Shown here in pieces: positions 1-64,000 of a stretch of 64,000 nucleotides of DNA. The position numbers were made by a program, and so were the translations under genes. Below the pieces are notes generated by a model. The model had not been told where the DNA came from. It was given only the letters and a program-made list of their open reading frames with translations, and ran no database searches. The DNA lies in the NCBI RefSeq assembly GCF_030296775.1, contig NZ_AP027742.1:2294001-2358000 (forward strand), given 5' to 3'. Each line of letters starts with the position of its first letter. The first letter of the stretch is position 1. Origin of the DNA: Claveliimonas bilis. GTDB lineage: Bacteria > Bacillota > Clostridia > Lachnospirales > Lachnospiraceae.

Positions 1-2212
1 GAAGCACGACCCGCTCAATCTCGCGGAGATGCTCCGGCTCCGGAAATTCCGCTTCCTTCATTTCATATGCTTTTACTGCTTTTTCTTTCAGGAAATGTTT
101 CAGCTTCTTCTGGGACATGTCTTTGACATCCTCCGGTGAAACAGGATCCATCATAGGAATGCTTCCGCGAAGGCTTACATTTAATTCCGTCAGATCCCAG
201 TCTTCCGGCTCCTGGTCTGCTGAAATTTCCTTGTCCACCAGATTTTCCACATATTCACTGATCATATGATAGATGGAATCCCGCATGCTCTCTCCATCCA
301 GAACTCTTCTTCTCTCTTCGTATATGATCTCTCTTTGTTCATTCATAACCTGATCATATTCCAGAAGATTTTTACGGATTCCAAAGTTATTATTCTCTAT
401 TTTCTCCTGTGCCTTCTCAATGGCGCCTGAAAGCATCTTATGTTCAATCTGTTCACCGTCCTCAACACCAAGGGCGTTGAATACATTCATCAGACGTTCC
501 GAACCGAACAGGCGCATCAGATCATCTTCCAGGGAAATATAAAATCTGGACTCTCCCGGGTCTCCCTGACGTCCGCTTCGTCCGCGCAGCTGGTTGTCAA
601 TACGTCTGGATTCATGGCGCTCGGTACCGATGATCTTCAGCCCGCCAGCTTCTCTTGCTTCATCATCCAGCTTGATGTCGGTACCACGGCCTGCCATGTT
701 TGTAGCAATGGTAACTGCTCCATGCTGTCCTGCCTGTGCAACGATCTCTGCTTCCATCTCGTGGAACTTGGCATTGAGGACGTTATGCTTAATCCCCCTC
801 TTTTTCAGCATTCCACTTAAAAGCTCTGACACATCAATAGTGATCGTACCTACCAGAACCGGCTGTCCCTTTGCATGAGCCTTCTCCACTTCATCACACA
901 CAGCCCGGAATTTTTCTTTCTGGGTCTTATATACAGCATCTTCCATATCCACACGGATCACCGGTACATTCGTCGGGATTTCTACAACATCCATGCCGTA
1001 GATCTCACGGAACTCCTTCTCCTCTGTCAACGCCGTACCTGTCATACCGCTCTTTTTCTCATATTTATTAAACAGATTCTGGAACGTGATCGTTGCAAGA
1101 GTTTTGCTCTCCCTTTTTACTTTCACGCCCTCCTTGGCCTCAATTGCCTGATGAAGACCGTCAGAATATCTTCTTCCGGGCATGATACGTCCCGTAAACT
1201 CATCGACGATCAGAACTTCGTCATCCTTCACCACATAATCCTGGTCGCGGAACATCAGGTTGTGGGCACGGAGAGCCAGAATAATATTATGCTGGATCTC
1301 CAGATTTTCCGGATCTGCAAGATTATCAATGTGGAAGAATTTCTCTACCTTCTTCACACCGTCTTCTGTAAGGTTGACCGTCTTTTCTTTCTCATTGACA
1401 ATAAAGTCTCCTGTCTCCTCAATCTCCTCGCCCATAATGGCATTGATCTTGGAAAACTCACCGCTGGCTTCTCCTCTTTCCATCTGTCTTGCCAGAATAT
1501 CGCAGGCCTCATAGAGCTTTGTAGACTTACCGCTCTGCCCGGAGATAATAAGAGGAGTTCTGGCTTCATCGATCAGAACAGAGTCAACCTCATCAATGAT
1601 AGCAAACTTCAGCCCTCTTTGCACAAGCTGTTCTTTATAGATCACCATATTATCTCTTAAGTAATCAAAGCCCAGCTCATTATTTGTCACATAAGTAATA
1701 TCACAGTTATATGCCTCCCGGCGTTCATCATTGTCCATGCTGTTCAGCACAACACCTACCTTCAGTCCCAGGAACTCATGTACCTGGCCCATCCACTCCG
1801 CATCACGCTTTGCCAGATAATCATTGACCGTTACAATATGGACTCCCTGCCCGGTCAGTGCATTTAAATAGGCCGGCAGTGTAGATACAAGCGTCTTACC
1901 TTCACCTGTCTTCATTTCTGCGATACGTCCCTGATGAAGGATAATTCCTCCGATCAGCTGCACACGATAATGGCGCATCCCCAGCACGCGCGAAGCTGCT
2001 TCCCTTACTACTGCATAAGCCTCCGGCAGAATATCATCCAGAGTCTCTCCCTTATCCAGCCTTTCTTTAAACTCTCTTGTCTTGTCCTTCAGTTCACTGT
2101 CAGAAAGCTGCTTCATTTCCGGCTCAAGAGCCTCAATATGATCCACAATGGGATAGATCCGCTTCAGCTCATGTTCACTGTGCGTTCCGAATATTTTCTC
2201 TATAAAACCCAT
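1..2212 (-). CDS. secA: Preprotein translocase ATPase SecA (3' end cut by window edge)
   Basis: Motor ATPase that drives preproteins through SecYEG at the membrane. About 737 codons are visible; the C-terminus lies left of position 1. The N-terminus reads MGFIEKIFG. Further in come the Walker A motif MKTGEGKT, the DEAD-type segment [19 protein letters not shown], and the helicase motifs AGRGTDIKL and [13 protein letters not shown]. The ATG at 2212 is preceded by AAGGAG seven bases upstream. Usual SecA length is 800-900 residues, so roughly 100 residues are missing. No frameshift was found in the part read. Confidence 0.96.
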
Positions 2213-2310
2213 GTTGTTAACTCCTTATTCAAAAAATTACTCTATTCCACATTTTATCACTATCCCAAATCCAATTCAACAAATTTATAAAGTGTTCATA
2301 ATGTTCACAG

Positions 2311-3081
2311 TCATGACATATTTTTCACCGCATCATAGGGAATCGTTCCTCCAAACAGATCCAGGGCGCTTCCAATGGTAAAATCCAGGTTCCCTCCGCT
2401 GATCTGCCGAAACTGTTCCAGATCCTTAAGACTTCCGATCCCTCCTGCATATGTAATGGGGATTCCCCTGATTTTAGAGAGCAGAGCAACCAGATCTTCC
2501 GGCACACCGGCCGCTTTTCCTTCCGAATCCACCCCATGGACGAGGAATTCACTGCAGGATTCCTTCAGCCAGTACAAAATCTCTTCATTTACCTGGATTT
2601 TGGTAAATGTCTGCCATCGGTCCGTTACTATATAATAGGAAGCATCTTTTTTCCGGCAGCTTAAATCCAGAACAATGTGCTCCTTTCCTACAGCGTGCAC
2701 CAGTCTTTCCAGATTATCCCACTGTATCTGCCCTTCCCGGAATACATAGGACGTCACAATAACATGGCTGGCCCCCGCCTCAATAAATTCCGCCGCATTC
2801 TCTGCCGTAACGCCCCCTCCTACCTGCAGACCTCCGGGAAATACCTTTAACGCCGCAAGCGCCTGCTGCCTGTTCTTCTCATAATATTCCGATGAAACCG
2901 GATTCAAGAGGATCACATGCCCTCCTTTCAGATTGTCCTTTTTATAAAGCTCTGCATAAAACGCCGCATCATATCCGGAAACAAAATTTTCCACAGCCTT
3001 ATCTCCATGATCCTTCAGGCTTCCTCCCACAATCTGCTTTACTTTGCCGTTATGTATATCTATGCACGGTCTGAATCTCAT
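2311..3081 (-). CDS. hisA: Phosphoribosylformimino-AICAR-ribotide isomerase, eukaryotic HIS6 type
   Basis: TIM-barrel isomerase of histidine biosynthesis that converts ProFAR to PRFAR. The 256-residue protein begins MRFRPCIDIHNGKVKQIVGG, with the phosphate-loop segments LQVGGGV and YAGGIGS and the block VLDLSCRK. From memory of the family, CIDIHNGKVKQIVGG, VIVTSYVF, LDLSCRK and SALDLFGG follow the yeast HIS6 pattern rather than the usual bacterial HisA pattern. It stands alone: no other his gene is nearby and its neighbours are secA and a lipoprotein. Start ATG at 3081, with a GGGAGG-like site upstream. Confidence 0.88.
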   Translation of the reverse strand: MRFRPCIDIHNGKVKQIVGGSLKDHGDKAVENFVSGYDAAFYAELYKKDNLKGGHVILLNPVSSEYYEKNRQQALAALKVFPGGLQVGGGVTAENAAEFIEAGASHVIVTSYVFREGQIQWDNLERLVHAVGKEHIVLDLSCRKKDASYYIVTDRWQTFTKIQVNEEILYWLKESCSEFLVHGVDSEGKAAGVPEDLVALLSKIRGIPITYAGGIGSLKDLEQFRQISGGNLDFTIGSALDLFGGTIPYDAVKNMS

Positions 3082-3151
3082 ATCTGCCTCCCTTCATTCC
3101 CTTCTTCGGTGAATGATTGAAAAACATTGTCAAATTATTCCAAAAATAATC

Positions 3152-3187
3152 ATACCACAGGCAGACTTGAAAATCCACCTGTGGTAT
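3152..3187 (-). terminator. Intrinsic terminator of the small lipoprotein gene
   Basis: Inverted repeat with arms ATACCACAGG and CCTGTGGTAT, immediately after the lipoprotein stop codon. On the minus strand it is followed by GATTATTTTT, as expected for a Rho-independent terminator. Confidence 0.7.
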
Positions 3188-3190
3188 CGC

Positions 3191-3511
3191 TTATCTGTTT
3201 GTATTATTATTACTGTTTTCTATATCCTCTCTGGCATCTTCAGCACCCTGTTCCACGTCATTTTTTATATCTTCTGCTCCATCTCTGACGTCTTCTCCGA
3301 TGTCCTGTGCCTCATCCTTGATATCCTCTCCGATATTCTCGGCTGCTCCGTCATTTTTCGTCCCGTCTGTAGCATCATTCATCGTGTTGTCAGTACTGTT
3401 TTCTTCCTTTACTGCTCCGTTATCTTCTTCATTTCTTCCGCAGCCTGCCAGAGTTCCAAAGGATGACAGCACACACAGGAAGATTAAAATTCCTCTTTTT
3501 AACTGTTTCAT
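3191..3511 (-). CDS. Small acidic lipoprotein with a degenerate amphipathic repeat
   Basis: A 106-residue protein with a lipoprotein signal peptide: MKQLKRG, a hydrophobic core, then the lipobox LAGC with Cys at about residue 24. The mature part is highly acidic. From about residue 60 it repeats a pattern such as GEDIKDEAQDI / GEDVRDGAEDI / KNDVEQGAEDA, with a period near 11, which would form an amphipathic helix or coiled coil. Apolipoprotein- or LEA-like segments look similar, but no family was recognised. It probably sits on the outer face of the membrane. It lies between hisA and fbp with its own terminator. Function unknown. Confidence 0.75.
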   Translation of the reverse strand: MKQLKRGILIFLCVLSSFGTLAGCGRNEEDNGAVKEENSTDNTMNDATDGTKNDGAAENIGEDIKDEAQDIGEDVRDGAEDIKNDVEQGAEDAREDIENSNNNTNR

Positions 3512-3624
3512 AAGTTTGTACTCCCTTTCTTCATTTTCTATGAATACTATCCGCAGCTTATGAAAAATTTATACATGTTCCTGTGTTCCATTTTTTTCTA
3601 AAACTCTAAAAATCTTTTCATATC

Positions 3625-5577
3625 TTAAATTTTTTCTGCAATAATTCCTTCCCTGTAGGATTCCAGAAGCCAGGCGAGATCCTCAATACGCTTTTTCAGT
3701 TCTCTTCCGATATCGGTATCCCCCACCGTCTTTCTTGCAATGACACGCTTCACGATCGTGCTGTCAGAATGGATATCACTTTCCTTTTCAATGGCTGCTT
3801 CTGTAGATTCAAAAGGCTCATGGGCAGCCAGGATAAGTCCATAGGAATTATAGATCAGCGTATAACCTGCAATTCCTGTCTCTTTTTGATATGCTTTGGA
3901 AAAGCCTCCATCTATGACAAGAACCTTCCCCTGACATTTAATAGGACTTTCCCCTGCTTTTGACTTCACCGGCACATGCCCGTTGACAATGTGAGTTCCT
4001 TCTCCCGGAAGGCCAAATTCCGCCAAAATCCGATCGACCACTTCTTCATTTTCCAGAAATTCATAATAAGGATTTTTCTTTTCTTTGTGGGTTTCTTTCT
4101 CGGCCAGAAAATACCTCTCAAAGGTGGCCATCTTATCTTTACCGAAAAGCGGTGAATTTTCATGAAGCCAGATATACCACATCATATCTTTGCCTCTCTC
4201 CTTCTCTTTCTTGTCAAGAGCAAAGAAGCCTTTTCTCACATAGCTCTCCAGCACTTCGTAAAGAGCTTTCCCCTTATATACCTTCCCATAAATCCTTACG
4301 GATTTCAGACTTCCGTCCGGATTCAGCGGAACGCATCCGTGATAGAGAAGGTTCTGATTGTAGACTTTATAAAGTCCGCCCTTATTCAAAAGGAACCTCA
4401 TGTGTTCCTGCAGCTTCTGGCATCCGAGAAACGCCCGTTCCAGGCGGTCCATAATATCCTCTTCCTCCTCTGTCAGCGCATAAGGACGGCGCGGATCAAT
4501 CGTCGGGAAGTTTTTGTCCAGCAGTTCATAGACCTTTCCGTCCAGCTCAATCGTACCATTCTCAAAATCAATGTGATGGAGGAGATTCCTTTTCTCCAGT
4601 TTGAATCCCGGATTCTTCTTTATGATCTGCCCTTCCACCTTGAACTGGATAATGGAAATAGCCTTATGCATTTTCACTTCCATCTCTTTTTCCCTTGCCG
4701 TGTATCCTGTGCTTCCCTTGAGTGCGAAACAGGTGCAGGGGTCGTCGGCATAGGTTTCCAACGCGTATGTTGCAAGAGGAAGCAGGTTGATGCCATATCC
4801 GTCTTCCAGAATATCCAGATTTCCGTATCTTGCACAAATTCTGATAACATTGGCAATACACCCCCTCTGTCCGGCGGCAGCTCCCATCCACAGCACATCA
4901 TGATTTCCCCATTGAATATCCACAGAATGATGGCGGATCAGCTTGTCCATGATAATATGGGGACCGGGTCCTCTGTCATAAATATCTCCCACAATGTGCA
5001 GGTGATCTACCGTCAGCCTCTGGATCACTTCGCTTAAAGCCACAATAAACTCCTCTGCCCGACTTGTCTCAATAATCGTGCTGATAATGGAATTATAATA
5101 GTATTCTTTATCCAGCACATCCGCTTTCTCTGTGATCAGCTCTTCGATCACGTAAGCGAAATCCTTCGGCAGGGCCTTTCGTACCTTAGAACGGGTATAT
5201 TTGCTCATAGTACGCTTGCATACCTCGATCAGCCGGTACAGCGTGATCTTGTACCAGTCTTCCATGTTTGGTTCCTCCCGCCTGATCCGATCCATCTTTT
5301 CTGTGGGATAATAAATAAGAGTAGCAAGGGACTGTTTGTCCCGGCTACTCATAGTATTCCCAAATACATCGTCGATCTTCCGGCGGATGGATCCCGATCC
5401 GTTTTTCAGCACATGCGAAAAAGCCTCATATTCTCCATGAATATCAGTCAGAAAATGCTCTGTCGCTTTTGGCAGGTGCAGGATTGCCTGCAGATTGATG
5501 ATCTCTGTAGAAGCACTGGCAATTGTGGGATACAACTCCGAGAGCCTCTCCAGATACTTCATTTTTAGCTCTTCCAT
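3625..5577 (-). CDS. fbp: Fructose-1,6-bisphosphatase, class III
   Basis: Gluconeogenic enzyme hydrolysing fructose-1,6-bisphosphate to fructose-6-phosphate in the cytosol. Class III enzymes are calcineurin-like metallophosphatases of about 640-670 residues; this one has 650. Metal-binding motifs are visible in order: DIHGEYEAF, VGDIYDRGPGP and GNHDVLW. The start is placed at 5577 (MEELKMKYLERL) because GGGAGG lies six bases before it. An in-frame ATG at 5598 lacks a good site. It lies 27 bases downstream of dapB on the same strand and may be cotranscribed. No lesions seen. Confidence 0.95.
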   Translation of the reverse strand: MEELKMKYLERLSELYPTIASASTEIINLQAILHLPKATEHFLTDIHGEYEAFSHVLKNGSGSIRRKIDDVFGNTMSSRDKQSLATLIYYPTEKMDRIRREEPNMEDWYKITLYRLIEVCKRTMSKYTRSKVRKALPKDFAYVIEELITEKADVLDKEYYYNSIISTIIETSRAEEFIVALSEVIQRLTVDHLHIVGDIYDRGPGPHIIMDKLIRHHSVDIQWGNHDVLWMGAAAGQRGCIANVIRICARYGNLDILEDGYGINLLPLATYALETYADDPCTCFALKGSTGYTAREKEMEVKMHKAISIIQFKVEGQIIKKNPGFKLEKRNLLHHIDFENGTIELDGKVYELLDKNFPTIDPRRPYALTEEEEDIMDRLERAFLGCQKLQEHMRFLLNKGGLYKVYNQNLLYHGCVPLNPDGSLKSVRIYGKVYKGKALYEVLESYVRKGFFALDKKEKERGKDMMWYIWLHENSPLFGKDKMATFERYFLAEKETHKEKKNPYYEFLENEEVVDRILAEFGLPGEGTHIVNGHVPVKSKAGESPIKCQGKVLVIDGGFSKAYQKETGIAGYTLIYNSYGLILAAHEPFESTEAAIEKESDIHSDSTIVKRVIARKTVGDTDIGRELKKRIEDLAWLLESYREGIIAEKI

Positions 5578-5604
5578 ATCCATCCTCCCCATTTTCATAT
5601 GTAT

Positions 5605-6363
5605 TTAAAATTGTATTACATCCGACATATCATAACGTCCTGCCGGTTTTCCCGCCAGATACTTGGCTGCCGCCACAGCTCCCCGGGCAAAAAGCGCTTT
5701 GGAATAAGCGGTATGCTTAAATTCGATCACCTCGTCCTCTCCGGCAAAGATCACCTCATGTTCTCCCACAATGGTACCGCCTCTCACTGCCGAGATACCA
5801 ATCTCGCGGGAATCTCTTGCCTTCCGCTCCCTGCTTCTGTCATAGGTATAGGAATAGACTCCGTCAAGAGCGTCATTGACAGAATCCGCCAGGGCAATGG
5901 CTGTTCCGCTGGGAGCGTCCACCTTCCGGTTGTGATGCTTTTCCACAATCTCAATGTCAAAGCCTTCCGGGGCAAGCACACGGGCTGCGTCTTTCAGAAT
6001 CTTCATAAGAAGATTTACTCCAAGAGACATATTGGCCGAGCGCAGAACCGCCGTCTCCTTAGCAGCCTCTTCCACTTTTTTCAGCTGTTCTTCTGAAAGT
6101 CCTGTGGTACACAGCACTACCGGAAGTTTCTTCTCTCTGCAGTATGCAAGAAGCTCGTCTACTGCCGCCGCATTGGAAAAGTCGATCAGCGCATCCGCCT
6201 CCACACTGCATTTTCCAATCTCATCATACACTGGATAATCATTGGAAATCCCGGTATATTTGTCCACTCCGGCAACAATTTCCACTTCCGGATCTTCTTT
6301 GACCATCCGTGTGATCACCTGTCCCATTTTCCCATTGCAGCCGTGCATAATCAGTCTTACCAT
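5605..6363 (-). CDS. dapB: 4-hydroxy-tetrahydrodipicolinate reductase
   Basis: NAD(P)H-dependent reductase of the diaminopimelate/lysine pathway, using the product of the DapA step. The 252-residue protein begins MVRLIMHGCNGKMGQ, a dinucleotide-binding glycine motif. It carries the DapB signature HHNRKVDAPSGTA, which supplies the catalytic His/Lys pair and substrate contacts. dapA lies directly upstream on the same strand, separated by about 130 bases that hold a hairpin. This neighbour supports the assignment. Confidence 0.97.
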   Translation of the reverse strand: MVRLIMHGCNGKMGQVITRMVKEDPEVEIVAGVDKYTGISNDYPVYDEIGKCSVEADALIDFSNAAAVDELLAYCREKKLPVVLCTTGLSEEQLKKVEEAAKETAVLRSANMSLGVNLLMKILKDAARVLAPEGFDIEIVEKHHNRKVDAPSGTAIALADSVNDALDGVYSYTYDRSRERKARDSREIGISAVRGGTIVGEHEVIFAGEDEVIEFKHTAYSKALFARGAVAAAKYLAGKPAGRYDMSDVIQF

Positions 6364-6413
6364 TTTCTTTTACCTCCGCTTTCCATCCTCATACGTACTT
6401 ATTTTCATACGTG

Positions 6414-6455
6414 AAAGGGACAGAAATCATGCTGTCTTTTGATCCTGTCCCTTTT
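6414..6455 (-). terminator. Hairpin between dapA and dapB, possible attenuator or partial terminator
   Basis: Arms AAAGGGACAG and CTGTCCCTTT flank a loop of about 20 bases in the dapA-dapB gap. The T-rich tail is short in both directions, so termination is probably partial on the minus strand. Confidence 0.45.
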
Positions 6456-6493
6456 ATTCAGCTTTTTTCAGCTCACCACTCATGCTCTGGCTT

Positions 6494-7384
6494 TTATGCC
6501 AGTTTTATTCCAAAATCCTTCATTGCCTGTGCCAGACTTTTTTCATGTTCCGGAGAAATCTCTGTCAAAGGCATACGAAGTCCTCCGCATTCCATTCCCA
6601 TCAGATTTACAGCCTTCTTTACCGGAATCGGATTCACTTCACAGAAAAGCTGCTCGATCAGCGGAATTGCCTTCAGCTGAAGTTCACAGGCTCCTTTCAC
6701 ATCTCCCGCAAAGAACTTTGCACAAATGTCATGGGTCTCTTTTGGAGCCACATTAGAGAGCACAGAAATAACGCCTTTTCCTCCCAGAGACAAAAGCGGT
6801 ACGATCTGGTCGTCATTTCCGGAATACAGATCTGCTTTCCCGTCTGTCAGATACATGATCTTCGCTACCTGTGCAATATTGCCGGAAGCTTCCTTGATCC
6901 CCACAATATTGTCCACATCGCGGATCAGCTCTGCCGCTGTCTCCGGAGCAATGTTCAGCCCGGTACGACTTGCCACACTGTACATGATGATCGGCGCCTT
7001 GGCTTCTTCCGCTACAGCCTTATAATGTGCAGCCAGTCCTTTCTGTGTTGCTTTATTATAATAGGGAGTAACGATCAAAAGTCCGTCCACTCCGTATTCC
7101 ACTGCCTCTTTTGACATGTCAATGGTCGTATATGTAGCGTTGGAACCTGTTCCGGCGATTACAGGAAGCCGTTTTTTCGTGCGTTCCACTGCAAATTTAA
7201 TGCATTCCATATGTTCCTCTTCTGATAAAGTAGAGGACTCTCCTGTTGTTCCGCATATGATCAGACTGTCTGTTCCATTCTCGCAGTGATAGTCGATCAG
7301 CTCATCCAGTTTGTCAAAATTCACGCTTCCATCTTCATGAAATGGTGTAACCAGCGCCACCCCGGCACCTGTAAAAATAGCCAT
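6494..7384 (-). CDS. dapA: 4-hydroxy-tetrahydrodipicolinate synthase
   Basis: Condenses pyruvate with aspartate semialdehyde, the first committed step to diaminopimelate and lysine. The 296-residue TIM-barrel protein shows the substrate-binding loop CGTTGESSTLS, the tyrosine of the catalytic triad in MYSVASRTG, and the Schiff-base lysine in VGIKEASGN. ATG at 7384 has an AGGAGG-type site. I see no lysine riboswitch or T-box in the roughly 115 bases upstream. Confidence 0.97.
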   Translation of the reverse strand: MAIFTGAGVALVTPFHEDGSVNFDKLDELIDYHCENGTDSLIICGTTGESSTLSEEEHMECIKFAVERTKKRLPVIAGTGSNATYTTIDMSKEAVEYGVDGLLIVTPYYNKATQKGLAAHYKAVAEEAKAPIIMYSVASRTGLNIAPETAAELIRDVDNIVGIKEASGNIAQVAKIMYLTDGKADLYSGNDDQIVPLLSLGGKGVISVLSNVAPKETHDICAKFFAGDVKGACELQLKAIPLIEQLFCEVNPIPVKKAVNLMGMECGGLRMPLTEISPEHEKSLAQAMKDFGIKLA

Positions 7385-7499
7385 ACTATTCCTCCTGACC
7401 TCTATAATAAAAAATGATATCTTCTAAAAAGTGTATCATTATTCATTTGCAATGTCAATGGAACGTTGCCTGCTTCAGGGCAGTTTGGTACATGGTCTG

Positions 7500-8129
7500 T
7501 CAATCTTCCAGACATTCCAGTTTACTTACCGACACTTCATATGCCGTTCTCTTTTCTGTCTCTGTCTCTGAAAGACGTTTTACGTATTCTCTGCTCTGTA
7601 TACGCCCAAGCACCTGGACATGCTCCCCCACCTCAAAAGAAGAGGCAAATCTGGCATTTCTCCCCCAGCAGATGCAGGGAATATAATCGGATTTCCCATA
7701 TGGCCTGTTGACTGCCAGAAGAAGATCGGCAATCTCCCTTCCAAGCGGCGTTTTGCGGTACACCGGCAGTTTGCAGATATATCCGTCCAGCAGGATCGTA
7801 TTCGTCTTGGCCCCGTCCAACTCTTCATCAATAAAAGACACTTCTCTTACGAATACGGACAATATCAGCCTGTTCTTTTGTTCATCGTGCCTGTTGTAAG
7901 AGCGGAACTGCCCTGTCGCCATAATAAACTCCCCTGTGTAATCCTGCGTAACATCCATCAGTCTTTCCGAGATCATCAGCGGAATCCGGTCCTGCGAGCT
8001 GCTAAGACGGCGCACCAGCACATCCACCATATAGAATCCTTCTCCAAACACTGTGTGGCTGAATGTAAATCCTGATGCGATCTGCCCCATAATAGTTACC
8101 TGGTTGTTTTCAATAATCTTATCTGACAT
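7500..8129 (-). CDS. SSB-like protein with two OB-fold segments
   Basis: A 209-residue protein with two successive SSB-like halves. Residues about 8-100 run from NNQVTIMGQIASGF to LSVFVREVSFI. Residues about 112-205 run from NTILLDGYICKLP through DYIPCICWGRNARFASSF and VQVLGRIQSREY to the C-terminus. The second half keeps the PriB/SSB-like pattern of variant, parental and edge strands. There is no acidic Asp-Phe tail like that of housekeeping SSB; it ends KLECLED. A single-stranded DNA-binding role is inferred from the fold pattern only. It is monocistronic, between dapA and the divergent typA. Confidence 0.7.
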   Translation of the reverse strand: MSDKIIENNQVTIMGQIASGFTFSHTVFGEGFYMVDVLVRRLSSSQDRIPLMISERLMDVTQDYTGEFIMATGQFRSYNRHDEQKNRLILSVFVREVSFIDEELDGAKTNTILLDGYICKLPVYRKTPLGREIADLLLAVNRPYGKSDYIPCICWGRNARFASSFEVGEHVQVLGRIQSREYVKRLSETETEKRTAYEVSVSKLECLED

Positions 8130-8309
8130 AACGTGTAAATCTCCCTTCCTCCGAATCGTATTCTAAGCTTTTTAGAGTCACTACATAATCTATGCGGGAA
8201 AAACAGATATTAGAACTATATTCCTTGTTTTTTTTGGGAAATATGATAAACTAAAACAGTTACAAAATAATGTAGAATGTGATAGATCAAAAGAAAAGGA
8301 AGATTTCGT

Positions 8310-10139
8310 ATGAAGACAAAACGCGAAGATGTACGTAATATTGCTATTATCGCCCATGTCGATCATGGGAAAACAACGCTTGTAGATGAGCTGCTCAAAC
8401 AAAGCGGTGTATTCCGCGAAAATCAGGAAGTAGCCGAGAGAGTCATGGACTCCAATGATATTGAACGTGAGCGTGGAATTACCATTCTTTCTAAAAATAC
8501 TGCTGTTTATTATAAGGGAACAAAGATCAACATTATCGACACACCCGGACATGCCGATTTCGGCGGCGAAGTAGAACGTGTCCTGAAAATGGTAAACGGG
8601 GTGATCCTGGTAGTGGATGCTTTTGAAGGAGCTATGCCCCAGACAAAATTCGTGCTGCGAAAGGCCCTGGAACTGAAGCTCCCTGTCATCGTCTGCATCA
8701 ACAAGATCGACCGTCCTGAGGCCCGCCCTTCCGAAGTCATCGATGAAGTGCTGGAACTGTTCATCGATCTGGACGCTTCTGATGAGCAGCTGGACTGCCC
8801 CTTTGTCTATGCGTCCGCAAAGGCAGGCTATGCCGTGCTGGAGCTGGAGGACGGTCCCCAGAATATGGTGCCGCTTTTTGAGACCATCCTGGATTACATC
8901 CCGGCGCCGGAAGGAGATCCGGATGCCGACACTCAGGTTCTGATCAGTACCATTGACTATAATGAATATGTAGGCCGCATCGGTATCGGCAAAGTAGATA
9001 ACGGCACAATCCGCACCGGTCAGGACATGATCGTCGTAAACGCTCACGACCCGGAGCGTCAGGAAAAAGTAAGGATCAGCAAGCTCTATGAATTTGACGG
9101 TCTGAACAAAGTGGATGTGAAGGAAGCTACCATCGGTTCTATTGTGGCAATTTCCGGTATTTCAGATCTTTCGATCGGCGATACCATCTGTTCCCCGGAA
9201 AATCCGGTAGCCATTCCCTTTCAGAAAATTTCCGAACCAACCATTGCCATGCAGTTTATGGTAAATGACAGTCCCTTTGCCGGTCAGGAAGGAAAATATG
9301 TTACATCCCGACATATCCGCGACCGTCTGTTCCGGGAATTAAATACAGATGTCAGCCTCCGGGTGGAGGATACGGAAAATATGGACACATTCAAAGTATC
9401 CGGCCGGGGCGAGCTCCATCTTTCTGTGCTCATAGAGAATATGCGCCGGGAAGGATATGAGTTTGCTGTCAGCAAGGCAGAGGTCCTGTACAAAAAGGAC
9501 GAAAAAGGAAGGCTCCTTGAGCCGATGGAAACTGCATTCATTGATGTACCGGAAGAATTTACCGGTATTGTCATTGAAAAACTGGGACAGCGTAAAGGAG
9601 AACTCCGCAATATGGGCACTGCCAGCGGCGGCTATACCCGTATGGAATTTTCCATTCCCGCACGGGGACTCATCGGCTACCGCGGTGATTTCCTCACAGA
9701 CACAAAAGGGAACGGGATTCTGAACACAGCGTTTGACTGTTATGCCCCCTACAAAGGCGACATCCAGTATCGCAAACAGGGATCCCTCATCGCCTTCGAG
9801 ACAGGAGAATCCGTCACATACGGACTGTACAGCGCCCAGGAGCGCGGAACACTCTTTATCGGTCCCGGCGAAAAGGTCTACTCCGGCATGGTAATCGGTC
9901 AGAATGCCAAAACCGACGATATCGAAGTCAACGTATGTAAAACAAAGCACCTGACCAATACCCGCTCTTCCAGCGCAGATGAGGCACTAAGGCTGACTCC
10001 TCCAAGGATTTTAAGCCTGGAAGAAGCGCTGGATTTCATCGATACAGATGAACTGCTGGAAGTGACCCCGAAGTCTCTTCGTATCCGCAAAAAGATTCTG
10101 GATCCAAAGATGCGCAAAAGAAATAATAACAAATCATAA
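8310..10139 (+). CDS. typA: Translational GTPase TypA/BipA
   Basis: Ribosome-associated GTPase of the EF-G-like family, linked to 50S assembly and stress or cold growth. The 609-residue length is typical. The G1 motif is AHVDHGKTT (residues about 14-22). ERGITI in switch I, DTPGHADFGGEV (G3) and NKIDRP (G4) follow. The C-terminal region GLIGYRGDFLTDTKGNG matches the BipA-specific domain. AAGGAAGA lies before the ATG. A 285-residue minus-strand reading frame over the 5' part is only a shadow. Confidence 0.97.
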   Translation: MKTKREDVRNIAIIAHVDHGKTTLVDELLKQSGVFRENQEVAERVMDSNDIERERGITILSKNTAVYYKGTKINIIDTPGHADFGGEVERVLKMVNGVILVVDAFEGAMPQTKFVLRKALELKLPVIVCINKIDRPEARPSEVIDEVLELFIDLDASDEQLDCPFVYASAKAGYAVLELEDGPQNMVPLFETILDYIPAPEGDPDADTQVLISTIDYNEYVGRIGIGKVDNGTIRTGQDMIVVNAHDPERQEKVRISKLYEFDGLNKVDVKEATIGSIVAISGISDLSIGDTICSPENPVAIPFQKISEPTIAMQFMVNDSPFAGQEGKYVTSRHIRDRLFRELNTDVSLRVEDTENMDTFKVSGRGELHLSVLIENMRREGYEFAVSKAEVLYKKDEKGRLLEPMETAFIDVPEEFTGIVIEKLGQRKGELRNMGTASGGYTRMEFSIPARGLIGYRGDFLTDTKGNGILNTAFDCYAPYKGDIQYRKQGSLIAFETGESVTYGLYSAQERGTLFIGPGEKVYSGMVIGQNAKTDDIEVNVCKTKHLTNTRSSSADEALRLTPPRILSLEEALDFIDTDELLEVTPKSLRIRKKILDPKMRKRNNNKS

Positions 10140-10174
10140 AAACCACTTTTATATTATGGAGAAAGGATTTATCT

Positions 10175-11074
10175 ATGGATTTTCTCTGGCTGCTGGAAGG
10201 GATCCGCACCCCTTCCATGGACAAAATTATGCAGGTTATCACCTATTTCGGACAGGAACTCATTCTTGTGGGCATCATCTGTTTTCTTTACTGGTGTGTA
10301 AATAAAAAGCTGGCATATCAGCTGGGCTTTACTTATTTCAGTGCCGGGCTGATCGTCCAGACACTGAAGATTTCTTTTCGGATTCCCAGACCCTGGGTTC
10401 TGGATCCCAGCTTCCATGCTGTGGAAAGTGCTGTTCCTGATGCTACCGGATATTCCTTTCCAAGCGGGCATACACAGGGCGCCTCTTCTTTTTTCTTTCC
10501 GCTGTTTACATGGACCCGGAAGAAATGGCTGAAGGTTTTGTGTATTTTTGCGCCCTTATGCGTGGGCTTTTCCCGTATGTATCTGGGCTGCCATACTCCC
10601 AAAGATGTCCTTGCTTCTCTGGGAGTATCCGCTCTTTGCACATGGCTGATCTGGCATTTTCGCGCCCTCTTTTTGGAAGATTCTCCTCACAGCCGAAGTG
10701 TGTTCGCTGCCATGCTTATCTTCTCTGCAGGAGCTGCCATTTATGCGCTCCTCCTTCTGAAGAACGGCATTGTTACTGAAGAGCTTGCCTCCGACTGCTG
10801 CAAAGCTGCCGGCGCAGGCATGGGGTTTGCCGTAGGCTGGTATCTGGAGCGGACAAGGATACGGTTTTCCACAGCCGCGAAAAACCGCCGGATCCAGGCG
10901 GCCAAACTTATCTGCGGACTTGGTATGCTGCTTCTGATCAAAGGAGGACTTTCCTTTATCCTTGGCACATCCATACTTGCAAAAATGATAGAATATTTTA
11001 TACTTATATTATGGATCATCGTGATATATCCGGCGATTTTCCAAAAAATACTCGGCACCGCCCAGGAGACTTAG
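10175..11074 (+). CDS. PAP2-superfamily membrane phosphatase
   Basis: Integral membrane acid phosphatase or lipid phosphatase of 299 residues with several membrane segments. The three PAP2 motifs are present: KISFRIPRP (K-x6-RP), FPSGH and SRMYLGCHTPKD (SR-x5-H-x3-D). These place phosphate chemistry at the membrane surface. The substrate could be undecaprenyl pyrophosphate, phosphatidate or another lipid phosphate and cannot be chosen from sequence. The site GGAGAAAGG precedes the ATG. The next gene begins nine bases after the stop, so the two are probably cotranscribed. Confidence 0.88.
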   Translation: MDFLWLLEGIRTPSMDKIMQVITYFGQELILVGIICFLYWCVNKKLAYQLGFTYFSAGLIVQTLKISFRIPRPWVLDPSFHAVESAVPDATGYSFPSGHTQGASSFFFPLFTWTRKKWLKVLCIFAPLCVGFSRMYLGCHTPKDVLASLGVSALCTWLIWHFRALFLEDSPHSRSVFAAMLIFSAGAAIYALLLLKNGIVTEELASDCCKAAGAGMGFAVGWYLERTRIRFSTAAKNRRIQAAKLICGLGMLLLIKGGLSFILGTSILAKMIEYFILILWIIVIYPAIFQKILGTAQET

Positions 11075-11082
11075 GAGGCATT

Positions 11083-11697
11083 ATGAAAAAATATATTACT
11101 ATGTTCCTTTCCTATCTTGCCATGTTTCTGGAGTTTTTTATCTCCATGATGCTTGCAGTCGGAATCATCCTTTTATGCATACGTCTGGCCGGTTCTCTTG
11201 TACATATCCCGGACCTGGATGTTTATCCCAATTATGAGGATCTGCTGGAATCCTGTTTTGAGCTGATCATTGGTGTTGAGCTGATCCGTATGATGTACTA
11301 CCACACACCGGACACGGTATTTGAAGTACTGGTTTTTGCCATCGCACGGCAGATTATCAACGGCCATTCCTCTGCTCTTTCCAGCCTGATCGGAGTATGT
11401 GCCATCGCCGTTTTGTTTGCCACAAGAAAATTTCTTTTCTGCGGATTCGATCTCCTGGAGAAAAATATTTTCCGTGCTTCTTCCAGAATTCAGGTGATCA
11501 ATAAGCTAATGGCCTGTCATATTCCATGTCCCAGTCCGTCCTCTACTCTCAATGACGCGATACTTGAAAAAATGTCGGAAGAAAATGTAACTCCTGAAGT
11601 AGGTACATGTGTTTCTGTTGCAGATGTTGCTCTTCGTATCGATAAAATGAAGGACGGAAAAATTTCAAGAATCGAAGTAATACATGCTATACATTGA
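11083..11697 (+). CDS. PsiE-like membrane protein with a cytoplasmic tail
   Basis: A 204-residue protein with about four hydrophobic segments in the first 130 residues. The region LLESCFELIIGVELIRMMYYHTPDTVFEVLVFAIARQII resembles the phosphate-starvation-inducible PsiE fold in its pattern of acidic residues inside helices, but the match is from memory. The soluble C-terminal 80 residues hold VSVADVALRIDKMKDGKISRIEVIHAIH, which I do not recognise. Start ATG at 11083 follows TTAGGAGG; upstream in-frame starts overlap the PAP2 gene and lack such a site. Function unknown. Confidence 0.6.
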   Translation: MKKYITMFLSYLAMFLEFFISMMLAVGIILLCIRLAGSLVHIPDLDVYPNYEDLLESCFELIIGVELIRMMYYHTPDTVFEVLVFAIARQIINGHSSALSSLIGVCAIAVLFATRKFLFCGFDLLEKNIFRASSRIQVINKLMACHIPCPSPSSTLNDAILEKMSEENVTPEVGTCVSVADVALRIDKMKDGKISRIEVIHAIH

Positions 11698-11801
11698 CAC
11701 AAAAACATGTTATACTCAATATATCAGATATAAATAGTTTGTCTTACTATTTTGTCAGACATTATTTCGTCTGAAATTCTCTTAAAAAGGAGTTGGGCAT
11801 C

Positions 11802-12338
11802 ATGAAATTTATCATTAGCGGAAAGAACATTGATGTGACACCTGGTTTAAAGGATACCATCACACACAAATTAGGAAAGCTGGAAAGGTATTTTACTCCT
11901 GATACGGAAATCATTGTTACGTTGAGCGTTGAAAAAGAACGTCAGAAAATCGAAGTCACTATCCCGGTAAAGGGCCAGATCATCCGGTCCGAGCAGGTCA
12001 GCAGCGATATGTATGTATCCATTGATCTTGTGGAGGAAGTCATTGAACGTCAGCTTCGCAAATATAAAACAAAGCTGATTGCAAGACACCAGGAAGGGGG
12101 TAATTTCAAACAGGAATTTTTTGACAGCCAGGAACAAAACGAAGCAGATGAGGAGATCAGGATTGTACGTACCAAACGTTTTGGTATCAAACCTATGTAT
12201 CCGGAAGATGCCTGCATAGAAATGGAACTTTTGGGACATGATTTCTTTGTTTTCTGTAATGCGGAAACAGAAGAAGTCAACGTGGTATACAAACGAAAAA
12301 ATGGAACCTTCGGTCTGATCGAGCCGGAGTTTCAATAA
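11802..12338 (+). CDS. hpf: Ribosome hibernation promoting factor, long form
   Basis: Binds the 30S decoding region and dimerises 70S ribosomes to 100S in stationary phase or stress. The 178 residues split into an N-terminal S30AE domain (residues 1-100, starting MKFIISGKNIDVTPGLKD) and a C-terminal dimerisation domain (about 118-178, starting IVRTKRFGIKPMYPEDA), as in long-form HPF. The ATG at 11802 lies nine bases after AAAAAGGAG. A TTG nine bases upstream in frame is less likely. Its own leader of about 100 bases separates it from the preceding gene. Confidence 0.95.
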   Translation: MKFIISGKNIDVTPGLKDTITHKLGKLERYFTPDTEIIVTLSVEKERQKIEVTIPVKGQIIRSEQVSSDMYVSIDLVEEVIERQLRKYKTKLIARHQEGGNFKQEFFDSQEQNEADEEIRIVRTKRFGIKPMYPEDACIEMELLGHDFFVFCNAETEEVNVVYKRKNGTFGLIEPEFQ

Positions 12339-12358
12339 CAGGGTGCTCCCTTTTTCAT

Positions 12359-12394
12359 GACCAGAGTTCTGGAGTTTACTCCAGAACTCTGGTC
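12359..12394. terminator. Bidirectional terminator shared by hpf and yigZ
   Basis: Perfect 16-bp arms, GACCAGAGTTCTGGAG and CTCCAGAACTCTGGTC, with loop TTTA, between two convergent genes. A T-rich stretch precedes it and CTTTCC follows. The right arm contains the last codons and stop of yigZ (see findings). Confidence 0.8.
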
Positions 12395-13023
12395 TTTCCA
12401 TTTATTTCTGCATAAAAGCAGGGACCCCCTTCTGTTATGTTCGCCCGTCCTGCCGTTGCTTCTGTTACTTCTTCCTTTATCTTATCCAGCAGCTCTTCCG
12501 GTACCAGCGCCTCCAACGCTACCCGGTCCGTATATTCCGTATCCAGGATTGCTATATTGCGCTCCCCAAATATATACTGTATTTTTCCAAGTCCCGTATA
12601 ATCCGTTTCAAGGTTCAGTTTAACGCCCCGTTTTCTGGTTATAATAGTAGAAGATAAAAGACCTTCCTTTACCGCCGCCGAATAGGCCCGCACAAGTCCT
12701 CCCGTTCCAAGAAGCGTTCCTCCAAAATATCTCGTCACCACTACTGCCGTGTCATGGAGATCTTCTCCCAGGAGTACATCCAGCATCGGTTTACCCGCTG
12801 TTCCGCTTGGTTCTCCGTCATCGCTGCATCTTTGAACTTCATAGTGCTCTCCAATGACATAAGCAGAGCAATTGTGCGTAGCATCCCAATACTTCTTTTT
12901 CATAGATTCCACAAACGCCACTGCTTCATCTTCGTTTGACACCGGAAGAACTGTAGCGATAAAACGGGACTTTTTTTCTGTGATCTCTCCTTCTCCCCCC
13001 TGATATACTAATCGATACTCCAT
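12376..13023 (-). CDS. yigZ: YigZ/IMPACT family protein
   Basis: A 215-residue protein of the YigZ/UPF0029 family. The N-terminal IMPACT domain carries KKSRFIATVLPVSNEDEA, YWDATHNCSAYVIG, DDGEPSGTAGKPML and RYFGGTLLGTGGLVRAYS. A C-terminal ferredoxin-like domain (about residues 135-205) begins LETDYTGLGKIQYIF. In other systems YigZ relatives are linked to translation or proteolysis; its cellular role here is open. Start at 13023 (MEYRLVYQGGEGEI) is chosen because GTGAGG precedes it; an upstream ATG at 13044 is weaker. It converges with hpf. Confidence 0.92.
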   Translation of the reverse strand: MEYRLVYQGGEGEITEKKSRFIATVLPVSNEDEAVAFVESMKKKYWDATHNCSAYVIGEHYEVQRCSDDGEPSGTAGKPMLDVLLGEDLHDTAVVVTRYFGGTLLGTGGLVRAYSAAVKEGLLSSTIITRKRGVKLNLETDYTGLGKIQYIFGERNIAILDTEYTDRVALEALVPEELLDKIKEEVTEATAGRANITEGGPCFYAEINGKTRVLE

Positions 13024-13164
13024 TTTTATATCCCTCACTTTCATACATATATACTATACTTGATTTCTTAAGTTTTTCCTACTGAAATATGAAGTTTTCA
13101 TTTTCTTCTTTATTTCAATAGGTAAATTTGCTATAATGACTTGGAATAAAGGAGGCATAAATGC

Positions 13165-15807
13165 ATGAATTACGGAAAAAGAAAGATTTCTAAAAAGCAG
13201 AAAGAAATCACCTCAAAATCGACCATGCAGGGCAAGCGCGTCGGAGTCAGACTGATCAAGGCATTTTTCCTTTGTGTGATCGCCGTTTTCATTATCGGTG
13301 CCGTAGGTGGTCTGATTTTTTTAAAAAGAATTCTGGATAATTCTCCTGATATCTCTCCTGAGGATGTCCGCCCAAAAGGATATACCACTTTAGTATACGC
13401 CGATGACGGTTCCACGGAAATTGAACGTTTTGTAGAAGCCGGCTCCAATCGTATCTACAAATCCATTGATGAGATTCCGAAGAATCTCCAGCATGCATTT
13501 GTAGCGATCGAAGACGAACGTTTTTATGAGCACAACGGAATCGATCCCCAGGGTATTCTCCGTGCGGCAGTAACGGGTCTTGCTTCCGGGGGAAACTTTT
13601 CACAGGGTGCCAGCACGCTGACACAGCAGCTGATCAAAAATAATATCTTTCCTGATTTTGTAAATGAAGAGACCTTCTATGACAGGTTAGAGAGAAAGAT
13701 TCAGGAACAGTTCCTGGCACTGGATATCGAAAAGCAGATGTCAAAAGAGGAGATTCTGGAGGCATATATGAATACCATCAATCTTGGACAAAATACTCTT
13801 GGTGTTCAGTCTGCTTCCAAACGTTATTTCAATAAAGATGTATCAGAGCTTACCTTATCGGAATGTGCGGTTATTGCCGGAATCACGCAGAATCCTTCCC
13901 TGTACAATCCGATCACCAATCCGGAAGAGAACGCAAAACGGCGTGAAGAAGTTCTGAATAAAATGCTGGATCAGGGCTATATTGACCAGGCCGCATATGA
14001 TGAGGCTATGGCAGATGATGTATATGCAAGAATCCAGACTGTCAATTCACAGATTGGTGAGGATTCTCCTTATTCCTATTTTGTAGACGCCCTCTCTGAA
14101 CAGGTAATTAACGATCTGCAGTCCAAGCTGGGCTATACAGAGACTCAGGCTTACAATGCCCTTTACAGCGGAGGCCTTACCATTATCTCTACTCAGAATC
14201 TTGCCCTTCAGCAGATCTGTGATGAAGAGATGAACAATGACAGTAATTACCCCTGGCTGAAAGAAGTGGGACTTTCTTCCTATGCCCTGACTGTCACAAG
14301 AGCTGACGGCACTGTAGAAAATTACAGTGAAGGTCATGTCGAGGCATTCCGCGCTGAAACATACGGAAGCACAGAGGGGCTTACCTTCTCTTCGGAAGAG
14401 GAAGCGAACAGTGTCATTGCCGCCTGGAAGGCCAGCATTGCAAAAGAGGGCGATACCTATGATGAGTCCATCATCCTCACTCCGCAGCCTCAGGCTTCTG
14501 TCACTTTGATGGATCAGGCGACAGGACAGATCAAGGCACTGGTGGGTGGACGAGGCGCTAAACAGACCAGCCAGAGTCTGAACCGCGCTTACACCGGTTC
14601 CAAAAGGCAGCCTGGTTCCTGTTTCAAAATCCTCTCTGCATATGCACCGGCTCTGGATACCAACCAGATTACTCTTGCTAATGTCATAAAGGATGAACCG
14701 TGGACCTATTCCGACGGTACAAAATTTAAAAATGCCGGCAACAGCTACATGGGCAATATTACAGTTAGAGAGGCCATTGCCAATTCACAGAATACCTGTG
14801 CTGTAAAAACGATCCAGCAGATCACACCGGATCTGGGATATGAATACGCAAAAGAGAATTTCTCTATGAGCACTCTGGTGGACAATGATAAATATGAACC
14901 GATCGCTCTTGGCGGTCTGACAGATGGTGTATATAATTATGAATTGTGCGCGGCCTTTGCTTCTATTGCTAACGGCGGTGTATACAATACGCCTACTCTT
15001 TACACAAAAATTTTGGATCATGACGGAAATGTTCTGATCGAGAATCCTTCCGAATCTCATACAGCGATCAAAGACTCCACTGCTGCTCTTCTTACAAGCG
15101 CAATGGAAAGCGTTGTTACAAGCGGAACAGGACGGGCTGCCGCCCTTTCCAATATGCCTGTTGCAGGTAAGACCGGAACCGCCGATGAAGACAAGGACCT
15201 CTGGTTCTGCGGTTATACTCCGTACTACACCTGCTGTGTATGGGGCGGATATGATGATCCAAAATCTCTGACGAATATTGACACTACCTTCCGTCTGCGG
15301 ATCTGGAACTCCATCATGAGCCGTGTCCATGCCGGTCTGGAGACACGGGACTTCCAGATGCCAGCTTCTGTTGAACAGAAAACAATCTGTACAATTACAG
15401 GAAAACTGGCACGGGCAGGAAGCTGTCCTTCTGTAACGGAATATTTTGCTACTGACAATGTAGCTACTGAGGTTTGTCCTGGACACGGTTCCGTCGATTC
15501 TGGTGATTCCGACAATACCGCAAATCAGGATGCAAATACGTCTTCTGATTCCGGCAATACCGACACTGGCAACACCGGTAATACCGGCAGTGGTTCCGGT
15601 GATTCCGGCAATACCGGCGGCGGTTCCGGTGATTCCGGCAATACCGGCGGCGGTTCCGGTGATTCCGGCAATACCGGCGGCGGTTCCGGTGATTCCGGCA
15701 ATACCGGCGGCGGCTCCGGTGATTCCGGTAATACCGGCGGCGGTTCCGGTGATTCCGGCAATACCGGCGGCGGTTCCGGTGATTCCGGTAATACCGAAGG
15801 ACAATAA
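13165..15807 (+). CDS. Class A penicillin-binding protein with repeat-rich C-terminal tail
   Basis: Bifunctional peptidoglycan glycosyltransferase and transpeptidase, anchored by one N-terminal membrane helix (residues about 33-55). The GT51 domain shows EDERFYEHNGIDPQGI and GASTLTQQLIKN. The transpeptidase shows SCFK (SxxK), SQN (SxN) and KTGT. After about residue 770 an extracellular linker rich in Ser, Asp, Asn and Gly ends in seven copies of GDSGNTGGGS-type decapeptides. The 880-residue length exceeds a plain PBP1 because of this tail. TATAAT at 13132 is a possible -10 element, with a poor -35. A terminator follows the gene. Confidence 0.94.
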   Translation: MNYGKRKISKKQKEITSKSTMQGKRVGVRLIKAFFLCVIAVFIIGAVGGLIFLKRILDNSPDISPEDVRPKGYTTLVYADDGSTEIERFVEAGSNRIYKSIDEIPKNLQHAFVAIEDERFYEHNGIDPQGILRAAVTGLASGGNFSQGASTLTQQLIKNNIFPDFVNEETFYDRLERKIQEQFLALDIEKQMSKEEILEAYMNTINLGQNTLGVQSASKRYFNKDVSELTLSECAVIAGITQNPSLYNPITNPEENAKRREEVLNKMLDQGYIDQAAYDEAMADDVYARIQTVNSQIGEDSPYSYFVDALSEQVINDLQSKLGYTETQAYNALYSGGLTIISTQNLALQQICDEEMNNDSNYPWLKEVGLSSYALTVTRADGTVENYSEGHVEAFRAETYGSTEGLTFSSEEEANSVIAAWKASIAKEGDTYDESIILTPQPQASVTLMDQATGQIKALVGGRGAKQTSQSLNRAYTGSKRQPGSCFKILSAYAPALDTNQITLANVIKDEPWTYSDGTKFKNAGNSYMGNITVREAIANSQNTCAVKTIQQITPDLGYEYAKENFSMSTLVDNDKYEPIALGGLTDGVYNYELCAAFASIANGGVYNTPTLYTKILDHDGNVLIENPSESHTAIKDSTAALLTSAMESVVTSGTGRAAALSNMPVAGKTGTADEDKDLWFCGYTPYYTCCVWGGYDDPKSLTNIDTTFRLRIWNSIMSRVHAGLETRDFQMPASVEQKTICTITGKLARAGSCPSVTEYFATDNVATEVCPGHGSVDSGDSDNTANQDANTSSDSGNTDTGNTGNTGSGSGDSGNTGGGSGDSGNTGGGSGDSGNTGGGSGDSGNTGGGSGDSGNTGGGSGDSGNTGGGSGDSGNTEGQ
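15592..15797 (+). repeat. 30-bp tandem repeat encoding the PBP tail
   Basis: Seven near-identical 30-bp units, each beginning GATTCCGG(C/T)AATACCGG at 15601, 15631, 15661, 15691, 15721, 15751 and 15781. They differ mainly at synonymous C/T or T/C positions. The period is a multiple of three, so copy number can change without frameshift. There are no spacers, so this is not CRISPR. Confidence 0.95.
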
Positions 15808-15833
15808 AGTAATTAAAAGAAAAAGCGGATTAT

Positions 15834-15880
15834 AAAAAATCAAAGGGACAGAAAGAAATTTCTTGTCCCTTTGATTTTTT
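15834..15880. terminator. Bidirectional terminator between the PBP and ABC exporter genes
   Basis: Arms AAAAAATCAAAGGGACA and TGTCCCTTTGATTTTTT around a 13-base loop. T-runs occur on both strands, fitting the convergent gene order. Confidence 0.85.
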
Positions 15881-15899
15881 ATTAACCTATACGCTGTAT

Positions 15900-17630
15900 T
15901 CAGATACTCCACTTTTGGCTTAGCATCTGTAGTTTTACCATATGAGGATAAATTTCCCCTTTCTCCATAAGTATGCCAGGCGTTCCCTGTTCCGCCACCT
16001 TGCCGCCGGAAAGCACAACAACCTTGTCTGCCCCGCTTACTGTTCGCATGCGATGTGCAATTACAAGCACTGTTTTATCTTTTATTAATCTCGACAAAGC
16101 GGACTGTATCAAAGTTTCATTTTCCACATCGAGACTTGCAGTGGCCTCATCCAATAAAATGACAGGTGCATTTTTCAGGAAAGCCCGGGCTATGGAAATC
16201 CGCTGCCTTTCGCCGCCGGACAACTCGCATCCGTTTTCTCCGATCATACTATTATAACCATCCGGAAGCTTCCCGGCAAATTCCTCACAGTTTGCCATTT
16301 GTGCAGCTACAAGCACTTCTTCGTCTGTTGCATCTTTTCTTCCTATCCTGATATTTTCCATAATAGTATTATTAAACAACGTAACATCCTGGAATACAAT
16401 AGAGTACAGCGACAGTAAAGCTTCCGGATCTATTTCCGATATATCCATCCCCCCGACCGTAATTTTTCCTTTGCTGACATCCCAGAACCGCGCTGCAAGC
16501 CGGGAGACTGTGGTCTTTCCTCCACCTGACGGACCTACCAGAGCCGTCACTTCTCCCTGCTTCGCAGTAAACGATACATCTTCCAGAACGGTTTCTCCCA
16601 TGTTGTAAGCAAATCCCACATGATCGAATACAATATCATATCCTTTATTTGTCAGACTGCTGCTGCCCCCTTGAACCGGATGATCAAGAATTTCATTCAT
16701 CCGGTTAATATTCGTCCTTGTAGAGATAACGGCCGCCAGATTTTGCAGTGCCCCTTCCAGAGGAGCATACAGCCTGGAGGCAACAAGCAGAAACATAAAG
16801 AACAGTGGAATATCAATCTCACCGCGAATCAGAAGCACTGATCCTGTGAGAGCGACTGTGGCAATACCGAACTTTAAAATTAATGTGGCTGAAACAACAA
16901 ACAAAGCAGTTCCAAGTTCTGTAATAATATGTCTTTTTTCCACATCGTCGATTTTCTTATACAGACCTTTCAAATACCTTTTTTCCGCGTTATTTGCCTT
17001 TAAGTCCTGTAATGTTTCGATGCACTCCTGCACTCCCTTTTCAAGAGCTACATTGGCAGTTACTGACTTTCTGTTGAAATATTCCTGGATCCTCGCTGAA
17101 AAAAGTGTGATCGCAAAGGCAACCGGCAAAACCCAAACTGCTGCCAAAGCCATCCGCCAGTCATAGGCAAAAAGGCACAGCGAAATAAATGTTGTAGAAA
17201 TAATCGATCCTGCCAGAGCGGGAACATAATGTGAAAATGCCGTTTCAAGAGTGGCACAGTCTCCCATAATAGAATTCGTCAGATCTGCAAGATCCTTTTT
17301 CCCGAAAAAGGACAGCGGAATTTTCCGAAGCTTTTCTGCCAGAGTAACACGCCTGACTCCGCTTTCCACATAAGTTGCCAGGTAAGTCGCATTATATTGA
17401 AACCAGGCAGCAATAAATATAACTGCAAGGCAAATCACAATACCTATCCCATAAAAAGCTGTGCGTTGTCCATTTACTCCTCCATTCATCATATCAATAA
17501 CCAGAAAATACAGGAGTCCGACAGGCAGCATGAAGGAGATATCCTGTACCACGCATGCAAGGCACCCTTTTATCAAATCCACAGCTCCCTGTCTTGATAA
17601 TGCAAATCGTTTCTGTAATATCCGAATCAT
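15900..17630 (-). CDS. ABC exporter half-transporter (permease + ATPase), subunit B
   Basis: A 576-residue type IV ABC exporter: six membrane helices in residues about 1-310, then an ATPase domain. Visible motifs are Walker A GPSGGGKTT, the signature LSGGERQR and Walker B ILLDEATASLD, with the switch His in VIAHRM. The ATG at 17630 overlaps the TGA of the upstream half-transporter (ATGA), with AAAGGAGG upstream, so the pair is translationally coupled and probably works as a heterodimer. Relatives export drugs or peptides, or import siderophores (YbtPQ/IrtAB type). The substrate is not determinable here. Confidence 0.9.
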   Translation of the reverse strand: MIRILQKRFALSRQGAVDLIKGCLACVVQDISFMLPVGLLYFLVIDMMNGGVNGQRTAFYGIGIVICLAVIFIAAWFQYNATYLATYVESGVRRVTLAEKLRKIPLSFFGKKDLADLTNSIMGDCATLETAFSHYVPALAGSIISTTFISLCLFAYDWRMALAAVWVLPVAFAITLFSARIQEYFNRKSVTANVALEKGVQECIETLQDLKANNAEKRYLKGLYKKIDDVEKRHIITELGTALFVVSATLILKFGIATVALTGSVLLIRGEIDIPLFFMFLLVASRLYAPLEGALQNLAAVISTRTNINRMNEILDHPVQGGSSSLTNKGYDIVFDHVGFAYNMGETVLEDVSFTAKQGEVTALVGPSGGGKTTVSRLAARFWDVSKGKITVGGMDISEIDPEALLSLYSIVFQDVTLFNNTIMENIRIGRKDATDEEVLVAAQMANCEEFAGKLPDGYNSMIGENGCELSGGERQRISIARAFLKNAPVILLDEATASLDVENETLIQSALSRLIKDKTVLVIAHRMRTVSGADKVVVLSGGKVAEQGTPGILMEKGEIYPHMVKLQMLSQKWSI

Positions 17631-19402
17631 AGACTTACCTCCTTTGCAATTTTCCACTTCGCCGCTTCCGAATAATTTTTCCACATATGAGTAAATATTC
17701 CATTTTGCGCGATCAATTCTTCATGCGTGCCACTCTCAGCAATTTTCCCATCCCTCAGTACATAAATGCAGTCTGCATCGGTAATAGAAGAGAGTCTGTG
17801 TGCGATCATTATTACTGTTTTTCCTTTTGAGAGAACCGATAATGCCTGCCCTACCCGTACTTCATTATCTGGGTCCGCAAATGCAGTGGCCTCATCCAGG
17901 ATCAGAATAGGTGCATTCTTTAAAATAGCCCTCGCAATTGCAATTCTCTGCTGCTCGCCACCTGACAGATATACACCGTTTGTACCGACAACAGTATCTA
18001 TTCCATCCGGCAGTTTTTCAATAATATCCATGCACTGTGCCGCATCCAGAGCCTGTATAACTTCCTCTCGCGATGCGTTGGGTTTTCCCATACGTACATT
18101 CTCCAGAATAGAGTCCTTGATCAAGCGGCTGTTCTGAAATACAAAAGATATTTTATTCATAAGTACTTCTTTCGGAATATCTCGTATATCGACATTCCCT
18201 ATCAAGATCCGTCCCTTCTGCGGATCAAAAAATCTTGTCACAATATTGGCAAGAGTTGTCTTTCCACCTCCCGATGGACCTACCAAAGCTGCCTTCTGTC
18301 CCTGCCCGATAGAAAGAGAGATATGATCCAATGCATTTTTCTTTCCATCATAGCTGTAGCTTACTTCTTCCAATGTAATAGAATAGTTAAAGGGTTCCTG
18401 CACTTTTCTGCATTCCGGCAGAGGTTTTTCCTTCAGCACCTCATCAATTCTGTTTATCGCGTCATTTACGATCATCGCATCCTCGCTCATAAACATAATT
18501 TTTGTCAATGTCGTTCCAATTACCGGAGTAATAATGATATAGAAAATAAGGTTTAAAAGCAGTGTATCCGTTACTCCCCCTCTTGCAAAAATAATTCCCC
18601 CAGCGATCAGAAAAGCAAATACTCCATTGATAGCAGTCGTATAAAACATCATAGGAAGCCGCAAAGCCTTTGTGTATGCGATAACCCACTTTTCATAATT
18701 GTCAATAGTTCCTTTGAATCGTTTAAACGAAAAAATTGTCTGTCCGAACGTTTTTACTACCGGTATTCCCCGCACATATTCAACAGCCTCATTAGACATA
18801 TCTGAAAGTGCATTTTGATATTCTTCCATTTTCTGCTCCATATTTTTTCCGGTCATTTTCATCATGATCAAAAAGCCAAGAACAACCGGTATCAGGCTTA
18901 AGAGTCCCAGTCTCCAATCAAAGACAACAAGCAGAAAAAGCAGTCCTGCAGGTGTTGCAACGGCGCCGGCCTTATCAGGAAGTCTGTGTGCAAGATAGTT
19001 TTCAGTTGCACTGCTGGATGTATTCACAATCCTCCTAAGCTTCCCGCTTCCGTATTTTTCCGTCACACCAAGAGGAAGTGCGGTGATATGGCGCATCAGT
19101 TCTTTCCGGATATTGGATGCAACCCTAAATGCACTGATATGCGAACACATCAGAGCCGCTATATAGACAATAACAGATATCACCGCGAATCCTACTGCCT
19201 GCCAGCCATAATGAGTAATACTGTATGCCCGTGAAAAGTCGGGAGACACTTCCAGTATGTCGTGGATGATACGCCATATGTACCAGAAAGGTACAAGTGC
19301 CAGAAGCGCACTTATAACTGATAATATCCAGGAAAGATAGGTCAGTATCTTATGTCTTCCGGCATAGCTCATCAATCTTGATAAATTAGACTGTTTTTTC
19401 AT
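17627..19402 (-). CDS. ABC exporter half-transporter (permease + ATPase), subunit A
   Basis: A 591-residue partner of the next gene with the same layout: membrane domain to about residue 320, then Walker A GPSGGGKTT, signature LSGGEQQR, Walker B LILDEATAFADPDNE and the H-loop in IAHRLS. The D-loop reads AFAD instead of the usual ASLD, so the partner's D-loop is closer to consensus; this suggests asymmetric heterodimer ATPase sites. AAGGAGGG precedes the ATG. A 9-bp inverted repeat about 80 bases upstream is a likely TetR operator. The tetR gene lies just upstream. Confidence 0.9.
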   Translation of the reverse strand: MKKQSNLSRLMSYAGRHKILTYLSWILSVISALLALVPFWYIWRIIHDILEVSPDFSRAYSITHYGWQAVGFAVISVIVYIAALMCSHISAFRVASNIRKELMRHITALPLGVTEKYGSGKLRRIVNTSSSATENYLAHRLPDKAGAVATPAGLLFLLVVFDWRLGLLSLIPVVLGFLIMMKMTGKNMEQKMEEYQNALSDMSNEAVEYVRGIPVVKTFGQTIFSFKRFKGTIDNYEKWVIAYTKALRLPMMFYTTAINGVFAFLIAGGIIFARGGVTDTLLLNLIFYIIITPVIGTTLTKIMFMSEDAMIVNDAINRIDEVLKEKPLPECRKVQEPFNYSITLEEVSYSYDGKKNALDHISLSIGQGQKAALVGPSGGGKTTLANIVTRFFDPQKGRILIGNVDIRDIPKEVLMNKISFVFQNSRLIKDSILENVRMGKPNASREEVIQALDAAQCMDIIEKLPDGIDTVVGTNGVYLSGGEQQRIAIARAILKNAPILILDEATAFADPDNEVRVGQALSVLSKGKTVIMIAHRLSSITDADCIYVLRDGKIAESGTHEELIAQNGIFTHMWKNYSEAAKWKIAKEVSL

Positions 19403-19484
19403 GAAAAACCCTCCTTGAAAATATTTTTATGATATGAGAATAAATTTATTATTCTCTAATATCTCCAGTTAGTTGTTTCGTATT

Positions 19485-19506
19485 TTAGTTAGTTTATACT
19501 AACTAA
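19485..19506. promoter_or_regulatory. Candidate TetR operator upstream of the ABC exporter genes
   Basis: Perfect inverted repeat TTAGTTAGT - TTAT - ACTAACTAA. On the minus strand the centre reads TATAAA, a possible -10 element, so a bound repressor would block transcription of the exporter genes. This form is typical of TetR/AcrR operators; binding by the neighbouring regulator is inferred. Confidence 0.6.
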
Positions 19507-19518
19507 TGTATCAAATAT

Positions 19519-19543
19519 AATGGAAAGCTCTCGCCTTCCATTA
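19519..19543 (-). terminator. Weak hairpin after the tetR gene
   Basis: Arms AATGGAA and TTCCATT lie just past the tetR stop. The following minus-strand sequence ATATTTG is a poor T-tract, so this is a weak terminator at best. Confidence 0.35.
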
Positions 19544-19558
19544 TTCAAAACTACAGAC

Positions 19559-20185
19559 TCAAATTACCTGCTGTCCCATAATTTTCATCCATCCGGCAGT
19601 ATAGAAATCTCTCATTTCTTTTAAATAATGCTCTGCCTCTTCAAGCGGCATTTCATGTATGATCAATTCAAAAAATGTATTGAACATCCCTGTAATCAAT
19701 ATATGTTCCAATCTTTCGTCAATAGGAGGCGACGGTCTTCCTAATTTTTTAAGCACTTCCATATAGTCGCGAGTTCCTTTTGTTTCGATTTCTACCATTT
19801 TATCGATAAGTTTTGAAAAACGCGTCCCCTCTGAATGGCAGAGAATCAGTTTAAATTCATCCAGATATTTATAAGCATATAGAAGCATATCGTACATACA
19901 TCCGCCGGAAACTGTACTAAGATTTTCCGGCTGTTTTTCTTCCGGTAAATCTGCAAATTCCTTCTGGGCATTGCAGAAACAATTCATAAAATAATCATAT
20001 TGTTCTTCGACCAATGACGCAAACAGCTCCTCTTTACTTCCATAGTACCCATAAAGTGCACCTGTCGTAACACCTGCTGCTCTGGCAATATTCCGCAAAG
20101 AAGCAGATCGGAAACCTTTTTCAAGAAATTCCTGCCTGGCAGCTCTTTGTATTAAATTTAAAGTTGTCTTCTCATTCTCACTCAT
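19559..20185 (-). CDS. TetR/AcrR-family transcriptional regulator
   Basis: A 208-residue one-domain-plus-ligand-pocket repressor. The N-terminal helix-turn-helix reads FLEKGFRSASLRNIARAAGVTTGALYGYYGSKEELFASLV (residues about 20-60), typical of the family. The C-terminal domain (about 70-208) is of the variable ligand-binding kind. The ATG at 20185 has GGAGAG upstream. It is transcribed in the same direction as, and just before, the ABC exporter pair, which it probably represses. A palindrome in its own leader suggests autoregulation. Confidence 0.9.
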   Translation of the reverse strand: MSENEKTTLNLIQRAARQEFLEKGFRSASLRNIARAAGVTTGALYGYYGSKEELFASLVEEQYDYFMNCFCNAQKEFADLPEEKQPENLSTVSGGCMYDMLLYAYKYLDEFKLILCHSEGTRFSKLIDKMVEIETKGTRDYMEVLKKLGRPSPPIDERLEHILITGMFNTFFELIIHEMPLEEAEHYLKEMRDFYTAGWMKIMGQQVI

Positions 20186-20197
20186 AATTCTCTCCGG

Positions 20198-20227
20198 ATA
20201 TAACATTGTTATATATCACTGTTATAT
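20198..20227. promoter_or_regulatory. Palindromic leader of tetR, candidate autoregulatory site
   Basis: Contains TATAACATTGTTATA (20199-20213), palindromic except for its centre base, directly followed by a half-site CACTGTTATAT. It sits just upstream of the tetR ribosome binding site. Operator function is inferred. Its sequence differs from the TTAGTTAGT repeat upstream of the exporter. Confidence 0.4.
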
Positions 20228-20239
20228 TTTACAGATAAA

Positions 20240-20277
20240 AAAGAGAAATGTCAATAGCTGATTGAACATTTCTCTTT
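20240..20277 (-). terminator. Terminator of the hprK-glcK genes
   Basis: Arms AAAGAGAAATGT and ACATTTCTCTTT with a 14-base loop. On the minus strand the hairpin is followed by a run of T, directly after the glucokinase stop codon. Confidence 0.85.
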
Positions 20278-20291
20278 GAAACGCCGGTCCA

Positions 20292-21230
20292 TTACTCTAT
20301 GATCAGTCTGGCCGCACCGCATATCCCTGCATCATTTCCAAGAGTTGCAAGAACAAACTTCGTGTCCTGATTTGCAAAAAATGCACTCTCCCGGAAAGGT
20401 TTCTCAATGAATGGGAGGAGAACCGGTCCGGCTTTTGATACTCCGCCTCCAATTACAATGACAGCCGGATCTGTAATTACTGCAAGATTAGCCAGCGCAC
20501 ATCCCAGGTATCTTCCAAATTTCTCTGCGATCTCAACTGCCACCTTGTCTCCCTCTTTCACAGCGTCAAAAACCGTCTTTGCACTGATGCTCTTTGATGA
20601 GAGTAAGGTCTGTCCATCATAATGTTCCAGATATTTTCCTGCAAGACGTGCAATACCTGTAGCAGAGGCATATTGTTCCAGACAGCCTTTTTTACCGCAT
20701 CCGCACCTTTCTGTCTCCTCACTGTTGACACAGAGATGACCGATCTCGCCTCCTGCACCGTTTGCTCCCACAATGACTTTTCCATGGGTGATAACTCCTC
20801 CTCCGACACCGGTTCCAAGAGTCACCATGATCATATCACTGCAGCCTTTTCCGGCTCCAAGCCACATCTCTCCCAAAGCTGCCACATTTGCATCGTTTCC
20901 GATCTCAGCACGGATACCCCCAAGAAGTTCCTCGATTTCCCTCTTCACTTCCTTATATCCCCAGCCGATATTAGCGCTGTCCTTGATGATTCCCTGCTCA
21001 TTTACCGGTGCTGGAACTCCGACGCCGACTCCTTCCACATCCTCTTTCCTGATTCCTCTTTCCTCCATTTTACCGAAAATGGCATCTACGATATCAGGAA
21101 GGACGGCCTCTCCTCCATTTTCTGTGCGGGTCTTGATCTCCCATTTATCAAACAATTCTCCTTCTGTGGAAAACAATCCCATTTTAACGGTTGTTCCCCC
21201 AACATCCACTCCAAAACAATACTTCTTCAT
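20292..21230 (-). CDS. glcK: ROK-family glucokinase
   Basis: Cytosolic sugar kinase, probably glucose to glucose-6-phosphate with ATP. The 312-residue protein shows the ATP-binding DVGGTTVKMG, the catalytic region IGNDANVAALGE with its Asp, the phosphate loop TLGTGVGGG and the ROK zinc motif GHLC...CGCGKKGCLEQ. It starts 15 bases after hprK, so the two are in one operon; hprK governs carbon catabolite control, which suits a glucose kinase neighbour. Other hexoses cannot be excluded. Confidence 0.9.
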   Translation of the reverse strand: MKKYCFGVDVGGTTVKMGLFSTEGELFDKWEIKTRTENGGEAVLPDIVDAIFGKMEERGIRKEDVEGVGVGVPAPVNEQGIIKDSANIGWGYKEVKREIEELLGGIRAEIGNDANVAALGEMWLGAGKGCSDMIMVTLGTGVGGGVITHGKVIVGANGAGGEIGHLCVNSEETERCGCGKKGCLEQYASATGIARLAGKYLEHYDGQTLLSSKSISAKTVFDAVKEGDKVAVEIAEKFGRYLGCALANLAVITDPAVIVIGGGVSKAGPVLLPFIEKPFRESAFFANQDTKFVLATLGNDAGICGAARLIIE

Positions 21231-21245
21231 TCCATCTGCTCCTGT

Positions 21246-22169
21246 CTATTTTTTCGCTAAATTTCTCTGCACACGCTTATAAAGCTCCTGCGCCGCATTA
21301 TATCCCATTTGCTTCTGTCTGTGGTTGATCGCTGCCGTCTCTACAATGATCGCCAGATTTCTTCCCGGACGGATCGGTATCTGATGGCATACGACTTTGT
21401 TTCCAAGGAAGGACGTATACTCTTCTTCCATTCCAAGCCTGTCGTAATCCGTTTCTTTGTTCCAGTCCTCAAGAGTAATGACCAGATCTATATTCTGTGT
21501 CTCTCTGACGCTCTGCACACCATACAATGTCTTTACATCTACGATGCCGATTCCTCTAAGCTCAATAAAGTTTCTCGTAATATCAGGCGCCGAACCTACC
21601 AGAGTGTCGTCACTTACTTTGCGGATCTCCACCACATCATCACTGACAAGCCGGTGTCCCCTTTTTACCAGTTCCAAAGCGGATTCACTCTTTCCGATCC
21701 CGCTCTCTCCCATGATCAGTACACCGACGCCATAAACATCCACAAGGACTCCATGGATAGAAATACATGGCGCCAGCTGTACATTCAGCCATCGAATGAT
21801 CTCAGCCGTAAAAGCAGAAGTCTGTATTTCTGTGGAAAAAACCGGTATCTGCATTTCATTCGCTTTTTCCAGAAGTTCCGGATCCGGCTTCAATGCACGG
21901 CAAAAAATAATACACGGAATCTTGTAAGAGAAAAGTGTGTCATATACTTTCGTTTTTGCCTCCTTTTCCATCTGTTCCAGAAATGTATGTTCTACATATC
22001 CGATAATCTGTACCCTCTCCGCAGCAAAATGTTCAAAAAACCCTGCCAGCTGCAATGCCGGACGATTGATGTCCGGAACAACTACATATTTATCTGTCAG
22101 ATCCACATCCGGAGTCAGATTTTTCAGATTCATTTTTTCTACGATCCTCTGCATCTCAACTTTAGACAT
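21246..22169 (-). CDS. hprK: HPr kinase/phosphorylase
   Basis: Phosphorylates and dephosphorylates HPr at its regulatory serine, the central switch of carbon catabolite repression in Firmicutes. The 307 residues include an N-terminal domain (1-130), the P-loop MGESGIGKSESALEL at about 153-167, and the family signature IELRGIGIVDVKTLYG at about 202-217. It lies 44 bases after uvrC and 15 before the glucokinase gene, all on the minus strand. AAAGGAG precedes the ATG. Confidence 0.96.
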   Translation of the reverse strand: MSKVEMQRIVEKMNLKNLTPDVDLTDKYVVVPDINRPALQLAGFFEHFAAERVQIIGYVEHTFLEQMEKEAKTKVYDTLFSYKIPCIIFCRALKPDPELLEKANEMQIPVFSTEIQTSAFTAEIIRWLNVQLAPCISIHGVLVDVYGVGVLIMGESGIGKSESALELVKRGHRLVSDDVVEIRKVSDDTLVGSAPDITRNFIELRGIGIVDVKTLYGVQSVRETQNIDLVITLEDWNKETDYDRLGMEEEYTSFLGNKVVCHQIPIRPGRNLAIIVETAAINHRQKQMGYNAAQELYKRVQRNLAKK

Positions 22170-22213
22170 AATCTATCTCCTTTACTACTTTTTATAGTGC
22201 TCAGTATAACACA

Positions 22214-24052
22214 TCAGTGAAAAAACTGATACACCTCTTCTGCGGATTTTTCATTCATACTGGGCAGCCTTTTCAAATCTTCTACCGTTGCCGCCCGTAT
22301 CTCATCCAGACTGGCAAAATGCTTCATAAGATCCTTTCTCCTCGCAGGCCCTACTCCGGGGATATCATCCAGCACAGAGTGTACCTGCTCCTTACTTCTT
22401 AGCTTGCGGTGAAATTCAATCGCAAATCTGTGGGCTTCATCCTGAATCCTGGTAATCAGCTTGAACCCCTCTGAATTTCTGTCAATGGGAATTTCTTTGT
22501 TGTCAAAATACAATCCCCTTGTCCGATGATTATCGTCCTTTACCATGCCGCACACCGGAATGGTAAGATGCAGGTTATCAAGAACCTGAAGCGCAATATT
22601 GACCTGCCCTTTTCCTCCATCCATGAGAATAAGATCCGGGAAAGCCGTAAAACTTCCTCCTTCCCTGCCTTCCTTCTTTTCTTCCAATCCATGACGAAAA
22701 CGGCGTGTCAGCACTTCTTCCATGCTGGCATAATCGTCTGGTCCCTGCACGCTCTTAATCTTAAATTTACGGTAATCATTCTTCTTCGGCCTGCCTTTTT
22801 CATAGACAACCATGGATCCCACGGAAGCAAAGCCACTGATATTGGAAATGTCATAAGCTTCCATGCGCACGATATTTTCCAGTCCGAGGAGTTTCGCAAT
22901 TTCTTTGACCGCTCCGATCGTTCTTCCCTCTTCTCTTTTCAGCCTCTCCCGGTCTGTCTGGAGAACAAGCTGCGCATTCCTTGCAGCCAGCTCCACCAGC
23001 TTCTCTTTTGTACCCTTCTTAGGGACCTTGATCTGTACCTTATGCCCTCTTTTCTGTGAAAGCCATTCTTCCAGAACTTCCGTATCCTCTATTTCCTGCG
23101 GCAGCATGAGTTCAGAAGGAATATAGGGAGTGCCTGCGTAAAACTGCTTGATAAAACTGGATAGAATCTCTCCCGGAAGCTCTCCTTCCATAATCTTCAA
23201 ATAAAAGTGATCTCTGCCGATCAGCCTTCCACCTCGTATAAAGAACACCTGGACAACCGCATCGCTCTGATCTGCTGCCATTGCCATGATATCTCTGTCG
23301 TTTCCGGCAGTGTCTGTTATTTTCTGTTTCTGTGAAATTTTCTTTACACTTCCTAACAATTCACGGTATTCAATGGCTTTCTCAAATTCCATATTTTCTG
23401 AAGCCCGCATCATTTTCTGCTCCAGCTCCTTCAAAATACTGTCAAAATTTCCATTCAGAAACCGCAGTACTTCATCAATGGAACGCCGATAGTCCTCCTG
23501 AGATACATACCCCTGACAGGGAGCGTCGCACTGATGGATATGATAATTCAGACAGGGGCGCTCTTTCCCTGTATCTCTGGGAAGTCTTCTGTTGCAGCTC
23601 CTTACCTTATAAATCTTCCGGATCAGCTCAATGGTATCTTTGACCGCTCCCGCACTTGTATATGGGCCGAAATATTTTGCCTTGTCTTTTGCCATACGCC
23701 GGGCCATCATAATGCGGGGAAAAGGCTCGTCTACCGTCACTTTAATAAAAGGGTAGGTCTTGTCATCCATGAGCATAGTATTATATTTCGGGCGATACTC
23801 CTTGATCAGATTACACTCCAGCACCAACGCTTCCAGCTCTGAATCTGTCACAATATACTCAAATCTTGTGATGTGGGTCACCATCTGGTCTATCTTAACC
23901 CCTTTGCTGCGGCTTGTCTGGAAATACTGGCGTACCCGGTTTTTCAGACTGATTGCTTTCCCGACATAAATAATCTCATCCTTCTCGTCATGCATCAGAT
24001 AGACGCCCGGTTTGCCCGGAAGCTTTTTCAATTCTTCCTGTATATCGAACAC
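22214..24052 (-). CDS. uvrC: Excinuclease ABC subunit C
   Basis: Nuclease of nucleotide excision repair that makes both incisions with UvrB. The 612-residue protein has the GIY-YIG nuclease at the N-terminus ([24 protein letters not shown]), a UVR UvrB-binding segment around residues 205-240 ([22 protein letters not shown]), the RNase H-like endonuclease domain with YDISNISG, and a C-terminal helix-hairpin-helix ([18 protein letters not shown]). A terminator lies between it and upstream ftsH, so it probably has its own promoter. Confidence 0.97.
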
Positions 24053-24090
24053 GGTTTCCTTCCTCCTTTCCGGAAACAGACATTGTAAAA

Positions 24091-24137
24091 CCCCTGTGCG
24101 GTATCCCGTTTTCTTCTCATACCATACCGCACAGGGG
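24091..24137 (-). terminator. Terminator of ftsH
   Basis: Perfect 14-bp arms CCCCTGTGCGGTAT and ATACCGCACAGGGG with a 19-base loop. On the minus strand it is followed by TTTTAC. It separates ftsH from uvrC. Confidence 0.85.
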
Positions 24138-24151
24138 CGCTTGCATTTCTC

Positions 24152-26215
24152 TTACTGTTCTGTTTCTTCTTTAGCTTCTTCGCCAACCGCTTCCGCTTCA
24201 GCCGCTGTTGTCTCTGCTGCCTTTATTTCATTTTCCGTGTCAGCGTTCTCTTCCGGCACTGCATCTGCCGGCAGATCAGTACTTTTCTTTTCTGTGTCAG
24301 TTTCCGGCGCCGTAAGCTTGAGAGCAACTCTTTGCTCCGGAGCTTTCTTTTCCTCCGGATCAATACCTTCTACTTCATAGAAGATCTTCATAAATTCTTT
24401 TCCTGTAATCGTCTCCTTTTCGATCAGGAATGCTGCAATCTTATCCAAGGCTTCTCTATGTTCACTGAGGAGTCGTTTTGCTTCCTCATAAGATGACTTC
24501 AGCATGACCATAACTTCCCTGTCAATTTCGGAAGCCGTCTCCTGTCCGCAGTTCATGACCGGTCTGCCGTCCAGGTAACGGTTTTGAATAGATTCCAAGC
24601 CGATCAGACCGAATTTACTGCTCATTCCGTACTGCGTGATCATAGCTCTTGCAATACTGGTAGCCTTTTCAATATCATTAGAGGCTCCGGTAGTTACTGT
24701 ATCAAAAACAATCTCCTCCGCTGCACGGCCGGCCAGCATTCCCACCAGCATTGCCTCCAGTTCTTTCTTTGTATTAAGGAATTTTTCTTCTTCGGGAGTC
24801 TGCATTACATATCCCAGCGCTCCCATTGTTCTTGGAACAATGGTGATCTTCTGAACCGGTTCGGCATCCTTTTGAAGCGCGCTTACCAACGCGTGGCCAA
24901 CTTCGTGATAAGAAACGATCCTTCGCTCTTCCTGGCTCATGATCCGGTCTTTTTTCTCCTTACCCACAAGCACCACTTCCACCGCCTCAAAAAGGTCGCT
25001 CTGCGATACAGCGTTTCTTCCATGCTTTACGGCATTGATGGCAGCCTCGTTGATCATATTTGCAAGATCAGATCCGACTGCACCTGATGTAGCAAGGGCA
25101 ATTGCTTCCAGATCTACTGTTTCATCCATTCTGACGTCCTTGGAATGTACCTTCAGGACGTCGATCCTTCCCTTCAGATCCGGTCTTTCTACAATGATAC
25201 GGCGGTCAAACCGTCCCGGACGAAGCAGAGCCGGATCCAGTATTTCCGGACGGTTCGTCGCTGCAAGAAGAAGGAGTCCTTTATTTGTATCAAATCCATC
25301 CATCTCTGCCAGGAGCTGATTCAGAGTCTGCTCACGCTCATCATTTCCTCCCAGTTGATTATCACGGCTCTTTCCGATCGCATCAATCTCATCAATAAAG
25401 ATAATGCAGGGAGCCATCTGCTGTGCCTGCTTAAAGAGATCACGCACTCTGGATGCTCCGACACCCACATACATTTCCACAAAGGCAGAACCGGAAAGAG
25501 AAAAAAACGGTACCTTTGCTTCTCCCGCAACCGCCTTGGCCAGAAGAGTTTTTCCTGTTCCCGGCGGTCCTACAAGAAGAGCTCCCTTCGGCAGTTTTGC
25601 CCCGACACTGGTATATCTTCCCGGATTGTGCAGGAAATCCACGACCTCCTGCAGTGATTCCTTTGCTTCATCCTGACCGGCAACATCCTGAAAGGTTACG
25701 CCTGTTTCTTTTTCTACATACATTTTGGCATTACTCTTTCCAATGCCCATCATTCCGCCGCCTTTAGACATTTTCCGCGTAAACCACACGAACAGGCCCA
25801 CAAGGCAGGCAATCGGCACGAACGTAAAAATCAGATTCAAAATCACTGCTGAAGTGGTGTCCGGAATCTCCTGGGATACTTCAACTCCTGCATCCAGAAG
25901 TCTGTCTATCAGCTTATCGTCATTGACGGTCCCTGTATAATACTGCTGCTGTGTCGGACTGTCCGTATCTTTTTTGGCTGTGATAGTGATCTGACTGCTT
26001 CCTATTTCAACCTTCTCGATCTTTCCGTCGTCTACCATCTGCAGAAATCTGTTATAGGAAATTTCTTCTGCATTTCCCATGCCCTGCAGCTGGAACAAAA
26101 CCAGTACCACGATGGAAGTGATCAGGGTCACTAAAAGAATAAAAGAAATGCCCTGCCGGTTATTGCGGCCCGGGTCCTGATTATTATTTCTGTTCTGATT
26201 ATTCTGGTTATCCAT
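24152..26215 (-). CDS. ftsH: ATP-dependent zinc metalloprotease FtsH
   Basis: Membrane-bound AAA+ protease that degrades misassembled membrane proteins and regulators. There are two membrane helices (about residues 23-43 and 122-143) around a small outer domain. Walker [17 protein letters not shown], Walker [13 protein letters not shown], the SRH arginines in RPGRFDRR and the zinc site HEVGH follow. The 687-residue length exceeds the usual 610-650 because of an acidic, Glu/Ala-rich tail of about 65 residues. AGGAGG precedes the ATG. Confidence 0.96.
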
Positions 26216-26286
26216 ATTTGTCCTCCTGTACTTCTCTTATTATAAGTATCCATACTTTTAAAATCAATAAAAACATTATGAAAAGA

Positions 26287-26316
26287 TTGTAAACTCGCAC
26301 TTCCCTGTAGTATACT
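26287..26316 (+). promoter_or_regulatory. Candidate sigma-A promoter of the DUF1846 gene
   Basis: TTGTAA at 26287 and TATACT at 26311 with an 18-base spacer, about 60 bases before the ATG of the DUF1846 gene and divergent from ftsH. Confidence 0.5.
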
Positions 26317-26374
26317 TGTGAGGAAAATATTTTCTCCGCCCAAGTAGTGCGGAGCAGTAAAAGGGGATACACAA

Positions 26375-27868
26375 ATGAAAATTGGATTTGACAATGATAA
26401 GTACTTGAAAATGCAGTCTTCCCACATTCGTGACCGGATCGCACAGTTTGACAACAAGCTGTATCTGGAGTTTGGCGGCAAACTGTTTGATGATTATCAC
26501 GCTTCCCGGGTACTTCCCGGCTTCCAGCCTGACAGCAAACTCCGTCTTTTAAAGCAGCTGGCAGACCAGGCGGAAATCGTGATCGTCATAAGCGCGGGAG
26601 ATATCGAAAGCAACAAAGTCCGTGGAGATCTTGGCATAACCTATGATTCTGATGTTCTCCGGCTTCGGAAAGAATTTATGCATGCCGGCCTTTATGTGGG
26701 CAGCGTTGTCATCACACAGTACTGTGGACAAAGCAGCGCTGATCTTTTCAAAGCCCGCCTGGAACGCCTTGGCATCCGGGTCTATCTTCATTATGTTATA
26801 CCTGGTTATCCGGGAAATGTCCCGTTCATTGTCAGTGATGAAGGATACGGCAAGAATGATTACATTGAGACAGAACGTCCTCTCGTTGTAGTGACAGCGC
26901 CGGGCCCCGGCAGCGGAAAAATGGCCACCTGTCTTTCTCAGCTTTATCATGAACATAAGAGAGGAATCCACGCCGGATATGCCAAGTTTGAGACTTTCCC
27001 TATCTGGAACATTCCGTTAAAGCACCCGGTCAACCTTGCTTATGAGGCTGCCACAGCTGATCTGAACGATGTAAATATGATCGATCCTTTCCATCTGGAA
27101 GCATATGGAGAAACAACGGTAAACTACAACCGGGACATTGAAATTTTCCCTGTTTTAAGCGCCATCTTTGAGCGGATTTATGGAAAAAATCCATATAAGT
27201 CCCCTACAGATATGGGCGTCAACATGGCGGGAAATTGTATCTGTGATGACGAGGTATGCCGACAGGCTTCTCTTCAGGAAATCATCAGACGATACTATGA
27301 TACAATGGACCGCTTTATCATGGGATCCTGCTCTCAGGATGAAGTCCGTAAGATCGAAATGCTGATGAGCCAGACCGGCATCACGGTCCATGACCGTCCG
27401 GTAGTGGATGCCGCTCTCGAGCGCGCCGAAGCCACCAATGCGCCTGCCGCTGCCCTGGAACTTCCTGACGGGCATATCGTAACCGGCAAGACAAGCAGTC
27501 TTCTCGGTGCATCCGCTGCTCTTCTTCTGAATGCTCTGAAAGAACTGGCCGGCATTGACCATGACTGCCATGTCATCTCGCCTTCTGCCATTGAGCCGAT
27601 CCAGAAGCTGAAGGTTGATTATCTTGGAAGCCAGAATCCCCGGCTGCACACAGATGAGGTTCTGATCGCCCTGTCCATCAGTGCGGCAACAGATAGGCAG
27701 GCGCAAAAAGCTCTGGAGCAGCTTCCAAAATTAAAAGGATGCCAGGCTCACACCTCGGTCATGCTGAGCGCAGTTGACATTAATCAGTTTAAAAAATTAG
27801 CCATTCAGGCAACTTTTGAGCCAAAATATGAAAAAAAAGCTGTATTTTCTGACGAAAAAGCTGTATAA
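26375..27868 (+). CDS. DUF1846 domain protein
   Basis: A 497-residue protein that fills the DUF1846 family from end to end. The start MKIGFDNDKYLKMQSSHIRDRIAQFDNKLYLEFGGKLFDDYHASRVLPGF is characteristic; this stretch is given by its sense only as the family's N-terminal block. A glycine-rich loop APGPGSGKMATC (about residues 173-184) looks like a phosphate-binding loop. A Cys cluster NCICDDEVC is near residue 292. Some relatives have solved structures but, to my knowledge, no agreed reaction. It has its own promoter and lies 42 bases before pyrG; the two may be cotranscribed. Confidence 0.85.
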   Translation: MKIGFDNDKYLKMQSSHIRDRIAQFDNKLYLEFGGKLFDDYHASRVLPGFQPDSKLRLLKQLADQAEIVIVISAGDIESNKVRGDLGITYDSDVLRLRKEFMHAGLYVGSVVITQYCGQSSADLFKARLERLGIRVYLHYVIPGYPGNVPFIVSDEGYGKNDYIETERPLVVVTAPGPGSGKMATCLSQLYHEHKRGIHAGYAKFETFPIWNIPLKHPVNLAYEAATADLNDVNMIDPFHLEAYGETTVNYNRDIEIFPVLSAIFERIYGKNPYKSPTDMGVNMAGNCICDDEVCRQASLQEIIRRYYDTMDRFIMGSCSQDEVRKIEMLMSQTGITVHDRPVVDAALERAEATNAPAAALELPDGHIVTGKTSSLLGASAALLLNALKELAGIDHDCHVISPSAIEPIQKLKVDYLGSQNPRLHTDEVLIALSISAATDRQAQKALEQLPKLKGCQAHTSVMLSAVDINQFKKLAIQATFEPKYEKKAVFSDEKAV

Positions 27869-27910
27869 TATATTTTTTTAAAAGTAGTTTGGTTTCAAAA
27901 GGAGGATATT

Positions 27911-29536
27911 ATGGCAGTAAAATACGTATTTGTTACAGGCGGTGTTGTTTCAGGACTGGGAAAAGGCATAACAGCTGCTTCTCTTGGAAGACTGCTGAAA
28001 GCCAGAGGATATACGGTGACAATGCAGAAATTCGATCCCTATATCAATATCGATCCGGGTACCATGAATCCTGTACAGCATGGAGAAGTGTTTGTCACAG
28101 ACGACGGCGCCGAAACGGATTTGGATCTCGGACACTATGAACGTTTCATTGACGAAAGTCTTACCAAAAATTCCAATGTCACAACCGGAAAGATCTACTG
28201 GTCCGTACTCCACAAGGAGCGCCGTGGGGATTTCGGCGGAGGAACCGTTCAGGTTATCCCTCATATCACCAATGAGATCAAGAGCCGTTTCTATCGTAAT
28301 CCTGCAGCAAAAAATACGGAAATTGCCATAATTGAAGTGGGAGGCACTGTCGGCGATATCGAAAGCCAGCCCTTCCTGGAAGCTATTCGGCAGTTTCAGC
28401 ACGAAAGGGGCAGGGAAAATGTCATTTTGATCCATGTTACATTGATCCCCTACCTGCGGGCTTCCCAGGAAATGAAAACAAAACCTACCCAGGCAAGCGT
28501 CAAGGATCTTCAGGGTATGGGAATCTGGCCGGATATCATTGTCTGCCGTTCCGAATACCCTCTGGATCAATCCATCAAGGACAAGATCGCTTTGTTCTGT
28601 AATGTCCCTGCAGAGCATGTTCTTCAAAATTTGGATGTGGAATATCTGTACGAAGCGCCTCTTGCAATGGAAAAAGAGCATCTTGCCGAGGTTGTCTGCG
28701 AATGTCTCCATCTGGACTGCCCGCAGCCGGATCTGAAAGACTGGCGTGAAATGGTGGACTACCTGAAAAGCCCCAACACCGATGTTACAGTGGCTCTGGT
28801 AGGCAAATATATCCAGCTCCACGATGCATACATCAGTGTGGTGGAAGCCTTGAAACACGGCGGCATTTTTGCCCGCGCCACCGTCAACATCAAATGGATC
28901 GACTCTGAAACAGTGACAGATGACAATGCAGACGAGCTGTTTGGAGATGTCAGCGGCATTCTTGTACCGGGAGGATTTGGCAGCCGCGGGATCGACGGGA
29001 AGATTGCTGCCATCCGCTATGCAAGAACCCATCAGGTTCCGTTCCTTGGTCTCTGCCTTGGCATGCAGCTTGCTATCGTTGAATTTGCGCGGGATGTTGT
29101 CGGTTTCCACGATGCCCACAGTGCTGAACTGGATCCCGATACCACCCATCCTGTCATCCATATCATGCCTGACCAGGTAGGTGTGGAAGATATTGGAGGA
29201 ACTCTCCGCCTCGGCGCATATCCCTGTATCCTGGATAAAACTTCCAAGGCATACAGACTTTATCAGAGTGAAGAAATAAAAGAGCGGCACCGGCACCGCT
29301 ACGAAGTCAACAACGACTACCGGGAGGATCTCACCAGTCATGGCATGAAGCTCTCCGGCCTCTCCCCTGACGGACGGATCGTAGAGATGGTAGAGATTCC
29401 GGAACATCCCTGGTTCATCGCAACACAGGCCCATCCTGAACTGAAATCCCGTCCCAACCGTCCGCATCCTCTTTTCCGCGGATTTGTAGAGGCAGCTTTG
29501 GCATATCAGAACAGCCGCAAAGATAACGAAAGATAA
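27911..29536 (+). CDS. pyrG: CTP synthase
   Basis: Makes CTP from UTP with ATP and glutamine. The 541-residue protein has an N-terminal synthetase domain ([51 protein letters not shown]) and a C-terminal class I glutaminase domain with nucleophile Cys in GLCLGMQ and the His-Glu pair in AHPEL. AAGGAGG precedes the ATG. The 505-residue open frame on the opposite strand is a shadow of its codon pattern. Confidence 0.98.
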
Positions 29537-29557
29537 ACTTCCCTGGAAGAATAATCG

Positions 29558-29615
29558 AAAGAGGGCGTCCCCAGGCTATGGATTTTAACTTCATAGTTTT
29601 GGGACACCCTCTTTT
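29558..29615. terminator. Bidirectional terminator between pyrG and hemW
   Basis: Arms AAAGAGGGCGTCCCCA and TGGGACACCCTCTTT pair with one G-U and then an inner stem CTATG/CATAG. T-runs occur on both strands. The flanking genes converge. Confidence 0.85.
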
Positions 29616-29673
29616 TGCCATTTACAATAAGCTGCCTTTTCTATCCGGATACTCTCTTCTCCAAACACTCTCT

Positions 29674-30774
29674 TCAGAACAAAAATTCACTCATTACATA
29701 ATTGCTGATGTCAATCCCCCGCTCTGTCAGCCTCCAGTTGTCACCTGCCTGTTCCATGAGTCCTTCCTCTTTCATCTTCTGCAGGATCAGGCCGTAAACT
29801 TCCTGCATTTCTTTCTGGAAAACATTCCGGAAATCTGTTTCGGACACTCCTTCCATTTTACGAAGTCCCAGAAACATAAATTCTTCCATTTCCTCTTTTT
29901 CTGTCAATATTTCCGGCTCCTCCCCTTCCCTCCACCTTTTATTTCCGATCAAAGAGGAGGCTCCTGTGCCTATGCCAAGGTACTGTGTCCTGTTCCAGTA
30001 TCCCAGATTATGTCTGCATGCAAATCCGCTCCTGGCATAGTTGGATATTTCATAACGGATATATCCGTATTCCTCCAAAACCTCCTTCGTCCTTACATAC
30101 ATTTCCCTTTCTTCCTCCTCTGCAGGAAGTTCCTCGGCATGTTTTCCTTCTCCGTATCGCTCATAAAAAGGCGTTCCCTCTTCGATGATAAGACTGTATG
30201 CTGATATATGTTCCGGAGGCGGCACAAGCTCTGCCACTGTCCGCAGAGTTTTTTCGTAGCTTTCCGGAGTCTGGAACGGAATGGCTGACATTAAGTCCAC
30301 ATTAATATTGGAAAATCCGCAGTCTCTTGCCATCTGATAGCTATGAACAAACATTTCATAGGTATGGATCCTTCCGAGGCATTTCAGCTCCTGATCGTTG
30401 GCTGACTGAAGACCGATACTGAGCCGGTTAATGCCCGCTTCCCTGTATGCCTTTAACTTTTCTTCCGAGACAGTTCCCGGATTCATTTCCACTGTAATCT
30501 CCGCCATATCATCCACCCGGAACGTTTCTCTTATGTCTCTGAAAATATATCCCATCTGCTCTCCTGTAAGAAGAGAAGGAGTACCTCCTCCCACAAATAT
30601 ACTGCTCACATGCCAGTCTTTTGCAAATTCTTTGCAGGATCGTATCCTGCTGCAGAGGCTTTCCACGTATCTTTCCCGTTCCTCTTCATCTGCCGGAGCC
30701 GACAAAAAATCACAGTACCTGCATTTGCTGACACAGAATGGTATATGAATATATAATTCCAGTTCTTTCGCCAT
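29674..30774 (-). CDS. hemW: Radical SAM heme chaperone HemW
   Basis: A HemN-related radical SAM protein of 366 residues. HemW proteins bind and deliver heme and are commonly misnamed coproporphyrinogen oxidase. The cluster motif is HIPFCVSKCRYCDF (C-x3-C-x2-C), followed by the glycine motif GGGTPSLL and the region RLSIGLQS. The C-terminal winged helix-like part runs from about residue 300. The gene follows lepA, as in many Firmicutes. GGAGAGGAGAG lies before the ATG. The window shows no other heme gene, so a heme-trafficking role is inferred from family only. Confidence 0.9.
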   Translation of the reverse strand: MAKELELYIHIPFCVSKCRYCDFLSAPADEEERERYVESLCSRIRSCKEFAKDWHVSSIFVGGGTPSLLTGEQMGYIFRDIRETFRVDDMAEITVEMNPGTVSEEKLKAYREAGINRLSIGLQSANDQELKCLGRIHTYEMFVHSYQMARDCGFSNINVDLMSAIPFQTPESYEKTLRTVAELVPPPEHISAYSLIIEEGTPFYERYGEGKHAEELPAEEEEREMYVRTKEVLEEYGYIRYEISNYARSGFACRHNLGYWNRTQYLGIGTGASSLIGNKRWREGEEPEILTEKEEMEEFMFLGLRKMEGVSETDFRNVFQKEMQEVYGLILQKMKEEGLMEQAGDNWRLTERGIDISNYVMSEFLF

Positions 30775-30850
30775 ATTTTTATTTCTCTCCTCTCCATTTC
30801 CTTCAAAAGAATCTAATAGCTTTTCAAAAGGATATGGTGATTCTAATTAA

Positions 30851-30876
30851 GGACGGGGATTAAAAAATCCCCGCCC
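30851..30876 (-). terminator. Hairpin downstream of lepA
   Basis: Arms GGACGGGGATT and AATCCCCGCCC (one mismatch) directly after the lepA stop. On the minus strand TTAATT follows, so it is moderately strong. hemW lies downstream and may be read through it. Confidence 0.6.
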
Positions 30877-30880
30877 TCCA

Positions 30881-32737
30881 TTAACGGTCGTCCAGCTTCA
30901 GCACACTCATAAAAGCCTTCTGTGGTATTTCTACATTTCCCACCTGGCGCATCCGCTTCTTTCCTTCTTTCTGTTTTTCCAGCAGCTTTCTCTTTCGGCT
31001 GATGTCACCGCCGTAACATTTTGCAAGCACATCTTTCCTCATGGCTTTCACTGTTTCTCTTGCAATAATCTTGCTTCCGATCGCTGCCTGGATCGGAATC
31101 TCGAAGAGCTGCCTTGGTATCTCTTCCTTCAGCTTCTCGCACATCTTTCTGCCCCGCTCATAAGCTGTTCCTGCATGTACGATAAAGGAAAGGGCATCTA
31201 CTTCTTCCTTATTGATCAGAATATCCAGTTTCACCAGTTCTGACTGCTGGTATCCCATCATCTCGTAATCAAAGGACGCATATCCCCGTGAACGGGATTT
31301 AAGCGCATCAAAGAAATCATAAATGATTTCATTCAGCGGCAGGTGATAGTGGAGTACTGCTCTTGTCTCTTCCATATACTCCATCCCCTGATAGATTCCT
31401 CTTCTCTCCTGGCAAAGTTCCATGATGGAACCGATATATTCGGATGTTACCATGATCTCCGCCTTTACCATAGGTTCTTCCATGTAGTCAATTTCCGACA
31501 GATCCGGAAGATTGGAAGGGTTTGTCAGCTCTATCACTTCTCCGTTTGTTTTATGCACCTTGTAAACAACTCCCGGCGCTGTTGTCACCAGATCCAGATT
31601 GTATTCTCTTTCCAGTCTTTCCTGTACGATCTCCAAATGCAGAAGTCCTAAAAATCCGCACCGGAATCCAAACCCAAGAGCCACCGACGTCTCCGGTTCA
31701 AACTGCAAAGCTGCATCATTTAACTGGAGCTTTTCCAGAGCATCCCTAAGATCCGGATATTTCGCCCCGTCTGCCGGATACATACCACAGTAAACCATAG
31801 GATTTACCTTTTTATACCCCGGAAGCGGTTCACTGCAGGGGTGATCTGCATTGGTAACTGTATCACCTACCCTGGTATCTTTCACATTCTTCAGGCTGGC
31901 TGTAAAATAACCTACCATTCCTGCTGCCAGCTCATCGCACGGAATAAACTGCCCTGCTCCGAAATATCCCACCTCAACAACTTCCGCCTCTGCTTTGGTT
32001 GCCATCATGCGGATCGTTGTTCCTTTCCGGATGGTTCCTTCCTTAATTCTGCAAAAAACAATAACTCCCCTGTAGGAATCATAGACTGAATCAAAGATAA
32101 GGGCCTGCAAAGGTGCGGACGGATCCCCTTTTGGCGCCGGAATCTTCTGTACGATCTGTTCCAGCACTTCGTCCACATTAAGGCCTGTCTTTGCAGAGAT
32201 CAGCGGAGCATCCTCCGCTTCAATACCGATGACATCTTCAATTTCTTCTATTACTCTCTCCGGCTCCGCACTTGGAAGATCCACCTTGTTGATAACCGGC
32301 ATCACATCCAGATCATGGTCCAATGCAAGATACACATTTGCCAGAGTCTGGGCCTCTACTCCCTGTGCTGCGTCCACCACAAGAATTGCACCGTCACAGG
32401 CTGCCAGACTGCGGGATACCTCATAGTTAAAATCCACATGTCCCGGTGTATCGATCAGATTAAAAATGTATTCTTCTCCGTCCTTTGCCTTGTATACCGT
32501 ACGGACCGCCTGGGCCTTGATCGTAATTCCACGCTCTCTTTCCAGCTCCATGTTGTCCAGAACCTGAGACTGCATCTCACGGCTTGTCAGAAGTCCGGTC
32601 ATCTCGATAATACGGTCGGCAAGTGTAGATTTTCCGTGATCAATGTGTGCAATAATACAAAAATTACGTATTTTGCTCTGCTCAATTCCTTCCACTTCTA
32701 TCGTTCCTTCCATTACAAATTCTTTTTTCAAATTCAT
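30881..32737 (-). CDS. lepA: Elongation factor 4 (LepA)
   Basis: Ribosome-bound GTPase that affects translation fidelity or 30S biogenesis. The 618-residue protein shows G1 AHIDHGKST, the switch [11 protein letters not shown]3 [13 protein letters not shown]4 NKVDLP and the LepA C-terminal [17 protein letters not shown]. The start is uncertain: ATG at 32737 has no clear ribosome binding site, and an in-frame ATG at 32713 is also possible. It lies between holA and hemW in the order usual for the phylum. Confidence 0.95.
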
Positions 32738-32841
32738 CTGATTTTATAAATGTTCCATCTCATATGCGGGCTGATTCTCCCGCACAGGCTATCATATCAC
32801 GATACCGCCTCTTTTGGCAATCCTCTTTCCTAATCGCTTTC

Positions 32842-33825
32842 CTAATCCTTCATACTGTACTTGACAATAAAAAGCTCCACACACATCGTATCTGCCAGAC
32901 GGCCTGTCTTGACTGCTTCCTCCATTTCAGCGGCATCCTCCATGATTCCTCTTAAATCTCTTCCGGAAAAGCTTTTACACTGGCTCATATATTTTCCCGC
33001 CACATAGGGGTGAAGTCCGGTTACTTCTGCAACTTTAGGTCTTGCATAGCCCCGTGATACCAAAAGCTTAACCTCCATAAGAAGACGGAACTGCCGGGTC
33101 AAAAGTGCCAGGATTTTCATAGGAGGTATCTTTAAGGCCAGCAGATCATAATAATAATCCAGCGCTTTCTTTTGCTGTTTCATAGCGACCGCCTCTACCA
33201 TATCAAAAATATGGTCTGTGATCTGTGTCGTGCAGACTGCGTCCACATCTTCCACAGTAATTTCTTCCTTAAAAGCAGTATAAGAAAACAGCTTCTCCAG
33301 CTCTTTTTCCAGATTCTCCATATCTGTTCCCACCTTAGAGAGCAGATGTCTTGCTGTGGATTCCTGGATTTTCTTCTTCTCCCTTTTCACTGCGCCTGCG
33401 ATCCAAAGAAGAAGTGTTTTCTCATCCTGGTATCCCAGTTCTGTAATACGTCCTTTTTCTTTGACCGTCTTGTACATTTTTCCCCGCTTGTCCACCTCTT
33501 CTTCTATAAAAAGAAAAAAGGCAGTATCCGGAGCTGTCTTGAGATAGTCGGCCAGCTCCGGAGAAGCATTTTTAAAAAATCCTGAATTTTCAATGACGAT
33601 CAGTCTCCTGTCTGAAAAGAAGGGCATAGTCTCCGCCAGGTCGATGATTTCCGGGATGGAAATTCCTTTCCCTTCATAATAGGAATAGTTCATGGTATCC
33701 CCTTCCGGTATGATCGCCCGGGTCAGTCTTTTTTTGTACTGCTTTTTCAGATAAGCTTCCTCTCCGTAGAGAAGGTACATGTTTTTCAATTGTCCTGTCT
33801 TAATATCTTCATTTAAACTTTTCAT
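32842..33825 (-). CDS. holA: DNA polymerase III subunit delta
   Basis: Clamp-loader subunit that opens the beta clamp. The 327-residue protein begins MKSLNEDIKTGQLKNMYLLYGEEAYLKK, the family's degenerate ATPase start. The middle shows FFSDRRLIVIENSGFF, and the C-terminal domain DYYYDLLALKIPPMKILALLTRQFR. ATG at 33825 is preferred over an in-frame GTG at 33831. It follows comEC, a common arrangement in Firmicutes. The rpsT gene often found next to holA is absent from the 104-base gap to lepA. Confidence 0.93.
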   Translation of the reverse strand: MKSLNEDIKTGQLKNMYLLYGEEAYLKKQYKKRLTRAIIPEGDTMNYSYYEGKGISIPEIIDLAETMPFFSDRRLIVIENSGFFKNASPELADYLKTAPDTAFFLFIEEEVDKRGKMYKTVKEKGRITELGYQDEKTLLLWIAGAVKREKKKIQESTARHLLSKVGTDMENLEKELEKLFSYTAFKEEITVEDVDAVCTTQITDHIFDMVEAVAMKQQKKALDYYYDLLALKIPPMKILALLTRQFRLLMEVKLLVSRGYARPKVAEVTGLHPYVAGKYMSQCKSFSGRDLRGIMEDAAEMEEAVKTGRLADTMCVELFIVKYSMKD

Positions 33826-33864
33826 ACCCACAATTATAATGGATTTTCCTGTTTCTGGCTAGAC

Positions 33865-36117
33865 TCATTCTTGCAGGAAACTTTGTATTTCCATCTTCCT
33901 CCCATCTGTACAGATAGTGACAGCTCCGTTTTTGATCGTGGTATATATGCTGCATCCCCGATCTTCCAGACGCTCAACCGTATCCGGATGGGGATGGCCG
34001 TAACGGTTGTTTTCTCCGGCAGAAATCAGCGCATAGTCCGGAGAGACTTCCTCAAGAAATTCTGCAGAAGTTGAATTTTTAGAACCGTGATGGGACACTT
34101 TCAGCACATCATATGACTTCCCGGTCCGCTCTTCCAGAATCTTTTCCCCCTCTCCTTCCACATCTCCTGTCAGCAGAAGGTCAAATTTTCCCAGACTGAC
34201 ATCTAAAACGAGGGAAGCCTCATTTCCCTTTTCAAACTTATCTTTCCCTTCCGGCTGTATGCAGGTAATCCTCCACTCCCCGGAAATGATTCCCTGCCCT
34301 CTTTCCACCGTACGAATCTTCACTTCATATTGCTCAGCCAATGCAGCAAGTGCCTCCAATTTTTCATCCCACATCTCCCTTGCGGGAAAAATGAGGCAGG
34401 AAATCTCCACCCCTCTGCCCTGTCTGGACAACATTTCTTCTATTCCATTCATATGATCACTGTCCCCGTGAGTGACAAATACGTAGTCCAACTGACCCAC
34501 GCCCTGAGACTTTAGGAAGGGCTCGATTCTATATTTTCCAATCTGTTTCTCCGTACTGCTTCCGGCATCTACAAGCACCGTGGTTCCTTTTGCGCCTCTC
34601 ATAAAAATGCTGTCCCCCTGCCCCACATCCAGCACAGTAATGTAAGTCTTCCCATATACGGATACCTGTCCTGCCAGCATAAGAGTTCCGCATGCCGTAA
34701 AAACACAAAGCAGACTTCCCCACTTTCTTCTTCCCACATGTTTGAAAAAAATCCACAGAGCCACCGCAACAGTTCCATAGTAAAAAATGACAGTTTCTAA
34801 TTCCGGCCGGCCCACAGCAATCTCACTGGCAGGAATCCTCATCACTGCCCTGCAGGAGATTTCATAGAGATCCAGTATCCTTTTACAGATCCAGATCAAA
34901 ACACCGCCACCTTGAGGAAACACCCAATAGAGAAGACTGCCGCCTGCTCCCAGCACAAGAAGCAGCGACATAAGGGGAATGACCAGAAGATTCAAAAAAA
35001 CCGAATAAAGTGGGTAGGAAAAGAAATGATATAAGGTAATTGGCAGCAGAACTGCCTGCACACCCAGGCTGGCCATCAGTGAGCTTTTCCATTTCCCCGC
35101 AAGTCTTCCGCTTTCCCTCCTGCTGTTTTTCCCCTTCTCTCTTTCTTTTTCCGCCTTCCGCTGTACCTGCCCTGCAATCCAGATGCCCAGAATTGCACCG
35201 AAAGACATCTGGAATCCTCCGTCATAATAAGAGAGCGGCTGCCACAGCACAACAATAACAGCGGCCGCCAAAAGGGAGGTCAGCATGTCATATGCCCGTC
35301 CGCTCATATCAGCCCCCACCCGTATCAAAAACATAACCAGCGCCCGAAGCGCCGACACTGTCAGACCGATCATCATAACATAAAGAAGCAGAAACATCAT
35401 TCCTGCCACACCGCCTGCCAAATAGGAGCCGGTCTGTTTTCTTAAAAACTGATATACTCCCGTCCCGATAAAAGAAAGATGAAGCCCCGATATGGCAAGA
35501 ATATGTGCAATCCCGTTGACCTGATAGAGTTCCTTTATTTCCGCATCCATCCCGGCCTTATCTCCGATGATCATGGCCGCTAAGATTCCTCCATCTTCTT
35601 CACCCGCAGCTTCATAAAGCGACGCTTTCCATTTGTCGCGGAATTGCTCCAGTTTATCTTGAAGAAAAGAAACCTTTTGGTCTGTCACGCGGACCTCCTT
35701 TCCCCAGATGGCTGCATGGATATTTTGTTTCTGATAATAGAATTTCTGATCAAAACCCCCGGGATTTCTGGCTTCATCAAAGAAAAACAGATTGCCTGAC
35801 GCCTGCACCTTATTTCCTGTTTTGATTGCTGTTTTCTGTGGATCATATAAGAGTATTTTTGATTCCTGCAATGAATTGTTTTTGAATGGTCGATTATAGA
35901 TAATAGAATTGCTTTTCAGATATAAGATCTGGTAGTCTTCTCTTGCTTCCTTCCGGTATACTTCCCCTTCCAGATGTACTGTACTGTCAGGCGGAATATA
36001 TTTCTCTGTCTGGGAGGGCTGAAGTTCCTCCAGGAAATATTCTCCTGCAAAATGAACCGCCCCAAATCCCAAACAGAAAAGGAAAAGACATATTGTAAAT
36101 AATATTCTTTTTTTCAA
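33865..36117 (-). CDS. comEC: DNA internalisation channel protein ComEC
   Basis: Polytopic membrane protein for uptake of single-stranded DNA. The 750 residues comprise an N-terminal OB-like outer domain (about 40-130), the competence membrane domain (about 185-470, starting GDKAGMDAEIKELYQVNGIAHILAISGLHLSF), and a C-terminal metallo-beta-lactamase-like domain with VLDVGQGDSIFM, THGDSDHMNG and SHHGSKNSTS. The start codon is TTG at 36117, two bases after the GerMN gene, with GGAGG 13 bases away. The gene looks intact. comEA lies in the same cluster. Confidence 0.95.
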   Translation of the reverse strand: MKKRILFTICLFLFCLGFGAVHFAGEYFLEELQPSQTEKYIPPDSTVHLEGEVYRKEAREDYQILYLKSNSIIYNRPFKNNSLQESKILLYDPQKTAIKTGNKVQASGNLFFFDEARNPGGFDQKFYYQKQNIHAAIWGKEVRVTDQKVSFLQDKLEQFRDKWKASLYEAAGEEDGGILAAMIIGDKAGMDAEIKELYQVNGIAHILAISGLHLSFIGTGVYQFLRKQTGSYLAGGVAGMMFLLLYVMMIGLTVSALRALVMFLIRVGADMSGRAYDMLTSLLAAAVIVVLWQPLSYYDGGFQMSFGAILGIWIAGQVQRKAEKEREKGKNSRRESGRLAGKWKSSLMASLGVQAVLLPITLYHFFSYPLYSVFLNLLVIPLMSLLLVLGAGGSLLYWVFPQGGGVLIWICKRILDLYEISCRAVMRIPASEIAVGRPELETVIFYYGTVAVALWIFFKHVGRRKWGSLLCVFTACGTLMLAGQVSVYGKTYITVLDVGQGDSIFMRGAKGTTVLVDAGSSTEKQIGKYRIEPFLKSQGVGQLDYVFVTHGDSDHMNGIEEMLSRQGRGVEISCLIFPAREMWDEKLEALAALAEQYEVKIRTVERGQGIISGEWRITCIQPEGKDKFEKGNEASLVLDVSLGKFDLLLTGDVEGEGEKILEERTGKSYDVLKVSHHGSKNSTSAEFLEEVSPDYALISAGENNRYGHPHPDTVERLEDRGCSIYTTIKNGAVTICTDGRKMEIQSFLQE

Positions 36118-36119
36118 AA

Positions 36120-37058
36120 TTATTTTGTTTCCTCCACAATTTCCATGTTTCTGGAAAAAGGTTTACTCAAATCAATGGAATTTCCAAAAAGAACATCTGA
36201 TTCCCCGTTAATGGAAATCTGTACCTCTCGCACACTTTCACTCTCCGTAAGAGAATTGACAAGAGAGTAGATAACTGTTTCCGGTTCTGCATTATTATAA
36301 CCCTGTACAAGAAATCCTTCATCAAAATTCACATAACATATTCCGGCTTTTACGGAAATCCCCAGAAGAACCGCATCCGGTGGAAGAGTCTGCAGACAGC
36401 TGTCATCTTTAGGGCCTTTCAGCAGCTGTTCCACGATCAGCTTTTCTAAAGATGTATTGCTGTTGTAACGCACGTTTACCGTCTGTTCTGCCAGAGCATT
36501 TCCCTCTATATTGGAAAAATAGAGCTTCAGCTCCGCCTTCTGATAAGAATGGAGCGCTGAACCGATATTCTGTACAAAATCATCTTCCGTCATATAGCCT
36601 GCGCTGGTACCATCCTCGTTCTTGACCGGCTCCTCTCCGATAAAAAATCCCACACGGTCAATTCCCTCTATCTGAACCAATGTCTGCACAATTGCCGCCT
36701 GCATCAGCACTTCGTCCTTCTTTTTCATATTCCTGTAGGCTTCATTAAAGGACAGATCCGCATAACCTTTTTCTATCCTTTCTACTGCTGCCTCCACCCC
36801 TTCGGGAACCGCACTTTTATAAATATCACTTGCAGGCGATGAAAGGAGCTCCATAGCCTCCTCTGCCTGTTCTTTTGCACTGCCTTCAGTCAAGGAAGAA
36901 TCCCACGCTGTACGGACAAGTGAAGTCCCCTTTTCATTAATATAGTACACATAAGGGCCTTTTTCTGCTTCTTTTCCGCTATCTGCCGAACAGCCGGTGC
37001 ACAAAAGTATACATATGAAAATCCACAGGACACTTTTATGTTTCTTTTTCACATCCAT
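36120..37058 (-). CDS. GerMN-domain lipoprotein
   Basis: A 312-residue lipoprotein: hydrophobic signal peptide, then the lipobox CTGC at about residue 23. Two GerMN-like repeats follow. The first is about 45-175 with YYINEKGTSLVRTAWD and YADLSFNEAYRNM. The second is about 180-305 with KLYFSNIEGNALAEQTVNV, CYVNFDEGFL and EPETVIYSLVNSLTE. GerM-type proteins act in sporulation and germination at the cell envelope. AGGAGGG is close to the ATG; the GTG two codons later has better spacing. It is encoded between a histidine kinase and comEC. Confidence 0.85.
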   Translation of the reverse strand: MDVKKKHKSVLWIFICILLCTGCSADSGKEAEKGPYVYYINEKGTSLVRTAWDSSLTEGSAKEQAEEAMELLSSPASDIYKSAVPEGVEAAVERIEKGYADLSFNEAYRNMKKKDEVLMQAAIVQTLVQIEGIDRVGFFIGEEPVKNEDGTSAGYMTEDDFVQNIGSALHSYQKAELKLYFSNIEGNALAEQTVNVRYNSNTSLEKLIVEQLLKGPKDDSCLQTLPPDAVLLGISVKAGICYVNFDEGFLVQGYNNAEPETVIYSLVNSLTESESVREVQISINGESDVLFGNSIDLSKPFSRNMEIVEETK

Positions 37059-37063
37059 CCCTC

Positions 37064-38530
37064 CTAGGCAATATAATTCAGCGGAATCCTTACAGTAAAT
37101 GTTGTTCCTTCTCCAAGCTGGCTGTATACCTTGATCGCTCCGCGGTGCATAACTACTGCATTACGGGCAATCGCAAGACCCAGTCCGGTTCCTCCGATTT
37201 CTCTGGAATGAGATTTGTCCACCCGGTAAAATCTCTCAAAGATATGCTCTTTGGACTCTTCCGGTATTCCGATTCCGGAATCTGCCACTTCAATATAAAA
37301 AAACTTATGATCTGCATTCAGAGACACGTGTACCCATCCGCCGTCTATATTATATTTTACTGCATTTTCTACGAGATTTGTTATAGCAAGAGAAAGCTTT
37401 ACTCCGTCAACTTCTGCGTTTACCGGACGAAAGCTTTCAAACACTACTTCAATATTTCTGGCAGCGGCAATCGGCTGAAGTCTCTTCAGTATCTTTTCTA
37501 AAAGATCATTGATGTTTTCCTGCTTCACTTGCAGAGAAGCTGCTGTTTTGTCCATTTTTACAAGTGAGAGAAGATCGTTGATGATCTTGTCCTCTCTTTC
37601 AATCTCTTCTGAAAGATCCTGCATAAATTCCTGGTACAGCTCCACCGGCACATTTTCCTGGGCAAGCAGTGAATCCGCCAGAACCTTCATAGAAGTAATC
37701 GGTGTTTTCAACTCGTGAGAAACATTCGCCACAAACTCCTGCCTGGAATCGTCTAGGATTTTCAGGCGTCCCAGCATTTTGTTAAAAGCTTCTGATATCA
37801 GCCTTGTCTCTGTGTAAGTATTTTCATGGAGATAATTGTCATCGTATCCCTCATTCACCGCCTCAATGGAAGATGTAATTCTGGCAAAAGGCCGCACCAT
37901 TACCGCCCCCAGAATAATCGCAAGCACCGCCACAGTCAGAATGATGATCCCTTCCGCGATCCATGCTTTTGCATCCAGCACTTCAATGCTGTCAAGGATA
38001 GGTGTGGTGGATACACTGACAAGCATAACCCCTGTTACGCTCTCCTTATCCGCTGCAAAAATAGGTGATGTTACTTCTATATATCCGCTTTTGGCATCGT
38101 AAATCTTTGTCCCCTCGCCCTCAAAACATTGGATCACATCTTCTGATACGATTGTCTTTTCTTCATCCAGATCATAGGTATCTTCCACAATCTGAAACTG
38201 ACTGTCTATCAGCATGACCCTTCCGTTATATATGCTGGACAGCTGCTCCAGCTCAGGCAGCATTGCTTCCGCCGCTTTCTTTCCAGGATAACCCATAGCG
38301 GCAAGCTGATCGCACAGAATGGTACACTGATTTTGTATCTGGGCGGTCTGGACATCTACCGCCCTGTCTTCATAACTTTTCAGGATAATGGATTTCAGAA
38401 TCAGGCAGGGAAGAATCCCTACCAGCATGAGTAAAAAGATAATACGAAATCTGAGACTTTTAAAAAAATGATTTCTTATATACAGCCTAACCCCTGAAAT
38501 AGTAACCAACTCCCCACTTTGTATAGACAT
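37064..38530 (-). CDS. Membrane sensor histidine kinase
   Basis: A 488-residue kinase with two membrane helices (about residues 28-50 and 190-212) and an outer sensor region of about 140 residues. It continues with HAMP, the phosphoacceptor segment FVANVSHELKTPITSMK, and a catalytic domain with NLVENAVKYN, DSGIGIPEE and GGTGLGLAIARN. The reading frame overlaps the response regulator gene. No clear ribosome binding site marks the ATG at 38530, so the true start may lie a few codons later (for example TTG at codon 8). It pairs with the next gene. Confidence 0.9.
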   Translation of the reverse strand: MSIQSGELVTISGVRLYIRNHFFKSLRFRIIFLLMLVGILPCLILKSIILKSYEDRAVDVQTAQIQNQCTILCDQLAAMGYPGKKAAEAMLPELEQLSSIYNGRVMLIDSQFQIVEDTYDLDEEKTIVSEDVIQCFEGEGTKIYDAKSGYIEVTSPIFAADKESVTGVMLVSVSTTPILDSIEVLDAKAWIAEGIIILTVAVLAIILGAVMVRPFARITSSIEAVNEGYDDNYLHENTYTETRLISEAFNKMLGRLKILDDSRQEFVANVSHELKTPITSMKVLADSLLAQENVPVELYQEFMQDLSEEIEREDKIINDLLSLVKMDKTAASLQVKQENINDLLEKILKRLQPIAAARNIEVVFESFRPVNAEVDGVKLSLAITNLVENAVKYNIDGGWVHVSLNADHKFFYIEVADSGIGIPEESKEHIFERFYRVDKSHSREIGGTGLGLAIARNAVVMHRGAIKVYSQLGEGTTFTVRIPLNYIA

Positions 38531-39176
38531 ATTTCGGATCGCTTGGATGGGTCTCTATCTTCTCCCTGAGACGCCGGATATGTACATCTACCGTTCGGAC
38601 ATCTCCCGGATACTCATAGCCCCACACAATATTGAGCAGACTTTCTCTGCTGTACACTTTTCCCGGATTTGTTGCCAGAAGTTCCAGAAGATCAAATTCC
38701 TTTGCCGTCAGGTTGATCTCCTTTTCGCCGATTACAACTCTCCGGCTTTCACAGTCTATTTTCATTTCGCCTTTGACGAAGATCTTTTTATCTTCTGTCT
38801 CTTCGGTTTTCTTGCCTGTGCGGCGCATGATGGCCTTGATCCTGGCTTTGACTTCCAGAATATTAAAAGGCTTTGTAATATAGTCATCTGCTCCATATTC
38901 CAGGCCCAGGATCTTATCCATATCATCGCCCTTTGCAGTCAGCATGATAATGGGCACATCCGAATATTCCCGGATCTGTGTACACACCTCAAATCCGTCT
39001 TTTTTTGGGAGCATTACATCCAGAAGGATGATATCGTATGTATTTTCCGCCGCCAACTTCAGAGCCTCTTCTCCGTCATAGGCACAGTCCACTTTCATTC
39101 CATCCTGCTCCAGACTGAAACGTATCCCCTTAACAATCAGTTTTTCATCATCTACCACTAATACTTTTTTGCTCAT
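38487..39176 (-). CDS. OmpR/PhoB-type response regulator
   Basis: A 229-residue regulator. The receiver domain (1-120) has acidic VVDDEK, the phosphoacceptor Asp in ILLDVMLPKKDG and the Lys in YITKPFN. The C-terminal winged helix (about 135-229) includes LTAKEFDLLELLATNPGKVYSRE and VDVHIRRLREKIE. It overlaps comEA upstream by four bases (ATGA) and the kinase gene downstream. It resembles WalR/PhoP/ResD-type regulators, but the target genes are unknown. Being fused into the com cluster suggests control of, or by, the same conditions. Confidence 0.93.
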   Translation of the reverse strand: MSKKVLVVDDEKLIVKGIRFSLEQDGMKVDCAYDGEEALKLAAENTYDIILLDVMLPKKDGFEVCTQIREYSDVPIIMLTAKGDDMDKILGLEYGADDYITKPFNILEVKARIKAIMRRTGKKTEETEDKKIFVKGEMKIDCESRRVVIGEKEINLTAKEFDLLELLATNPGKVYSRESLLNIVWGYEYPGDVRTVDVHIRRLREKIETHPSDPKYVYTKWGVGYYFRG

Positions 39177-39826
39177 TCTGTTTTGATCTGCTCCTTAATC
39201 TTTTCATAGATGCCTTCTTTGATCCCCTGGACATTCATAATATCCTCCGGGGAATGAAAGCTTCCATTTTCCTCACGGTAAGTCAGAATTGCCTCCGCCC
39301 GCGTCTCTCCTATTCCCGTCAGCGTCATCAGCTCTTCCTTATCCGCTGTATTTAAATTTACTCTCTCATCATTCATGCCGCCGCTGCTTCCTTCGTCCGG
39401 AGTTTCAGCCGGCATAGCGGCCGCCTCTTCTTTTGACGGTATATAAATACGCTGTCCGTCCGACGCTTTTTCCGCCAGATTGACGCTCTCCGCCGCTCCC
39501 TGTTCCAAAATCCCTCCGGCGCTTTCGACTGCCTCATAGATTCTGGACTCTTCCGGCAGTTCATAGACTCCTGGCGAAGCCACCTGTCCGCAGACATACA
39601 CCCAGATCTTTCCCTCATCTGTTCTGCCTGTCTGCTCTTTGCCTGCTCCTTCCCGCTGCTCTTGACTCTCCCCGTCTTCCTGCTCCTCACCGGAGCCTTT
39701 TTCCTCCTGCAGCGCTTCCTCCTCCAGGGTAACTTCCTCCCCGGTAATCTCATCGCTTTGGCAGCCGCTTAGCACAAACGTCATCATTGTCAAAATTATA
39801 AGAACCATTCCTGGTTTTCTACGCAT
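39173..39826 (-). CDS. comEA: ComEA-type DNA-binding competence lipoprotein
   Basis: A 217-residue exported protein with signal peptide and lipobox LSGC (about residue 22). An acidic Glu-rich linker leads to an SLBB domain (about 72-130, WVYVCGQVASPGVYELPEESRIYEAVESAGG described here by its family role). A helix-hairpin-helix pair follows at the C-terminus (VNLNTADKEELMTLTGIG). ComEA binds incoming double-stranded DNA at the cell surface. It is first in the cluster leading to comEC; the order comEA-regulator-kinase-GerMN-comEC differs from the usual adjacent comEA-comEC. Confidence 0.93.
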   Translation of the reverse strand: MRRKPGMVLIILTMMTFVLSGCQSDEITGEEVTLEEEALQEEKGSGEEQEDGESQEQREGAGKEQTGRTDEGKIWVYVCGQVASPGVYELPEESRIYEAVESAGGILEQGAAESVNLAEKASDGQRIYIPSKEEAAAMPAETPDEGSSGGMNDERVNLNTADKEELMTLTGIGETRAEAILTYREENGSFHSPEDIMNVQGIKEGIYEKIKEQIKTE

Positions 39827-39891
39827 AAAATCCTCCTTTACAGTTAAAAAACCGTAAACACCCCTCTTTATGCCTAGACACCGTTATTGTA

Positions 39892-40323
39892 CTATTTCCA
39901 TTGGAAAATTGCAACTCCAATCAAAGACAACGCAAGTCCTCCCAGTTTTCTCCATTCCAGCGGTTCTTTTTCAACGCCAAACATGCCGAACAATTCTATC
40001 ACATAAGCTACCGTAAGCTGTGCGATGACAATGAGAAGCGCCGCTTTTGCCGGTCCCAGCTGCTCCATGCTTTTAATAACTGTCCAGGTAATTCCTGCTC
40101 CGATCACGCCTCCCAACAGCATATATTTGGGTTCCACACGGGCAATGGCCCCGATACTGTCACGTCCCATAAAAAACCACACTGCCAGGCAGACCAAAAA
40201 GGCGCTGAACTGTACCCAGCCATTGCTGACATACATCCCTGTTGTCTTTGTCACCTGTGTATTGAATACTCCCTGCACGCTCATCAATGCACCGGACAAA
40301 AGCGCAATGAAAAAACCAGCCAT
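39892..40323 (-). CDS. Small YdcZ-type (DUF606/DMT) membrane protein
   Basis: A 143-residue protein with about five membrane helices. MAGFFIALLSGALMSVQGVFNTQVTK and LGPAKAALLIVIAQLTVAYVIE match the small DMT-superfamily transporters once called DUF606. Such proteins often occur as pairs; only one is present here. The substrate is unknown. It is monocistronic between comEA and argD on the minus strand. Confidence 0.8.
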   Translation of the reverse strand: MAGFFIALLSGALMSVQGVFNTQVTKTTGMYVSNGWVQFSAFLVCLAVWFFMGRDSIGAIARVEPKYMLLGGVIGAGITWTVIKSMEQLGPAKAALLIVIAQLTVAYVIELFGMFGVEKEPLEWRKLGGLALSLIGVAIFQWK

Positions 40324-40380
40324 AAGAAATACCTTCCTTCTTTCATAATTAAGGAATAGTATCTCCTACAGCCGGCTGTT

Positions 40381-41559
40381 TTATAACGCCTTTTTCAGCT
40401 TTTCAATCATTTCATCCACATAATCTTCCGTGATGATAAGCGGCGGTACAATGCGGAGGACATTCCCTCCTGCTGAAATGACAAGCAGTCCTTCCTCCTG
40501 CGCCTTTGCGATCACTTCTCCTACCGGAACGTTCATTGCAAGCCCCTGCATCAGACCTTTTCCGCGCCGTTCTTTTACAGCATCGCTCTTGGCTGCAAGT
40601 GCATCCAGCTTCTTTTCCAGGTACGCCGACACCTTTTTGACGTGTTCCAGGATATGTTCCTCCTCATAAATGTCAAGAACTTTGGAAACTGCCGCACATA
40701 CAAAAGGATTTCCTCCATAGGTTGTTCCATGATCTCCGGGTGCCAAAGACTTCTCTGCCACCTTTTCTGTCATGGCAAATGCCCCTACCGGGACGCCTCC
40801 TCCGATAGCCTTTGCCATTGCCATAATATCCGGCTTCACACCGTAATCCTGCCAGGCAAACATAGTTCCTGTCCGTCCCATGCCGCACTGGATCTCATCC
40901 AGGATGAGAAGCGCTCCTCTCTCATCACAAAGCTCTCGCACTCCCCGGAAAAATTCCGGATCTATAGGATAAATGCCGCCCTCTCCCTGAAGGGTTTCCA
41001 TGATGACCGCACAGGTCTTATCAGAAAACTGTTCCTTTACGCTTTCCAGATCGTTATAACGGGCAAATTTCACACCTCCGATCAGCGGTTCAAATGGTGT
41101 CCTGTAGCTTTCTGTGGCTGTCACAGAAAGCGCTCCCATACTTCTTCCGTGGAAAGAATGTTCCATAGCAATGATCTCAAATTTTCCGGAACCTTCTGTG
41201 TAAGCATACTTTCTTGCCGCCTTCAGTGCTCCTTCGATAGCCTCTGTGCCGCTGTTGGTAAAAAAGATCCGGTCCATCTGTGCTGCTTTGGCAAGCTTGG
41301 CCGCCGCATCCGCTGCCGGACGGCTGTAGTAGAGATTAGACGTATGCAGCAAAAGATCTATCTGTGATTTCAATGCTTCTGTATAGCCTTTATGTCCATA
41401 TCCCAGGCTGCACACGGCAATTCCGGCTGCAAAATCAAGGTATTTCTTTCCCTCTGTATCATACAGATACACGCCTTCTCCCTTTTCCAGCACAATAGGA
41501 TACCGATTGTAAGTGTGGAGAAGCGCATGATCCGCCTCATCCATCCATTTATTCTTCAT
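40381..41559 (-). CDS. argD: Acetylornithine aminotransferase
   Basis: PLP enzyme making N-acetylornithine. The 392-residue class III aminotransferase shows [49 protein letters not shown] and the PLP lysine in [15 protein letters not shown]. The ATG at 41559 ([14 protein letters not shown]) is chosen from family N-termini, with GAAGGGAG upstream; an upstream open frame overlaps argB too far. Its start overlaps the argB stop by 11 bases. It is the last gene of argC-GNAT-argJ-argB-argD. Confidence 0.95.
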
Positions 41560-42448
41560 GGCAAAATCTACTCCCTTCATCATCCAAAATCGCAGTTCCA
41601 ATTCCCTTATTTGTAAAGATTTCCAAAAGCAGGCAGTGGGGTATTCTTCCATCCAGGATATGCACTCTGGACACTCCGTTCTCAATAGCGTCAATACAGT
41701 TGTTCAGTTTTGGAAGCATACCGCCTCCAATATATCCGTCCTCCATCAGACCTCTTGCCTCTGTGACTGTCAGCTCGGATATAAGGGTTTCCGGATCCTT
41801 GGGATCTTTGTAAACGCCTTCGATATCTGTAAGAAACGCCAGTTTTTCTGCATGCATTGCCCTTGCAATAGCACAGGCTGCATCGTCAGCATTGATATTG
41901 TAAGTGTAAAATTTTTCATCCAATCCAACCGGACACACAATAGGAAGAAAATCTTTTTCCAGAAGATCCCACAAAATATCTGCATTTACTTCCGTTACTT
42001 CTCCTACAAAACCAATGTCTTCGCCGCCGGACAGTTTCTTCTTTACCTTCAGAAGCCTTCCGTCCTTTCCGCTGATTCCGATTGCTCTTACTCCCAGGCC
42101 TTCCACCAGCTGTACCAGCTCTTTATTTACTTTGGAAAGAACCATCTCTGCCAATTCCATGGTGGCCTCGTCTGTCACACGCAGCCCGTTAACAAACTGC
42201 GGCTCCATTCCTACTTTTCCGCCCCAGCGGCTGATCTCCTTCCCTCCGCCATGTACAATAATAGGCTTAAATCCTACCAGTTTAAGCAGCGTCACATCCT
42301 GAATGACATGTTCTTTCAACTCCTCATCCACCATGGCGCTTCCGCCGTACTTTACAACAATGACTTTCCGGTTAAACCGCTGGATATAGGGGAGGGCTTC
42401 AATCAGAACCTCCGCCTTGTCCAGATATTTCTGCATACTATTATCCAT
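41549..42448 (-). CDS. argB: Acetylglutamate kinase
   Basis: Phosphorylates N-acetylglutamate with ATP. The 299-residue amino acid kinase fold shows [29 protein letters not shown] and the nucleotide segment [28 protein letters not shown]. The extra length and the C-terminal [11 protein letters not shown] fit the arginine-inhibited hexameric type, but inhibition is inferred. It lies five bases after argJ, with AGGAG upstream. Confidence 0.97.
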
Positions 42449-42453
42449 TTTTT

Positions 42454-43677
42454 CTAACTCCTGTAATCTGCATTAATCTCAATGTAACCATGGGTGAGAT
42501 CACAGCCCCAGGCAGACGCCGTCATTTCTCCCATCTTAACGTCAGCTCTGGCCGTCACCTCCGGCTGCGACAAAATTTTGGTCGCCTCTTCTTCACTGTA
42601 ATCTACAGCAGTTCCGTTTTCAATGATCTGAATAGTTCCGGCGCTGCTCTCAAAGAAAAGGTCCACTTTTTCCGGATCAAACTGCGCGCCGGAATATCCC
42701 ATGGCGCACAGGATCCTTCCCCAGTTTGCGTCGTGTCCGGCAATGGCTGTCTTCGTAAGGTTAGAGCATACAATGGCTTTTGCCAGGATTTTTGCCTGCT
42801 CTTTTGTCTCCGCTCCCACGATTTTCGCCTCAAAAAGCGCGGTAGCTCCTTCTCCGTCGCCGGCAATTTTCTTGGCCAGATATTCATTGATCACATGAAG
42901 CGCTTCTTTGAATTTATCATAATCTTCTGTTCCGTATTGGATCTCTTCATTTTCCGCCAGCCCGTTTGCGAGGAGAAGAACCGTATCGTTTGTGGATGTA
43001 TCGCCGTCTACGGAAATCATATTGTAGGTATCCGGCACATCTTCACTAAGAGCACTCTGGAGCGCTTCCCTGGAGATAACTGCATCTGTCGTGATAAATG
43101 CAAGCATGGTACACATGTTGGGATGGATCATTCCGGAACCCTTCGCCATACCTCCGATAGTAACGGTTTTTCCGCCGGCTTCAATAGTTACAGCCAGCTC
43201 TTTTTCAGCTGTATCTGTGGTCATGATGGCCTTTGCAGCAGCGGTTCCGCTCTCCAGTGAATCCTGCTTTTTCTCCCCCAGGGCTTCGATTCCTTTTTTC
43301 AGTTTCTCGATAGGCATCTGTCTGCCGATCACACCGGTGGAGCCGATGAGGACGCCATCCGCATCCACACCGAGGACTTCTGCCGCTTTCTGTGCGGTCT
43401 CCTGGCAGTAGCCGTACCCTTCTTCTCCGGTACATGCATTGGCAATACCGGAATTTACAATAACCGCCTGTGACTTCTTTCCGCCTTTTACTACCTTCTG
43501 ATCCCATTTTACCGGCGCTGCTTTTACCACATTAGTCGTAAATGTACCGGCGCACACACACGGTACCTGGCTGTACACCAGCGCCATATCCGTACGATCC
43601 TTGTACTTTAATCCTGCAGCTGTACATGCTGCTTCAAATCCCTTTGCTGCGGTCACTCCGCCTTTGATAATCTCCAT
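42454..43677 (-). CDS. argJ: Bifunctional glutamate N-acetyltransferase / amino-acid acetyltransferase
   Basis: Recycles the acetyl group from acetylornithine to glutamate and may also use acetyl-CoA. The 407-residue precursor self-cleaves before a Thr. That site is visible in [19 protein letters not shown], with Cys in the place where Ala is usual before the nucleophilic Thr. [10 protein letters not shown] and [14 protein letters not shown] are further family blocks. ATG at 43677 lies nine bases after AAGGAG; a GTG two codons upstream is too close. Confidence 0.95.
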
Positions 43678-43712
43678 TTCCACACACTCCTTGCTTATCA
43701 GCTGTTCATTTT

Positions 43713-44162
43713 CTATTGCTCATTAAAAGCCGTAATATTTTCATCATTTAGCACAAAATCATAATAGTTCAGATCTTCCCTCTCTGTCCAGCCGATTGTA
43801 TTCCAAAATGCATTTCCGATATCATTTTTGGTAAATGCGATCAGACAGACTTTATTGATCTTCTCTGCTTTCAGCGCTTCCATGGCCTTTACTACCATAG
43901 CCTTTCCAATTCCGTGACGCCGGTATGCCTCATCCACACAGACATGATAAAGGCATCCCCTTCTTCCGTCATGTCCGCACAGGATTCCGCCTACAATTTT
44001 TCCATTCTCTTCCGCTACGACGCTGGTAGTAGGGTTTCTCTGAAGGAAGCGGGCAACTCCTTCTCTGGAATCATCAATGCTGCGGATACCGAATCCCTTG
44101 ATCTTTTTCCACAGCTTGTATACCTGATCATAATCCTCTATTTTCATTTCACGGATCGTCAT
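43713..44162 (-). CDS. GNAT-family N-acetyltransferase inside the arginine operon
   Basis: A 149-residue acetyltransferase. MTIREMKIEDYDQVYKLW begins the fold, and the acetyl-CoA loop reads VCVDEAYRRHGIGKAMV (R-x2-G-x-G/A). The C-terminus holds FWNTIGWTEREDLNYYDF. The start overlaps argC by design: ATG at 44162, argC stop at 44173, with only a weak site (GAGTG). Its position between argC and argJ suggests an arginine-related substrate, possibly glutamate; that is inference. Confidence 0.85.
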   Translation of the reverse strand: MTIREMKIEDYDQVYKLWKKIKGFGIRSIDDSREGVARFLQRNPTTSVVAEENGKIVGGILCGHDGRRGCLYHVCVDEAYRRHGIGKAMVVKAMEALKAEKINKVCLIAFTKNDIGNAFWNTIGWTEREDLNYYDFVLNDENITAFNEQ

Positions 44163-44172
44163 TTTTTTCACT

Positions 44173-45213
44173 CTACGGGAACATCGGTACAAGATTTAAC
44201 CCTTCATCCTCCGGCAATCCAAAGGCAAGGTTCATATTCTGTACTGCCTGTCCGGCCGCTCCTTTCACCAGATTGTCGATAGCGCCCATCATAATGATTC
44301 TGCCTGTGCGCGGATCGATTTGGAAATTAATGTCCGTGTAATTGCTTCCCTCTACCCATTTTGTCTCCGGGAAAACGCCTTTGTCAAGCACACGGATAAA
44401 TTTCGCATCCTTATAATATTTATCATATACTGCTTTTACTTCTTCATAGGTTACATCTTTTGTAAGCTTCGCATATTCTGTCGCAAGAATGCCCCGGTTC
44501 ATGGGCACAAGATGAGGGGTAAAATTCAGGACAACTTCCCTGCCGGAAGCATATCCAAGCTGTTCCTCGATCTCCGGCGTATGTCTGTGGGTTGCCACAC
44601 CGTACGCCTTTATATTTTCATTGACCTCACAGAAAAGATTTGGAAGCTTCGCTCCTCGTCCTGCCCCTGAGGTCCCGGACTTTGCATCGATAATCAGTGT
44701 ATCCATATCAATCAGCCCCTCTTTTGCCAGCGGGTAGGCTGTCAGAATGGAACAGGTTGTATAGCATCCCGGATTTGCGATCAGTCTTGCCTTTTTCACA
44801 TCATTTCGGTTAATCTCACAGAGACCATAAACTGCCTCTGAAATAAATTCCGGACTTTTATGCTCAATTCCGTACCATTTTTCGTAAGTTTTTACATCTT
44901 TTATACGAAAATCCGCGCTAAGGTCAATGATTTTGACCTGTGACAGGATGTTCTCATTCACCAGTGAAGCGCACAGCCCCTGTGGAGTTGCCGTAAAGAT
45001 CACATCCGCCTGTGCGGCCAGCGCCTCCATATTGTCATCCATACAGGCTGCATCTACAATCTGAAACATGTTCCGGTAAACATCTGCATATTTCTGATCT
45101 ATATAACTTCTGGAGCCGTACCATACAATTTCCGCATCCTTGTGTCCCGTCAGTATGCGCACCAGCTCCCCGCCGGCATATCCGGTGGAACCGATAATTC
45201 CAACTTTTATCAT
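44173..45213 (-). CDS. argC: N-acetyl-gamma-glutamyl-phosphate reductase
   Basis: NADPH-dependent reductase of arginine synthesis. The 346-residue protein begins MIKVGIIGSTGYAGGELVRIL. The catalytic Cys lies in ANPGCYTT, and the active-site His region reads HRHTPEIEEQLG. It is first in the leftward arginine operon, with its promoter at 45322-45350. Together with argJ, argB and argD it covers glutamate to ornithine. Confidence 0.97.
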   Translation of the reverse strand: MIKVGIIGSTGYAGGELVRILTGHKDAEIVWYGSRSYIDQKYADVYRNMFQIVDAACMDDNMEALAAQADVIFTATPQGLCASLVNENILSQVKIIDLSADFRIKDVKTYEKWYGIEHKSPEFISEAVYGLCEINRNDVKKARLIANPGCYTTCSILTAYPLAKEGLIDMDTLIIDAKSGTSGAGRGAKLPNLFCEVNENIKAYGVATHRHTPEIEEQLGYASGREVVLNFTPHLVPMNRGILATEYAKLTKDVTYEEVKAVYDKYYKDAKFIRVLDKGVFPETKWVEGSNYTDINFQIDPRTGRIIMMGAIDNLVKGAAGQAVQNMNLAFGLPEDEGLNLVPMFP

Positions 45214-45321
45214 TGCTGTACATCCTTTCTTCCTATTAATAAGGTTACCTGTTCAAGTTTATACCACTTTCTTTTTCCTGTAAAGTAGCAAAACAGGCCT
45301 CTCCTCCTCCGATATTGCATG

Positions 45322-45350
45322 ATTATACATCTTTTATGAATATTATGCAA
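45322..45350 (-). promoter_or_regulatory. argC promoter with overlapping ARG-box-like site
   Basis: On the minus strand TTGCAT (plus 45345-45350) and TATAAT (plus 45322-45327) are 17 bases apart. The plus-strand sequence TATGAATATTATGCAA (45335-45350) over the -35 matches the ArgR/AhrC box form. ArgR binding is inferred. Confidence 0.75.
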
Positions 45351-45397
45351 GATATTTTGTATATCAAACATTAAAATATTCTTTTTTCAACTTTTAG

Positions 45398-45426
45398 TTG
45401 CATAATTATTAAATATAGTGTATAGT
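45398..45426 (+). promoter_or_regulatory. argG promoter with overlapping ARG-box-like site
   Basis: TTGCAT at 45398 and TATAGT at 45421 are spaced by 17 bases. TTGCATAATTATTAAA (45398-45413) over the -35 resembles an ARG box. It is divergent from the argC promoter about 50 bases away. Confidence 0.75.
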
Positions 45427-45484
45427 AATCCTTGCGATTAACATGAACTGTAAAAATGAAAATAAATTTTCAGGAGGAAATATC

Positions 45485-46711
45485 ATGAAAGAAAAAGTTG
45501 TACTTGCTTATTCAGGCGGTCTTGACACTACCGCAATCATTCCCTGGTTAAAGGAAACTTTTGATTACGAGGTCATCTGCTGCTGTGTAGACTGCGGACA
45601 GGGCGAAGAACTGGACGGACTCAATGAACGTGCAAAATTATCCGGCGCTTCCAAATTATATATCGAGGATATTGTAGATGACTTCTGCGACAATTACGTT
45701 GTTCCATGTGTACAGGCACACGCAGTATATGAGAACAAATACCTGATCGGAACATCCATGGCCCGCCCTGCCATTGCAAAACGTCTTGTAGACATTGCAA
45801 GAAAAGAAGGCGCTGTTGCCATTTGCCACGGCGCAACCGGAAAAGGGAACGACCAGATCCGCTTCGAGCTCAGTATCCGGGCTCTGGCTCCGGACATTAA
45901 GATCATTGCTCCATGGCGTATGACAGATGTATGGACCATGAACTCCCGTGAAGACGAGATTGAATACTGCAGAAAACATGGTATCGAGCTTCCTTTTGAC
46001 GCAAAACACAGCTACAGCCGCGACCGTAACCTGTGGCACATCAGCCACGAAGGACTGGAGCTGGAAGATCCGGCAAACGAGCCAAATTATGATGATCTTC
46101 TGGTGCTTAGCGTTACCCCGGAAAAGGCTCCTGATGAAGGAGAATATGTAACTATGACATTTGAGAAAGGTGTACCAAAGAGTATCAACGGAGTGGAGAT
46201 GAAAGTTTCCGACATCATCCGCAAGTTAAATGAACTGGGCGGAAAACACGGAATCGGTATCATCGACATTGTTGAAAACCGCGTTGTCGGCATGAAATCC
46301 CGCGGCGTATATGAAACTCCCGGCGGAACCATTCTCTACGAAGCACATCAGCAGTTAGAAGAACTTGTACTGGACCGCGCTACTTATGAAGTAAAGAAAG
46401 AAATGGGTGATAAACTTGCCCAGGTTGTATATGAAGGAAAATGGTTTACTCCTCTGCGGGAAGCCATTCAGGCATTTATCGAAAGCACGCAGGAGTATGT
46501 AACAGGCGAAGTTAAATTTAAACTGTACAAAGGCAATATCATCAAAGCCGGCACAACTTCTCCATACTCTCTTTACAGTGAATCCCTGGCAAGCTTCACA
46601 ACCGGCGATCTCTACGATCACCATGATGCCGACGGATTCATCAATCTGTTCGGACTGCCGCTAAAGGTGCGCGCTATGAAAATGCAGGAAGTAAAAAAAG
46701 AGACGAAATAG
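45485..46711 (+). CDS. argG: Argininosuccinate synthase
   Basis: Joins citrulline and aspartate with ATP. The 408-residue protein begins MKEKVVLAYSGGLDTTAIIPW, the PP-loop motif. ATGKGNDQIRFE and SYSRDRNLWHISHEG are typical family segments. ATG at 45485 follows CAGGAGG by seven bases; an upstream in-frame ATG at 45443 has none. argH and argF are not within the window, so the rest of the pathway lies elsewhere. Confidence 0.97.
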   Translation: MKEKVVLAYSGGLDTTAIIPWLKETFDYEVICCCVDCGQGEELDGLNERAKLSGASKLYIEDIVDDFCDNYVVPCVQAHAVYENKYLIGTSMARPAIAKRLVDIARKEGAVAICHGATGKGNDQIRFELSIRALAPDIKIIAPWRMTDVWTMNSREDEIEYCRKHGIELPFDAKHSYSRDRNLWHISHEGLELEDPANEPNYDDLLVLSVTPEKAPDEGEYVTMTFEKGVPKSINGVEMKVSDIIRKLNELGGKHGIGIIDIVENRVVGMKSRGVYETPGGTILYEAHQQLEELVLDRATYEVKKEMGDKLAQVVYEGKWFTPLREAIQAFIESTQEYVTGEVKFKLYKGNIIKAGTTSPYSLYSESLASFTTGDLYDHHDADGFINLFGLPLKVRAMKMQEVKKETK

Positions 46712-46713
46712 TT

Positions 46714-46756
46714 AATTTGGGACGTAACAAAGTTTAACTTTGTTACGTCCCAAATT
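46714..46756 (+). terminator. Perfect 21-bp inverted repeat after argG
   Basis: Two 21-bp arms (the left from 46714, the right ending at 46756) are exact reverse complements around a single central T. A long T-tract is lacking, but GCATTTTACC and a second small hairpin follow. Probable terminator of argG. The rest of 46757-46920 shows nothing else supportable. Confidence 0.65.
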
Positions 46757-46920
46757 GCATTTTACCATGGGTAAAACTGCGATTTACCCCGTCCCTTTTT
46801 GCGCCTGCGCCGCATTGGGATAAATCTGCTCCAAATGCCGCCGTCTCTGCTATCCACCCTAAAAAGCTGTAAACAAAGAACAGCCAAAGTATTTCATATC
46901 CTGAGTAAATCATTTATCTT

Positions 46921-47892
46921 CTACCTTTCTTTCCAGACTCTCCAGACATTTTCAAAGCAAATTTTCTCTATTTGGCGCTCTGTAAGTCCCGCCCTTTTCA
47001 AGGCATCCCACAGCTGCCCCAGAAAGCTTTGATCCGGAAGATCCATCTTATCCATTCCGTCAAATCCGTCAAAATCCGTTCCCAGGCAGGGAAGGTCCTC
47101 TCCGCCTTTATCGATCATATGTCTGATATGAGCAGTCATTTCCTCTATCCGGGATTCTTTCGGTGTACCAAGAAATGGACCGTAAAAATTAAGGCCTGCT
47201 ATCCCTCCATTTTCTCCCAGCGCCTTTAGCATTTCATCACTTAAGTTTCTCGGATGGTTGGCAAGCGCTCTGCAATTGGAGTGGGAGGCCGTCACCGGCT
47301 TTTTGCTCTGATGGAGAACGTCCCAGAAGGTGCCGTCAGAAGCATGGGAGAGATCCACAAGCATTCCCAATTCATTCATCCTTTCCACGACTTCTTTGCC
47401 AAAAGCCTTCAGCCCCTTTTCCATCCTGTCCTTTTCATTGCTGTTTGGAAATCCGATACAGTTTTCATAATTCCAGGTAAGGGTCAGAAGTCGGATTCCT
47501 CTGTCCCAGAGTTCTTCCAGCCGCTCTATTTTTCCATTCAGGATCCCTCCGTCTTCTACCGTCAGCACTGCTCCGCATTTTTTTCCCGTCCGGAAATCTC
47601 CAAGTTCTTCTTTTCCCGTAATCGGAACAATTTCTTTGCCATAAGTTTCCATCTGCTCTTTCCCATATCGGATCATATCAAGAACATGGAAGTAGCCATT
47701 TTCATATTTTTCCTCTTCTGTTCTCCCTTCCATGGCGTCACGGTACAAAAAGCAGGCGAAAAACTGTACTGCAACTTCTCCTGCCTGCATTTTTCTGATG
47801 CTGACCGCGCCGTCATTTTCCAAAAGGTCCCCCTGTCCTCCCAGATCCATGAGACGCCATATGGTATCACAGTGCAGATCGATCACACTCAT
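46921..47892 (-). CDS. Membrane dipeptidase (peptidase M19 family)
   Basis: Zinc-dependent dipeptidase of 323 residues. MSVIDLHCDTIWRLMD holds the first metal His-x-Asp. LTLTWNYENCIGFP, VDLSHASDGTFWDVL, PVTASHSNCRALANHPRNLSDEML and LGTDFDGF complete the M19/renal dipeptidase pattern. There is no signal peptide, so it is probably cytosolic. ATG at 47892 follows AAAGGAG. It is divergent from the next gene, with only 60 bases between. Confidence 0.92.
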   Translation of the reverse strand: MSVIDLHCDTIWRLMDLGGQGDLLENDGAVSIRKMQAGEVAVQFFACFLYRDAMEGRTEEEKYENGYFHVLDMIRYGKEQMETYGKEIVPITGKEELGDFRTGKKCGAVLTVEDGGILNGKIERLEELWDRGIRLLTLTWNYENCIGFPNSNEKDRMEKGLKAFGKEVVERMNELGMLVDLSHASDGTFWDVLHQSKKPVTASHSNCRALANHPRNLSDEMLKALGENGGIAGLNFYGPFLGTPKESRIEEMTAHIRHMIDKGGEDLPCLGTDFDGFDGMDKMDLPDQSFLGQLWDALKRAGLTERQIEKICFENVWRVWKER

Positions 47893-47952
47893 ATTTGTGC
47901 TCCTTTCTTTCATACATATACTATACTACTTTATCAAGACGGAGGAAGTACT

Positions 47953-48669
47953 ATGACTCCCACTTCCCTTCCTTTTATTGGTGTCGTTATGTGCGGTTTT
48001 ATGGATCAACGCCAGTTCGTCACCCACTCCTATATCTCTGCCATTGTCCGCTCCGGGGGATGCCCCATTGTCCTGCCCTGCACAGGGAAAAAGGAGGCAT
48101 CACTTCAGGCCGCCTCCATCTGCCACGGATTTCTCTTCTGCGGCGGAGGAGATGTGACGCCCCTTCTTTTTGACCGGCCGCCCCTTTCCTCTGCCGGAGA
48201 AACAGATTTCCAAACCGATCTGTTTCAGCTGTCCCTCATGAAACATGTTCTCACTCTGTCGCGCCCCGTCCTGGGTATCTGCCGGGGAATGCAGCTTATG
48301 AACATTGTGCGGGGAGGGGAAATTCTGCAGGATCTTTCCCTTCACAGCGAACCCTGTCTGTGCCACATGCAGCATTCCCGTCTAAGAAGCGATCCCTGCC
48401 ATTCCATCACCCTCCAAAAAGATAGTATACTACATAATATTCTGGGAGATCATGCGGAAGTCAACAGTTTCCACCATCAGGCTGTCCTGACTGCCGGAAA
48501 AGGAATATCCATCACAGCCCACTCTCCCGACGGCATTGCAGAAGGGATAGAACTGACCGGTCGTCCCTTCGTGGTGGGCGTCCAGTGGCACCCCGAATGC
48601 ATGATGAACTCCGCAAAAATGCGGCGGCTGTTCCGCTCTTTTATATCTGCTGCGTCCAGGGGGATATAG
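47953..48669 (+). CDS. Class I glutamine amidotransferase-like hydrolase (peptidase C26)
   Basis: A 238-residue protein of the gamma-glutamyl-GABA hydrolase/PuuD family. It starts LPFIGVVMCGFMD; the nucleophile Cys is in PVLGICRGMQLMN, and the His-x-Glu pair in GVQWHPE. It could hydrolyse gamma-glutamyl compounds; its divergent neighbour is a dipeptidase, suggesting peptide or gamma-glutamyl scavenging. ATG at 47953 follows GACGGAGG. A much longer upstream open frame is antisense to the dipeptidase and is not coding. Confidence 0.88.
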   Translation: MTPTSLPFIGVVMCGFMDQRQFVTHSYISAIVRSGGCPIVLPCTGKKEASLQAASICHGFLFCGGGDVTPLLFDRPPLSSAGETDFQTDLFQLSLMKHVLTLSRPVLGICRGMQLMNIVRGGEILQDLSLHSEPCLCHMQHSRLRSDPCHSITLQKDSILHNILGDHAEVNSFHHQAVLTAGKGISITAHSPDGIAEGIELTGRPFVVGVQWHPECMMNSAKMRRLFRSFISAASRGI

Positions 48670-48675
48670 CTTTCC

Positions 48676-49644
48676 TTATTCAAAAGGATAGCGGATTCCC
48701 CAGTCTTTTCTCAGAGCGTCCATCCATTCCATCATTTTTAAGGTTTCATTGTGAGGCATTTCCGGGCATTCAAGGCGTCCCTCCTCCAGAGCCTTTTTAC
48801 AGGAGAGCACCTCGTACTCATAACCGGTGATCTGAGGAGGGATATCGATCCTTTCTTTTAACTTTCTGTCCGGCGTAAAGATCTCAATCCGGTCAATGTT
48901 ATTAATGTTGTATGCAATGAGATAACCCTCTGTACCGTAAACAATACCATACTGTTCTGTCGCCGCCAGCATCCCGGTGTGGATAGTCGCTGTTTTCCCT
49001 CCCGGATAGGACAGTATGATGCTGTCCTGTGCATCCACGCCAGTCTTATATTTCACACATGCGGACGTCATTTTTTCAACATCATTACCCAGCACCATAC
49101 TTGCAAAATTCAAAGGATAGATTCCCACATCCAAAAGCGCTCCGCCTGCCAGGGCCGGATCTGTCATCCTCTTCTTATCTGTCAGGGCATAGCCCAGATT
49201 TGCTGTAAGAGAACAGATCTCTCCCAGCTGCCCGGAGGCAATGATATGGTCTATTTTCTTTCTGGAAGGCATATATCTGGTCCAGATGGCCTCTGTAATA
49301 AAAACCCCTCTGTCTCCGGCACAGTCCAAAAGTTCGCGCGCCTGATCGGCGTTGGCTGTAAATGCTTTCTCCATCAAAATCGGCTTTCCATATTTTATAC
49401 ATAATTTTCCGTGTTCCAGGTGGTGAGAATGGGGAGTCGCTACATAGACAAGCTCCACCTGTTCATCCTGAAGCATTTCTTCATAAGAGCCGTAGGCTTT
49501 TTCCACATGATTTGATCTTGCAAATTCTTCCGCCTTTTCCGGACTTCGGGAAGCAACTGCATACGCGCTTGCTCCTTCCATTCCATTCAATGTTTCCGCC
49601 ATTTTTTTCGCAATATTTCCCGCTCCAAGGATTCCTACTTTCAT
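48676..49644 (-). CDS. Gfo/Idh/MocA-family oxidoreductase
   Basis: A 322-residue NAD(P)-dependent oxidoreductase. MKVGILGAGNIAKKMAETL is the Rossmann start. VYVATPHSHHLEHGKLCIKYGKPILMEKAF carries the Lys of the EKP-type motif, here in the form MEKAF. DVGIYPLNFAS supplies the second catalytic segment. The substrate is probably a sugar, inositol or derivative. ATG at 49644 follows GGAGGAAG. It converges with the C26 hydrolase gene with six bases between the stops, and is otherwise isolated. Confidence 0.9.
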   Translation of the reverse strand: MKVGILGAGNIAKKMAETLNGMEGASAYAVASRSPEKAEEFARSNHVEKAYGSYEEMLQDEQVELVYVATPHSHHLEHGKLCIKYGKPILMEKAFTANADQARELLDCAGDRGVFITEAIWTRYMPSRKKIDHIIASGQLGEICSLTANLGYALTDKKRMTDPALAGGALLDVGIYPLNFASMVLGNDVEKMTSACVKYKTGVDAQDSIILSYPGGKTATIHTGMLAATEQYGIVYGTEGYLIAYNINNIDRIEIFTPDRKLKERIDIPPQITGYEYEVLSCKKALEEGRLECPEMPHNETLKMMEWMDALRKDWGIRYPFE

Positions 49645-49750
49645 TTTTTCTTCCTCCGCTATATTTTTATATTGCATTTACTGCATATTTTCTCTGCCTT
49701 TTAACCATACTAATCCTGTCAAATAAAGTCAACAGCAAGGAGGAAAAGAA

Positions 49751-49933
49751 ATGTCAGAATTATCCGTTTTGGATCTTCAAAACCTTCGCCACCTTATCGG
49801 CGGCTATGACACAAGTCATTGCAAAATGACAGAATATGCAAACATGACTGAGGATGCCGAGATCAAAAAGCTTTTTCAGGACGCTGCCGACAGCGCCATG
49901 AAAAACAAACAGGAACTGATGCGTTTCCTGTAA
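49751..49933 (+). CDS. Small helical protein upstream of the coat-type gene
   Basis: A 60-residue protein, MSELSVLDLQNLRHLIGGYD..., predicted helical by its heptad-like pattern (EIKKLFQDAADSAMKNKQELMRF). AAGGAGGAAAAG is the ribosome binding site. Its 78-base distance from a CotF-like gene and its similar helical ferritin-like segment suggest a shared coat or envelope role, but no family was recognised with certainty. Confidence 0.65.
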   Translation: MSELSVLDLQNLRHLIGGYDTSHCKMTEYANMTEDAEIKKLFQDAADSAMKNKQELMRFL

Positions 49934-50011
49934 CTTTCCTAAAGGACTGTACGCCTTTTCACAAGCCGGTCCATCCGGAATGAACATGTAAACTCAAAGG
50001 GAGGGAAAGAA

Positions 50012-50272
50012 ATGTTAAATGAAAAGACAATGGTTGCCGACGCTCTGGCCGGAGTCAACGGCGAGCTGACCCGTTTTGGTGAAATGATCCCGCAGACAGA
50101 AAATCAGGAATTAAAACAGTGCCTGAAACAGATGAGAAATGCCTGCGAGATGTCACAGGAGAAAATTTTTGAGCTGGCAAGATCACGCAGTTATTACGTT
50201 CCTGCTGCAAAAGCATCACAGCAGGAAATCGAACATGTCCGCTCAATCCTGACACAGCCGGCAATGAAATAA
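50012..50272 (+). CDS. CotF-like spore coat protein
   Basis: An 86-residue protein. MLNEKTMVADALAGVNGELTRFGEMI begins it; the middle MRNACEMSQEKIFELARSRSYYVPAAKAS matches the CotF coat-protein family in its SQEKIFELA and YYVPA blocks. Ending KASQQEIEHVRSILTQP is also typical. It is expected on the spore coat or in the mother cell, and so indicates an endospore former. AAAGGGAGGG precedes the ATG. A terminator lies downstream. Confidence 0.75.
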   Translation: MLNEKTMVADALAGVNGELTRFGEMIPQTENQELKQCLKQMRNACEMSQEKIFELARSRSYYVPAAKASQQEIEHVRSILTQPAMK

Positions 50273-50319
50273 CTGCCGGAAGCAGGCTGCTTCATTAAAA
50301 CAGATTTTTTCATCGGGGA

Positions 50320-50351
50320 CGGGACTGTCAAAAGTCCCGCCTTTCTTTTTT
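50320..50351 (+). terminator. Terminator after the CotF-like gene
   Basis: Arms CGGGACT and AGTCCCG with loop GTCAAA, followed by CCTTTCTTTTTT on the plus strand. Confidence 0.85.
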
Positions 50352-50528
50352 GTATTTCTCCTAATAAATGAATAAAAAACTTTAAAAAGCTTCATATTTC
50401 TTGTGGTTTTTTACAGAATTACTGGTTTTTATCAATATTTTTGCAAGAACCAATTGACGATTCTTCAATTTACCGCTACAATGGTAGCATTGAGTAAAAT
50501 ATGGGAAAATGAGATGGAGGATGCAAGG

Positions 50529-51818
50529 ATGGCAACAACATATGAAGAATTATCAAAAGAAGAATTGCTGGAAATAAAATCAGAACTGGAAGCTGAATTT
50601 GAAAAGGTAAAGGCACAGGGACTGAAGCTGGATATGTCCCGGGGTAAACCGTCTACAGAACAGCTGAATCTTTCTATGGGAATGATGGATGTCCTGAACA
50701 GCGACTCTGACCTTGTCTGTGAGGAAGGAGTGGACTGCCGCAATTACGGTGTCCTGGACGGCATACGTGAAGCAAAGCAGCTGCTTGCTGATATGATGGA
50801 AGTTCCAAAGGAAAACATTGTAATTTTTGGGAATTCCAGTCTGAACATCATGTATGATACAATTGCCCGCTCTATGACTCACGGAGTAATGGGAAGCACT
50901 CCCTGGTGCAAACTGGATAAAGTCAAATTCTTATGTCCGGTTCCCGGGTACGACAGACATTTTTCAATTACAGAATATTTCGGCATTGAAATGATCAACG
51001 TGCCAATGACTCCAACCGGCCCTGATATGGATATTGTAGAGAAGCTTGTCAGCTCCGATCCGGCTATCAAAGGAATCTGGTGCGTTCCAAAATATTCCAA
51101 CCCACAGGGAATCACTTACTCTGACGAGACAGTACACCGTTTTGCAAAACTGAATCCTGCTGCCGAAGATTTCCGTATCTTCTGGGACAATGCTTATGGA
51201 ATCCATCATTTATATGAAGACAAGCAGGATTATCTCATTGAAATCCTTATGGAATGTAAGAAGGAAGGACATCCGGATATGGTATATAAGTTCTCTTCTA
51301 CTTCCAAGATCAGTTTCCCGGGTTCCGGAATCGCCGCCATCGCTGCATCCACTGAAAACCTTAAGGCAATCCGCGAGCAGATGAAGATCCAGACCATCGG
51401 TCACGATAAAGTAAACCAGCTCCGCCACGCAAGATATTTTAAAGATATTCACGGCATGGTACAGCACATGAAAAAGCATGCAGATATCATGCGTCCTAAA
51501 TTTGATGCCGTTTTGGAAACATTGGAACGGGAAATCGGAGGACTCGGCATCGGCTCCTGGCTGGCTCCCCGCGGTGGCTATTTCATCTCCTTTGACGCTC
51601 TTCCGGGATGCGCAAAGAAAATCGTTGCCAAAGCAAAAGAAGCCGGTCTTGTCATGACAGACGCCGGAGCTACCTTCCCCTACGGAAAGGATCCGCAGGA
51701 CAGCAACATCCGTATTGCTCCATCCTATCCGACCACCGAGGAACTGAAGGTCGCTACTGAAATTTTTGTATTAAGCGTAAAACTGGTCAGCATAGAAAAA
51801 ATACTGGCCTCTAAATAA
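50529..51818 (+). CDS. Aspartate-type aminotransferase (class I/II, PF12897 type)
   Basis: A 429-residue PLP enzyme. MSRGKPSTEQLNLSMGM near the start, PENIVIFGNSSL-type cofactor region at about residues 98-108, CVPKYSNPQGITYSDE, FWDNAYGIHHLY and the PLP lysine in SSTSKISFPGSG identify the group of large aspartate aminotransferases distinct from AspC/AspB. It probably interconverts aspartate and oxaloacetate, supplying aspartate for argG, lysine and pyrimidines. ATG at 50529 follows GGAGG at 8 bases. Confidence 0.88.
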   Translation: MATTYEELSKEELLEIKSELEAEFEKVKAQGLKLDMSRGKPSTEQLNLSMGMMDVLNSDSDLVCEEGVDCRNYGVLDGIREAKQLLADMMEVPKENIVIFGNSSLNIMYDTIARSMTHGVMGSTPWCKLDKVKFLCPVPGYDRHFSITEYFGIEMINVPMTPTGPDMDIVEKLVSSDPAIKGIWCVPKYSNPQGITYSDETVHRFAKLNPAAEDFRIFWDNAYGIHHLYEDKQDYLIEILMECKKEGHPDMVYKFSSTSKISFPGSGIAAIAASTENLKAIREQMKIQTIGHDKVNQLRHARYFKDIHGMVQHMKKHADIMRPKFDAVLETLEREIGGLGIGSWLAPRGGYFISFDALPGCAKKIVAKAKEAGLVMTDAGATFPYGKDPQDSNIRIAPSYPTTEELKVATEIFVLSVKLVSIEKILASK

Positions 51819-51832
51819 CCCCTTCATAAATT

Positions 51833-51863
51833 GAGGCAGGCCGGACAATTGTCCGCCTGCCTC
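51833..51863. terminator. Bidirectional terminator between the aminotransferase and ccdA-tlpA genes
   Basis: Arms GAGGCAGG and CCTGCCTC enclose a second stem CGGACA/TGTCCG; AT-rich tails occur on both sides of these convergent genes. Confidence 0.8.
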
Positions 51864-51864
51864 A

Positions 51865-53151
51865 TTATTTTTCTCCTTCCAGCGTCTGGCTGATCATACT
51901 CTCCAGACCTTCTTTGCCAACCATGCCGCTTACATAGCCGTAAATTTTCCCTTCCTTATCGATCATATAGGTTGTAGGATACGCCATGATCCCGAATCTT
52001 TCCATCAGCTGTCCTGATTCGTCCATCAGCACCGGATAAGTATATCCGTTTTCCTCAAGAAAGGCAGTAATTTCCTCCCTGCTTCCTTCTCCCGAAATTC
52101 CGGGAAAAGCAACTCCCAAAATTACCGTATCGCTCCCGCTGCCTTTCGCCTGATATTCCTCATACAGATTTTGTATGTCGGGCATTTCCCTCTTGCATAC
52201 CGTACACCATGTTGCCCAGAAATTCAGAAGAACTGCCTTCCCCCGATAATCTGACAGCCTGTGCTCCTGCCCATACTGATCTGTCAAAGTGAAATCAACA
52301 GCTGCCGAAGGATCTGTCTTTGCACTGTCTTCTTCTGCGTTTTCTCCTGCTCCTTCTTCTACACTGTCCTCTTCCCCATTGTCTTTTGTTTCATCATTCT
52401 GCACGGACTCTGATTCCACGGAGGGCGTTGACAGATACCCTGTCACTCCATTCATCTTTCCTGTCATCATCATAAGCCCCATGAGGATCATCAGCACCGC
52501 TCCTGCCCGCGCCGTATATCTTACAATATTTCCATGCTTTTTGAAAATCTTCAGTAAAGTTGTGGTAAATATACCGACAGCCAGGAAGGGAATAACAAAT
52601 CCCAGCGTATAGACACCGATCATCAGAAATCCTTTCGTCCTTGTGGCTGCTGATGCCGTCATCAGCAGCACGCCCGACAGCGCCGGTCCCACACACGGCG
52701 TCCATGCAAAACTGAATGTAAATCCCATCAGCAGCGCTGCAACAGGAGACATAGCCATCCGGTCAAATTTCAAGGGAAGCCGATGTTCATTTCCAAGAAG
52801 TTTAGACGTCCCCAAAAGGCCAAACTGATACAATCCAAGAAGGATCACAAGGGCTCCTCCCACTCTGGCAAACACAGCCTGATGTTCGGAAAAGAACTCT
52901 CCTGCAGCTGACACACCCATCCCCAGCAAAAAGAAAGTAAAGCTGATCCCAGCCACAAAAAACAGCGTATGGGTCAGAACCTTTCCTTTCTGGTATTGCA
53001 GCTCTCCGCTGTCACCTCTTCTGACCGCTCCTCCTGACAGGTAACCGATATATAAAGGGATCAGCGGGAAAATGCAAGGCGAAAAAAAGCTTAAGATCCC
53101 CTGAAGAAATACTGTAATTACCGGAATACTTATATTCAGATCAAATCCCAT
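51865..53151 (-). CDS. CcdA-like membrane domain fused to TlpA-type thioredoxin
   Basis: A 428-residue fusion. Residues about 1-225 form a CcdA/DsbD-beta membrane domain of six helices (LSFFSPCIFPLIPLYIGYLSGG; FSFAWTPCVGPALSG hold the paired Cys). An acidic linker follows, then a TlpA/ResA-like domain (about 285-428) with the active site WATWCTVCKREMPD and the cis-Pro region MAYPTTYMID. The membrane half carries electrons outwards and the thioredoxin half reduces extracytoplasmic disulfides. ATG at 53151 follows AAGGAG. No cytochrome c genes are near. Confidence 0.92.
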   Translation of the reverse strand: MGFDLNISIPVITVFLQGILSFFSPCIFPLIPLYIGYLSGGAVRRGDSGELQYQKGKVLTHTLFFVAGISFTFFLLGMGVSAAGEFFSEHQAVFARVGGALVILLGLYQFGLLGTSKLLGNEHRLPLKFDRMAMSPVAALLMGFTFSFAWTPCVGPALSGVLLMTASAATRTKGFLMIGVYTLGFVIPFLAVGIFTTTLLKIFKKHGNIVRYTARAGAVLMILMGLMMMTGKMNGVTGYLSTPSVESESVQNDETKDNGEEDSVEEGAGENAEEDSAKTDPSAAVDFTLTDQYGQEHRLSDYRGKAVLLNFWATWCTVCKREMPDIQNLYEEYQAKGSGSDTVILGVAFPGISGEGSREEITAFLEENGYTYPVLMDESGQLMERFGIMAYPTTYMIDKEGKIYGYVSGMVGKEGLESMISQTLEGEK

Positions 53152-53370
53152 AAACCTCTCCTTTTTGTTTTTTACCATCATATAGGTCTTACTTCCTTCT
53201 GTCAACAAGAATCCATTCCCGGCGTCACCGCGCAGCACGCCATCCTCTCAACTACATGCTAAAATCATTCTCGTGGCTGCATACTGCGCAGATTTGACAG
53301 CCCTCCGGCTTCTCTTCTATAATAGTATCGTTAATGCCCAAAAACAGGAACTTTCAGGAGGACCTTACGG

Positions 53371-54723
53371 ATGAATGAGAGCAAACTCTTAACCGGAAAT
53401 ATCACAAAAAGCCTACTGGTTTTCGCACTTCCCATGATTGCCGGGAATCTGCTCCAGCAGTTTTACAATATTGCTGACACGATCATTGTCGGACGCTTCC
53501 TTGGGGCCGATGCTCTGGCTGCGGTAGGTTCTTCTTACACTCTGATGACATTTCTTACTTCCATCATCCTGGGCCTGTGTATGGGAAGCGGCGCTTCCTT
53601 TTCCATCAGCTATGGAAAACAGGATGAAGTTCGTATGAAGGGAGCTATTTTTCAATCGTTCCTTTTTATCGGAGCCGTTACTGTTGTTCTCAACCTGGCT
53701 GTTTTTCTTGGCATCAACAGCATTATCTGGTTCCTTCGCGTCCCCGCTTCTGTCACTGATCTGATGCGGGATTATCTGCTTGTCATTTTTGCAGGGATTC
53801 CTGCCACTTTTTTCTATAATTATTTTGCCTGCCTCCTCCGCTCTGTTGGAAACTCCAGGATTCCACTGATCTTTCTGGCTGTTTCTGCCGTCATGAATAT
53901 TGTTCTGGATCTCCTTTTTGTTCTCTCCTTCCATTGGGGTGTATCAGGCGCTGCCTTTGCGACTATCCTTTCACAATATGTTTCCGGAATGGGACTTGCA
54001 CTGTACACTCTTCTGCATTTTCCCTCTCTTCGTCCCCGGAAAGAAAATCTAAGGTGGGACCGGGATATTTTTCGGGAAATCACCGGTTTTTCTTTCCTCA
54101 CCTGTATTCAGCAGTCTGTTATGAATTTCGGCATCCTCATGGTACAGGGACTTGTCAACAGCTTCGGCCCGGTTATCATGGCTGCATTTGCGGCTGCTGT
54201 AAAAATTGATTCCTTCGCCTATATGCCGGTACAGGATTTCGGAAACGCCTTTTCTACTTTTATTGCACAGAATTTCGGCGCAAAAAAAGAAGACCGCATC
54301 AGACAGGGAATCAAAAGTGCTTTCCTCACTTCCTTTTTCTTCTGTCTGGCTGTCAGTCTTCTTGTCTGTATCTTTGCCCGTCCTCTTATGAAGATCTTTG
54401 TATCTGCCAATGAGACACAAATCATCGAAGCCGGAGTACACTATCTTCGCATTGAAGGCTCCTGCTATTTCGGGATTGGCATTTTGTTTTTATTGTACGG
54501 GCTGTACCGCGCTATCGCCCGTCCGGGTATATCTGTGGTTTTAACGGTTATTTCCCTGGGAACCCGTGTATTTCTGGCCTACACCCTCTCTATGGTACCG
54601 TGGATCGGAGTCACCGGCATATGGGTGTCTGTTCCCATCGGATGGATTCTGGCGGATCTGACCGGAATCTTTGTATACCGGAGGTTGAACCGGCGCCGCT
54701 CGAACGACAAGACGGCATCTTAA
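53371..54723 (+). CDS. MATE-family efflux transporter
   Basis: Full-length 450-residue transporter with 12 predicted membrane helices, starting MNESKLLTGNITKSLLVFALPMIAGNLLQQFYNIADTIIVGRFLG, described here as the typical MATE first-helix region. It probably exports cationic drugs or metabolites using Na+ or H+; the substrate is unknown. TCAGGAGG precedes the ATG. Its last 170 codons are duplicated at 56339-56852 with about 92% protein identity by eye, next to an IS256 remnant. Confidence 0.93.
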   Translation: MNESKLLTGNITKSLLVFALPMIAGNLLQQFYNIADTIIVGRFLGADALAAVGSSYTLMTFLTSIILGLCMGSGASFSISYGKQDEVRMKGAIFQSFLFIGAVTVVLNLAVFLGINSIIWFLRVPASVTDLMRDYLLVIFAGIPATFFYNYFACLLRSVGNSRIPLIFLAVSAVMNIVLDLLFVLSFHWGVSGAAFATILSQYVSGMGLALYTLLHFPSLRPRKENLRWDRDIFREITGFSFLTCIQQSVMNFGILMVQGLVNSFGPVIMAAFAAAVKIDSFAYMPVQDFGNAFSTFIAQNFGAKKEDRIRQGIKSAFLTSFFFCLAVSLLVCIFARPLMKIFVSANETQIIEAGVHYLRIEGSCYFGIGILFLLYGLYRAIARPGISVVLTVISLGTRVFLAYTLSMVPWIGVTGIWVSVPIGWILADLTGIFVYRRLNRRRSNDKTAS

Positions 54724-54782
54724 AAAATCCCGATGGTATCGGCTCTAATCACAGCCATTGTGTGATATTGGTAATTTAAAAG

Positions 54783-54837
54783 ATGCATCTTATGTAATGA
54801 TTTTAAAATATATTTATTGTGTAAAAACAGATATTTT
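54783..54837. repeat. 55-bp dispersed repeat, copy 1 (3' end of CPBP gene)
   Basis: A 55-base AT-rich sequence that recurs at 62138-62192 in the same orientation with two A/G mismatches. It begins ATGCATCTTATGTAATGATT and covers the last codons and stop of the CPBP protease gene. Confidence 0.9.
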
Positions 54838-55497
54838 ATAAGTTATTTCTGTAGTCAGAATATGTGGAGCCATATGAAGGAAAACAGGGAAAAAAATATT
54901 TCCTACTTTTTTATAAAAGAACATAAATATGTACTGTCCTGCTATACCAGAGGTTATTGAATTAAATATCAAAAGGCTATTCACTTGCATATCGGGACGC
55001 CCAATATTCAAGAGAATATGCATACTCCCCCACAATACTCCACTAATAACAGCTCCCAGATGCTTATTATATAATCTCATAAGCTTTGGCCCTAAATAAG
55101 CTCTGTAAATAAATTCTTCTACAAAGAAAAACATACAAAAATATATAATCATATTAAAAATGTAATCACAAATTGAAACTTCTGAAGAAGAAAACGGCAG
55201 ATAATTCATAAAGAAAGAAATTCCAACTATAAGCACAAACAATACTATCGTTATTTTCAAACCTTTCATACAAATCCCTAACGAAGTTAGATCATGCCGA
55301 TTTCTAAAAATAATAGCACCAACATAAACTGCAGAAATTGCTATGCCTAAAAAACTGGTTAAGTAAAATTGATTCTTCTTATCAAAATGAACACTTACTC
55401 CTATCATTACCAGCGTGTATAATATATAAAAAATAATAAAAAGATTTTTTCTTAAACCTGAAAATAAGGAACTATTATTTGGAAAACAGTTTTTCAT
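54814..55497 (-). CDS. CPBP-family intramembrane metalloprotease
   Basis: A 227-residue membrane protein with about seven helices. The CPBP/Abi motifs are visible: VEEFIYRAYLG (EExxxR), WGSMHILLN with the second His, and HMAPH near the C-terminus. Relatives process prenylated proteins or confer bacteriocin immunity. The gene is clearly more AT-rich than its neighbours, which suggests transfer. ATG at 55497 follows AAGGAGGAG. A terminator-like hairpin lies in its leader. Confidence 0.88.
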   Translation of the reverse strand: MKNCFPNNSSLFSGLRKNLFIIFYILYTLVMIGVSVHFDKKNQFYLTSFLGIAISAVYVGAIIFRNRHDLTSLGICMKGLKITIVLFVLIVGISFFMNYLPFSSSEVSICDYIFNMIIYFCMFFFVEEFIYRAYLGPKLMRLYNKHLGAVISGVLWGSMHILLNIGRPDMQVNSLLIFNSITSGIAGQYIFMFFYKKVGNIFFPVFLHMAPHILTTEITYKISVFTQ

Positions 55498-55514
55498 CTT
55501 CTCCTCCTTCAAAA

Positions 55515-55545
55515 ATGGGTGTTTTAACCAAAGTAGAACACCCAT
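55515..55545 (-). promoter_or_regulatory. Terminator-like hairpin in the CPBP leader
   Basis: Arms ATGGGTGTT and AACACCCAT; on the minus strand TTTTT follows and the AAGGAGG site comes next. It may be an attenuator, or the terminator of a gene once upstream and lost when the IS element arrived. Confidence 0.5.
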
Positions 55546-55637
55546 ATATTAATTGATGTATAAAATAGACATGGTCTATAGCCGTTTGGTAAAATTAAGT
55601 CACCACAACCAAATCTATCAAAGGAGGTTATAGAACC

Positions 55638-56338
55638 ATGTCTGATAAAATTATACAACTAAATGAGGACTTAATAAAGCACGATTTAAAGGATCTTGTC
55701 TGTAACAGTGTCGAAGAAACTTTAAACGCTCTGCTCGATAAGGAAGCCGACGAATTAGTCAACGCTGAAAAGTATGAGCGTTCTTCTGACCGTCAGGGAT
55801 ATCGTTCCAGTCATTATAAGCAGAATCTCCATACTACCGCTGAGGAAGTGGAGCTGAAAGTTCCAAAACTCAAAGGCATTCCTTTTGAAACTGCAATCAT
55901 TGAAAGATATCGGCGCAGAGAATCCTCTGTGGAAGAAGCTCTTATTGAAATGTATCTGGCCGGTGTTTCCGTCCGCCGTGTGGAGGATATCACCGAAGAC
56001 TTATGGGAACGAAAGTCTCTCCTGGCACCATCAGCAACCTGAATAAAAAAGCTTATGAGCATATCGAAACCTGGCGTACCCGTCCGCTTTCCGGGGATTA
56101 TCCCTATGTTTATGTGGATGGTGTTTATCTGAAACGCAACTGGGGGCGGTGAAATTCAGAATGTTTCCATCCTCGTTGCTATCGGAGTCAGTCAGGATGG
56201 CTGCCGGGAGATCCTTGGCGCTGCGGATGGCATGAAAGAGGATCGTGAAAGTTGGCGTTCTTTCTTTGTATGGCTGAAATAACGCGGGCTTACAGGTGTA
56301 CGTTTGATCATAGGCGATAAGAATCTCGGTATGCTGGA
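55638..56338 (+). pseudogene. IS256-family transposase, frameshifted and truncated
   Basis: The first 130 codons (MSDKIIQLNEDLIKHDLKD; SDRQGYRSSHYKQNL; VELKVPKLKGIPFETAI; EMYLAGVSVRRVEDITE) are the N-terminus of an IS256/MULE transposase. Three lesions follow. A G is missing near 56005 (TTATGGGAACG for TTATGGGGAACG). A G is gained near 56147 (TGGGGGCGG). A TAA nonsense codon lies at 56279. After GDKNLGMLE the frame runs directly into MATE sequence, so the third catalytic Glu and the right end are lost. It is inactive. Confidence 0.88.
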
Positions 56339-56852
56339 ATCCTTCTCCTATATGCCGGTACAGGATTTCGGAAATGCCTTCTCCACTTTTATTGCACAAA
56401 ATTTCGGGGCAAAAAAAGAAGACCGCATCAGACAGGGGATCAGAAGCGCATTCCTTGTTTCCTTTTTCTTCTGTCTGGCTGTCAGTCTTCTCGTCTGTAT
56501 CTTTGCCCGTCCTCTTATGCAGATCTTTGTATCTGCCGATGAGACGCAGATCATCGAAGCCGGAGTCCACTATCTTCGCATTGAAGGCTCCTGCTATTTT
56601 GGGATTGGTATTTTGTTTTTATTATACGGGCTGTACCGCGCTATCGCCCGCCCGGGCATGTCTGTCGTTCTGACAGTCATTTCCCTTGGAACCCGTGTGC
56701 TGCTGGCCTACACACTCTCTATGGTGCCGTGGATCGGGGTTACCGGCATATGGCTGTCCGTTCCGATCGGATGGGCTTTAGCAGACCTGACCGGAATCTT
56801 TGTATACCGGAGGTTGAACCGGCGCCGCTGCGCCACCAAACCGGTCTCCTAG
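56339..56852 (+). pseudogene. MATE transporter 3' fragment (second copy)
   Basis: About 171 codons starting SFSYMPVQDFGNAFSTFIAQNF, homologous to the last 170 residues of the full MATE gene at 53371-54723. About 13 residue differences are seen (for example GIRSAFLV for GIKSAFLT, MQIF for MKIF, RCATKPVS for RSNDKTAS at the end). It is joined in frame to the IS256 remnant but has no start of its own. It is most likely the stump of a former tandem MATE paralogue. Confidence 0.85.
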
Positions 56853-56870
56853 TTTGTCATAATCAAATGT

Positions 56871-57149
56871 TAGCGTCGGTGTACAAGGGGACAATACGCT
56901 CCAAGCCGCGTAATTTCGGGGATTTTCTTTGTTATCCTCATTCGGCGTACGTCCAGTACGCCTCAATCGTCTGCCTTGAAAAACCCCGAAATTCCTGCGG
57001 CTGGAGTCTGTGAGTCGGGAAGGAGCAGATTTTAGCCCCTTTTAGGCACTTGAACGACGCGTACAGAGACGTACGCGGAGTGAAAGTAACGAAGAAGGGA
57101 CTAAAATCTACCCTTCACCGACCGTGTTGCCCCTTGTACACCGACGCTA
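56871..57149. mobile_element. MITE-like element with terminal inverted repeats and two hairpin arms
   Basis: A 279-base stretch without a gene. Its ends are TAGCGTCGGTGTACAAGGGG and the exact reverse complement, both bounded by TA as in IS630/Tc1-mariner insertions. Between them lie arm A (56899-57006) and arm B (57014-57122), each an imperfect hairpin of about 100 bases whose tip carries GCGTAC. Arm A contains AATTTCGGGG paired with CCCCGAAATT, and arm B GATTTTAG paired with CTAAAATC. The right TA is part of the flavin reductase stop codon. Whether it is DNA-mobile or a structured RNA is not known. Confidence 0.65.
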
Positions 57150-57656
57150 CTCTTCCTTTTGCAGAATCCTTACAATTTCCAGCATATACATCTCATGGTA
57201 GTCCTTCTCCGGATAACATTTTATGTCATTCTCTTTTTCAATAAACAGTGTCGGATCCACCCACTGCGTATACTGTTTCTTTCCCACAATAATGAGTTCT
57301 GCCTCCTCTACTCCTACTGTCCCATCCACATAATAGGGATGAAGACCCGCAGCTTCCCATTTATTCATATCTTTTCCCGACTTTGTACCACAGATCTTCA
57401 ATGCTTCCCGGTAACCGTCCGGCAGGAAAGATATAGTGAGCATATCATTCTCGTCTGCAAATTTTTTGGTATAGCGCTGAGGGCGGATAAAAATTTCCAC
57501 AATACTTTTTCTCCAGAGTGTTCCAAACAACCCCCATGATGCCGTCATCAGATTATTTTCCTCTTCATCCCCTGCCGCAATCAGGATCCAGTCTTTATTT
57601 GTCCTTGTAAAGGGATTGAATGTCATATCTTCCACAGTAATTTCTTTAAATTTCAT
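57147..57656 (-). CDS. Flavin reductase-like FMN-binding protein
   Basis: A 169-residue protein of the flavin reductase/NADH-FMN oxidoreductase-like family. NLMTASWGLFGTLWRKSIVEIFIRPQRYTKKF is the FMN-binding part, followed by FTISFL-like MLTISFLPDG. The C-terminal half has GVEEAELIIVGKKQY. Cytosolic electron transfer or FMN binding is expected. Its stop codon lies in the terminal repeat of the adjacent element, so its last residues may have been changed by that insertion. GGAGG-like sequence precedes the ATG. Confidence 0.88.
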   Translation of the reverse strand: MKFKEITVEDMTFNPFTRTNKDWILIAAGDEEENNLMTASWGLFGTLWRKSIVEIFIRPQRYTKKFADENDMLTISFLPDGYREALKICGTKSGKDMNKWEAAGLHPYYVDGTVGVEEAELIIVGKKQYTQWVDPTLFIEKENDIKCYPEKDYHEMYMLEIVRILQKEE

Positions 57657-57707
57657 TTTCTTCCTCCGCTTGTCATTAATATATTATTATATCATTTTTT
57701 TCTGCGT

Positions 57708-58487
57708 CTATATCAATGTATAACCTCCGTCCACACACAACATCTGTCCGGTTGTATAGGCTGACAGATCTGACGCATAGAATACGGCAATCCCTCCTAG
57801 ATCCTGATCTGGATCTCCAAAACGCCGCATCGGTATATGGCTTAACAATTTGGATCTTACATCCGAATCTTCAAACAAAACTTTTGTAAGTTCTGTCTGG
57901 AAAAATCCCGGTGCGACCGCATTCACCGTAATTCCATGAGACGCCCACTCTGCTGCCAGCGCTTTTGTCATCTGCATCACACCGCCTTTGGCGGCCACAT
58001 AAGAAACGATATCCTCCCTTGCAACAACCTTTGCATTGATGGACGCAACATTAATAATCCGCCCTCTGATCTTTTTTTCTATCATATGCCTTGCCGCAGC
58101 TTGACAGGTAAAAAACACACCTTTCAGCTGTACCTCCTGTACCCTATCCCAATCTTCTTCCGTATAATCCACTGACGGTTTTCTGACATTGACTCCTGCG
58201 CTGTTCAAAAGGATATCCACATGTCCTGCCAAATCTACCGCCTCTGCCACCAGCTGGGAAGCACCGTTTTTCCCACTGATATCTGCTCGTAGTCCAAAAG
58301 CCTTTCCGCCGGTTTTTTTCTGTATTTCTCCTGCTGCTTTTTTACATTCTTCTTCTTTTCTGCTAGCAAGGATTACCTGTGCTCCTGCCTCCGAAAGAGC
58401 TTCTGCCATTCCCCTTCCAAGTCCCCTTGACCCTCCAACGATCAACGCATTTTTTCCGTTCAGAGAAAACATTTTTTCAAAACCCAT
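57708..58487 (-). CDS. SDR-family dehydrogenase, gluconate 5-dehydrogenase-like
   Basis: A 259-residue short-chain dehydrogenase. GGSRGLGRGMAEAL is the cofactor loop, LLNSAGVN the NAG-like motif, and VASINAK with YVAAK the catalytic Ser and Tyr-x3-Lys. The C-terminal VDGGYTLI is typical. Resemblance to IdnO/KduD enzymes and its place next to a GntR regulator, a GntP permease and an IlvC-like gene suggest a sugar-acid oxidation or reduction. It is divergent from the regulator with a 144-base gap. Confidence 0.85.
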   Translation of the reverse strand: MGFEKMFSLNGKNALIVGGSRGLGRGMAEALSEAGAQVILASRKEEECKKAAGEIQKKTGGKAFGLRADISGKNGASQLVAEAVDLAGHVDILLNSAGVNVRKPSVDYTEEDWDRVQEVQLKGVFFTCQAAARHMIEKKIRGRIINVASINAKVVAREDIVSYVAAKGGVMQMTKALAAEWASHGITVNAVAPGFFQTELTKVLFEDSDVRSKLLSHIPMRRFGDPDQDLGGIAVFYASDLSAYTTGQMLCVDGGYTLI

Positions 58488-58631
58488 ATTTCTTCCCCTT
58501 TCTATAGTTGTACCAGAAACTCCAACACAAATGATAAAATATATTTTTTACATCGATTCACTCTATTTTTCAAAAATAAATAGAATTGGTCGTTGAATTA
58601 TGTTAAAATTAGAATATTAGGAGGTTTTTAT

Positions 58632-59336
58632 ATGATAGAATCAAATGAATCATGGCTTTTGCCCATGCCCAAAAAAAATTTGAGCCGCATGGTTACTGAT
58701 AAAATTACCGAAGCCTTGGCAACCGGACAGCTCAAACCCGGTGAGTATCTTCCTTCCGAAAATCAACTTTCTGAAAACCTGGGAGTCGGAAAATCCAGCA
58801 TCCGTGAAGCAATAAAAATGCTGGAGGCAGTCGGCGTCGTAGAAATTGTAAAAGGACACGGCAGCCGTATCCGTACTTCTATTGATTCCGATGCCTTAAA
58901 CCCGCTGACCTATCAGCTGATCCTCCAGAGCAATTCTTCACAGGATAATCTGGTTGAATTTCGTCGCATCATTGAAAACGCTGTCAGCTGCCTTGCCGTA
59001 AATACAATTACTGATGAAGAGATCCTTTTTCTAGAAAAGTTGCATGAACAAATGAAAGAAAAAGCCGAAAAAAAGGAAGACACATTGGAATTAGATGTCC
59101 AGTTTCATGAATATATCTATTCCGCAACAAAAAATCCTTTTTTTTCCTGTATCGGGAATGCGATCATGAAATTGTTCAAGCCTTCCATGGAGGTTTCCAA
59201 CTCCATCTATCAGAATATTGTGCTGGAAAACCATGAACGGATCCTTCAAGCCTTTAAAAAGAGAGATCAAAATGCCATGCACGACGCAATTCTTCACTCT
59301 ATCAATAAGTGGGATACCCTGACACTGCATCATTAA
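58632..59336 (+). CDS. GntR-family regulator, FadR subgroup
   Basis: A 234-residue regulator. The N-terminal winged helix (about 17-85) shows GEYLPSENQLSENLGVGKSSIREAIKMLEAVGVVEIVKGHGS, which is standard for FadR types; the C-terminal FCD domain (about 100-230) has FRRIIEN, DVQFHEYIY and NHERILQAF, carrying metal-binding residues. It likely senses a sugar acid and represses the surrounding genes. ATG at 58632 follows TTAGGAGG. It converges with the GntP gene. Confidence 0.92.
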   Translation: MIESNESWLLPMPKKNLSRMVTDKITEALATGQLKPGEYLPSENQLSENLGVGKSSIREAIKMLEAVGVVEIVKGHGSRIRTSIDSDALNPLTYQLILQSNSSQDNLVEFRRIIENAVSCLAVNTITDEEILFLEKLHEQMKEKAEKKEDTLELDVQFHEYIYSATKNPFFSCIGNAIMKLFKPSMEVSNSIYQNIVLENHERILQAFKKRDQNAMHDAILHSINKWDTLTLHH

Positions 59337-59338
59337 AA

Positions 59339-59377
59339 TTCGGACTGGCAGTTCCGCAAGATATGCCAGTCCGAAAA
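59339..59377. terminator. Bidirectional terminator between the gntR-type and gntP-type genes
   Basis: Arms TTCGGACTGGCA and TGCCAGTCCGAA with a 13-base loop. AAAATT precedes and AAAACC follows, giving T-rich tails on each strand. Confidence 0.8.
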
Positions 59378-59389
59378 CCTTTTGATTTA

Positions 59390-60730
59390 CTATATGGAGC
59401 TGATTAGTGCTGCCGCAATACAAACAATCATTGTGAATACGGCTATAAATATGCCTGCCAGTGTGTAGGACTTAAGTCCTCCCTTTACAGTGTAGCCGGA
59501 CATGTTGGTTACAACCCAGAAACCACTGTCATTTACATGTCCAACACTGATTCCGCCGGCCAGGCACGCCAGTGCGATAAAAACCGGATGCAGTGTTGTC
59601 ATACTGGCAAAACCAGCCATTATGTTCATGGAAGTGATGGAAGCAACTGTTCCTGAACCAAGCGCTATTCTGAACACTACCGCTATGATAAAGGCAAACA
59701 GTACCAGAACAACCGGCGAAGTTCCAATTGATGTAAAGCTTTCCGCAATGATGTCAGCAAATCCGGTGGCACTGATCACAGCTCCAAACGATCCGCCGGC
59801 TCCGGTAATCAGAAGAACGATACCGGAATCTGCAACTGCCTTATTCGCTACACTTTCCAGATTTTTCCCAATAGATTTAATAGAGATCAAATAAGCAGCC
59901 AGAGTTCCAAGGAGCATGGCGATTGTTTTGTCTGCGAGAAATGACAGTACAGCGGAATCCACTCCAAATGCTGTACTGACTGTGTCAAGCAGGATGCAGA
60001 CAACCGGGAGCAGCAAAGGAATCAGAGCCATACCGAAGCTTGGTGCTCCTTCCGGGATTGGCTTTGACTCACTCATTTCCAAAATTCCCGTTTCATCTTT
60101 TTCTTTATTCCAGAACCCTTTATCCAGCATTTTAAAATAAATCGTTGTTCCTATAATATAGACGAAAAGGCAGACAACTGCCCCTACACCAAGCATGATA
60201 CCAAGATCAAAATGAAAGATCTGTGCAGCTGCAAGAGGATTTGGTGTAGGCGGAACCAGAGTATGTGCTCCGGCCGCACCGATCGTTACAGCGCCAATGG
60301 CGTATGGCAAAGGTTTTTTCAAAGTTTTACTTACTTCAATTGCAAGAGGTACAAGGATAATAAAAGTAATATCAAAAAATACCGGTATTGCAAGAAGAAA
60401 TCCCGCAAATCCAAGAGCGTAAAGCGCATATTTCTCGCCGGCTTTTGCTACCAGCGTTTCTGCAATCACACGAGCGCCTCCATTTTCTTCCAGCAGTTTT
60501 CCTAAAATAACGCCTAAACCGATTGGAAGACCGATTCCAGCCATTAGGTCGCCAAATCCGGTTCCAATTGTTGTCGCTGTATCTAACAGATTCATGCCGC
60601 ATCCAAGCCCCATGACAAGACTTCCAAAGATCAACCCGATAACTGGACTTAATTTCAATTTCATAATAGAAATTAAAATCACAACGATTGAAATAATAAG
60701 CCATAATGATACCTGTGCCATTTCAGACAT
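59390..60730 (-). CDS. GntP-family sugar-acid permease
   Basis: A 446-residue symporter with about 12 membrane helices. IGTGFGDLMAGIGLPIGLGVILGKLLEENGGA and AAGAHTLVPPTPNPLAAAQIF match gluconate:H+ symporters of the GntP family. The substrate is a gluconate-like sugar acid or related hydroxy acid; the exact one cannot be read. It follows the IlvC-like gene with a terminator-like hairpin between, so its expression may be reduced relative to that gene. Confidence 0.92.
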   Translation of the reverse strand: MSEMAQVSLWLIISIVVILISIMKLKLSPVIGLIFGSLVMGLGCGMNLLDTATTIGTGFGDLMAGIGLPIGLGVILGKLLEENGGARVIAETLVAKAGEKYALYALGFAGFLLAIPVFFDITFIILVPLAIEVSKTLKKPLPYAIGAVTIGAAGAHTLVPPTPNPLAAAQIFHFDLGIMLGVGAVVCLFVYIIGTTIYFKMLDKGFWNKEKDETGILEMSESKPIPEGAPSFGMALIPLLLPVVCILLDTVSTAFGVDSAVLSFLADKTIAMLLGTLAAYLISIKSIGKNLESVANKAVADSGIVLLITGAGGSFGAVISATGFADIIAESFTSIGTSPVVLVLFAFIIAVVFRIALGSGTVASITSMNIMAGFASMTTLHPVFIALACLAGGISVGHVNDSGFWVVTNMSGYTVKGGLKSYTLAGIFIAVFTMIVCIAAALISSI

Positions 60731-60756
60731 ATTCTTTCCTCCCTTCTTCCTTTTAG

Positions 60757-60789
60757 AAAGGGACGGTCTGTTCGATCCGCCGTCCCTTT
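60757..60789 (-). terminator. Hairpin between the IlvC-like gene and the gntP-type gene
   Basis: Arms AAAGGGACGG and CCGTCCCTTT in the 67-base gap. The minus-strand tail CTTTCTAAAAGG is only partly T-rich, so readthrough into the permease gene is likely. Confidence 0.5.
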
Positions 60790-60797
60790 ACGTAATA

Positions 60798-61784
60798 TTA
60801 ATTAATCTTTTCAAAGAGTCGTTCTTCTGCCTTTGTAAGTTCGCTTTCCATTGCCTTTTGGCTCAGTTCTTTCAGAGTCGCCAGATCATTCTCCTTCTGT
60901 TCTTTCTCCCATTCCTCTGCAAATGCACCGTTGCGTATTCTGTCATATCTGTCGCGGAGAAATTCTTTAATCTGTGTCGGATCAAAAAGTTCAAAACTTT
61001 TAAGCTGTCCATACTGGCTTGTATGTGAGTGGAACGGAAGCTGTTTGAACATTCCCATTTCTGCTGCCTTCTCCATCATGAACATAGGTTCTTTTGAAAT
61101 GTATTCCTCCATCAGTACTGCTTCTTCCGGATGTCCCATTTCTACATGAAGTTTAAATGCTTCTACAAATACATGATAGATAATCGGCCAAATTCCCTGT
61201 TCTGTCATCAGATCCAGGCATGTTTCATCATCAAAGCATACCTCAATCGCACCTTTTTTCGTGGAGCCTATCGCTTTACAAAGGGCTTTGCCATATTCCA
61301 GCGCTTTCCCGGACGCATCCTGCGCAACGCCTACAAATGCTGGGAAGCCTTCTCCTCTTAGATACATCTCACGAACTCCTTCTCCAATCATTCTTGGAGC
61401 TGCCATAACAACATCTACATACTCAGGCGGAATAATCTTTTTGAATGTAATATTGTAGGCGGAAGCGAAATTAACAATATTGCCCTTTTCCAATCCAGGA
61501 GCGATCTGCTCTTCAAAGATCTTCGGTGCAAATTCGTCTGGAAGAAGCATGAAAATTACATCTGCCATCTTGCAGGCTTCAGCAATCGGGAATACCTCAA
61601 ATCCATCTTTCTCTGCCTGGTCGTAAGATCCGTCATGGCGGCTTCCTACGATGATCCTCTTTACACCGGAATCCTTCATATTCAGCGCCTGCGCGCGTCC
61701 CTGATTTCCATATCCTACGATTGCCACTACTTTGTCCGTTACCAGACTTAAATCCGCATCCTTGTCATAATAAATGTTTGCCAT
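60798..61784 (-). CDS. Ketol-acid reductoisomerase-like oxidoreductase, divergent active site
   Basis: A 328-residue protein that aligns along its whole length to class I IlvC. The Rossmann start is VAIVGYGNQGRAQALNMKDSG, and PDEF, VDVVMAAPRMIGEGVREMY, VAQDASGKA and DDETCLDLMTEQ follow the IlvC order. The IlvC catalytic His motif AHGF reads ASAY. Of the metal ligands, the DxxxE pair (DLMTE) and the first Glu of FECxHE (MEEYIS) remain, while the second Glu is Ser. The neighbours GntP, SDR and GntR suggest a sugar-acid substrate rather than acetolactate. AAGGAGG precedes the ATG. Confidence 0.85.
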   Translation of the reverse strand: MANIYYDKDADLSLVTDKVVAIVGYGNQGRAQALNMKDSGVKRIIVGSRHDGSYDQAEKDGFEVFPIAEACKMADVIFMLLPDEFAPKIFEEQIAPGLEKGNIVNFASAYNITFKKIIPPEYVDVVMAAPRMIGEGVREMYLRGEGFPAFVGVAQDASGKALEYGKALCKAIGSTKKGAIEVCFDDETCLDLMTEQGIWPIIYHVFVEAFKLHVEMGHPEEAVLMEEYISKEPMFMMEKAAEMGMFKQLPFHSHTSQYGQLKSFELFDPTQIKEFLRDRYDRIRNGAFAEEWEKEQKENDLATLKELSQKAMESELTKAEERLFEKIN

Positions 61785-61813
61785 TTCTTTTTCCTCCTTA
61801 ACCCTTTTTGCTA

Positions 61814-61827
61814 ATCTGATATCAGAT
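61814..61827. promoter_or_regulatory. 14-bp palindrome upstream of the IlvC-like gene
   Basis: ATCTGATATCAGAT is its own reverse complement, about 30 bases before the ATG, with a partial third half TTATATCTGTTATC just beyond. Candidate operator for the FadR-type regulator. The rest of 61785-62050 is very AT-rich and shows no gene. Confidence 0.45.
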
Positions 61828-62050
61828 GTCTTATATCTGTTATCACATTACTACTTTTAGGTAAAATAGTCAATATATTTTCCTGCTATTTTTATTTTTC
61901 ATCAATTATGCACAATTTATATTTTTATTTTTGTGATATTATACTATTATTACTTCTATTGAGCGATAAATTTTCACATTTCTTTTTTATCGTCAGTTTT
62001 ATCCAAAACAACAATTTCCGCTTCGCGCAAATACATATCCCACAGAGCGT

Positions 62051-62086
62051 TTTATTTAACAGGGAGCAAAGTTCCTGTTAAATAAA
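62051..62086. repeat. 13-bp inverted repeat in the gap before the ABC operon end
   Basis: TTTATTTAACAGG and CCTGTTAAATAAA flank a 10-base loop. There is no T-tract on either strand beyond it, so it is not a standard terminator. It lies in the 407-base gap between the IlvC-like gene and the ABC transporter genes. Confidence 0.6.
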
Positions 62087-62127
62087 AAAAATACCTCAAA
62101 AATTAATAAATTAAATTTCAAGGTATT
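62082..62127 (-). terminator. Terminator of the ABC transporter operon
   Basis: Arms AATACCT and AGGTATT with an AT-rich inner stem. On the minus strand it is followed by eight T. It lies about 65 bases past the ATPase stop codon. Confidence 0.75.
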
Positions 62128-62137
62128 CTCAATATAA

Positions 62138-62192
62138 ATGCATCTTATGTAATGATTTTGAAATATATTTATTGTGTAAAGACAGATATTTT
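62138..62192. repeat. 55-bp dispersed repeat, copy 2 (3' flank of ABC ATPase gene)
   Basis: Second copy of the sequence at 54783-54837, same orientation, two mismatches in 55. It lies between the ATPase stop codon and the operon terminator, touching the stop codon itself. Confidence 0.9.
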
Positions 62193-62836
62193 TATTTAAC
62201 GCGTGTCATTTTTCCCGCATCCATTTCCCACACATGGTCTGCCAAAAGAGTAATGTCTTCACTGTTATGGCTGGTTAGAAGGATCGTTTTCCCTTTCTCC
62301 TTCCACTCCATCAATAAAGCGCGTATCTCCTCCACTCCCCCCTTATCCAATCCATTAAAGGGTTCATCCAGTATCAGCAATTCCGGGGCTTCCATGATTG
62401 CCTGGGCAATGCCAAGTCTCTGCTTCATTCCCATAGAATATTTGTCCACTGCTTTTTTTGAAGACGGATCCAGACCCACTTTACGGATGACCTCTTTGAT
62501 CTGCTCATCCGTAATTTGACCGCGGATTCCCGCCATTAACCGGAGATTTTTAAATGCTGACATCTGCTGCATAAAGCCCGGATGTTCAATCAGAAGGCCA
62601 ATAGATTCAGGAAAATCTACATCTTTTCCAATCTGCTTTCCTCCTACTGTAACCTGACCGGCTGTAGGCGTAAGAAAACCGCATACGCATTTAAAAAATA
62701 CACTTTTTCCGGAACCGTTGTTTCCGATCACAGCATACGTCTTTCCTCTTAAAAACTCACAGTTTATCCCTTTGAGAACTTCCTGCTCCCGAAAGGTCTT
62801 TCTCAAGTTTTCAACTTTTACCATTACTTCATTCAT
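62192..62836 (-). CDS. ABC transporter ATP-binding protein, bacteriocin-immunity type
   Basis: A 214-residue ATPase. Walker A is GNNGSGKS, the signature YSMGMKQRLGI (the MGMKQRL form usual for LanF/BcrA-type ATPases), Walker B LLILDEPFNGLD, and the H-loop TSHNSED. It would power the two membrane proteins encoded upstream. Relatives give self-protection or resistance to lantibiotics and bacitracin; the role here is inferred. GGAGGG precedes the ATG. The next gene starts 18 bases upstream. Confidence 0.9.
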   Translation of the reverse strand: MNEVMVKVENLRKTFREQEVLKGINCEFLRGKTYAVIGNNGSGKSVFFKCVCGFLTPTAGQVTVGGKQIGKDVDFPESIGLLIEHPGFMQQMSAFKNLRLMAGIRGQITDEQIKEVIRKVGLDPSSKKAVDKYSMGMKQRLGIAQAIMEAPELLILDEPFNGLDKGGVEEIRALLMEWKEKGKTILLTSHNSEDITLLADHVWEMDAGKMTRVK

Positions 62837-62854
62837 CGTCTGCCCTCCGTTTCT

Positions 62855-63739
62855 CTATGAAAATACGAACTGGTAACGCCTGGCCAGCTTTCTGATAATC
62901 AAAATATTTAACAGAACCCACACAACCAGAATCAGATAACTGTGCCATAACCTTGGCAACAGATCATAGCCGAAATTGTGCATATAATAGGTGGCATGAT
63001 TCAAAGGAGAAATCCACCCAGTAATCACATTACTTTTATATTGCAATATATCCGGTATATTTAAAAGCCTGCCTACCATATCCGGATTCAGAAGAAGGCC
63101 ATAAAGATTCAGGATGAATACACTTACAACGCCGCCAAACTTATTTTTCAGCAGATTAAAGATCATCATGAGCGTTGCTGCCAATAGGGTATATAAGGTC
63201 ATCAAAAAGAAAATAGCGGCCGTACACTTATAAGGTTTTGACATTTCCATTATTTTCACTGAAGCAGGAAGCGCCACCTTCTCTCCCACACCAGAGTACC
63301 CTAAAAGAGCTCCTGTCTCGCTCCACATATTCCCCACGAACGAGAGGGGTGCACATAATATACAAAATACTATCAGTATAAAAAACATATAGATCAATGT
63401 TACAGCCACAATATACAGGATCTGGGCCCAGATCCAGGTACTTCGCCTGGCCCTGACCAGATAATAGGGTGTTGCTTCGTTGATAAAGGGCATGTCCATA
63501 AAGAAGAAAATCAAAAGAAAAGAAGCAAGCAGAATTGATTTTCCATCACTGAATGCCCATACAAAAGGTTCAAAAATCTGCATGATCGTTCCATAGGTCC
63601 GGGCAAACATAATAGCCTTGGCAGACATCATAACACAGAACACAAATGCCAGAATAAACGCCAAAACAATCTGGGGATTTTTCTTCCACCCCAGGAAATT
63701 CAATCTGGTCATTGAGCATACAAGACAAAATTCACTCAT
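62855..63739 (-). CDS. ABC transporter permease
   Basis: A 294-residue protein with six or more hydrophobic segments. It begins MSEFCLVCSMTRLNFLGWKKNPQ and contains long runs such as LLASFLLIFFFMDMPFI and LIYMFFILIVFCILCAPLSFV. No soluble domain is seen. It resembles ABC-2 type permeases in size and layout. It overlaps the upstream gene by eight bases and precedes the ATPase gene, so all three form one operon. Confidence 0.8.
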   Translation of the reverse strand: MSEFCLVCSMTRLNFLGWKKNPQIVLAFILAFVFCVMMSAKAIMFARTYGTIMQIFEPFVWAFSDGKSILLASFLLIFFFMDMPFINEATPYYLVRARRSTWIWAQILYIVAVTLIYMFFILIVFCILCAPLSFVGNMWSETGALLGYSGVGEKVALPASVKIMEMSKPYKCTAAIFFLMTLYTLLAATLMMIFNLLKNKFGGVVSVFILNLYGLLLNPDMVGRLLNIPDILQYKSNVITGWISPLNHATYYMHNFGYDLLPRLWHSYLILVVWVLLNILIIRKLARRYQFVFS

Positions 63740-64000
63740 GTTTCCACCTTCTTTCCATCATAATAAGATATCCGGTTCCCGCTATCAAATTAGCAGCAAG
63801 CAAAATCACTATAACCTGACTTTCACTGGAAATTCTCAATAACATCCATTCTTCCGGATTCAAAATGGGATAATCTGAAAGATAGGCTTTCAATAAGGTG
63901 GATATGATATAATACAAAATAAAGGGAGAGGCATAGGCCATATAGCGATTATTAGAGCCAACGGAAATCACTCCCCCAAGCAAAGCATAAAAGGAGCTGT
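63732..64000 (-). CDS. ABC transporter permease-like membrane protein (5' part beyond window)
   Basis: The C-terminal 89 or so codons of a membrane protein, entering from the right edge in the frame SSFYALLGGVISVGSNNRYM. Three hydrophobic stretches are visible (FYALLGGVISV, FILYYIISTLL, VIVILLAANLIAGTGYLIM), and the end is MMERRWKHE. A short open frame beginning at 63983 (TTG) is part of it, not a separate gene. It overlaps the next permease gene, so it probably forms the second membrane subunit. Confidence 0.7.
   Translation of the reverse strand, partial: SSFYALLGGVISVGSNNRYMAYASPFILYYIISTLLKAYLSDYPILNPEEWMLLRISSESQVIVILLAANLIAGTGYLIMMERRWKHE

Follow-up and report, generated by a model that had tools for sequence, protein, structure and literature searches.

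A TA-bounded MITE in Claveliimonas bilis with a conserved hairpin core that recurs beside unrelated end repeats in two phyla

Results

A palindromic element between two convergent reading frames

The window analysed here is a 64,000-nucleotide stretch of the Claveliimonas bilis genome, in which a 279-bp element sits between two convergent open reading frames (ORFs), a MatE fragment and a flavin-reductase-like ORF (Table 1). The MatE fragment (56304-56852; PF01554) ends 18 bases to the left of the element, and the stop codon TAG of the flavin-reductase-like ORF consists of the element's right TA plus the adjacent element base. Upstream of the MatE fragment lies the truncated N-terminus of a Mutator/IS256-type transposase (55638-56042; PF00872 profile positions 9-129 of 379). 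The PF00872 remnant and the MatE fragment are consistent with rearrangement of the zone to the left of the element. No ORF of at least 100 aa lies inside the element.

Table 1. Features of the element and of the reading frame at its right end (positions in the window).
Feature	Position	Strand	Basis
Two-arm hairpin-core MITE, whole element including both TA	56871..57149	.	Fold energy and full-length copies
Left TA, target-site copy	56871..56872	.	By analogy with two shortened sister copies, whose empty sites have a single TA
Right TA, target-site copy	57148..57149	.	Sequence reading
Left terminal inverted repeat, 20 bp	56871..56890	+	Sequence comparison
Right terminal inverted repeat, 20 bp	57130..57149	-	Exact reverse complement of the left repeat, 20/20
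Hairpin arm 1, covarying stem round conserved core 1 (pieces GTTATCCTC and TCGTCTGCCTTG), tip GCGTAC	56899..57006	+	Covariation, helices 2-4
Hairpin arm 2 (related to arm 1 in inverted orientation), with GCGTAC at the tip and core 2 on the minus strand	57014..57122	-	Covariation, helices 5-8
Flavin-reductase-like ORF, outside the element, stop codon overlapping the right TA	57147..57656	-	PF01613

The element is a palindrome at two levels. Its TA-bounded outer 20 bases (end repeat TAGCGTCNGTGTACAAGGGG) are exact reverse complements, and within them lie two successive imperfect hairpins of about 100 bases each, in which 56899-56927 pairs with 56978-57006 (arm 1) and 57014-57041 pairs with 57095-57122 (arm 2). 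The predicted fold is a three-way junction with an energy of −155 kcal/mol, compared with a shuffle mean of −81.9 (sd 5.1; z = −14.3; 0 of 200 shuffles equal). Because the two arms are inverted relatives of each other, both strands fold alike, and the opposite strand also folds strongly (z = −13.1). An initial annotation, made from the letters of the sequence, had described the inverted, TA-bounded ends, the two hairpins with GCGTAC in both tips and the three-way-junction shape, and had placed the right end in the stop codon of a flavin reductase gene and the left end 18 bases past a MATE remnant; all of these readings were borne out by the comparison of the ends, the arm coordinates, the shuffles and the Pfam matches.

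Two-arm copies are dispersed in Lachnospiraceae and their arms covary

The end-repeat pattern occurred in at least 120 stretches in genome contigs. Among the 80 matches listed, most were in genera of Lachnospiraceae (Mediterraneibacter, Merdimonas, Blautia and others), and some were titled Eubacteriales or Firmicutes; 17 of 397 genomes of the family had an end-repeat match. In viral contigs neither the end repeat nor either of two core patterns was found, and phage records gave no match to the core. Five draft loci (L156, L158, L202, L203 and L213) start about 1-130 bases from an end repeat, as if assemblers break there, so copy numbers taken from drafts may be too low.

Full-length two-arm copies numbered 29 distinct sequences of 275-284 bp among the loci listed, and 28 were aligned, with a near-identical second copy from C. 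bilis strain c-25 omitted. Covariation in the arms had been suggested at the outset as a check. RNAalifold on the 28 copies gave a three-way junction of 87 pairs, 37 of which carry compensatory, double-sided changes. When the 3' letters were shuffled, the mean was 23.0 double-sided pairs (0 of 500 shuffles as high as 37), and when the partners were slid by 1-3 columns, 5-12 such pairs remained. Further pair types were not in excess (70 vs. 70.2 in shuffles). The loop parts of the arms were better conserved than the stems (0.87 and 0.90 vs. 0.74 and 0.62), and end conservation was 0.91, a value that arises partly by choice, since the two-arm set was found via its ends.

Shortened copies and empty sites in two C. 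bilis strains

With up to three mismatches allowed, the end repeat had 27 matches in the element's own genome (one contig of 3.11 Mb) and 28 in the second C. bilis strain, c-25 (G001); the reversed control had one in each. The window's strain has one full-length copy, and its remaining paired copies are 45-70 bp long. Strain c-25 carries the 279-bp form twice, once at the same locus and once elsewhere (275 of 279 bases identical), as well as a 203-bp copy that corresponds to a 31-bp remnant in the window's strain, a case of shortening in place. Of 9 short C. bilis copies, 8 are covered by one portion from the left and one from the right of the full element, and arm deletions would mostly explain the short forms. 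None of the 59 distinct short or 37 distinct long sequences was found in identical form at unrelated sites, an outcome that is the same in both classes and so does not discriminate for mobility.

At five strain-specific sites, the joined 100-base flanks were sought in the other strain. Two of the five had an empty counterpart with a single TA, the second of them with diverged flanks; for the remaining three, the search found no match to the flanks. The filled forms of the two empty sites are shortened copies of 70 bp and 49 bp, so that TA duplication is seen directly for short copies, and we infer it for full ones. The proposal of a MITE with TA duplication held up, with many copies whose ends coincide and two one-TA empty sites of shortened copies. 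Multiple copies and empty TA sites, which the initial annotation had named as support for a MITE, were both found; hence the element is not a single-copy sequence. We class it as a MITE on its dispersed short copies with borders at the ends, its 20/20 bp terminal inverted repeat and its TA-duplicating sister copies. The element recurs at dispersed positions with the same borders, its sister copies lie at TA sites with a one-TA empty form, and its interior is a covarying fold.

A one-arm form carries the same core in two phyla

A covariance model built on the 279-nt form, with scores for the best four candidates in each genome and rough E-values, matched 41 of 397 family genomes. It also brought to light a one-arm form, about 163 bp long, whose ends are unrelated. 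We aligned 25 of the 27 one-arm elements with recognisable ends (two near-duplicates and the end-less L295 were dropped, and in nine rows the ends were placed manually at the TA border). Double-sided changes were present at 36 of 42 pairs of this alignment; shuffles averaged 23.3 and none of 500 reached 36, and with partners slid the count was 18-26. Identity was 0.79 and 0.84 in the two core pieces and 0.37 in the outer stems, which is nearly random between lineages.

The one-arm model matched 24 of 391 Clostridia genomes, 4 of them Lachnospiraceae and 20 from 11 further families (weakest match, E near 0.004). Copies are numerous in some genomes: when five were searched with the elements that they contain, each yielded 20-92 matching pieces, with partial and cross-family pieces counted. 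Nine Streptomyces plasmid records hold the core at 77.8-80.4% identity, and all six Streptomyces loci that were read matched the one-arm model (E 6e-9 to 3e-14), four of them over the full length. The unpaired bases of the core are retained across the two phyla. Size variants have either an extra hairpin at one place of the inner loop or a long tip. Rfam gave no match for the element (window 56000-58000) or for its relatives in the 11 loci scanned, where the only matches, a T-box and a tRNA, lay outside the elements.

Two copies in the Lachnospiraceae genome G272 (L389, L390) break off at the hairpin tip, which might reflect a cut at that point ahead of repair, and L395 reads by eye as a fold-back duplication across the tip, likely a product of template switching. 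Half-copies were considered as termini of a gene-bearing element and rejected, since inspection by eye showed them to be truncations, internal deletions, fold-backs or a contig end.

Members of different lineages have wholly different stems and end repeats; what identifies the family is a conserved hairpin core that lies about 56 nt inward of the TA. For this widespread family we propose the name hairpin-core MITEs.

The core lies at a narrow range of distances from the ends

Spacing was measured in a set of 57 chosen one-arm elements (size variants and Streptomyces included, near-duplicates kept), 3 of which had no recognisable core motif. In the 54 measured elements the distance from the left TA to the core was 51-58 nt, and 55-57 nt in 49 of them; all 58 ends of the two-arm copies (n = 29) lay 56-59 nt from a core. 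Since the motif was sought only 45-70 nt from the left end (50-66 nt in two-arm copies), the finding is the narrowness of these ranges and not their limits. The right-hand distance in one-arm elements was 53-58 nt in 49, 67 nt in two and 82-83 nt in three Streptomyces elements, and the two core pieces were 33-100 nt apart. In L445, L446 and L451, which form a Streptomyces subfamily of 188-189 bp, the right arm is about 26 nt longer and the left spacing is still 56 nt.

The spacing bears on two alternative explanations. The core could be the site of a host protein of replication, repair or segregation, or a cargo, which is independent of transposition and is carried by various MITEs; its conservation beside unrelated end repeats in two phyla is what one would expect of such a site. 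However, the constant spacing ties the core to the ends, and the core was found neither in the IS5 and IS630 loci read nor in phage records, so we regard a host site or cargo as unlikely, if worth some weight. Alternatively, the covariation could be unselected, if hairpin template switching at replication copied one arm onto the other during drift. The pairing is indeed nearly strand-symmetric, and one copy (L395) carries, by eye, the fold-back duplication at the tip noted above. Yet switching would erase unpaired core bases, which persist in two phyla, and the core-to-end spacing is fixed; an origin of the covariation in drift of this kind appears quite unlikely.

Some relatives share their ends with IS630-type and IS5-type transposons

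PF13358 (IS630 type, DDE_3) was found in 3 of 12 carrier genomes and PF13340 (DUF4096) in 1 of 15, so most carriers are without a detected partner of these two types. Neither domain had a match in either C. bilis strain.

In G272, the MITE ends are matched by those of resident IS630-type elements, namely L410 (18 of 20 bases), L409 (17) and L406 (16). L406 measures 1,277 bp and encodes a DDE_3 protein of 392 aa; against L410, none of 2000 shuffled ends did as well as the MITE end. That 9 of 12 carriers lack PF13358 could suggest that IS630-type elements are not involved, a view contradicted by these PF13358 loci, whose ends match those of the resident MITE. The MITE ends of G112, G067 and G132 also fit the G272 IS630 ends (17-18 of 20), those of G692 did so marginally, and those of G120 and G556 had no match. 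A second IS630-type element in G272 (L408, 848-2130) has ends CTAGTGCAATGTACCGTTGATATTT that by eye resemble those of the G120 MITE family, TAGTGCACTGACACGTTGACAT. The C. bilis ends fit the six G272 IS630 ends at no more than 6 of 20 bases, no better than shuffled ends, and in G013, a carrier of the two-arm form, the IS630-type locus L405 is without the two-arm end repeat.

An ordinary IS630-type MITE with a passive interior would account for the TA duplication and for the G272 ends, and IS630-type elements prefer CTAG targets. An ordinary MITE needs no conserved interior, however, and here the interior is conserved, covaries and is absent from the IS630 loci read; moreover, the same core sits on IS5-type ends in Streptomyces, and C. 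bilis has ends unlike the IS630 ends of G272 and no PF13358. We consider such a passive MITE very unlikely. The assignment to the IS630/mariner type in the initial annotation stands for the one-hairpin relatives in G272 but not for the window's own copy, for the reasons just given, and the Streptomyces partners are of IS5 type.

The ends of the Streptomyces MITEs L445/L446, CTAGGGCCTGTCCGGCGGATCA, recur at L447 (22/22 left, 21/22 right), a 1.7-kb stretch with an IS5-family gene between MITE-like ends. L448 has the same ends, and its incomplete gene table lists no transposase. L449 holds two IS5-family elements (957 and 905 bp) with similar ends, the second of which differs from the left end of L441 at 2 of 22 positions. 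The Streptomyces IS5-type reading frames match PF13340 and PF01609. Two of the six Streptomyces core loci (L442, L443) had 10-11 mismatches of 22 to the IS5 ends tested. In G112, a two-ORF IS5-type element and an adjoining 166-bp MITE (L452) share 20/20 left and 19/20 right end bases; this MITE has a weak core-model match (27.1 bits, E 0.001), and another G112 IS copy abuts a MITE with a good core match (2e-11) but different ends. The core model had no match in the IS5 loci L447-L450 or the IS630 loci L405-L410.

In G112 an IS5 element lies at the CTAG that a MITE end forms (L456, 1231-1397), and at L403 one MITE lies at another MITE's CTAG end. In L447, on a Streptomyces plasmid, a 201-aa protein without a Pfam match (1910-2515) lies alongside the IS5 transposase between the IS5-type ends. 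L448 lists an ORF at the same place, and the protein is possibly the product of a passenger gene.

No transposase was found between C. bilis-type end repeats among the 120 end-repeat loci listed. Inward-facing end repeats 450-4000 bp apart occurred at 7 of the 120, which were examined as candidate autonomous partners. L125, L194 and L240 proved to be the outer ends of two separate MITEs, and L163 has host-like genes inside (dapF-like and shikimate-dehydrogenase-like, named by eye). Ten ORFs were scanned in L187, L212, L237 and L125; 8 had a Pfam match, none of them to a transposase. The plasmids searched with the end repeat gave nothing better than E 3.

For the relatives, the shared ends support mobilisation in trans by transposases of two different families, and we infer the same for the window's copy. 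Judged by these end matches, different transposases seem to move elements that have one core in common.

Pair statistics favour a folded DNA

The initial annotation had also allowed that the strong pairing could mean a structured RNA or a DNA that acts by its shape. The structure is strongly supported by the covariation, whereas an RNA as its carrier is made less likely by the balance of G-U and A-C pairs. On pairs predicted from both strands, one-arm elements (43 chosen, 40 after removal of near-duplicates) had 20 G-U and 40 A-C cells, and two-arm copies (29, 9 kept) had 13 and 16. The benchmark was bacterial large SRP RNA of the same class, strand-oriented (54 genomes matched, 27 of 30 loci used, 24 kept), with 54 G-U and 8 A-C on both-strand pairs and 159 and 8 on its own-strand prediction. 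GU/(GU+AC) was 0.45-0.52 for two-arm copies (0.33-0.52 for all elements) vs. 0.87 for SRP RNA (two-arm vs. SRP RNA, P = 6e-5), in counts that are blurred by post-insertion mutations, which push the balance towards equality.

Six family consensuses, taken on the better-folding strand with pairs predicted on either strand, were intermediate (G-T 20 vs. A-C 9). With DNA parameters, that strand was the better-folding one in all 7 copies tested, and with RNA parameters all 6 consensuses had one strand that folded better; the Streptomyces segment L444 is an exception, in which the other strand folds slightly better. Around 50 elements with flanks, ORFs were called mechanically: 5 elements lay inside an ORF of at least 100 aa, 9 between divergent, 7 between convergent and 27 between tandem ORFs, and 2 at an edge. 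Core orientation relative to tandem genes was 14 vs. 9 (23 cases with a readable core), with no clear bias. Terminator-like sites were absent, and there was one promoter-like site, near chance.

The elements could represent a mobile or domesticated structured non-coding RNA, with a core that acts after transcription and a palindrome that is its gene. Strong covariation, conserved internal loops and optional extra stems typify RNA families, and the consistent strand preference, together with the surplus of G-T over A-C on the better strand, points the same way. Against this, the GU balance is far under that of SRP RNA, orientation relative to genes is without clear bias, Rfam gives no match, transcription signals are absent or near chance, and the two-arm form has one core per strand. 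We hold a functional RNA to be unlikely, though worth some weight. Since the pair statistics are unlike those of functional RNA, folding as DNA is favoured, and we read the structure as one kept in DNA, with some weight on one strand.

Discussion

We think it probable that the C. bilis element is a non-autonomous MITE of the hairpin-core family, that a partner transposase acts on it in trans, that its interior is folded as DNA and that its core is contacted in transposition. Because the ends of the relatives are shared with autonomous TA/CTAG-targeting elements, a DDE transposase encoded elsewhere would cut and insert them, of IS630 type in one Lachnospiraceae genome and of the IS5 two-ORF DUF4096 type in Streptomyces. 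In C. bilis the partner may be lost, or may be of a type other than PF13358 and PF13340. The fold of the interior is probably adopted by DNA, as a hairpin on one strand or as a cruciform. During transposition the transposase or a host factor probably contacts the core, whose distance from the cleavage site is fixed. The two-arm, 279-bp form would offer one core per end, in inverted orientation.

A broader reading is that the element is defined by its folded DNA core and not by its ends, with lineages swapping ends to suit the resident TA-targeting transposase (IS630-type in Clostridia, IS5-type in Streptomyces). The observation of one core with the ends of two transposase families makes this reading more likely, and also that of an ordinary IS630-type MITE; we put forward the swapping of ends as a tentative but serious possibility.

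Several known elements resemble parts of this anatomy. According to the accessible passages of PMC3049150, the RUP of pneumococcus is a MITE related to IS630-Spn1. IS630-type insertion sequences and their MITEs are like hairpin-core MITEs in their TA ends and CTAG context, with the close end matches in G272; they differ in the core, absent from L405-L410, and in C. bilis neither the domain nor similar ends were found. For the IS5 group, an element with CTAG direct repeats and an IS427 group with two CDS appear in the accessible part of PMC9241763. The two-ORF DUF4096 (IS427-like) group, with its DUF4096 and DDE_Tnp_1 domains, has ends identical to those of Streptomyces L445/L446 and near-identical to those of L452 in G112, and differs in the lack of a core-model match at its loci and of PF13340 in C. 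bilis.

ERIC is a long imperfect palindrome with TA ends. In enterobacteria it is a MITE of variable copy number, as stated in the accessible portion of PMC10969869. Hairpin-core MITEs, which we liken to ERIC by description and not by sequence comparison, are likewise long imperfect palindromes; unlike ERIC, they have had stems and ends replaced and only the core kept, in two phyla. The attC site of integrons acts as a folded single strand with a variable stem and is recognised through its structure; it differs from hairpin-core MITEs in having no TA duplication and another enzyme, and serves as a lead to mechanism only. BOX of pneumococcus is a MITE with a stable fold and a variable number of interior modules, for which the accessible passages of PMC3049150 describe no cross-phylum core or fixed core-to-end spacing. 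REP palindromes (GTAG and CGTC types) are dispersed hairpins, the CGTC repeats being without a known transposase in the accessible text of PMC3733652; as presented there, REPs are 20-40 bp long with a one-sided tag, compared with about 160-280 bp and two TA ends in hairpin-core MITEs. Neither Rfam nor the open-access literature searched, which covers few subscription journals, contains a description of the element.

The class of the element is ordinary, a MITE, but its anatomy is unusual: a cross-phylum hairpin core lies at a fixed distance from exchangeable ends. Bacterial MITEs are commonly viewed as the emptied ends of a single insertion sequence. In hairpin-core MITEs it is the interior hairpin that is conserved, with compensatory evolution, and the ends that vary, those identified matching two transposase families. 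This opens tests of whether a transposase selects the small elements that it moves by a DNA fold as well as by end repeats, and of how non-autonomous elements switch partners. If lineages do swap ends around the core, one transposon parasite would persist across phyla and transposase families.
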